From contig JAVJQK010000139.1 in NCBI GenBank assembly GCA_040218145.1, forward strand, positions 1 through 37,543: a stretch of DNA of 37,543 nt, read 5' to 3'. Source of the stretch: Sandaracinaceae bacterium (GTDB taxonomy: Bacteria > Myxococcota_A > Polyangia > Polyangiales > Sandaracinaceae). The first letter of the stretch is position 1, and each line of letters opens with the position of its first letter. The translations under genes and the position numbers were made by a program. The notes under the pieces are model-generated. The model had not been told where the DNA came from. It worked only from the letters and a program-made list of their open reading frames with translations, and ran no database searches. This document shows, in pieces, positions 1 through 37,543 of this stretch.

Positions 1-110
1 GCGATTACATCCATTTCTTCTACAATCTCGAGCGGCGCCACTCGCTGCTGGATTACCTCAGCCCTGTCGAGTTCGAACTGAAGACCCAGGTCGCCGCGTC
101 GGCGGCATAG
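1..110 (+). CDS. IS3-family transposase (OrfB), C-terminal end, truncated by window edge
   Basis: The reading frame from base 3 to the TAG at 108-110 gives about 35 residues that match the extreme C-terminus of IS3-family OrfB transposases (DDE integrase core). The signature is an aromatic-rich YIHFFYN, then ERRHS, then YLSPVEFE. In this family that segment follows the catalytic Glu helix, so the DDE residues themselves lie upstream of the window. The stop codon is followed six bases later by the element's terminal repeat, the normal arrangement. Family assignment is firm; subgroup and whether the element is intact cannot be judged. Confidence 0.9.
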   Translation, partial: DYIHFFYNLERRHSLLDYLSPVEFELKTQVAASAA

Positions 111-116
111 TCAGAC

Positions 117-141
117 TGTCCACGAGACCGGGGGAACCTCA
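117..141 (+). mobile_element. Right terminal inverted repeat of the IS3-family element
   Basis: The 25 bases just after the transposase stop read outwards to ...CCTCA. Their complement starts TGAGGTTCCCCCGG, the form of terminal repeat common in IS3-family elements (TGA start, C-rich tract, then GTGGACA). This sets the right boundary of the IS at about base 141. The matching left repeat and the target duplication lie outside the window, so the boundary rests on family knowledge. Confidence 0.75.
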
Positions 142-183
142 GTCACCGAAGCGGAAGCGGGCCCCCGCAGGCGGACAGCGATG

Positions 184-219
184 CGGAAGCGAGTACGGAA
201 GCACTTACGGAAGCGAGCC
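184..219. repeat. Three copies of a 12-base tandem repeat
   Basis: CGGAAG recurs at 184, 196 and 208, giving three 12-base units with variable second halves. Read on the minus strand the units resemble the 12-base TCCG-rich units at 20253-20742. No gene is supported here. It lies immediately outside the IS3 terminus. Confidence 0.6.
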
Positions 220-282
220 CCACCGAGAGCCGGCGGATACGCGCCGAGCTCACCGCGTCCCCCAAATCGCGTCTCCCCGCCG

Positions 283-468
283 AAAACACTGATCGACAGC
301 GTCGAAATCGGCGTGACGCGTTCAAAACACTGACAAACAGTGTTTCAAACGCGTCGCTCCGAAAAAGAGACAAACATTTTGCCATTCTGTCGATCTGCGC
401 GCCGCAAACACTAATTGTTTGTCAAAATGTCGGTCCACCCACCGCCAAAGACTAACCATCAGTGTCTT
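283..468. promoter_or_regulatory. Cluster of related dyad motifs with a 41-base hairpin (315-355)
   Basis: This non-coding stretch is AT-richer than its surroundings. Bases 315-332 and 338-355 form 18-base inverted arms (16 of 18 pairs) around the 5-base spacer ACAAA. The core AAAACACTGA plus ACAG is seen at 283-303 and again at 324-344. A variant dyad, CAAAC...GTTTG, lies at 405-421. A fourth copy in inverted orientation (TCAGTGT at 459-465) lies 85 bases before the next gene. Repeated, spaced, symmetrical motifs suggest multiple operators for one dimeric regulator, or an unrecognised small element. No T-run follows the hairpin, so a simple terminator is less likely. The regulator is unknown. 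Confidence 0.5.
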
Positions 469-549
469 CGGCGCGCCGTCCCGTTCCGAGCCCAGTCCAC
501 CCGTGATCGGCGCGCTGTAAGCCCTCGCCCGGCCACGCGTTGTCGCCTC

Positions 550-1152
550 ATGCGCCGCTGGCTCGCCCTCTCCCTCTGCCTCTCCTTCTCAGCCCCCAGC
601 GTGGCCGCCGCCGACGACGCCGAGGACACGCGCCGCGCGTGGGGCGCGTTCTTCGCCCAGACCGGGTTCGGGCTTGGCGCGCTCGGGGGCGCCGGCTTCG
701 TGGCGCTCGAGGGAGAGGACGCGCTCCCCGCGGGGGTCCTGCTCAGCACGGTCTTCACCGCCAGCGGCTCCCTGCTGGGCCACGCGGCGCGTGAGGGCGG
801 CTGGTCCCCCTCGCTGGGCTGGGCCCTGACCGGGCTCTACCCGGGCGCCGCGCTCGGGGTGGCCGCCGGCTCGATGGCCGCGCTGGATCAGAGCGCGGAC
901 CGAGCCCTGCACATCGGCGTTGGGCTCGGCATCGGCGCCGCGCTGGGCGCCCTCGGGCTCTGGCTCGACCACGCGCTCGGCGGCAACCCCAGCGCCGTGC
1001 TGCTGGGGCTGTGGTCGGGGTTCACGGCCGGCGGGCTGCCGGGGCTCGGGTTCATGCTCACCGCCGAGCGACCGGAGGGGCTCGTGGCGCCGCTCGCGGG
1101 CGCGCTGGTCGGGGCGCTCATGGGCGCGCTGCTGGGGGAGCTGCTCCGCTGA
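550..1152 (+). CDS. Glycine/alanine-rich membrane protein of unknown function
   Basis: This 200-residue protein begins with a signal peptide-like segment (MRRWLALSLCLSFSAPSVAAA). The remainder is a series of Gly/Ala/Leu-rich hydrophobic stretches separated by short charged loops, giving roughly five to six possible membrane segments. I do not recognise a family. The reading frame is open upstream to 415, but ATG 550 was chosen because it directly precedes the signal sequence. No clear ribosome binding site precedes it. It lies downstream of the dyad cluster at 283-468, which may control it (inference). Its end converges with the barrel gene, leaving only 10 bases between stop codons. Confidence 0.7.
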   Translation: MRRWLALSLCLSFSAPSVAAADDAEDTRRAWGAFFAQTGFGLGALGGAGFVALEGEDALPAGVLLSTVFTASGSLLGHAAREGGWSPSLGWALTGLYPGAALGVAAGSMAALDQSADRALHIGVGLGIGAALGALGLWLDHALGGNPSAVLLGLWSGFTAGGLPGLGFMLTAERPEGLVAPLAGALVGALMGALLGELLR

Positions 1153-1162
1153 CGCGCCGCGC

Positions 1163-2635
1163 TCAGAACATCCCGGTGACGTTGACCTGGAGCTGGAGGC
1201 GGACCTGCTCGTCGACGCGGAAATTCCGGCCGGGGAGGTCGAGCACGGGGCGGTGGTGCGGGTTGATGACACCGCGGCGGCAGGTGCCCACCCGCGGGTC
1301 GTCCGGGTCCTGCGCCTCGAAGTTCGGGTTGCAGGCGTCGGCGTAGGTGATGACGTAGGGCGCGACGTACCAGAGGTCCGCCTCGAGGGTGAAGCGCACG
1401 AAGCGCGCGGCCCGCATCTCGACGCCGAGGTGCGCGCCCATCTCCGCGTGGGGCGCCATGTCGGTCAGGCCGACGAAGGGGACCTGCCGGAGGTTCGCAC
1501 CGCCGCCCGCCTCGCCCTCGAGGTTGGGCTGGGTCAGGTACCGGTTGTCCGAGGTGCCGAGCGCGTCGAAGAGCGGCGAGTAGCCGTGGCCCTCCGAGAC
1601 GTACTTGCCCATCACGCGCACGTCGATGGCGAAGCGCTGGAACTGGGCCCGGTTCTCCCAGGGGATGATGGCCATGCCGCCCGTGAACTGGCCGATCATC
1701 GGCGGCCGCTCGTTGACGATCCCGTTGAGGCTGCCCGCGGGAAGGAAGAGGCGCTCGGCGTTGGCCGGCCACTCCACCTGGAAGAGCAGCCCCGCGAAGG
1801 GCTCGACGTAGCGGGTGCGCCAGCTCGAGCGGGTCTCGATGCGGAGCGCGTTGGTGCCGCGGGTCTCGCCCGCGTCGGTCCCGATGCCGCGCGTCCAGTC
1901 GCCGCCGGCCTCGCTCCACACCGCGCACTGCGCCGTGGCCCCGCCCCGGCACGCGGTCAGCGGGTCGCCGAGGTTGAAGCGGCCCTCGATCATGAGGATC
2001 CAGGTGGGCAGCTCCCGCTCGCGGTGGTGGTTGAAGATCGACCACGCGAGACCCGCCGCGACGTAGTCGAGGCCGGACCGGGTGGGCGACTGGAACGGCG
2101 CCGCGAAGATCGGCGGCTGCGGCACGCCCGGCATGAGATCGTCGATCCCATCCGGGCCGCTCCCCATGATGCAGTTGCCGTCGGAGTCGAGCGCGCAGTT
2201 GTCGACGAGCGGGCCTTCGAGGAGCGAGGCGCCGCCCGCGTGGGCGGTGAGCCGGCGCTCGTCGCTGAGGATCAGCGGGAGCCGGCCGTAGACCGCGAGG
2301 TCGCGGAAGATGCCGACGTCGAGGCCGAGGTCGAGGATGTTGCGCGTGTGGGTGTGGTGCGCGACGTCGACCCAGTTCTGGCTCGCGCGGTTGGGGTCGG
2401 ACGCGCCGACGTTGCCCTCGCGCTGGATGTTCCCGTACGTGTACTCGTGCCGGTAGCCGACGGTGACGTTGATGTCGAAGGGGTCTTCGTCGTCGAACGC
2501 GTCCACCACGTCGGTGTAGGAGTGCGGCTCGTTCATCAGCCGCAGCTCACCGTCCTCCTGCGCCGCCGCGTCGAGCGTCACACCGAGACAAAGCAAGCCG
2601 AAGAAGCCCGCGAGGGCGTAGGGGACCCTGCGCAT
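1163..2635 (-). CDS. Predicted outer-membrane beta-barrel protein
   Basis: The protein is 490 residues, with a clear N-terminal signal peptide (MRRVPYALAGFFGLLCLG..., cleavage expected after AAAQ). The body is rich in alternating polar/aromatic strands such as NVTVGYRHEYTYG. The last strand ends QVNVTGMF with C-terminal Phe, the usual terminal residue of barrels inserted by the BAM machinery. No enzyme motif was seen. The role (porin, transport or structural barrel) cannot be assigned. It has its own promoter in the 47-base gap after the FecR-like lipoprotein gene (see 2643-2672). The transcript would start at or next to the ATG, so it may be leaderless. Confidence 0.7.
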   Translation of the reverse strand: MRRVPYALAGFFGLLCLGVTLDAAAQEDGELRLMNEPHSYTDVVDAFDDEDPFDINVTVGYRHEYTYGNIQREGNVGASDPNRASQNWVDVAHHTHTRNILDLGLDVGIFRDLAVYGRLPLILSDERRLTAHAGGASLLEGPLVDNCALDSDGNCIMGSGPDGIDDLMPGVPQPPIFAAPFQSPTRSGLDYVAAGLAWSIFNHHRERELPTWILMIEGRFNLGDPLTACRGGATAQCAVWSEAGGDWTRGIGTDAGETRGTNALRIETRSSWRTRYVEPFAGLLFQVEWPANAERLFLPAGSLNGIVNERPPMIGQFTGGMAIIPWENRAQFQRFAIDVRVMGKYVSEGHGYSPLFDALGTSDNRYLTQPNLEGEAGGGANLRQVPFVGLTDMAPHAEMGAHLGVEMRAARFVRFTLEADLWYVAPYVITYADACNPNFEAQDPDDPRVGTCRRGVINPHHRPVLDLPGRNFRVDEQVRLQLQVNVTGMF

Positions 2636-2642
2636 CGCCGGG

Positions 2643-2672
2643 AGAATACGCGCCGGCCGAAATTGCCGTCAA
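2643..2672 (-). promoter_or_regulatory. Sigma-70-like promoter of the barrel gene, predicted leaderless
   Basis: On the minus strand TTGACG (2672-2667) is followed after 18 bases by TATTCT (2648-2643). Seven more bases lead to the ATG at 2635. A start 7 bases after the -10 box falls on or beside the start codon, and no Shine-Dalgarno sequence is present. The two boxes match consensus at 5 of 6 and 4 of 6 positions. The call rests on sequence only. Confidence 0.55.
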
Positions 2673-2682
2673 GCTACCGGAA

Positions 2683-3723
2683 TCAGGTCCCGAGCAACCC
2701 GACCACCCGCTCGCGCCGCTGGGCGATGGGATCGTCGGCCGGGGCGCGGCCGGTCTCGACCAGCCGGAGGTGCAGCGCGCGGGTCCGCTCCCAGCGCGCG
2801 GTGGCCAGGCGCCGCAGCCGATAGAGCGCGCGCGAGTGCTCCACCAGGTCCCGCTGGAGCGAGCGGCCCTCGTCCATGTTCTTCTGCCGGACCGCCTCGC
2901 GGTGGCTCGTGGTCAGCTCGCGCCCGCGCCGGGTCTCGGCCTCGAGCCAGCTCAGCGCCTGGTCGAGCCGGCTCACCTCGTGCGCGAGATCGCGCTCCAG
3001 GCGCTCGGGCGGGGGCGGCTCGGGATCGGCCGTGGCCAGCGTCGCCGCCGCCTCGCGCGCCGCGCTCAGCCGGCTCGGCCCCTCGGTCGGCTCCGCGAGC
3101 CGGCCCGCGACGGCGACCGCGTGGCCCCCGCCCAGCTCGAGCGCGCGCAGCCGGCGGCGGTTGTCGGCCTCGCCGATGCTGATCGCGGCCATGCCGCCCA
3201 GCACCGTCACCCAGGCCGCGCCGCTGTCGAAGAGCGCCAGGTAGAGCTCCCCCGCGCCGCCGATCTCCGCCGTGACCGCCGCGCTCGAGATCCGGAGCGG
3301 CGGCCGCGGCGCGTTGCCGCTCGGGGGCTGCACGGCCCAGAGCGCGCCCGTGATCAGGAGCAGCTGCGCGCCGCCGTCGTCGGTGACGAGCGCGCGGGAG
3401 CCTCCGTCGAGCTCCACCCGCCCGCCGTCGCGGAGCTGCAGGACCGCGCGGCCGCCCTCGGGCACCACGATGGGCTTGTCGGGCTCCACGTCCATCTCGC
3501 CGTGGGTGGCCGCGCCGTCGATGGTGACCCCGCCCTCGGTGCGGAGCAGGCGGGCCGGCGGCGGATCGCCGTGCGGGTCGCCACGCTGGGTGTCGACGTC
3601 GTGGGTGTGGCGCCGCGTGGGCGCGGGGCGGGGATCGGGCGCGCCGCTCCCCTCGTCGTCGCCGCAGGCGACCAGCCCGAGCGAGAGCAACCCGAGCGCG
3701 AGCGAGACCGAGAGGGCGCGCAT
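2683..3723 (-). CDS. FecR-like lipoprotein
   Basis: This 346-residue lipoprotein has a signal sequence with lipobox LGLVAC, Cys about residue 20, then a low-complexity Asp/Gly/Pro linker. The central part reads like a FecR/iron-dicitrate-type sensor domain: a strand-rich GGVTIDGA...VVPEGGRAVLQLRDGGRVEL...TGALWAV pattern. The C-terminal third is Arg/Glu-rich helical and may form a coiled coil (ERLERDLAHEVSRLDQALSWLE). The ATG lies only 2 bases after the stop of the PP2C/cNMP gene, so the two are almost certainly co-transcribed. FecR-like periplasmic lipoproteins without a partner FecA or sigma factor are frequent in myxobacteria. No sigma factor lies nearby, so classical FecR signalling is unlikely. 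Confidence 0.7.
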   Translation of the reverse strand: MRALSVSLALGLLSLGLVACGDDEGSGAPDPRPAPTRRHTHDVDTQRGDPHGDPPPARLLRTEGGVTIDGAATHGEMDVEPDKPIVVPEGGRAVLQLRDGGRVELDGGSRALVTDDGGAQLLLITGALWAVQPPSGNAPRPPLRISSAAVTAEIGGAGELYLALFDSGAAWVTVLGGMAAISIGEADNRRRLRALELGGGHAVAVAGRLAEPTEGPSRLSAAREAAATLATADPEPPPPERLERDLAHEVSRLDQALSWLEAETRRGRELTTSHREAVRQKNMDEGRSLQRDLVEHSRALYRLRRLATARWERTRALHLRLVETGRAPADDPIAQRRERVVGLLGT

Positions 3724-3725
3724 GG

Positions 3726-5030
3726 CTACTCGCTGTCGGCGAGGAGGGCGTCGGTGAGGTCCTCGCCCTTCTTGTCGGTCGCCTCGCCGAGCCGCGCGTT
3801 GGTGGTGCGCAGCCGCTCGGTGAGCACGCCGAGGAAGCTCCAGAGCAGCTTCACCGCGATCGCGTGGTCCTTGCGGATGATGTCGAAGAACTCGCGCCGG
3901 CGGATGACGAGCATCTTCGCCTTCTCGTCCGCGCTGACGCTCGCGCTGCGGGGCGCCTTGTCCACCAGCGCCATCTCGCCGAGGTGCTGGCCGGGGCCGA
4001 GCCGCACGAGGACCGCCTCGCCCGAGTGCACGCGCACCTGGCCGGTGAGCACGATGAACAGCTCGTCGCCCTCGTCGCCCTCCTCCACGATCACCTGGTC
4101 CGGGTCGTAGGTGCGGACCTCGGTGATGTTCAGCACCCGCACCAGCTCCTGGTAGGTCAGGTGCCGGAAGAGCGGCATCTTGTGGAGGACCTCGAGCTTG
4201 AGGTTGACCTCCCGGGCCAGCCGGTCGACGCCGCTCTCGGCGTCCGGGACCTTCACCACGATCGCGGTGATGTTGTCCTTGCCGCCGCGCTCGTTGGCGA
4301 GATCGATGAAGCGCTGCGAGAGCTGGTCTTCGGGCGTCTCGGCGAAGAGGCGCGACAGCTCCGCCTCCTCCAGGTAGCCGGTGAGCCCGTCCGACGCGAG
4401 CAGGAAGCGGTCGCCCTTGAGCACGTCGAAGTCGAGGGTGTCGACCTCGACCGACTCGTACACGCCGACCGCGCGGGTGACGGCGTTCTTGTACTGGAGC
4501 TTCTCGATCTGCTCGCGGCTGAGCCGGCCGCGCTTGAGCAGCTCGTTGATGAGGGAGTGGTCCTCGGTCAGCTGATGCACCGCGCTCTGGCGGTAGAGGT
4601 AGACGCGCGAGTCGCCGACGTGGGCGATGAAGCCGCGGCTGCCGATCAGCAGGAGCGCGTCGATGGTCGTGCCCATGCCGCGCTTGGACTCGTCCTCCTG
4701 GCCCTCGTTGTAGACGGCGGAGCAGGCCTGCTGCACCGCCGACTCGAGCAGCCGGAGGATGTCGTGGCGGCCGATGCCGCCGTGGCCCGCCTCGAACTCG
4801 TGGAGCATGTCGCGGCTCTGCGCGAGCACGTCTCGCACGGTGCGCGCCGCCACCTGGCTGGCCACCTCGCCCGCCGCGTGGCCGCCCATTCCGTCGGCGA
4901 CGATGAAGAGGTTCAGCTTCTTGTCGACGAGGAAGCTGTCCTCGTTGTGATCGCGGACCCGGCCCACATCGGTGAGCGGCCAGAACGTGATCCGCTCCGC
5001 CGGCTCGGCGGCGCTCTCGGCCTGAGACAT
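3726..5030 (-). CDS. PP2C-type Ser/Thr phosphatase fused to a cyclic-nucleotide-binding domain
   Basis: The 434-residue cytosolic protein has two domains. Residues ~15-262 are a PP2C (PPM) phosphatase with the metal-binding motifs: RVRDHNEDS at 24-32, ADGMGGH at 45-51, VGDSRVYL at 138-145, ASDGLTGYL at 212-220 and DN at 252-253. These residues coordinate the catalytic Mn/Mg pair in the family. Residues ~285-402 are a cNMP-binding (CAP/EPAC-type) domain, with a phosphate-binding cassette GEMAL at 351-355 and PRSAS at 360-364, so cyclic-nucleotide binding is plausible. It would dephosphorylate Ser/Thr kinase substrates; the kinase at 13102-14682 is one candidate partner (inference). The start MSQAES was chosen over an upstream in-frame codon because it aligns with family N-termini and lies just downstream of a promoter-like sequence. 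It heads an operon with the FecR-like lipoprotein. Confidence 0.88.
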   Translation of the reverse strand: MSQAESAAEPAERITFWPLTDVGRVRDHNEDSFLVDKKLNLFIVADGMGGHAAGEVASQVAARTVRDVLAQSRDMLHEFEAGHGGIGRHDILRLLESAVQQACSAVYNEGQEDESKRGMGTTIDALLLIGSRGFIAHVGDSRVYLYRQSAVHQLTEDHSLINELLKRGRLSREQIEKLQYKNAVTRAVGVYESVEVDTLDFDVLKGDRFLLASDGLTGYLEEAELSRLFAETPEDQLSQRFIDLANERGGKDNITAIVVKVPDAESGVDRLAREVNLKLEVLHKMPLFRHLTYQELVRVLNITEVRTYDPDQVIVEEGDEGDELFIVLTGQVRVHSGEAVLVRLGPGQHLGEMALVDKAPRSASVSADEKAKMLVIRRREFFDIIRKDHAIAVKLLWSFLGVLTERLRTTNARLGEATDKKGEDLTDALLADSE

Positions 5031-5036
5031 GGGGGA

Positions 5037-5066
5037 GAAATATCCCGCGGCGGCGCGCCCCGTCAA
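5037..5066 (-). promoter_or_regulatory. Candidate leaderless promoter of the PP2C gene
   Basis: TTGACG (5066-5061, minus strand) is followed after 16-18 GC-rich bases by the only AT-rich patch in the region, GATATTTC (5044-5037). That patch ends 6-9 bases before ATG 5030. No Shine-Dalgarno sequence is present. The -35 box is identical to that of the barrel gene. The exact -10 register is uncertain. Confidence 0.45.
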
Positions 5067-5080
5067 CGCGCGCGAGCCCA

Positions 5081-5109
5081 TTGAAGCCGAGGGCGGCGTT
5101 CCCTAAGAT
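5081..5109 (+). promoter_or_regulatory. Sigma-70-like promoter for the Cys-rich lipoprotein
   Basis: TTGAAG (5081-5086), a 17-base spacer, then TAAGAT (5104-5109) would place the start near 5116 and give a leader of about 95 bases before ATG 5211. Each box matches consensus at 4 of 6 positions. It lies back-to-back with the PP2C promoter in the divergent gap. Confidence 0.4.
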
Positions 5110-5210
5110 GCCGCCGCTTCGCCCCCCACCCCTCCGCGCGGCGTCCACTTTCGACCCCCGGGGGCGCAGCGCATGCTTTTGGCGCCGTCGCGGACCCCGG
5201 AGATCGATCG

Positions 5211-6731
5211 ATGAAGCTGAGAATCGTCACCCTCGCGCTGGCGGGCGCGTTGCTGATGGTGGTCGGCTGCTCCGAGTCGCACGACACGATGCCCGACGCG
5301 GCGATCGTGTTCGACGCGGAGCTGCCTCCCCCCGACGCGGGCCCTCCCCCCTCGAACGTCGGAGACGCATGCCGCGGGCCGATGGACTGTGACCTCCCCG
5401 CGGAGGAGTGCCTCGAAGATCTCTTCGGGTTTCTGCCCTTCCCCGACGGCTACTGCAGCCTCTTCTGCGACACGGAAGCCGACTGTCCCGACGGCTCCGT
5501 GTGCATCAGCGCCGGCGGCGGCGGTGGGCAGTGCTTGCGATCCTGCGAGATCGGCGCCCCCGACCAGTGCCGGCCCGGCCAAGGCTGCGCGGACAGCATG
5601 CGCCTCCCGGCCGTCTGTCTGCCTGGCTGCGAGGACGACACGGACTGTGGGGACGGCGCGACCTGTGTGGTCGGAGGCGGCTTCACCGGCGCCGGCCAGT
5701 GCCTCGATCTCTCGGCCCCCCTCGGAGGGGCCTGCGCCAGCTCTGGCGACTGCGCCGAGGGGGCCTTCTGCGCCTCGGAGGACGAGTCTGGCTTCCCTGA
5801 CGGCGCCTGCGTCGTCTTCGGTTGCGACGCCGACGCCGACACCGGCTGCCCGGACGACGCGCACTGCTTCCCGCAGCGCGGACCGGATCTCTGCATCGAC
5901 GGCTGCGAGACCGACGGCGATTGCCGCGCGGGCTACGCTTGCACCTCGCCTGACGGCGCGCCCGATCGCAGCGTCTGCCTGCCGGCCTTCGACCCGGCCA
6001 ACCTCGGTCAGGTCTGCTCCGGGGATCCCCCCCGCGGGGCGTGCACCGGCGGCGAGTGTCTGAGCGAGTTCCAGACTGGGTTCCCGGACTCCTACTGCGT
6101 CCAGGTGGGCTGCGATCCCGAGGCGACCGATCCCGGCTGCGAAGGCGACGGCGTCTGCGTGCTCGCCGCGGACGGCATGACCGGCCTCTGCCTCGACGGC
6201 TGCGTTGCCGACAGCGACTGCCGCGCCGGCTACGACTGCCGCCCGAGCGACAGCTCGGACCCGACGAGCGAGACCGCCTGCCTGCCCGGCTGCGACGACG
6301 CGAGCGTCTGCGGCAACGACGGCTTCGAGTGCAACCCGGGCACCGGGCTGTGCACCGAGCCCTTCCCGGAGGCGCGGCTCGGGGAGCCCTGCGCGAGCGG
6401 CGAGGACTGCCCTGGCGGTCGCTGCCTCGCCGAGGACGACGAGGGTTGGCCGAGCGGCACCTGCTCCTTCCCCGGTTGCCGGCTGAGCGGCACCGGCCCC
6501 GAGGCGATCTGCCCGAGCGGCGGCGTGTGCGTCGACGACGAGGCGGGCGATCCGGCGCTCGGCGTGTGTGTGGACGGCTGCACCGTCACCACCGACTGCC
6601 GGCCCGGCTACGCGTGCATCCCGAGCGACGAGACCGACCCGACGAGCGCGCTGGCGTGTCAGCCCGCGTGCACCGACGGCGACTGCGGCCCCGGCCGCAC
6701 CTGCAGCGCCGCCACGGGTCTCTGCGAGTAG
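5211..6731 (+). CDS. Cys-rich secreted lipoprotein with repeated disulfide modules
   Basis: The 506-residue protein has a lipoprotein signal peptide (lipobox VVGC, Cys 20) and an Asp-Pro-rich linker typical of myxobacterial lipoproteins (PDAAIVFDAELPPPDAG). The rest is a string of Cys-rich modules of about 35-45 residues following C-x-x-D-x-D-C, G-x-x-C and C-x-x-G-C. Examples are DTDCGDGATCV, DGDCRAGYACT and DSDCRAGYDCR, with DGC or PGC spacers, resembling Dickkopf/EGF-like disulfide repeats. Such proteins are exported and disulfide-bonded; ligands are unknown. Internal similarity shows expansion by tandem duplication (modules near 5880 and 6200 are close copies). It is monocistronic, with a bidirectional-type terminator after the stop. 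Confidence 0.8.
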   Translation: MKLRIVTLALAGALLMVVGCSESHDTMPDAAIVFDAELPPPDAGPPPSNVGDACRGPMDCDLPAEECLEDLFGFLPFPDGYCSLFCDTEADCPDGSVCISAGGGGGQCLRSCEIGAPDQCRPGQGCADSMRLPAVCLPGCEDDTDCGDGATCVVGGGFTGAGQCLDLSAPLGGACASSGDCAEGAFCASEDESGFPDGACVVFGCDADADTGCPDDAHCFPQRGPDLCIDGCETDGDCRAGYACTSPDGAPDRSVCLPAFDPANLGQVCSGDPPRGACTGGECLSEFQTGFPDSYCVQVGCDPEATDPGCEGDGVCVLAADGMTGLCLDGCVADSDCRAGYDCRPSDSSDPTSETACLPGCDDASVCGNDGFECNPGTGLCTEPFPEARLGEPCASGEDCPGGRCLAEDDEGWPSGTCSFPGCRLSGTGPEAICPSGGVCVDDEAGDPALGVCVDGCTVTTDCRPGYACIPSDETDPTSALACQPACTDGDCGPGRTCSAATGLCE

Positions 6732-6752
6732 CGGCCGCCAAGCCGCCGAATG

Positions 6753-6783
6753 GAGCCCGGCCTCTCTTCGAGGGGTCGGGCTC
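6753..6783. terminator. Hairpin between convergent genes
   Basis: GAGCCCG (6753-6759) pairs perfectly with CGGGCTC (6777-6783), and an inner CCTC/GAGG stem closes the loop. It fills the gap between the stop of the Cys-rich lipoprotein (+) and the stop of the ExbD-like gene (-). It can therefore act for both. No U-tract is seen, as often in high-GC genomes. Confidence 0.6.
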
Positions 6784-7314
6784 TCACCGTCCGTCCACCC
6801 CCGCGCCATCGGCGACCGCGAGCTGGATGCCGGGATAGCCGGCCTGGCCGACCGAGAAGAGCACCTTGCGCAGCACGCGGAAGTCCGTGCTCCGGTCCGC
6901 CTGCACGATCACGCGCCCCGGGAACTCCTGCCCCGGGTGGAGCACGCGCCACGTGTCGCGCGCCACCTCGAGGTCGTGCACCAGGGGCCCGATGCGCGCG
7001 AGCCGCGCGTCGGCGCCGAGCGACGCCACGTCCGCCACCCGGCGCCCGTCCACGAGCACCCCGTGCCGGTCGACCGTGACCACCGGGGCCAGCTCGAGCG
7101 GCCCCCCGTGCTCGGCGTCCGGCAGGTCCGCCTGCGCGCTCAGCCCATCGGCCGAGAACGACATCAAGAGGAACACCAGCACCGTCAGCAGCAGATCGAT
7201 GAACGGGATCAGCGCGACCTGCGCGTCGACCGACTTGCGCCCGCCCTTCTGCCCGTCGATGAACCGCAGCGGCACGTCACGCAGCAGCCGCGCGCCCGGA
7301 GAACGAATTGCCAT
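6784..7314 (-). CDS. ExbD/TolR-family biopolymer transport protein
   Basis: The 176-residue inner-membrane protein has a short cytosolic N-terminus, one membrane helix at ~33-52 (VALIPFIDLLLTVLVFLLM) and a periplasmic domain. The IPFIDLLLTVLVFLL stretch carries the conserved membrane Asp of ExbD/TolR that conducts protons in ExbB-ExbD/TolQ-TolR stators. The C-terminal RVIVQADRSTDFRVLRKVL...AGYPGIQLAV matches the family's periplasmic fold. A good ribosome binding site (GGAGGTGAG) precedes ATG 7314. No ExbB/TolQ gene is adjacent, so the partner must be encoded elsewhere. Confidence 0.85.
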   Translation of the reverse strand: MAIRSPGARLLRDVPLRFIDGQKGGRKSVDAQVALIPFIDLLLTVLVFLLMSFSADGLSAQADLPDAEHGGPLELAPVVTVDRHGVLVDGRRVADVASLGADARLARIGPLVHDLEVARDTWRVLHPGQEFPGRVIVQADRSTDFRVLRKVLFSVGQAGYPGIQLAVADGAGVDGR

Positions 7315-7438
7315 CTCTCACCTCCGCGCCCTGCGACACGCGAGAGCGTCGGGAGTTCCTGAATCCTGCGGATGGGGGCCCAGAGGCGACTACGGGCGCG
7401 ACCTCATGGGCGCCACCGCCGTCGATTCGCGCCGCAGG

Positions 7439-7882
7439 TCAGGGTAGGCATCCTCGGCCCATGTTCACTTCGGTCTCCGGCACTTCGAGGTGCACGCGCT
7501 CCTCGTCCAGCGTGAACGACGCCACCCCTCGAACCGTCGAATGCCAGTCCTCGTGAACGAACGCGAGCCCGGACTCGATATCCACTCGCTCCCCGTCACT
7601 ACTCTCGAGCTCCCCCGTCATGCGGCCTACGCACTGCCCCCGGAAGAAGACTCCCGAGGCCGGCGTCGGGTCCGACATCGTTCTGTTGAGCAAGATCTCC
7701 AGGCAGCCGTGGGGGGTGTCGAACATGAACCGCGCATGACCCGCACCCCCCACTTCGCAGCCGGTGACCTCCGGTACGATCTCTCCGCCATCGCCGGCCG
7801 GGTAGGCGCCATGCGTGCTGCTGCAGGCCGCCAGCGCGAGCCCGAGGCAGGGCGCAACGAGGCTGACGATGGAGGTCGCCAT
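7439..7882 (-). CDS. Small lipoprotein of unknown function
   Basis: The 147-residue protein has a signal peptide and lipobox ALAACSS, then a Gly/Asp linker and a compact strand-rich domain containing three or four Cys (CEVGG, HGCLE, GQCVGR, RGCLP) that could form disulfides. I do not recognise the family. It starts 16 bases after the stop of the next gene upstream on the same strand, so the two form an operon. A periplasmic or outer-membrane location is inferred. Confidence 0.6.
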   Translation of the reverse strand: MATSIVSLVAPCLGLALAACSSTHGAYPAGDGGEIVPEVTGCEVGGAGHARFMFDTPHGCLEILLNRTMSDPTPASGVFFRGQCVGRMTGELESSDGERVDIESGLAFVHEDWHSTVRGVASFTLDEERVHLEVPETEVNMGRGCLP

Positions 7883-7898
7883 CGACTCGCAGCCTGCC

Positions 7899-8855
7899 TC
7901 AGCCCCGGGCGCGGAGGCGGATCACGATGAGGAAGACGATGAAGCCGGCGGCCGCGAGGACGAGGGTCCAGCGGGCGCGGGTGCCGGGGGCGGAGACGCT
8001 GCAGAGCGGCTCGAAGAAGTTGCCCTGGACCGGGTCGACGCAGACCTCGCCGCCTTCGTTGTCGGCGTAGTCGACGTTGCCCACGCCATCGACCGCGGCC
8101 ACCGTGACGCAGATGGGGCTCGTGGCCTGCTCGGGCGGGAGCGCGAAGGCCATGGGGATCTCGTCGGTGGCGAAGTTGCGCACGCGGTCGCGGAGCACCG
8201 GGCCGTCGATGCCCGTGCCGCGGGTCTGGAACAGGAGGTACTCGACCGAGCCCGGCGGGCCGAACTCGGTGGCGGGCGGGAAGAACACGCTGATGCGGTA
8301 GCTGCCCCGCGGCGCGTCGCAGCGCTCCTCGTCGACGATGGTGGAGGTGACGCTGTTGATCGTGCCCAGCTCCGCCGGCCCCGCGTCGTCGGAGGTGCCG
8401 GTGCAGAAGGTGAACTCGAGCGTGGCGTCGACGCCGCGCGCGATCCCGCGGTAGGCGGTGCCGGACTGCCAGTCCACGTCGGGCACGAAGATCAGCTCGT
8501 CGCCCAGGACCTGCACGCGGCCGGGCACGAACTCGCCCTCCCCGTCGACGCAGTCGAGCGTGCTGCACGAGGCGCCGCTGCTCGGGCACCGCAGCAGGGT
8601 GATCATCGTGGTCGGGTCACCGCCGGGGCCGCCGGGCCCGAAGTACCCGGGCGAGTAGCGAGCGCGCACGGGCGCGTCGAGCGAGACGCCATTGGCGTTG
8701 TCGGCCGGGAAGACCTCGACCGCCTGGCGCGCGACGGGCTCGCCGTCGCAGTCGAGCGCGCCTCCGTCCTGGGCCGCGGCCGGGGTCACCCCGAAGGAGG
8801 CCACCCCCAGGAGGGAGCAGCACGCGAGGACCACGGCGGCGCGCAGGCGGGTCAC
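7899..8855 (-). CDS. Secreted Ig-like domain protein with C-terminal membrane anchor
   Basis: This 318-residue protein starts at GTG. It has a type I signal peptide (cleavage expected after PAAAQ) and an N-terminal segment of SbsA/bacterial Ig-like type (VEVFPADNANGVSLDAPVRARYSPGY... ending ATLEFTFCTG). A second Ig/FnIII-like region contains paired Cys. The C-terminus has one hydrophobic helix (WTLVLAAAGFIVFLIVIRL) and a basic tail RLRARG. The tail arrangement of helix plus Arg end recalls CTERM sorting signals, but I see no clear MYXO-CTERM motif. The next in-frame start (GTG, codon 8) would remove the basic n-region, so 8855 is preferred. It is co-transcribed with the small lipoprotein. Confidence 0.65.
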   Translation of the reverse strand: MTRLRAAVVLACCSLLGVASFGVTPAAAQDGGALDCDGEPVARQAVEVFPADNANGVSLDAPVRARYSPGYFGPGGPGGDPTTMITLLRCPSSGASCSTLDCVDGEGEFVPGRVQVLGDELIFVPDVDWQSGTAYRGIARGVDATLEFTFCTGTSDDAGPAELGTINSVTSTIVDEERCDAPRGSYRISVFFPPATEFGPPGSVEYLLFQTRGTGIDGPVLRDRVRNFATDEIPMAFALPPEQATSPICVTVAAVDGVGNVDYADNEGGEVCVDPVQGNFFEPLCSVSAPGTRARWTLVLAAAGFIVFLIVIRLRARG

Positions 8856-8861
8856 TCGGGG

Positions 8862-8867
8862 AGTATA
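8862..8867 (-). promoter_or_regulatory. -10-like box giving a leaderless start
   Basis: TATACT on the minus strand (5 of 6 to consensus) lies 6 bases before the GTG start codon at 8855. Transcription would therefore begin at the G of the start codon. No Shine-Dalgarno sequence fits. A good -35 box was not found. Confidence 0.4.
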
Positions 8868-8912
8868 GCCGCGGTGGAGAGGACCGCGAGCGCCGTGCTA
8901 CACGTGAGGGCC

Positions 8913-9509
8913 GTGAGCACCGCCTTCTTCGACGGCATGGCGCTGGCCTCGACCGCCCAGGGCGACCGGGACGGCGGCGCCGCGCTCTCCGGGCTCGCGC
9001 GTCCGCTCGCGGAGCCGTTCGACGCGCGCATGCGCTCGCTCGCCGCCCTGGACCGCACGCAGCGGCGCCGTGAGGTCAAGCGCGTGGCCGCGAGCCGGCG
9101 CCAGGTCCCCGAGGACGCGGCCCTCCCCCCGCGCGCCCGCGCGCTGCTCGCGGCCGACGTCGACAAGCAGGTGGGACGGCGCTGGCTCGCCGAGAGCCCC
9201 GTGCGCCCAGGCTTCCGCGTGACGGCGTCGCTCAAGGCCACCCTGCGCCGCCTCGCCGCCTCCCCCGAGCCCGACGCGGCCCTCACCGAGCGCGGCGCCG
9301 CGGCGCGCCTGCAGACGCACCCTCACGCGGGCGCCCTGCGCCGCTTCGCGCTCGCGCTGGTCGCGCACGACACCACGCAGGTCGACCGCGCCGTCGGCGC
9401 GCTGCTGCTCGGATCCGAGCGTCACCTCGGAGGCGACGCCATCTCGCGGCCCTGGCGACGGATCGGGCGGGAGCTGGCCACCGCATGGGAGGCGCCATGG
9501 CGCGAGTGA
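8913..9509 (+). CDS. Hypothetical protein paired with the FliH/SctL-like gene
   Basis: The 198-residue soluble protein is Arg/Ala/Leu-rich and has no signal peptide. The start is probably GTG 8913 (a GTG at 8904 is the alternative). The middle carries basic helical segments (RTQRRREVKRVAASRRQVP) and HPHAGALRRFALALVAHDTTQVDRAVGALLLGS. I do not recognise a family by sequence. Its last 13 bases overlap the start of the FliH/SctL-like gene, implying translational coupling. A SctK/FliG-proximal role in a secretion or motility apparatus is conceivable from position alone. Confidence 0.6.
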   Translation: MSTAFFDGMALASTAQGDRDGGAALSGLARPLAEPFDARMRSLAALDRTQRRREVKRVAASRRQVPEDAALPPRARALLAADVDKQVGRRWLAESPVRPGFRVTASLKATLRRLAASPEPDAALTERGAAARLQTHPHAGALRRFALALVAHDTTQVDRAVGALLLGSERHLGGDAISRPWRRIGRELATAWEAPWRE

Positions 9510-10024
9510 TTCGAGGCGACGGCGCGAAGGTGATCCCCGCCCAGGTCGTGGACGCGCACGCGGAGGCCGACCAGATCCTGGCCGACGCGCGCGCGCGGGC
9601 CGAGGCGATCGAGGCCGAGGCGCGCGACACGATCGAGGCGAGCGTGCGCGCGACCCTCGAGGCGGAGCTCGCGGCGGCGTGGCTCGAGGTCGAGGCGGCG
9701 CGCCAGGCCGCGCTCGAGGGCGCGCACGAGAGCGTCGCGGAGCTCGCGCTGGCGGTGGCCGGGCACCTCGTGCACGACGCGATCGAGGCCGAGCCGGAGC
9801 GGGTCCGCGCCCTGGTGGACGACGCGCTGTCGCGCGTGCGGCGGGCCCGGGCGGTGAAGGTCCGCGTGCACCCCGAGGACGCGCCCGCGCTGGGCGAGAT
9901 CGACGCGGAGCTCGTCCCGGACGACACGCTCGGCCGCGGCGACTGCGTCGTGGAGAGCGACCTCGGCGAGATCGACGCGCGCCTCTCGGTCCGGCTCGAG
10001 GCCCTGCGACGGGCGCTCCGCTGA
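9497..10024 (+). CDS. FliH/SctL-like stator protein
   Basis: The 175-residue cytosolic protein begins with a short N-terminal part ending KVIPAQVVDAHAEADQIL. A long Ala/Glu/Arg coiled coil (~20-80) follows, then a C-terminal domain with HLVHDAIEAEPERVRALVDDALSRVR, VRVHPEDAPAL and DDTLGRGDCVVES. The last is the family's GGCxVES-like turn, with the RGDCVVESDLGEIDARL tail typical of FliH/YscL/SctL. These proteins regulate the FliI/SctN ATPase in flagellar or type III export. ATG 9497 was chosen over 9485 because GGGAGG sits just before it. It overlaps the upstream gene by 13 bases. No ATPase or other export gene is in the window. Confidence 0.75.
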   Translation: MARVIRGDGAKVIPAQVVDAHAEADQILADARARAEAIEAEARDTIEASVRATLEAELAAAWLEVEAARQAALEGAHESVAELALAVAGHLVHDAIEAEPERVRALVDDALSRVRRARAVKVRVHPEDAPALGEIDAELVPDDTLGRGDCVVESDLGEIDARLSVRLEALRRALR

Positions 10025-10052
10025 GCGCGGCCTATCCTTCCCGCGCGCGACC

Positions 10053-11060
10053 ATGAGCGAGTTGGAGATCACCAAGCCCGAGGGCCAGTCCGAAGGCCAG
10101 TCCGAAGGCCAGTCAGCGCCGGCCAGCGCGCTGCTGGAGTGGCGCGTGCCGATCGCGCTCTTCGCCCTGACCCTCTGGTCGACCACCTGGATCGGCCAGC
10201 AGATGGTGACGGGCGAGGCCAACCCGACCCCCGCGCTCTGGGAGGGCTGGGTCTTCTCCGTGCCGCTGATGGCCATCCTGCTCGCGCACGAGATGGGCCA
10301 CTACGTCGCTGGGCGCATGCACCGGGTCGAGATCTCGCCGCCCTACTTCATCCCCGCGCCCGTCTTCCTGCTCGGGACCCTCGGCGCGGTCATCCGCATG
10401 CGCGGCGCGATCAAGAGCCGCAACGCGCTGCTCGACATCGGCGCGGCGGGCCCGCTCGCCGGCATGGTCATCGCCGTGCCCGTGCTCGCCATCGGCATCC
10501 TCCAGTCGGCGATCACGCCGCTGCCGGAGACGATGCCCGAGACGATGTTCTTCGAGGGCCACAACCTCCTCTACGACTTCATGCTCCTCTTGCTCCACGG
10601 CGGGATCCCGGAGGGGCAAGACATCATGCTGAGCCCCACCGCCTTCGCGGGCTGGGCCGGCCTGCTCGTGACGCAGATCAACCTCATCCCGATCGCGCAG
10701 CTCGACGGGGGGCACGTCGCCTACGCGCTCTTCGGCGAGCGGCAGAATCGCTACTCCCGCATCGCGCACGCCGTCCTGCCGCTCGTCGGGATCGGCGTCA
10801 GCGCCTGGTACGTCTGGCAGGCGTGGTCCGCGGGCGAGCGCGGCGCGGAGCTCCACGGCGAGGCGATGGCGGGCGCGCAGTGGATCTTCTGGGCCATCGT
10901 GCTCGGCGTGCTCGTCCGGCTCTCGGGCGCGGATCACCCGCCGACCAACGACGAGCCGCTGACGCCCATGCGCCGGATGATCGCCGCGGGCACCCTGCTC
11001 CTCTTCGTGCTCCTGTTCATGCCGAGCTGGATGTACGTGCCCAACATGCAGCTCTGGTAG
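10053..11060 (+). CDS. M50-family site-2-protease-type metalloprotease
   Basis: The 335-residue polytopic membrane protein has zinc ligands HEMGH at 79-83 within a membrane helix. The third ligand motif, NLIPIAQLDGGH, ends at 221 with Asp 218, as in S2P proteases. GPLAG at ~133-137 is also conserved in the family. It would cut a transmembrane substrate, classically an anti-sigma factor or membrane transcription factor. The N-terminus before the first helix contains a GQSE tandem (12-base unit, three copies, ~10079-10113). The gene starts 28 bases after the FliH/SctL-like gene and may be in the same operon. No substrate candidate is adjacent. Confidence 0.88.
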   Translation: MSELEITKPEGQSEGQSEGQSAPASALLEWRVPIALFALTLWSTTWIGQQMVTGEANPTPALWEGWVFSVPLMAILLAHEMGHYVAGRMHRVEISPPYFIPAPVFLLGTLGAVIRMRGAIKSRNALLDIGAAGPLAGMVIAVPVLAIGILQSAITPLPETMPETMFFEGHNLLYDFMLLLLHGGIPEGQDIMLSPTAFAGWAGLLVTQINLIPIAQLDGGHVAYALFGERQNRYSRIAHAVLPLVGIGVSAWYVWQAWSAGERGAELHGEAMAGAQWIFWAIVLGVLVRLSGADHPPTNDEPLTPMRRMIAAGTLLLFVLLFMPSWMYVPNMQLW

Positions 11061-11070
11061 CGCGCGGCGC

Positions 11071-12807
11071 TCAGAGCCCGACGGCGCGGGGCGCCGGCAG
11101 ATCGCGCACCGTCTCGGCGTGCGACGCGACGCCGCGGGCCGCGGCGGGCGCCTCGGGGCACCGGGCGAGGGCCTCCGCGATCGCGCCGAGCGTGGCGAGC
11201 CAGCGCTCGAGGGGCAGGCGTTCGAGGGGCAGGCGACGCAGGACCCGGCGGCCGCCGCGCGACTCCACCCGGGACAGCTCCGGGAGCGCGTCGGTCAGCG
11301 CCTTCTCCGCCGCGCTCTCGGCCCGGGTGACGACGACCAGGCAGAGCTCCGCGTCCCAGCCGCCCGCGTGCGGCAGCTGCGCGACGGCGAGGTCGAGCCG
11401 CAGGAGCCCGCGCGGGCGCCTGGGGAGCACCGTGCGCACCCGCGCGTCCTGCACCTCACCGCGCACGTCCACGTGCATGACCGGGCGCAGCGCCACTCCG
11501 TCCGGCAGAGCGCGGCGCTTGCCCACGAACGCGAGGAGCGCGCGCAGGGTCTCCGCCGGGCCGCGGGGGAACGAGAGCACGGTGCCGGTTCCGAGGAGCG
11601 GGAGCGGGAGCGCGGCCGCGAGGATCAGCGCGTCGAGCCCGACCGGCCAGTCGATCCACGCGCTCGAGACGGGCAGCGCGATCCAGAGGCAGGCGTGGAG
11701 CGCGCCGAGCGGCGTCGTGGCGTCGAGCGCGCCGCTCGGGGCGATGGCGCGGCGCCAGAAGGCGCGGCGGGACGCGGCGATCCAGCGCGCGTCGGCCGGG
11801 CGCCAGGCCCCGAGGCGCGACGGCGGCGGCGTAGGGCCGGGGCGGACCACCGCGAGCAGCACCGCGAAGGCGAGCGCGCCGAACGCGGGGAAGATCCCCA
11901 GCGTGGGGCCGAGCCAGCCCCCGAGCGCGCTCGCCGCCAGGAGCAGCGGGACGCGCACCCAGATGGGCATCGGGACGAGCGGCGGCGCGACGCTCCGGCT
12001 CCGTCGCGCGAGGATCCGCACCGTGAGCAGCTTCAACGTCCCCAGCAGCGCCACCAGCGCCGTCAGCGCGAACCAGAACGGCGCCGGGTCCGCCTCCGCG
12101 GCGGCGGCGCTCCGGGGCGGGGGCGGGGCCGGCAGGCTCGGCGGCCCGCGCAACGCCTCGTGCATCTGATCGGCCGGCACGTCGGCGGACACCGTCCACG
12201 CCGTCGTGCGCGGCAGGTGAGCGCGGCGCCAGCGCATCAGCACCTGTCCGTCGAGCGGCTCGACGCTCTCCTCGAGCTCGGCCCCCGAGTCGGACTCGGC
12301 GCGCGGCCCCATCTCGGAGCCCTCCGGGGCGAGCAGCTCGATCTGCACCCCGTCGAGCCCCGCGCTCCAGCCCGGCAGCGTCCACGAGACCCGGACCCGG
12401 TCCTCGCCCTCGAGCGGCTCGGTCCCGCGGTGCGCGAGCGAGGTCTGGTAGACGAAGCCGATGGTGACCGTGCCGCGGCGCGGCGAGCGACCCGGGAAGT
12501 CGATCTGCACGCGGCCGCCGTCGCGGAGGGTCAGCCGGGGCCGGTAGCGCGCGCCCCCTTCGTCCATGGCCCAGGGCTCCACGCCCTCTACGAGCGCGAG
12601 GTCCTCGTCGAGCCCGGCCAGCTCCAGCCCCTCGAGCCACCCGCCATGAATCCGCACGGACGCCTGGAGCGTGACCCGCGCCATCGCGTCGGGTCCGATC
12701 TCCACCTGCGCATGAACCGTCCGCACGGCCGCGTCCGTCCAGGCGTTCGCCGTCGCCGGAACCCACGCGGCCCACATCAGGAGCGCCCCGGCCATCATCC
12801 GCGGCAT
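11071..12807 (-). CDS. Large membrane protein of unknown function
   Basis: The 578-residue protein has a signal peptide (cut near ATANA), then a ~200-residue strand-rich periplasmic domain (HAQVEIGPDAMARVTLQAS... to SADVPADQM). A Pro/Ala linker and at least four membrane helices follow (FALTALVALLGTLKLL, VPLLLAASALGGWLG, FGALAFAVLLAVV, LDALILAAALPLPLL), with a ~130-residue Arg-rich soluble tail. No known family is recognised. A small internal duplication, LPLERLPLERW, comes from a 15-base repeat near 11209-11235. It converges with the protease gene (10-base gap). Confidence 0.65.
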   Translation of the reverse strand: MPRMMAGALLMWAAWVPATANAWTDAAVRTVHAQVEIGPDAMARVTLQASVRIHGGWLEGLELAGLDEDLALVEGVEPWAMDEGGARYRPRLTLRDGGRVQIDFPGRSPRRGTVTIGFVYQTSLAHRGTEPLEGEDRVRVSWTLPGWSAGLDGVQIELLAPEGSEMGPRAESDSGAELEESVEPLDGQVLMRWRRAHLPRTTAWTVSADVPADQMHEALRGPPSLPAPPPPRSAAAAEADPAPFWFALTALVALLGTLKLLTVRILARRSRSVAPPLVPMPIWVRVPLLLAASALGGWLGPTLGIFPAFGALAFAVLLAVVRPGPTPPPSRLGAWRPADARWIAASRRAFWRRAIAPSGALDATTPLGALHACLWIALPVSSAWIDWPVGLDALILAAALPLPLLGTGTVLSFPRGPAETLRALLAFVGKRRALPDGVALRPVMHVDVRGEVQDARVRTVLPRRPRGLLRLDLAVAQLPHAGGWDAELCLVVVTRAESAAEKALTDALPELSRVESRGGRRVLRRLPLERLPLERWLATLGAIAEALARCPEAPAAARGVASHAETVRDLPAPRAVGL

Positions 12808-12862
12808 CCCGCCGAACCTACGGGGAAGACGCAGGAATCACCCAATTTCCTGCGGTCCCTCC

Positions 12863-13067
12863 TTGCCCTTGCCCTCGCCCGTGCCCGTGCCCGCGAGGGT
12901 TGGGCAGACGGAGCCCGATATCGGGGCCCATCCGTGGCTCATCGCTGGCCACCGCGCGCCGCCGAGTGGCCCGAGCTCGCTCTGCAGACGGCGCTCGGGC
13001 AGAGCGGCGGTCTTCGGATCGCGCCGCTGAATCGCGGGCACGGGCAGGGGCACGGGCAGGGGCAGGC
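12863..13067. repeat. Facing simple-sequence tracts in an intergenic stretch
   Basis: The 294-base gap between the membrane-protein gene and the kinase gene holds a CCCGTG/CCCTTG hexamer-like tract (12863-12893). A complementary GGGCAC/GGGCAG tract lies at 13036-13067. The two can pair over most of their length. The DNA between them shows no recognisable gene. The short open frames here are by-products of the repeats. Confidence 0.5.
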
Positions 13068-13070
13068 GTA

Positions 13071-13094
13071 CTGAAGAACGCGAGCGTTCTTCAG
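13071..13094 (-). terminator. Perfect hairpin downstream of the kinase gene
   Basis: CTGAAGAACG (13071-13080) and CGTTCTTCAG (13085-13094) form a perfect 10-base stem with a CGAG (or CTCG on the transcript) loop. It starts 7 bases beyond the kinase stop. There is no strong U-tract, but position and stability fit a terminator. Confidence 0.65.
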
Positions 13095-13101
13095 GCGCCT
13101 G

Positions 13102-14682
13102 CTACAGGGCGCGCAGGAGATCGCGCAGCTGCACCAGGCGGAGCTGCGACAGCGGCTGGCCCTCGAGCTCCGCCACCGCGGCGTCGACCGCGGGCAGCGC
13201 CTCGGCGCCGTAGATGGTGATCAGCGCGTTCGACGCCGCCTCGCCCACGCTGTCGCGGCTGGCGAGGTCGACGAGGTTGTCGAGCACGCGTCGGTCGCCG
13301 CGCGCGTCGGCGTCGACCTGGAAGGCGCGCTCGTAGCGGCGGATGCCCTCGGTGTACCAGCCCCGCTCGACGAAGAGGTGACCGAGCAGCAGCAGCGGGC
13401 GCGCGTCGTTCGGCATCGCCTGCGCGAGCGCGTAGAGGGGACGGATCTCCGTGCGGTCCTCGAAGGCGCGGCCCTCCTCCACCATGGCCAGGTACGGCCG
13501 GAGCGGCTCGGGCGGCGGCTCGGCCCAGGGATCGGGCACGGCCACGGCGGGCGTGGGCGGCGCGGGCGCAGGCGCCGGGGGCGGCGAGGCGGGGATCGGC
13601 GGCTCCCGGGTCAGCCACCAGGTGCCCACGCCGACCGCGGCGAGGAGCACGAGCGCCGAGACCCAACCGAGCGCTCCACGCGACTTGCGGCGCCGCACCG
13701 CCCGCTCGGGCTCGCCCGCGACCTGGGTGTCGGCGATGCTGACGTCGCCCTCGGGCACGAGCCACGCCGCGGGCGCGTCGATGGCGTCGAAGGCGGCGAG
13801 CATGTCCTTGCCGTTGACGTATCGGTCGCCGGGGTCCTTCGCCATCGCGACGTCGATCAGGTCGACCAGATCGTCGCGGAGGCGCAGCGCGGGCCGCGCC
13901 GAGGCGATGCGGGGGACCGGCGCCGAGAGGTGGGCGCGGAGCAGCTCCGCGCGAGTCTCGCCGAGGTACGGGCGGCGCCCCGCGAGGAGCTCGAACAGGA
14001 GCACGCCCGCCGAGTACACGTCCGAGCGCTCGTCCGCCGGCGCGCCCGCCGCCTGCTCCGGGCTCATGTAGGCCGGCGTGCCGAAGACGACGCCGCGCTT
14101 GGTAAGCGCCACCTCGGGATCCTCGGCGTCGTTCTCCTGCACCATGCGGGCGAGCCCGAAGTCGAGCAACTTGACGTGCTCGGTCCCATCGCTCATCCGG
14201 CTGAGGAAGACATTGGCCGGCTTGAGGTCACGGTGCGCGATGCCCTTGGCGTGGGCGAAGGCGAGGCCGCCGAGCATCTGCCGGAAGAGCGCGAGGGCGC
14301 GCTCCGGGTCGATCGCGTCGCCGCGCACGAGGTCGTCGAGGAGGCGCCCCTCGAGCAGCTCCATCACGAGGAAGGGGCGGTGGCCGTCGATGCCGTAGTC
14401 GGAGATCGACACGACGTTCGGGTGGGTCAGCGCGCTGAGCACCCGGGCCTCGCGCTCGAAGCGGGCGCGCAGCTCGCTCGACGACAGGAGATCGTCGTGG
14501 AGGACCTTGATCGCCACGGGGCGCTCGAGCGGCAGCTGCGCCGCGCGATACACCACGCCGATGCCGCCCGTGCCGATCTTCGCCTCGATCCGGTAGCGCT
14601 CGGCGAGCACGTCCCCCGGCGCGAGCTCGCGCAGCTCTCCCTCGCGGACGCCCCCCGTCTCGCTGCGCTGGCTCGATGTCAT
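13102..14682 (-). CDS. Transmembrane Ser/Thr protein kinase (Hanks type) with TPR-like C-terminal domain
   Basis: The 526-residue protein has an N-terminal kinase domain (~28-300). It shows the glycine loop GTGGIGVVYRA (37-47), ATP-anchoring Lys 59 in VAIK, HRDLKPAN (150-157, catalytic Asp 152), DFG (174-176) and GTPAYMSPEQ in the activation segment. All catalytic residues are present, so it should be active. A basic stretch RRRK precedes one membrane helix (~338-357). A Pro/Ala-rich linker and an extracytoplasmic helical region follow, resembling TPR repeats (ALAQAMPNDARPLLLLGHLFVERGWYTEGIRRYERAF). This is the typical PknB-like layout of myxobacterial sensory kinases. No Shine-Dalgarno sequence precedes the ATG, but a GATAAAT patch lies about 10 bases upstream. 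Confidence 0.92.
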   Translation of the reverse strand: MTSSQRSETGGVREGELRELAPGDVLAERYRIEAKIGTGGIGVVYRAAQLPLERPVAIKVLHDDLLSSSELRARFEREARVLSALTHPNVVSISDYGIDGHRPFLVMELLEGRLLDDLVRGDAIDPERALALFRQMLGGLAFAHAKGIAHRDLKPANVFLSRMSDGTEHVKLLDFGLARMVQENDAEDPEVALTKRGVVFGTPAYMSPEQAAGAPADERSDVYSAGVLLFELLAGRRPYLGETRAELLRAHLSAPVPRIASARPALRLRDDLVDLIDVAMAKDPGDRYVNGKDMLAAFDAIDAPAAWLVPEGDVSIADTQVAGEPERAVRRRKSRGALGWVSALVLLAAVGVGTWWLTREPPIPASPPPAPAPAPPTPAVAVPDPWAEPPPEPLRPYLAMVEEGRAFEDRTEIRPLYALAQAMPNDARPLLLLGHLFVERGWYTEGIRRYERAFQVDADARGDRRVLDNLVDLASRDSVGEAASNALITIYGAEALPAVDAAVAELEGQPLSQLRLVQLRDLLRAL

Positions 14683-14761
14683 GGCGTCGGATTTATCCGC
14701 GGACCCGCCGAGGGTAGACGATCCCTCACCGGGCGCACCCCAACGCGTGCGTAGACTCCGG

Positions 14762-15238
14762 TTATTCGCAGGTCGGATCCGGGACGATGGCGTCGGTCAT
14801 GCCGATCTCCATCGTGGTCGTGTCCAGCCAGCGGAAGAGCACCCGGAGCTCGCCCGCGCAGACGGCGGCGCCGTCCGAGACGTCGCCCGACGCCGGGAAC
14901 GTGGCCGTGAACGCCTCCCCCGGCGCGACGCGCGCCTGGAACCCCGGCGGGGCCATGGGGGACAGCGTGGCCACCAACGCGTCGTCCGCGTAGAGCTCGA
15001 TGCCCTGGGGCTGGAACATCCGCTCTCCCTCCGCGAAGGGGCCCACGCGGTAGGTGACGTCGAGCTCCACCGAGACGGTGTCGCCCATCGTCGAGACCCG
15101 CGCCGCGTCGATGTCGGCGTCGAGCCCCAGCTCGGTGTCCACGACGTCCGCGCACCCGTTCAGGCCCGCGCTCGAGAGGAGCGCGCAGGCGAACGCGGCG
15201 AGCGCCGCCCTCCCCCGTCGCCCCGGAGAGCGGGACAT
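14762..15238 (-). CDS. Lipoprotein of unknown function
   Basis: The 158-residue protein has an Arg-rich n-region, a hydrophobic core and lipobox GLNGC, followed by a strand-rich domain (TVSVELDVTYRV..., VLFRWLDTTTMEIGM) that may be an Ig-like fold. Family not recognised. Its ATG overlaps the stop of the upstream DUF1232-like gene in a TGATG arrangement, which indicates translational coupling. Confidence 0.65.
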   Translation of the reverse strand: MSRSPGRRGRAALAAFACALLSSAGLNGCADVVDTELGLDADIDAARVSTMGDTVSVELDVTYRVGPFAEGERMFQPQGIELYADDALVATLSPMAPPGFQARVAPGEAFTATFPASGDVSDGAAVCAGELRVLFRWLDTTTMEIGMTDAIVPDPTCE

Positions 15239-15804
15239 CACGGGGTCGCCAAGCGGAGCTCGAGCGGCCGCTTGATCGTGTCGACGTTCTTGAGCTCGCG
15301 CGCGACCTCGTCCTCGTCGAAGTCGAGCTCGTCGATCAGCGCCTCGTGCACCGCGTCGTAGAGCCAGGTGCTCGACTCCTCGTCGCGCGCGCACTGCCCC
15401 GCCGCGTGGCCCTGATGATTCAGGTTCGGCATGCCGTCCACGGCCGTGTCGAGGACCGCGAGCAGCTCACCGAGGTAGGCCCGCACCGCCTGCATCTGGC
15501 GCTCGAGCGGCTCCATCAGCTCCGGCGAGTCCTCCCGGTGCTGCGCCATCACCTCGGGCGCCGCCTTCTCCAGGCGTTCGAGCACCAGGCGCAGGACGAT
15601 CACGTCGTCCACGTACGCCAGCATGCCCCGCATCCCCGGGATCGCGTTCTGGCCGGACAAGACGTGCAGGAGCGCACCAGCGGCGAGCGTCCGATGCTCG
15701 TCGGCCAGGTCGGGATCCTCCACGATGCGGAGAATTGCCTTCATGTCTTGCGGGAGGGACATGATCCCTTCCTGCATGACCGCTTCGAATTGATCCTTTG
15801 CCAT
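15238..15804 (-). CDS. DUF1232/YkvA-like protein
   Basis: The 188-residue protein is mostly helical. The segment IPGMRGMLAYVDDVIVLRLVLERL resembles the core of the DUF1232 (YkvA-like) family, in which a short proline turn is followed by a DD-containing helix. Members are small proteins of unknown function, often membrane-associated. The C-terminal half contains an acidic stretch (DELDFDEDEVARELKNV). The start was taken at ATG 15804, which gives the natural opening MAKDQFEAVMQEG; upstream in-frame sequence is Arg-rich and implausible. The gene is coupled to the downstream lipoprotein by TGATG. Confidence 0.6.
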   Translation of the reverse strand: MAKDQFEAVMQEGIMSLPQDMKAILRIVEDPDLADEHRTLAAGALLHVLSGQNAIPGMRGMLAYVDDVIVLRLVLERLEKAAPEVMAQHREDSPELMEPLERQMQAVRAYLGELLAVLDTAVDGMPNLNHQGHAAGQCARDEESSTWLYDAVHEALIDELDFDEDEVARELKNVDTIKRPLELRLATP

Positions 15805-15989
15805 GTTGAATCGACGGGCCGCGCCGCTGCCCCCGCGCGTGCCCGTCCTCGGAGGATGGCAAAAAGGAAACGCGGGGATCAATAGGCATCGGCACCCACC
15901 TGCGTTCCGTCCGAGAACGCGTCTCGCCAGAACGACGAAGCCCCCGCCTCCCGGAGGGGAAGCGAGGGCAACGTCTCGTTCGATGGATG

Positions 15990-18020
<2,031 letters not shown>

Positions 18021-18204
18021 TCTCCCCTAAAAATCTCGGCGAAATCGCCACGGATCTCGCGTGGCGCCGATTATCGCGCAGGGGGGTGCCCTGTCAACGG
18101 AATGGAGCGCGCCCCCTCACCTGGCCTCCCTCATCGGGGGCCCGGGGCAGTCCATACGCGCGGGGGGGGCCGTCAGACGAAGCGGGCGTGACTCGCGCTG
18201 ATCG

Positions 18205-19740
18205 TCACCGAAACCAGAAGGTGAAGCCCCCGGTCGCGAAGCCGCCCGCTGGCAACAGGCACGAGGTCACGATGCAGTCGTCGGTCTCTCCCTGGACGAC
18301 TCCTCGATGCTCGCCGCCCTCGCACGCGGGACCGTCCGTGCTCTCGAGGCGCAGCGCTCCCACCGTCCCGGCCAGCGCGTGCAGGCGGTCGTCGCTGTCT
18401 GCGGCGAGGAACCCATCGAAGAGGGCGGAGAGCGACCCCCGCTGCCAGTACGCGATCCCCGGACCGACGGGCAGGGTCTCGGACACGGTCGGCGGGGACA
18501 TCGTCGCGTCGAGCACGGTGGCGGCCCCACCCGCGCCCAGCCCCGCGAAGACACAGATCTGCGAGTTGCACGCGCCGTTCCGCGTGTCGGCGCCCGAGGT
18601 CCCGAGCGCCAGCACGAGCCCGGGGTCGCCGTCGGGCAGCGACCAGTTCACGGAGAAGAACTCTCCCGGATCGGCGTCGGTGCCCACCACGCAGACCCGG
18701 GTGTCGGGGATGCACGCGACGCCGCCCATCCGTCCGCTCGCGACGATCGAGGCCGAGCGGCTGATCGTCCAGGTCCCGAACGAGTTCTTCTCGACGAGAT
18801 CGACCCGCCCGCTCGAGCTGTTGGCCAGCACCATCGCCGTCACCGCGCCTCCCTCCGTCAGCAGCGCCGCCTGGACCACATTGGCGGCGTTGATGCCGTA
18901 GAGGCGCTGGACGAACGACCACGTGCCGTCCTGCCGATCGAAGTACGACGCCCCTCCCGCGCCCACCGCGACGAACGCCTCGAGCGTCGAGTCGTCCGGG
19001 TCCTCGAAGCCGATCACCGAGTAGATGCGCTCGCCCGGCATCGCGTCGCGCGCCTCGATGAGCGAGCCGTCCTGCATCGAGTGGAAGCGCACCTGCCCCG
19101 CGTCACCGCCCGAGCACAGCGTGCGTCGCCCGTCGAGCTGGCACGCGCCGAGGATCTCGGCCCCCTCGTCGAGCCCGGCCATCCACGCCGCGCACATGCC
19201 CGAGCCGCCGCCGTCGGACATGCCCCCGTCGGACGATCCCCCGTCCGGGGTCCCCGCGTCCTCACAGCTTCCGCGAAGAACGCAGCGCGCGCCGCAGCAC
19301 TCCTCCTCCTCGATCGAGCCGCAGTCCGCGTCCGAGCGGCAAGGACACTCCGCGTCCGCCACGCACATGCCGACGAGCGGAGGCACCTGACAGCACACCT
19401 CACCGCTCAGCGCGCACTGGGTCGTGGACTCGCATGCCTGCGGCGGAGGGGAGCACTCGGCGGCCCGGCGGCACTCGCGCGCGGTCGTCGAGCCCGCACA
19501 GCAGACCGCGTCCACATCGACCCCGCTGCAGTGCTCGTCGCTGCTGCACGCGCACCCCGTGGTGCCCTCCGGCTGGCACTCCCCTTCGCAACAGAACTGC
19601 CCATCCGGGCACCCCTCGTCGCAAGCCCCCACATCGCACCCCGCCAGCGCCGCGAGACCCACGCTCAGAGAGAGCACGGCGGCCCGGCACGCGGCCGCGT
19701 AGGAGAGAGTCGTCCCGGAGCTCGAGGATTCGATGCGCAT
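18205..19740 (-). CDS. Cys-rich lipoprotein with C-terminal repeat domain
   Basis: The 511-residue protein has a signal peptide with lipobox LAALAGC (Cys ~35). A ~130-residue Cys-rich part follows, with paired CC motifs (QFCCEGEC, AVCCAG, EVCCQVP, EECCGARC) and WAP/granulin-like spacing. A Gly/Ser/Asp linker (GTPDGGSSDGGMSDGGG) leads to a strand-rich ~320-residue domain, probably a beta-propeller (repeats such as VGAGGASYFDRQDGTWSFVQRLYG). The function is unknown; the location is probably the cell surface. ATG 19740 was chosen because the signal peptide begins there. The frame stays open for a further ~530 bases upstream only because the tandem repeats at 19848-20260 contain no stops. Confidence 0.75.
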   Translation of the reverse strand: MRIESSSSGTTLSYAAACRAAVLSLSVGLAALAGCDVGACDEGCPDGQFCCEGECQPEGTTGCACSSDEHCSGVDVDAVCCAGSTTARECRRAAECSPPPQACESTTQCALSGEVCCQVPPLVGMCVADAECPCRSDADCGSIEEEECCGARCVLRGSCEDAGTPDGGSSDGGMSDGGGSGMCAAWMAGLDEGAEILGACQLDGRRTLCSGGDAGQVRFHSMQDGSLIEARDAMPGERIYSVIGFEDPDDSTLEAFVAVGAGGASYFDRQDGTWSFVQRLYGINAANVVQAALLTEGGAVTAMVLANSSSGRVDLVEKNSFGTWTISRSASIVASGRMGGVACIPDTRVCVVGTDADPGEFFSVNWSLPDGDPGLVLALGTSGADTRNGACNSQICVFAGLGAGGAATVLDATMSPPTVSETLPVGPGIAYWQRGSLSALFDGFLAADSDDRLHALAGTVGALRLESTDGPACEGGEHRGVVQGETDDCIVTSCLLPAGGFATGGFTFWFR

Positions 19741-19781
19741 GAGAGACCCGTCGGAGCCGCGCCGGGTTCGATCACGACTGA

Positions 19782-22851
<3,070 letters not shown>

Positions 22852-22867
22852 CCCACCTCGGCTCTGG

Positions 22868-22890
22868 TGAGCTTCGCACCTCGAAGCTCA
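22868..22890. promoter_or_regulatory. Perfect 9-base inverted repeat in the FHA gene leader
   Basis: TGAGCTTCG (22868-22876) and CGAAGCTCA (22882-22890) are perfect inverted repeats around a 5-base spacer. The right edge is 17 bases before the ATG at 22851 and just upstream of the ribosome binding site. It could be an operator or an mRNA hairpin affecting translation. Confidence 0.45.
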
Positions 22891-23061
22891 GTGAGGATCA
22901 GTTCTACGGCAAGCAAGGATGGTACCCTCACCCCCCGAGTGTCAATCGTATCGACTCGGAGCTTCGGGAATCCTTGGGTTTGTCGACCCGCCTTCGACGA
23001 CGGGCCGTCTCGCTGCGAGCCCGCCATGGACGACGGCCTCTCCGGGTGACACCTTGCAGCG

Positions 23062-24507
23062 GTGGGGTCGAAATTGCCAGTCACATCCGGAGGCCGGTGG
23101 CAGTTCTTCCTCGCGGCGGCCGTTTTCTGCGGGGCTTGTGACGATCGCGCCCCACCCCCGCCGCCGCTCCCGGACACGGGCGTGCGAGATCGCGCGGATG
23201 GCGCGGTGGTCGCCCCCGACGCCCAGGTGGCGCCCCCGGGGCGGAGCGACGCGGGCCCGCGGCTGCCGAACGCCGATCGGGAGATCGTGCTCCCCTACCT
23301 CGGCGACCCACAGGAAGAGGAGCTGGAGGTCGAGGGCGAGGTCGGCACCCTCGACGTGTTCTTCGACATCGACACCACGGGCAGCTTCGGCGGCGAGATC
23401 GACAACCTCCAGGCGCAGCTGCGCAGCGTGGTCCTCCCGGAGCTGCGCGCCCGCGTGTCGGACATCGCGTTCGGGGTCGGGCGCTTCGAGGACTTCCCGG
23501 TCGAGCCCTTCGGCACGGCGACCGATCGCCCGTTCCGGCTGCTGACGGCCATCACCACGCAGGAGAACCTCGTCACCAGCGCGGTCGCGTCGCTCGACCA
23601 GCCCCTCGGCAACGGCGCCGACATCCCGGAGTCCGGCGCGGAGGCGCTCTATCAGATCGCCACCGGGGAGGGCTTTCCCGGCCTCGTGCCGGAGCTGGCC
23701 GGCCCGGCGCCGGGGGGCGGCTCCCTCGGGGGCGCGGGCTTCCGGAGTGACGCGCTCCGGGTGGTCGTGCACGTGACCGACGCGCCCAGCCACACCCCCG
23801 CGGACTACGGCCGGGCGGTCTCCGGCGCGCACTCGCTCGACGAGGCCATCGAGGCGATGAACGCGCTCGGGATCCGAGGCCTCGGCATCTCGAGCGGCGA
23901 GGCGGCGAGGGGCGACCTCGAGCGCGTGGCGATCGGGACGGGCGCGGTCGCCGATCCAGAGGACGGGGTCTGTCGCACGGGCGTGGGCGGGACCTCGCGC
24001 GCGCCGGTGTCCGGGCGCTGCCCGCTGGTCTTCGACGTCAACCCGGACGGAACCGGGCTCGCCACCGTGGTGGTGGACGCGATCGCCGACCTGCTCGCCA
24101 CCGTGCAGTACGAGGAGGTCTGGGGAGAGACGGACGACGCGCTCGGGTTCGTGCGTCACATCGAGGCGATCGACGCCGATCCCATGGCCGACGTGACCCT
24201 GGCCGATCTGCGCCCCACGGACGAGGTCGACGACACGTTCCAGGGGGTTCGCCCCGGCACGCGGCTCCGCTTCCGCGCCGTCCTGCGCAACGAGCTGATC
24301 CCGCCCGCCGACTACGACCAGTACTTCAACCTGACCCTCCGCGTGGTCGGCGACGGGGTGACCTTGCTGACCCGCACGCTCCGGGTGCTCGTGCCGCGAG
24401 GCCGCCTCGAGCGCGACGCGGGCGCCGCGGCCGACGCGGGCGCGATGGAGATGGACGCGGGCCCGAACGACGCGGGCGCTGCCGACGCGGGCGCAGACGG
24501 CGGCTGA
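23062..24507 (+). CDS. Secreted von Willebrand factor A domain protein (probable lipoprotein)
   Basis: The 481-residue protein starts at GTG. Its signal sequence (WQFFLAAAVFCGAC) has an imperfect lipobox (Cys instead of a hydrophobic residue at -3). A Pro/Asp/Ala-rich linker follows, then a vWA domain from ~95. The MIDAS motif is DTTGS at 104-108; later parts are VVVHVTDAPSH and GIRGLGISSG. vWA domains bind ligands through the metal site. The tail after ~450 is a low-complexity run of Asp-Ala-Gly (DAGAMEMDAGPNDAGAADAG). The in-frame TTG at 23074 is a possible alternative start. It is transcribed divergently from the FHA gene. Function unknown. Confidence 0.75.
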   Translation: MGSKLPVTSGGRWQFFLAAAVFCGACDDRAPPPPPLPDTGVRDRADGAVVAPDAQVAPPGRSDAGPRLPNADREIVLPYLGDPQEEELEVEGEVGTLDVFFDIDTTGSFGGEIDNLQAQLRSVVLPELRARVSDIAFGVGRFEDFPVEPFGTATDRPFRLLTAITTQENLVTSAVASLDQPLGNGADIPESGAEALYQIATGEGFPGLVPELAGPAPGGGSLGGAGFRSDALRVVVHVTDAPSHTPADYGRAVSGAHSLDEAIEAMNALGIRGLGISSGEAARGDLERVAIGTGAVADPEDGVCRTGVGGTSRAPVSGRCPLVFDVNPDGTGLATVVVDAIADLLATVQYEEVWGETDDALGFVRHIEAIDADPMADVTLADLRPTDEVDDTFQGVRPGTRLRFRAVLRNELIPPADYDQYFNLTLRVVGDGVTLLTRTLRVLVPRGRLERDAGAAADAGAMEMDAGPNDAGAADAGADGG

Positions 24508-24569
24508 GCGAATCGCGAGCGGCGCGGCGAATCAGCCGGCTCTCTTCGACCCGATGCCCCGCGTCCGCT

Positions 24570-26219
24570 ATGACTCCGGCCCTCATGCCTGCAGACGACC
24601 TCCGACCGATCCTCGAGCTGCTCTGGATCTGGATCGCCGCGCCCCTCACGGCGCTCGCCGCGATCGTCTACACCGTCCGCCTCAAGGCGCCGCAGGTGAT
24701 GAAGCTCGGCGAGGCCTTCCGCGCGATCCGAACGCACGACGAGGGGGCCGAGGGCAGCGTCCACCCCGCCACGTCCGCCGCCCTCTCGGCCGCCGCGACG
24801 TACGGCGCCGCGGGCGCGGTCGGCTCCGCCACCGCGGTCGCCCTCGGCGGCCCGGGCGCGGTCGCGTGGGTGTGGCTCTTCACTCTCCTGCTGATGCCGC
24901 TCCGCATGGGCGAGGCCGCGCTGGCCCGCACCGCGCCGCTCGGGCGCGCGGGAGACACGACGGGCTCGCTCGCCGGGCGCCTCATGAACGACGCCGCGGG
25001 AGGCCCCCGCGCCATCGGCTGGGCGATCTTCGTGCTCGTCCCGCTCGCGGCCTTCGCCTTCTACGGCGGCAGCCACGGCGAGGCGGTGACCGACGCCGCG
25101 GACCAGCTCCTGCCGGGCAGCGCGCTCACCCTCGGCCTCGTCGTCGCGGGCGTGGGCGGCGTCTTCGCGGTGCTGCCGCTGAAGCAGAGCGGCTCGATCC
25201 TCGGCTGGATCGCGGCCGTCGCCCTCATCGCCATGTTCGGGGCCGGCCTGGTCGCGTTCATGAGCGATCCCGGGCGCGGCTTCGGGAGCATCAGCCGCGC
25301 GTTCGTCGACGCGTTCGATGGCGCGCCCCGCATGGCCGCGTGGAGCGGCGCCCTCGCGGGCGAGATCGCGGTCGCCGCGATGCTGCATCTGCTGCCGCCC
25401 GTCGCGGCGGTCGGCGGCGTGGACGGCGCGCTGCACGCCGAGGCGCAGGCGGGCACGACCAAGCAGCAGGCGGCGGTCGCGCTGCTCGGTCCGCTCTTCT
25501 ACGGCGTGGTCGTCACGGTGGTCGGGCTGAGCCTGGTCGCGACCGGCGCCTTCTCCCGCCCGATCGAGACCAGCCGCTCGCTGGACGAGGTGCGCTTCTA
25601 CCGGAACGGCATGGGCCCCGAGACCTCGAGCCAGCGCGAAGAGGCCGACCGGGCCTACGAGGGCTTCATCCGGGTGATCGAAGGTGACACCGGCGTGGTC
25701 GAGTACGACGTCGGCACCGAGCGAGGGATCATCCGCGCGCCCCGCTACACGGAGGGCGGCGAGCCGGCCGACTTCGCGCTGCACGTCGACGACGGCTACG
25801 CGGACGATCTCCAGAAGCCGGGCCACCTCGGCGCGCTCGAGCGGCGCCCGATCGAGGAGCTGCGCGGGGTGACCCTGCACGGCCGGATGCTGCCCGCCGA
25901 CGGGCACCTGCTCGCGGCCTCCATGACGGCGGGGGGCGGCTCGGTGACCTCTCGGGTCGCGCTCGCGGCGCTCCTGCTGCTCGCCGCGCTCGGCCTCGCC
26001 GCGTGGGGTCTGGGCGTCGCCCGCACCCTGTCCGCGCAGCTGCCGAAGAACACGGCGCGCTGGACGGCGCTCCTCCCCGCGGTGGGGCTCGCGCTCGCCG
26101 CCGCGGGCGTGGTGCCGAGCTTCGGGGACTACGGCTCCATGGTCGCCGGGCTGCTGGTCTCCGTCACCGCGATCGGGCTCATCGTCCGGGTCAAGGACGC
26201 AGCCCGGATCGCGGGATGA
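24570..26219 (+). CDS. AGCS-like (alanine/glycine:cation symporter) membrane protein, divergent
   Basis: This 549-residue polytopic membrane protein shows AGCS features: an N-terminal helix then YTVRLKAPQV, the segment ATAVALGGPGAVAWVWLFTLLLMPLRMGE, and KQQAAVALLGPLFYGVVVTVVGLSLVATG. These align with the family's AIALGGPGA and PxxQGL...DTxVVCT motifs. It differs from typical members. The Gly/Asn-rich substrate loop (GTGNI) reads YGAAGAV here. A ~130-residue soluble insertion (~330-450) separates the later helices. Transport may therefore be altered or lost. It ends with ATGA overlapping the next gene, so the two are coupled. ATG 24585 is an alternative start. Confidence 0.7.
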   Translation: MTPALMPADDLRPILELLWIWIAAPLTALAAIVYTVRLKAPQVMKLGEAFRAIRTHDEGAEGSVHPATSAALSAAATYGAAGAVGSATAVALGGPGAVAWVWLFTLLLMPLRMGEAALARTAPLGRAGDTTGSLAGRLMNDAAGGPRAIGWAIFVLVPLAAFAFYGGSHGEAVTDAADQLLPGSALTLGLVVAGVGGVFAVLPLKQSGSILGWIAAVALIAMFGAGLVAFMSDPGRGFGSISRAFVDAFDGAPRMAAWSGALAGEIAVAAMLHLLPPVAAVGGVDGALHAEAQAGTTKQQAAVALLGPLFYGVVVTVVGLSLVATGAFSRPIETSRSLDEVRFYRNGMGPETSSQREEADRAYEGFIRVIEGDTGVVEYDVGTERGIIRAPRYTEGGEPADFALHVDDGYADDLQKPGHLGALERRPIEELRGVTLHGRMLPADGHLLAASMTAGGGSVTSRVALAALLLLAALGLAAWGLGVARTLSAQLPKNTARWTALLPAVGLALAAAGVVPSFGDYGSMVAGLLVSVTAIGLIVRVKDAARIAG

Positions 26220-27136
26220 GGCGAGGCGGCCCTCTCCTCGCCCTCTCCCTGCTCCTCCTCGCGTGCTGTGATGGCGACGCCCCGGGCGACGCTGGCCCGC
26301 CGGACGACGCCCGCCTCCCGGCTGACGCGGCCCCTTACGACACAGGCCCGCCCCCGCCGACAGGCCCGCTGCGGCTCGCGACCTGGAACCTCGAGACCTT
26401 CCCCCGGGCGCCCGAGACCGTGGCCGAGGTGGCGCGCGTAGTGGAAGACGAGCGGCTCGATCTGGTCGCCGTCCAGGAGATCACCGACGTCGCCGCCTTC
26501 GACGCGCTCGAGGCCGCCCTTCCCGGCTGGGAGGCGATCGCCACCGACGACGACCGCTTCCTCCAGGTCGGGCTGCTGCTCCGGCGCGATCGCTTCGTCG
26601 TCGATCGCACCGACGTGCTCTTCACCACCGACGGCTACGTCTTCCCGCGGTCCGTGCTCTCCGCGCAGCTGACGGTGCGGCGGCCGGCCGGGCTGACGCC
26701 CATCGACTTCCGGGTGCTGGTGCTCCACCTCAAGGCGAGCATCGACGAGGAGAGCCGCATGCGGCGGCAGGCCGCGGTGAACCGGCTCGACATCCTCGTG
26801 CGCGGTCAGCTCGGCGACGACGCGCTCGAGCACGACATCGTCATCGCGGGCGACTGGAACGACGGCGTGACCGATCCCGCGGACGAGAACGTCTTCGGCG
26901 CCATGCTGGACGCGCCCGAGACCTACCGCTTCCTCACCGAGGAGCTCGAGGCGTCGGGCGAGGTCTCGTTCCTCCCCTTCCCCGTCTTCCTCGACCACGT
27001 GGCCGTGACCACCGACGCGCTGACCACCCTGGGCGCCCCGACCACCGAGGTCCGCCACCTCGAGCGCGCCGACGCCGACTACCGCGACACGCTGTCGGAC
27101 CACCTGCCCGTGGTGGTCGAGTTCCCGCTGCCCTGA
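26216..27136 (+). CDS. Endonuclease/exonuclease/phosphatase-fold lipoprotein
   Basis: The 306-residue protein has a lipoprotein signal (lipobox LLLAC, possibly CC), a Pro/Asp linker, then an EEP (DNase I-like) domain from ~52. Motifs are ATWNLE (55-60, metal-binding Asn 58), AVQE (85-88, catalytic Glu 88), LHLK (170-173), GDWND (212-216, Asp/Asn pair) and SDHLPV (294-299, catalytic His). All catalytic positions are present. The substrate may be nucleic acid or a phosphoester; the exported location favours extracellular nuclease or phosphodiesterase activity. The ATG overlaps the upstream stop (ATGA). Confidence 0.85.
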   Translation: MRRGGPLLALSLLLLACCDGDAPGDAGPPDDARLPADAAPYDTGPPPPTGPLRLATWNLETFPRAPETVAEVARVVEDERLDLVAVQEITDVAAFDALEAALPGWEAIATDDDRFLQVGLLLRRDRFVVDRTDVLFTTDGYVFPRSVLSAQLTVRRPAGLTPIDFRVLVLHLKASIDEESRMRRQAAVNRLDILVRGQLGDDALEHDIVIAGDWNDGVTDPADENVFGAMLDAPETYRFLTEELEASGEVSFLPFPVFLDHVAVTTDALTTLGAPTTEVRHLERADADYRDTLSDHLPVVVEFPLP

Positions 27137-27148
27137 GTCGAGCGGGCG

Positions 27149-27532
27149 TCAGTAGGCGCGCGCGTAGACCTGCCGCGCGACGACGTCCGGCAGATCCTCG
27201 AACCAGCTCTCCCCCGAGATGAGGGTGACGTGCAGGTTCCGGAACGGCCCGGTGGGCCCGGGCGCGTAGCGCAGCAACACCACCCAGGGCGCGTCCTCGA
27301 GCGCGTCGAGCTTGCGGAGCAGCTGCGCTCCCTCCTCGGACTCGAGGATCTGGTCGATGACCATGAGCGCGGGGCGGTGATGGACGGCGATCTCGTAGGC
27401 CACGTCGAAGTCCTGCACGTGCACGCACTCGACGCCCCGCCCCTCCAGCTCGTCGGCGATGTGCGCGCCGACCGCAGGGTCGTCGTCCACCACCACGACC
27501 AGCTCGGTCGGCAGCGTGGGGGTCGGGCTCAT
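27149..27532 (-). CDS. Single-domain response-regulator receiver, degenerate
   Basis: The 127-residue stand-alone receiver has the acidic cluster DDD at 16-18 and the phosphorylatable Asp 60 (LMVID). The conserved Thr/Ser of strand 4 is replaced by Arg 88 (VVLLRY), and no Lys is seen in the strand-5 position (LHVTLISGE). Phosphorylation-driven switching would therefore be abnormal. There is no output domain. ATG 27532 overlaps the stop of a ten-codon leader ORF; GTG 27550 is an alternative start. No histidine kinase is near. It converges with the EEP gene. Confidence 0.75.
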   Translation of the reverse strand: MSPTPTLPTELVVVVDDDPAVGAHIADELEGRGVECVHVQDFDVAYEIAVHHRPALMVIDQILESEEGAQLLRKLDALEDAPWVVLLRYAPGPTGPFRNLHVTLISGESWFEDLPDVVARQVYARAY

Positions 27533-27561
27533 GACCGAAGCAGGCTCCACGGAGTGTCCAT
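27529..27561 (-). CDS. Ten-residue leader ORF overlapping the receiver gene
   Basis: On the minus strand ATG 27561 is preceded by GAGGAGGA and opens MDTPWSLLRS followed by TGA. The TGA shares bases with ATG 27532 of the receiver gene (ATGA). The strong ribosome binding site belongs to this small ORF; the receiver's ATG has none of its own. A translational-coupling leader is the simplest reading. The alternative is that the site serves GTG 27550. Confidence 0.35.
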   Translation of the reverse strand: MDTPWSLLRS

Positions 27562-27804
27562 TCCTCCTCGCGTCCTTTCGCGAGGACTCAATTCAGACAC
27601 AACGTCGGCCGGGAGCCGGCCTTGACCCCCCGAGTCGACGCGGCCCCCATCGACTGCTAGCGTCCCGCGCCGCGCGCGGCGTGCCCCAGGTGCGCTCCAG
27701 CGACTCCAGTCGGGGTCGAGAGCGCCCTCAGGGGCGCGGGTGAGAGGGGCCAGTCGGTGGCCGTGGGATGGCTGCGCGGCAGGGATTCGAAGGAGACGGA
27801 GCGG

Positions 27805-28671
<867 letters not shown>

Positions 28672-28687
28672 AGAGGAGCAAATCGAG

Positions 28688-29617
28688 ATGTCGTCCATGC
28701 TCGTGGTGGGCTCGGTCGCCCGCGACACCATTCACAACAACCAGGGCACGCACCCGTACGTGCTCGGCGGCTCGGCCGTCTTCGCCGCGCTCGCTGGCGC
28801 CCACTTCGTCGAGCCCCGCGTGGTCGGCATCGTCGGCACCGACTTCCCCGACTCGGAGGTGAGCCTCCTGAAGTCGAAGGGCGTCGACGTCAGCGGCCTC
28901 GAGATCGTCGACGGCAAGACCTTCCACTGGGAGGGCCGCTACTCCGACGACCTGACGAGCCGCGAGTCGATCAAGACGGAGCTCAACGTCTTCGCGGACT
29001 TCCACCCGAAGATCCCCGAGAGCATGCGGGACACCCCGTACGTCATGCTCGGCAACATCCACCCCGACCTGCAGGTCGAGGTGCTCGAGCAGATGCGCGA
29101 GCCGAAGCTCGTCATCGCCGACACGATGAACTTCTGGATCGAGGGCACGCCCAACGAGCTCTCGCGCATGCTGAAGCGCATCGACGTGCTCGTGATCAAC
29201 GAGGAGGAGGCCCGTCAGCTGACCGGGCTGCACAACATCGTGAAGGTGGCCAAGGAGCTGCTGACGATGGGTCCGCGCATCGCGGTCATCAAGCGCGGCG
29301 AGTACGGCGCGCTGCTCTTCGAGGGAGACTCGGTCTTCAGCGCGCCCGCCTTCCCGGTGGACAAGGTCCTCGACCCGACCGGCGCCGGCGACACCTTCGC
29401 GGGCGGCATGCTCGGCTTCATCGCCCAGCAGGACCGCGTCGATCAGAGCACCCTGCGCCGCGCGATCGTCTACGGATCGGCGCTCGCCTCCTACTGCGTG
29501 GAGGGCGTCTCGGTGAAGCGGCTCAACGAGGTGAGCCGCGAGGACGTCGAGGAGCGCTACCTGGCGTTCGCCCGCCTCGCGCACTTCGCGACCGACGACG
29601 AGCTGAAGCGGGCCTGA
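28688..29617 (+). CDS. PfkB-family sugar/nucleoside kinase
   Basis: The 309-residue cytosolic kinase shows the PfkB signature DPTGAGDTFAGGM, with GAGD at 232-235 forming the anion hole and Asp 235 as base. It also has an N-terminal GGSAVFAAL segment, a VINEEEARQLTG strand and IAVIKRGEYGALLF. The substrate is not readable from motifs. Position 16 bases after mtnP suggests a substrate linked to methylthioadenosine breakdown (a ribose derivative or adenosine), which is inference. GAGGAG precedes the ATG. No other methionine-salvage gene is in the window. Confidence 0.88.
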   Translation: MSSMLVVGSVARDTIHNNQGTHPYVLGGSAVFAALAGAHFVEPRVVGIVGTDFPDSEVSLLKSKGVDVSGLEIVDGKTFHWEGRYSDDLTSRESIKTELNVFADFHPKIPESMRDTPYVMLGNIHPDLQVEVLEQMREPKLVIADTMNFWIEGTPNELSRMLKRIDVLVINEEEARQLTGLHNIVKVAKELLTMGPRIAVIKRGEYGALLFEGDSVFSAPAFPVDKVLDPTGAGDTFAGGMLGFIAQQDRVDQSTLRRAIVYGSALASYCVEGVSVKRLNEVSREDVEERYLAFARLAHFATDDELKRA

Positions 29618-29669
29618 CGGCTCTGGTACTGTTCCGCGCTGGCGGTGGGGATGCCGCCGAGGGAGAGGG

Positions 29670-30692
29670 ATGTCGATGACGCGCTTTGTTTGCCTTGTCG
29701 CTTGTGTGTCCGCGATCGCGTTCGTGGGCTGTGACGATGGAACCGTCGACCCGGCCGACTCGGGGACCGGCGGCGGGGACGCCGGCATGGTGTGCCAGAC
29801 CCCGCCGGACCTGCCGGAGGGTACGCGCCCGGATCCGAGCGCGGTGAGCTGCCCGACCGAGGCCACCCCCGCGCCCGACGAGCAGATGGGCAGCTGCTGC
29901 TGGCGCAACAGCAACGCCGGCCAGCTCGGCACGCCGGAGCTGCGCCTCAGCTACATCGACATCGTGGGCCCGGCCGGCTCGCCGCTCTCGAGCGGCACCG
30001 TGCGGCGCGTGCTCAACGAGGCGGTGCAGGAGGAGACCTTCAACTGGCTCATCCGCACCGAGGGCGCCGACGCGGACGGCGACGTCACCATCACCACCGG
30101 CTTCGGCCGCCGCACCGCCGACGGCACCTACGAGTTCTCGCAGGGCAGCGGCGGCGCCGAGGGCGACCCGGACGCGTGGTGCCCGGTGACCATCCCCGCC
30201 TCGCTGGCCGGGGAGACCGTCACCTCGAACCCGATCGACGGCTCCATCACCGTCCCGATCTTCGACGAGGCGGGCGTGGAGGTGCAGGTCGAGCTGACCC
30301 TGCGCAACGTGGCCATCGAGACGGCGACCTTCGGCGAGGATCGCAGCTGCGTCGGCTGGCAGGTCTCGCGCCCGTTCACGTACCACCCCGAGGGCCTGCT
30401 CACGGGCTACGTCGAGGTGGAGCCCTCGCGCACCGGCACCATCAACACGCCCGGCGTGATGACCACGGTCTGCTCCGCGCTCGCGGGCAGCCTCAGCCTC
30501 ACCTACTGCGAGGACACGCCGCAGGCGGAGTGGGCCATCAAGCCCGACGCGCTCTGCGACGCCAGCGGCTGCCAGGCCAACACGGCCTGCGGCGACGACG
30601 TCTGCGACCCGGCCACCGAGTGCAACGCCTGGCGCTTCGTCGCGCACTTCGCGGCGAACGGCGTCGACATCACCAACGACGCCTGCCCGTAG
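29670..30692 (+). CDS. Lipoprotein of unknown function
   Basis: The 340-residue protein has a lipobox AFVGC followed by DDGTVDPADSGTGGGDAGM, a standard linker for this genome. The mature part holds CC (GSCCWRN), a central strand-rich domain (LRLSYIDIVGPAGSPL..., VEVQVELTLRNVAI) and a C-terminal Cys-rich tail (DALCDASGCQANTACGDDVC). Family not recognised. Two ATGs, 29670 and 29676, are possible; the GGGAG at 29661-29665 is better spaced for the second. Confidence 0.65.
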   Translation: MSMTRFVCLVACVSAIAFVGCDDGTVDPADSGTGGGDAGMVCQTPPDLPEGTRPDPSAVSCPTEATPAPDEQMGSCCWRNSNAGQLGTPELRLSYIDIVGPAGSPLSSGTVRRVLNEAVQEETFNWLIRTEGADADGDVTITTGFGRRTADGTYEFSQGSGGAEGDPDAWCPVTIPASLAGETVTSNPIDGSITVPIFDEAGVEVQVELTLRNVAIETATFGEDRSCVGWQVSRPFTYHPEGLLTGYVEVEPSRTGTINTPGVMTTVCSALAGSLSLTYCEDTPQAEWAIKPDALCDASGCQANTACGDDVCDPATECNAWRFVAHFAANGVDITNDACP

Positions 30693-30782
30693 GCGCCGCC
30701 TTTCTCGCGCGGCCACGCAACCTCGGCGCGCGTCCCCCGATGACGGTGTACTCTCTGAGCGCACCGAAAGGGGACGTGCACC

Positions 30783-32759
30783 ATGCGTTGGCTGATCTTG
30801 ACCTCGACCCTCCTCGTCTTCGCCTGTGACGGCGAGGCGCCGGCTCCCGACGCCGGCCCTCGCGACGCCCAGGTCGTGATGGACTCCGGCCCGGCCGAGC
30901 CCTGCACCGCGGACCGCGAGTGCGACGACGACCTGTTCTGCACCGTGCACCGCTGCCTCCCCGGGAACCCGGCCGGCGACGCGCGCGGCTGCGTCATGGT
31001 CGACGACCCCTGCGCGCCCGGCGAGGTCTGCGACGAGGCGATGGACCGCTGCGCCACGGAGACGTGCGGCCCCGACCCGGACGCGGACGGCGACGGCGTG
31101 GACTCGATCGCGTGCGGCGGCATCGACTGCGACGACGACGACGAGTTTCGGTTCCCGGGCAACGCCGAGGTCTGCGACGCCATGGGGCACGACGAGGACT
31201 GCACCGACGAGACCGTCGCCGGCGCCACCGACGGGGATCTCGACGAAGACGGCTTCACCAGCGCGCTCTGCTGCAACGGCGCCAACTGCGGCGACGACTG
31301 CGACGACGACGACCGCTCCGTCTTCCCCGGCGCCCGCGAGCTCTGCAACGGCCGCGACGACGACTGCGACGGGATGACCGACGAGGAGCCCCCCGGCGCC
31401 GACCCGCTCTGCCCCGGCGGCACATGCAGCGCGGGTCGCTGCGATCTTCGCCTCTGGGAACGCACTTTCGGCGGCGCCGGGGGAGACCTCACGAGCGCGG
31501 TCACCATGGACCGCTTGGGCCGGGTCTATGTCGCGGGCTGGTTCCAAGGCACCGCCACCTTCGGTGGCCCTCCCCTCGTGTCCGCGTCCCCTGACAACCC
31601 GGACGCATTCGTGGTCGCATTCGGCGCCGACGGCTCATACCGGTGGGCGCGTCGATACGGCGGAGTAGCGGCCGACGTCGCAACGGACATCTCTTACGAT
31701 CCCATCGCGGACCAGATCTACGTAGCCGTGGCCAGCTACGGCGACGCCGACTACGGCATGGGCGTCCGTCCGGGGCCCACATCCGCGATACTCGCCCTCG
31801 GTTCGGACGGATCCTACCTGTGGGATCGGACGTTGCCGGACTACCCATTCGTGGCGCTGGACGGCCACGATGGGGTCGTCTTCAACACGCTCCTTCACAG
31901 CGGGCGCGCGCACGACTTCGGAGGTGGCGTTCGGACGCCCCGCGGAGAGGATTTGATCGTGGTCCGGCTCCGCTCCGACGGCTCCTACCTCTGGGATGTC
32001 CACGTCCGCGCGCCGACGGGGGGTCAGGTACGCCCGGCCCGGATCTCGCTAAGCGCGGACGGATCCGTATCCGTGGCCGGGGACTTCCGCGGCGGCGCCG
32101 TCGACTTCGGCGATGGTCCACGAACTAACCAGGGAGCAAACGACATCTTCGCGCTACGACTCAGCGCCTCCGGATCTCACGTTTGGGACTACACGGCTGG
32201 TGGCGCTGGCGTCGATTCTGCGAGCGCGCTCAGGCTCGCGCGGGACGGGGGCGCCTTTCTCGTTGGGTCGTTCGAAGGCACCGTCGACTTCGGCCTCGGG
32301 CCGGAGCTCGCGCCCGCCCCGACCAGCGCGTTCCTTCTATCGCTGGGCCCCGCTGGAAGTGCGCTCGGCGCACGCTCCTGGGGCGGCAGCGGACGCTTGA
32401 ACGCAGCCAGCAGCGTGGCCCAGGATTCGAGCGGCAACGTTCACGTGGTCGGCAGCTTCGCCGGAGCCGTCAACTTTGGGGGCGGCAACCGCATGGCCCC
32501 TGCGGACGGAGCTGGCTTTCACGCGGTCTTCGACTCGGCTCTGAATCACCGATCCGATCGCATGTACAGCTTCGCTGGAGCAGACACCGGCGCACCGTGC
32601 CCCGATGCGACTTGCGAGGTGCGTGTCGTCGACCTCGTGGTCGGCGCAGCTGACAGCACCGCTCTCGCTGGCTACTTCGAAGCGAACGTCGACCTGGGTG
32701 GTGGAACGCGCTTCGCCACGGGGGGCGCCGACGGCTTCATCGTGCGCCTGGGCCGCTGA
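30783..32759 (+). CDS. Lipoprotein with MopE-type metal-binding motifs and SBBP-like beta-propeller repeats
   Basis: The 658-residue protein has a signal peptide (LLVFAC) and linker. A Cys-rich N-terminal part contains two copies of the MopE-type putative metal-binding motif (CDDDDEFRFPGNAEVCD and CDDDDRSVFPGARELCN, each followed by DxDC). From ~220 come about seven repeats of the form G-x-V-D-F-G-G-G ... D-x-F-x-x-x-L-x-x-D-G-S-x-x-W (for example DAFVVAFGADGSYRWARRYGG). These resemble SBBP propeller blades. The protein is probably on the cell surface; ligand unknown. Codon use changes between the halves: third positions in the propeller part are less G/C-rich than in the first part. Confidence 0.8.
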   Translation: MRWLILTSTLLVFACDGEAPAPDAGPRDAQVVMDSGPAEPCTADRECDDDLFCTVHRCLPGNPAGDARGCVMVDDPCAPGEVCDEAMDRCATETCGPDPDADGDGVDSIACGGIDCDDDDEFRFPGNAEVCDAMGHDEDCTDETVAGATDGDLDEDGFTSALCCNGANCGDDCDDDDRSVFPGARELCNGRDDDCDGMTDEEPPGADPLCPGGTCSAGRCDLRLWERTFGGAGGDLTSAVTMDRLGRVYVAGWFQGTATFGGPPLVSASPDNPDAFVVAFGADGSYRWARRYGGVAADVATDISYDPIADQIYVAVASYGDADYGMGVRPGPTSAILALGSDGSYLWDRTLPDYPFVALDGHDGVVFNTLLHSGRAHDFGGGVRTPRGEDLIVVRLRSDGSYLWDVHVRAPTGGQVRPARISLSADGSVSVAGDFRGGAVDFGDGPRTNQGANDIFALRLSASGSHVWDYTAGGAGVDSASALRLARDGGAFLVGSFEGTVDFGLGPELAPAPTSAFLLSLGPAGSALGARSWGGSGRLNAASSVAQDSSGNVHVVGSFAGAVNFGGGNRMAPADGAGFHAVFDSALNHRSDRMYSFAGADTGAPCPDATCEVRVVDLVVGAADSTALAGYFEANVDLGGGTRFATGGADGFIVRLGR

Positions 32760-32790
32760 CCAGAAAGCAGGGTGCAAGGAGAGCCCGTCG

Positions 32791-32820
32791 TTGAAACAGG
32801 TTCAACCACCGCTGTATGCT
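32791..32820 (+). promoter_or_regulatory. Sigma-70-like promoter for the polyprotein gene
   Basis: TTGAAA (32791-32796), an 18-base spacer and TATGCT (32815-32820) match consensus at 5 and 4 of 6 positions. The start would be near 32827, about 56 bases before ATG 32883. This supports separate transcription of the next gene. Confidence 0.5.
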
Positions 32821-32882
32821 CGTCCAGACGTGTTCGACCGATGCGCAGCCCTGCGCGCGGCGAGCCTTCTGGAGGTCAGGGG

Positions 32883-35800
32883 ATGGACCGCTTCGACGTA
32901 TCTAGCTTTTATCGCTCCACGCTGATCGCGGCGTTCGCGCTCGCGGCGACCGCCTGCGACGGCGGCTGCTCGGGCTGCGAGTCCTGCGGGCTCACGCCCA
33001 TACCGGGGGCGTTTCCTCTCGAGCACCGGATCGAAGACTCGGCCCAGGTCCGCCTGAGCTCGAGCGGGATCTCGTTCATCGAGGACAACATCGGCGCGAT
33101 CGTGATGACGTTCATGCCCGACGGGCTCGACTTCGACGTCGACCGCCAGGAGGTGGACGCCGGCATCACCATCACGATCTGCGAGGACAGCGACTGCACG
33201 GCGCACCTCGAGATCGACTCGCTGGAGATCTCCCCGACCGACCCGAACATCCTGCGGGCCCACATCGAGCTCATCCTCGATAGCCGCAACCGCGCAGGCG
33301 AACGATCCGCATGGAACGGGACCTGTGACCTCGACCTCGACAGTCGGCGCGGGAGCCGGCCCGTCGTCGGCTTTGACGCGGACATCCGCTTTGCCGGGAT
33401 TCCGACCGACGATCCGGTGAGGGCGGCGCGGAGGGGCTACACGGAGATCATCGTGGAGAACGCGACCCTCTCCCCAGGACAGGGGATCGAGGACGAGGAC
33501 ATTCGAATCTCGGGCGGGTTCCTCGGCTCGTGCGCGGCGCTGAACCTCGGATTCATCAAGAACTTCATCATCGGAATGGTCGAGGACCAGGTCGATGGCC
33601 TCGTCGACGACGCGGTGAACGACGCGCTCTGCCAGAAGCGAGGCGAGTACCAGTGTCCGACCGGCACGTTCTCCGTCCCGGACGAAGACCCTGGCTCGAC
33701 CTGCCGCTTCGAGAACAACGAGGACGCGGCCTGCGTGCCGATCCTGCTTGGCACCGATGGTCGCGGTGATCTCGGGGGCTCGCTCATCGGCGGCTTCTCC
33801 CCGGGAACCCACGCCTACATGCAGTTCCAGCTCGCGTCGGGCGGAGACGGCGAAGCCGTGAACGAGGGCATGAGCCTCTTCTTCTACGGCGGCTTCATGG
33901 GCATGGACCGGACGTTCACCGAGACGCCCGCACACAACCCGTGCGTCCCCGTGGTCGAGCCGCCCGCCCTCCCGGAGATCAGCCGCGCGGCGGCGTTCCG
34001 CGGGAACGTGATCCCCGGCACCACGACCGAGACCCACCTCGGCATCGGCATCGCCGAGGACTACATGGACTACGCCGGGTACGGCTTCTTCGACTCCGGC
34101 GCGCTCTGCATCGGAGCTGGGACGCGGTTGAGCCAGCAGCTCAGCACGGGCCTCGTCTCGGCCGCGATCATGTCGCTGCCGGACCTGACCTTCCCGGAGG
34201 AGAACTCGGCGCTGACCATCGCGGTGCGGCCGCAGCAGCCGCCGGACTTCACGGTCGGCGCGGGCACCGAGGCGGATCCGCTCCTGACGATCACCCTGCC
34301 CGAGGCGCAGATGGACTTCTACGTCTGGAGCACCGAGCGCTACATCCGCTTCATGACCTTCCAGACGGATCTCGTGATCCGGATGAACCTGGTCATCGAG
34401 GAGGGCGAGATCGTGCCGATGATCCTCGGCATCGACGCGACGAACTCGTCGGTCACGAACAGCGAGCTGCTCCAGGAGCGCGCGGAGTCCCTCGCGGGCA
34501 CGCTCGAGACGCTCATCAGCTCGTTCGCGGGGATGCTCACGAGCGGGATCAGCCCGATCGCGCTGCCCGACATCATGGGCTTCAACCTCGAGGTGCCCGA
34601 CGGCGGCATCACGCAGGCGACCGAGGGTGAGGACCGCTTCCTCGCCATCTTCGCCAACCTCGCGCTCGCGGGCCCGATGCCCTTCACCTCGCCGGTGGAG
34701 ACCACGCTCCGGGTGAGCGACCTCGAGCTGGACCGGGAGTCGATGGATCCGGAGCACTGGGCCGAAGGCGAGGGCAACCGCGCCTGGCTGCACTTCGCGG
34801 CCGAGGGCCCGCTCGGGGTCGAGTACGAGTACAGCTACCGGATCGACGGCGGCCCCTGGTCGCGGTGGACCACCGACGAGCGGCTCCAGATCGCGGACGA
34901 GATCCTGCTCCTGCAGGCGCGTCACGAGATCGAAGGCCGCGCGCGCGTGCTCGGCGAGCCCGGCAGCGTCGACCCGACGCCGGCCCGCGCCGACCTCGTG
35001 ATCGACATCCTCGCGCCCACCGTCACCGCGGAGCGCACGTTCGAGGGCATCGAGGTCGACGCGACGGACATCGTCTCGGCCGCCGACGCGCTCGAGTACC
35101 GCTACGAGATCGACGGCGCCTGGACGGCGTGGTCGAGCGACGCGGTCCGGACGCTCGAGGAGGACGCCACCGTGACGCGCGTCGAGGTCCGCGACGAGGC
35201 GGGCAACGTCGGTCGCTCGCAGCACGCGCTCATCCGCGGCCTGCCGAACTCGGCGGCCGGTGACGGATGCGGCTGCTCGGCCCCCGGCGCGGGCTCGAAG
35301 CTGCCGCTCGGCGCGCTCGGCCTGCTCGCCCTGCTGGGCATCGCGCTCGGTCGTCGGCGGGCCCGGGAGGTCCCGCGTCGCCGCCGGCGCGTTCCGTTTC
35401 TGTCGCTCTTCTCGGTGATGGCGCTCACCGCGCTCCTCGCGAGCGGCTGCGAGTGCGGCACCAACATGCCCGACGGCCCCTGCGCGGGTGGGTGCGCGCC
35501 CGCGTCGCCGCCGGCCGATCCGACCGGGTCGGCGTGCTGCGAGGCGCAGGACATGTGCGTCGAGTACAACGTGGACGAGCTCTGCGAGCCCGGGTTCACC
35601 TGCCCGGTCGACAACGTCGAGATGGACGCGGAGAGCTGCGGCTTCTCGTGCTCGAGCTGTGAAGAGAAGCCGCCGCTGCCCCCGGGTCAGCTCGCGACCT
35701 ACCTCGACGCGGTCGTGGACGACGCGGGCACGGTCTACGTGAGCGGCTACAGCCCGGGCGCCCCTGGTGTGCCCTACGGCGACCTGGTCTTCGGCCAGTG

Positions 35801-37013
35801 GAACGGCACGGCCGTCGACTGGGAGATCGTCGACGGCGCCCCCGAGGGTCCCGTCACGGGCGGGCCCAGCGGCTGGCGCGGCGGCGTGTTCGCCCCCGGG
35901 GACGACGTCGGCCAGTGGACCAGCATGGTCCAGCAGGACGGCAGCTTCCTCATCGCCTACTACGACGTCGACAACGGCGCGCTCAAGCTCGCCGCGGGCG
36001 GCCCCGGCGGGACCTGGGCCACTCACACCATCGACGCCGCGGGCGACAGCGGCCGCTACGCCTCGCTCGTGCTGACCGAGGCGGGCGTGCCGGTGGTCTC
36101 GTACCTCCGCATCGCCGAGGACACCGAGACGCCGGGCAACATCCGCAGCGCGGTGATGGTCGCGACCGCGAACCTCGCCAACCCGAGCGCGGAGACCGAC
36201 TGGACCGTGACCGAGATCGCCGCGGGCCCGATGGCGTGTCGCCCCGAGTTCTGCACGACCGGCACCACCTGCATCGAAGACGGCCAGTGCGTGACGCCGA
36301 CCTCCGACTGCAGCGCGGACTGCGCCAGCGGCGACGTCTGCTTCAACGGGAGCTGCCGGACCGGGCTGCCCGCCGGCTACGTCGAGGACATGCCCCCGGC
36401 GCTCGGCCTCTACACCTCGCTCGCGGACGCGGGCGGCGGCCAGCTCGCGCTGGTCTACTACGACCGCTCGAGCGGCAACCTCTACGGCGCGGCCTTCGAC
36501 GGCGCGGCGTGGGGCGCGCCCTTCCTCATCGACGGCTACGCCCTGATGGACCCGGACGTCGGTGACTCGGGCATGAGCGCGAACCTCTTCGTCGACTCGG
36601 CCGGGCTCTGGCACGTCGCCTACGTCGACGGCACCGAGGAGACCCTCCGCTACGCCCAGGTGCAGCCCGACGGAACCGTCGTGCTCCGCGAGGTCGTGGA
36701 CGACGGCTCGACCGACGGCACCGCCCGCTTCACCGACGGCCGCCACATCGTCGGCGACGACGCCTCCATCGTGGTCGAAGAGGGCGGCGCGGTCCGCATC
36801 GCCTACCAGGACGCGACGGCCCAGGACGCCGTCGTCGCGGTCCGCCCCGCCGGCGGCGGCGACTGGGCGATCGCGCACTTCGACACCGAGGACTCCACCG
36901 GCTACTGGATCGAGCAGGAGCTCCTCGGCACCGTCAGCTACGCAGTGATGTGGTGGCGCTCCCGCGACGGCCGCAACATCGTCGACGGCATCCGCGTCGT
37001 CACCCTCGAGTAG
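32883..37013 (+). CDS. Two-part surface protein: MYXO-CTERM-like segment in mid-protein followed by a second lipoprotein-type signal
   Basis: The 1376-residue frame starts at ATG 32883 (GGAGG 7 bases upstream). Its lipoprotein-like signal (IAAFALAATACDGGCSGC) leads to a ~740-residue first region. That region ends in Ig-like repeats (EYSYRIDGGPWSRWTT and EYRYEIDGAWTAWSS). At residue ~793 a MYXO-CTERM-like tail appears: GDGCGCSAPGAG (Cys 796), a membrane helix (LPLGALGLLALLGIAL) and GRRRAR. Translation continues without a stop through PRRRRR into a second hydrophobic segment with lipobox LLASGC (Cys 856). A Cys-rich linker and a ~500-residue repeat domain of propeller/sialidase-like type follow (VQQDGSFLIAYYDVDNGALKLA; LALVYYDRSSGNLYGAAFDG). 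The basic loop between the two helices fits a hairpin with both large domains outside. No good internal start codon with charged n-region exists for the second part. Confidence 0.75.
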   Translation: MDRFDVSSFYRSTLIAAFALAATACDGGCSGCESCGLTPIPGAFPLEHRIEDSAQVRLSSSGISFIEDNIGAIVMTFMPDGLDFDVDRQEVDAGITITICEDSDCTAHLEIDSLEISPTDPNILRAHIELILDSRNRAGERSAWNGTCDLDLDSRRGSRPVVGFDADIRFAGIPTDDPVRAARRGYTEIIVENATLSPGQGIEDEDIRISGGFLGSCAALNLGFIKNFIIGMVEDQVDGLVDDAVNDALCQKRGEYQCPTGTFSVPDEDPGSTCRFENNEDAACVPILLGTDGRGDLGGSLIGGFSPGTHAYMQFQLASGGDGEAVNEGMSLFFYGGFMGMDRTFTETPAHNPCVPVVEPPALPEISRAAAFRGNVIPGTTTETHLGIGIAEDYMDYAGYGFFDSGALCIGAGTRLSQQLSTGLVSAAIMSLPDLTFPEENSALTIAVRPQQPPDFTVGAGTEADPLLTITLPEAQMDFYVWSTERYIRFMTFQTDLVIRMNLVIEEGEIVPMILGIDATNSSVTNSELLQERAESLAGTLETLISSFAGMLTSGISPIALPDIMGFNLEVPDGGITQATEGEDRFLAIFANLALAGPMPFTSPVETTLRVSDLELDRESMDPEHWAEGEGNRAWLHFAAEGPLGVEYEYSYRIDGGPWSRWTTDERLQIADEILLLQARHEIEGRARVLGEPGSVDPTPARADLVIDILAPTVTAERTFEGIEVDATDIVSAADALEYRYEIDGAWTAWSSDAVRTLEEDATVTRVEVRDEAGNVGRSQHALIRGLPNSAAGDGCGCSAPGAGSKLPLGALGLLALLGIALGRRRAREVPRRRRRVPFLSLFSVMALTALLASGCECGTNMPDGPCAGGCAPASPPADPTGSACCEAQDMCVEYNVDELCEPGFTCPVDNVEMDAESCGFSCSSCEEKPPLPPGQLATYLDAVVDDAGTVYVSGYSPGAPGVPYGDLVFGQWNGTAVDWEIVDGAPEGPVTGGPSGWRGGVFAPGDDVGQWTSMVQQDGSFLIAYYDVDNGALKLAAGGPGGTWATHTIDAAGDSGRYASLVLTEAGVPVVSYLRIAEDTETPGNIRSAVMVATANLANPSAETDWTVTEIAAGPMACRPEFCTTGTTCIEDGQCVTPTSDCSADCASGDVCFNGSCRTGLPAGYVEDMPPALGLYTSLADAGGGQLALVYYDRSSGNLYGAAFDGAAWGAPFLIDGYALMDPDVGDSGMSANLFVDSAGLWHVAYVDGTEETLRYAQVQPDGTVVLREVVDDGSTDGTARFTDGRHIVGDDASIVVEEGGAVRIAYQDATAQDAVVAVRPAGGGDWAIAHFDTEDSTGYWIEQELLGTVSYAVMWWRSRDGRNIVDGIRVVTLE

Positions 37014-37030
37014 CCCACCCCGCTCCCAAC

Positions 37031-37069
37031 CGACGAGGGCGCGCCCGACAGCGGTCGCGCCCTCCGTCG
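37031..37069 (+). terminator. Long hairpin terminator after the polyprotein gene
   Basis: CGACGAGGGCGCG (37031-37043) pairs with CGCGCCCTCCGTCG (37056-37069) apart from one bulged G. It encloses a 12-base loop and is followed by TTCCGTCCCCTT. It lies 18 bases beyond the stop codon. Confidence 0.7.
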
Positions 37070-37138
37070 TTCCGTCCCCTTCGACCCAGCGCGACCGACC
37101 CGAGGACCGAGCGCGTCGAAGCGGCCCCCGACCGACCC

Positions 37139-37543
37139 GCGAAGCAACGCAGCGAAGCGGGCGCACGGCCATCCCGAGGAGCGAGCGCAGCGAAGCGGGC
37201 GCACGGCCATCCCGAGGAGCGGCGCAGCGAAGTGAGCGCACGGCCATCCCGCGGAGCGAGCGCAGCGAAGCGAGCGCACGGCCATCCCGAGGAGCGAGCG
37301 CAGCGAAGCGGGCGCACGGCCATCCCGAGGAGCGGCGCAGCGAAGCGAGCGCACGGCCATCCCGAGGAGCGAGCGCAGCGAAGCGGGCGCACGGCCATCC
37401 CGCGGAGCGAGCGCAGCGAAGCGGGCGCACGGCCATCCCGAGGAGCGAGCGCAGCGAAGCGGGCGCACGGCCATCCCGAGGAGCGAGCGCAGCGAAGCGG
37501 GCGCACGGCCATCCCGAGGAGCGGCGCAGCGAAGTGAGCGCAC
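37139..37543. repeat. 37/38-base tandem repeat, ten copies plus a partial one, running off the window
   Basis: The core CACGGCCATCCC occurs ten times with spacing of 37 or 38 bases; an eleventh unit is cut by the window end. Unit variants are AGGAGCGAGCGC or AGGAGCGGCGC (loss of one A gives 37), CGAGG or CGCGG, and GAAGCGGGC, GAAGCGAGC or GAAGTGAGC. There are no unique spacers, so it is not CRISPR. Units of 37 and 38 are not multiples of three, so peptides read through it shift register and long frames on either strand are by-products. Bases 37070-37138 hold nothing recognisable. Confidence 0.92.

Follow-up and report, generated by a model that had tools for sequence, protein, structure and literature searches.

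The polyprotein strategy is better known from viruses, and to our knowledge few polyproteins are thought to be made by cellular bacteria. One such bacterial precursor is the cytochrome b/c1 polyprotein FbcH of Bradyrhizobium, which is split by signal peptidase at an internal signal sequence. Another kind of proteolytic step is associated with MYXO-CTERM sorting tags: TraA is cleaved by the myxosortase MrtX, which is also active in E. coli, and the cysteines of the MYXO motif are required (PMC11980579). The same authors argue that sorting tags function from a mid-protein position, and report for MXAN_5598 of Myxococcus xanthus an internal MYXO-CTERM between two secreted parts, an atypical configuration for which they suggest gene fusion and propose processing of the N-terminal part (PMC11980579).

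The window (the whole stretch of DNA that was analysed, 37,543 nucleotides from a Sandaracinaceae genome) carries on its forward strand a fused precursor gene of 1376 codons plus stop (32883..37013), a single open frame with homologous single frames in dozens of relatives. The reading that we favour, at a probability of about two in three, is that this gene would encode a secreted polyprotein, cut by the lipoprotein signal peptidase LspA and probably by a myxosortase into two surface lipoproteins.

The fused gene, its signals and its two halves

The frame is open throughout from 32772 to 37013 (+ strand), with a GTG at 32772, a likely start at the ATG at 32883 and the stop codon at 37011-37013; the features described below all lie on the same strand. 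The product begins with a lipoprotein signal (LIAAFALAATA-C25, lipobox LAATA-C25; 32883..32957), followed by a predicted BPI/LBP/CETP-like (TULIP) lipid-binding domain (33030..34676) and two fibronectin-III-like (FnIII-like) domains (34686..35234). Next comes an internal MYXO-CTERM (35262..35366), which consists of the motif GDGCGC with cysteines at residues 796 and 798 (C796 codon 35268-35270), helix 1 (about residues 807-823) and the start of an arginine cluster. A predicted cytoplasmic loop of 13 mostly basic residues, RRRAREVPRRRRR (residues 824-836; 35352..35390), separates helix 1 from a second hydrophobic segment (residues 837-855), which together with the lipobox LLASG-C856 makes up an internal lipoprotein signal (35391..35450; C856 codon 35448-35450). 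The rest of the frame (35448..37010) encodes a C-terminal lipoprotein with a Cys-rich linker and a predicted beta-propeller.

The first-pass annotation had pointed to a MYXO-CTERM in the middle of this 1376-residue frame and to a lipoprotein signal behind it, and both are borne out. TIGR03901 matches residues 794-828 of the whole protein with 22.5 bits (curated cut-off 20), the 93-residue junction fragment with 27.9 bits and positions 35262-35366 in a genome scan with 29.7 bits, while the internal lipobox cysteine C856 is present in all 21 diverse full-length relatives that were aligned (31-62% identity to the window protein). The Cys motif, the helix and the RRR cluster of the MYXO-CTERM are all in place and are retained in relatives; the extreme C-terminal position is not, as 548 residues follow the match. 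Given this long extension, and with 73 of the 81 matches in the genome being terminal, the signal is best regarded as an internal variant and not as an ordinary member of TIGR03901. The signal of the C-terminal half has the basic n-region, hydrophobic h-region and lipobox cysteine of a lipoprotein (RRRRR-VPFLSLFSVMALTALLASG-C), but it is internal to the translated product, behind a loop without an in-frame start codon, and stands at the N-terminus only in split relatives. What had been overlooked is the lipoprotein signal at the very start of the protein, the cysteine of which (C25) is likewise found in 21 of 21 aligned relatives; since the N-terminus also carries such a signal, there are three candidate lipidation sites on the precursor.

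The hairpin order of parts with two canonical signals that the annotation had put forward is present, as are genes for the enzymes needed. The genome encodes the myxosortase MrtC (NF040594, 257 bits, cut-off 195) and, twice, LspA (two PF01252 matches above cut-off). The two LspA genes adjoin each other (G000:C35:66772-67805, loci L325 and L326, G000 being this genome).

A Pfam search with the full-length 1376-residue protein gave no match, nor did a PDB sequence search with a profile of the N-terminal half. The AlphaFold2 model of the N-terminal half (pLDDT 88.4) aligns with BPI over 423 residues (Z 17.4, rmsd 5.3, 12-14% identity; Foldseek E 2.4e-16), a score well above those of the remaining structural matches, and its residues 578-760 match FnIII tandems with Z about 8-9. 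On the basis of this model the N-terminal half is a predicted BPI/LBP/CETP-like (TULIP) fold followed by two FnIII-like domains, for which lipid binding is predicted. The C-terminal half (pLDDT 93.3) is modelled as a lectin/sialidase-like beta-propeller, with the Photorhabdus lectin PHL (Foldseek E 3.9e-11) and sialidases among its matches. The pairing of a lipid-binding protein with a glycan-binding-like propeller would be in keeping with a role in the envelope or at the surface. Judged from the sequence together with the models, one uninterrupted frame holds two separately folding proteins, in the manner of a polyprotein.

The BPI-like TULIP domain is conserved in bacterial lipoproteins across Polyangia, where N-only paralogues exist as well. 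The fused gene is adjoined upstream by a gene for an SBBP-repeat beta-propeller lipoprotein with MopE-type metal-binding motifs (window 30783-32759). On its other side, a tandem repeat with a 38-bp unit in ~12 copies (window 37099-37543) reaches the contig end and probably caused the contig break.

The order TM-Arg-TM-lipobox at the junction is the same as in the locus L318 (G209:C151:9048-9335), a Myxococcota exemplar of the lipo-invert family (NF058595), in which a short tail lies between TM-RRRR-TM-lipobox-Cys and the C-terminus. By analogy, the lipidated C-terminal part of the window protein could stay bound to the N-terminal part after or even without cleavage, the role of the second signal being to provide the first protein with an anchor at its C-terminal side. 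The match of NF058595 to the junction is nevertheless weak (19.5 bits in the fragment, 15.5 in the genome scan) and lies under the curated cut-off of 37 bits, a complete and confidently modelled propeller takes the place of the short tail, and the N-terminal part already owns a lipobox at its own N-terminus. Such an arrangement is improbable here, and membership in the NCBI family is rejected on the score. The tail of L318 resembles the end of an Ig-like domain and might complement that fold once the protein is cleaved; a literature search for the name lipo-invert gave no match.

Conservation of the junction among relatives

Homologues encoded by a single frame turned up throughout the same family and order in a search of 96 related genomes, and in a scan of named genomes the fused form was present in Sandaracinaceae MAGs, Polyangium, three complete Sorangium cellulosum chromosomes and Kofleriaceae MAGs. 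The window stems from a draft assembly of 148 contigs, and an error of sequencing or assembly might have joined two genes; the first-pass annotation had named a hidden sequencing error as a possible refutation. The same fusion, with its frame open, is present in G096, a further genome of the species, in dozens of relatives from many independent assemblies and in complete genomes; these comparative data refute an error, which is left with next to no probability. Neither are the orthologues all separate genes, a second outcome that had been envisaged: among the 79 relatives with a decidable gene structure 73 are fused, including the three complete Sorangium genomes, and six are split. In a tree of the C-terminal half, the six split rows are scattered among the 73 fused ones and at least four changes are needed; as this is a quick tree in which most deep branches are weak, the claim is limited to fusion being the common and widespread state, with no polarity beyond that.

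The two signals are no chance resemblance, given their recurrence within the genome (below) and their conservation: the MYXO-CTERM is matched at E <= 0.01 in 15 of the 21 diverse full-length relatives, all of which have the internal lipobox cysteine. All relatives whose junction was read retain a MYXO cysteine. A few distant fused members (L065, L068, L070, L073, L075, L097) keep just the first GCGC cysteine, and with one cysteine left, recognition by myxosortase may be weak in these. Across 55 junctions the residue before the internal lipobox cysteine is glycine (50) or alanine (5), positions -3 and -2 are loose, and the distance from the arginine cluster to the cysteine varies from 17 to 59 residues. 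Identity of aligned residues in the loop is not below that elsewhere, since arginines align with arginines, and loop length was therefore used as the measure of constraint instead.

The same pieces occur separately at the ends of proteins. Paralogues of the N-terminal half (L038-L040, L053, L063, L088-L090, L093) end just past the arginine cluster, as canonical MYXO-CTERM proteins do, and the split C-terminal halves L057, L076 and L280 start with their own methionine and a normal lipoprotein signal. This bears on an alternative in which both hydrophobic segments remain uncut as a permanent hairpin anchor, yielding one inner-membrane protein with two domains, or in which LspA alone cuts and helix 1 is left on the N-terminal half. 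Such an anchor would agree with the hydrophobic nature that both segments show in almost all relatives, and cleavage is so far what we infer. An uncut anchor, however, needs neither the Gly/Ala-Cys after the second segment nor the cysteine before helix 1, and both are kept; in split relatives these pieces serve as terminal signals of the ordinary kind. Furthermore, the hydrophobic run before the internal cysteine has a median of 15 residues, compared with 13 in the signals at the N-termini of these proteins, and so appears signal-peptide-like and short for a stable membrane span. A permanent anchor, or cleavage by LspA alone, is thus unlikely, if worth keeping in mind beside the polyprotein.

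An internal translation start could in principle yield the lipoprotein separately, making the fused frame incidental, and some ATG, GTG or TTG does occur in the loop of 33 of the 55 junctions. In the remaining 22, the window's among them, no in-frame start is available in the region needed for the signal peptide, a start codon accompanied by an SD-like sequence is found in four junctions only, and in any case no stop codon intervenes, so that the fused product would be made regardless. This survey does not support an internal start as the only origin of the second protein, and we consider it very improbable indeed.

A PfkB-family kinase gene (window 28688-29617) and neighbouring genes on the same strand are conserved upstream of the fused gene in about 20 loci; apart from this kinase, the comparison of gene neighbourhoods among relatives gave no functional clue.

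Recurrence of the junction within the genome and the phylum

TIGR03901 has 81 matches above cut-off in this genome, 73 of them C-terminal, with the frame ending within 20 residues of the match, and 8 internal. An in-frame lipobox follows 7 of the 8 internal MYXO-CTERMs, and the remaining one leads into a signal-peptidase-I-like ...APARAQ site. When the terminal MYXO-CTERMs are read through their stop codons in frame, 0 of 73 show a lipobox (Fisher p = 2.3e-9 against 7/8), a control that is partly built in because most stops precede non-coding or out-of-frame sequence. The other two frames contain a lipobox in 11 of 146 cases, most of which are separate downstream lipoprotein genes. In five cases the stop of the MYXO-CTERM gene (L134, L157, L158, L175, L131) overlaps the start of the lipoprotein gene behind it by 4 nt (GTGA or ATGA), which suggests translationally coupled MYXO-CTERM/lipoprotein pairs. 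With such separate pairs in the same genome, MYXO-CTERM genes often precede a tightly coupled lipoprotein gene, and the fusion can therefore be viewed as an extreme form of this arrangement.

Besides the window gene, there are seven genes of this genome in which the frame runs on from an internal MYXO-CTERM into a second export signal, a lipobox in six and the signal-peptidase-I-like site in one (C128:88655, L199; C33:4940, L200; C76:129637, L198; C33:103742, L189; C91:49470, L164; C146:5694, L155; C98:19838, L196). A further case lies below threshold (C104:250642, L204). The fused partners are unrelated to one another and include MopE repeats with an FGE-sulfatase-like domain, a GDSL lipase, PD40 repeats and, by a weak match, a phospholipase-C-like protein.

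Among the best 30 MYXO-CTERM matches in G001, a complete relative genome, three are internal; two have a lipobox, and the third (L341, G001:C1:7047552-7047656) stands out as the only clear exception, with 117 residues in frame after the MYXO-CTERM and no second signal. The sole internal match among the best 30 in G055 is the orthologue of the window gene. Similar junctions are found in other families of the phylum (L321-L323), and when the phylum was scanned with the junction profile, the threshold of E 1e-10 proved too strict and yielded mostly orthologues of the window gene. The chances seem about even that the Myxococcota use the MYXO-CTERM/lipobox hairpin generally as a junction module, which replaces the stop/start pair between co-produced surface proteins and is cut by myxosortase and LspA; it would then define a broad class of bacterial polyproteins with a fixed 1:1 output in many unrelated families.

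Proposed processing and known systems

In the polyprotein model, the N-terminal lipoprotein signal would begin export of the BPI-like lipid-binding protein, until the helix of the internal MYXO-CTERM halts transfer, with the arginine loop left on the cytoplasmic side. Export would then resume at the second hydrophobic segment, which would act as an internal lipoprotein signal for the beta-propeller. Both C25 and C856 would be lipidated and cut by Lgt and LspA, and MrtC would cut at the GCGC motif, so that the two-helix hairpin is discarded. Two lipid-anchored proteins of the envelope or surface would arise from a single message in a 1:1 ratio. At the sequence level this proposal builds on the uninterrupted frame, both signals and their conservation, their terminal use in split versions, and the MrtC and LspA genes; export, lipidation, both cleavages, stoichiometry and the surface location of the products are what we infer from them. 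As dozens of related species retain the join and unrelated proteins have it too, some surface proteins of these bacteria are probably made as membrane-cut precursors.

If cleavage takes place as proposed, Myxococcota would possess a widespread class of single chains from which two surface proteins are freed by the joint action of an intramembrane sorting protease and lipoprotein signal peptidase. The ratio and timing of both proteins would be fixed, and they might be paired for export. The MYXO-CTERM lipidation route could also be tested on one molecule that bears both kinds of lipidation site, and genome annotation would have to account for genes that give two mature proteins where databases would list one.

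The elements of this scheme are already on record separately: an internal MYXO-CTERM in one published case, the TM-Arg-TM-lipobox hairpin in lipo-invert, and a polyprotein cut by signal peptidase in FbcH. FbcH differs from the window gene in that signal peptidase I acts on a component of a respiratory complex and neither a sorting tag nor a lipoprotein signal is involved. Cleavage by LspA at an internal lipoprotein signal was not described in the literature searched. The first-pass annotation had called a bacterial polyprotein of this kind unusual; the locus turns out to be less isolated than that, given at least seven further genes in the genome, MXAN_5598 (PMC11980579) and the NCBI lipo-invert hairpin model. 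In the papers searched we found neither the full combination nor its conservation over much of the phylum or its repeated occurrence in unrelated genes.

The comparison with individual systems is instructive. The N-terminal half shares its fold with BPI/LBP/CETP (TULIP superfamily), yet it is bacterial, has two FnIII-like domains and membrane tags, and is only 12-14% identical to BPI. With lipo-invert (NF058595, invert_tail; exemplar L318) the junction shares a TM, an arginine cluster, a second TM and a lipobox cysteine; lipo-invert provides a short C-terminal anchoring tail, whereas the window gene, with its score below cut-off, continues into a full protein. Like the MYXO-CTERM substrates of myxosortases (TIGR03901; TraA/MrtX, PMC11980579), the window protein has the Cys motif, one helix, the arginine cluster and a myxosortase in the genome, but in contrast to ordinary substrates its signal stands in mid-frame, directly ahead of another export signal and another protein. 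MXAN_5598 is alike in its internal MYXO-CTERM between secreted parts, and differs in that its C-terminal part is by description an outer-membrane beta-barrel with OmpA domains (PMC11980579), where the window gene encodes a lipoprotein.
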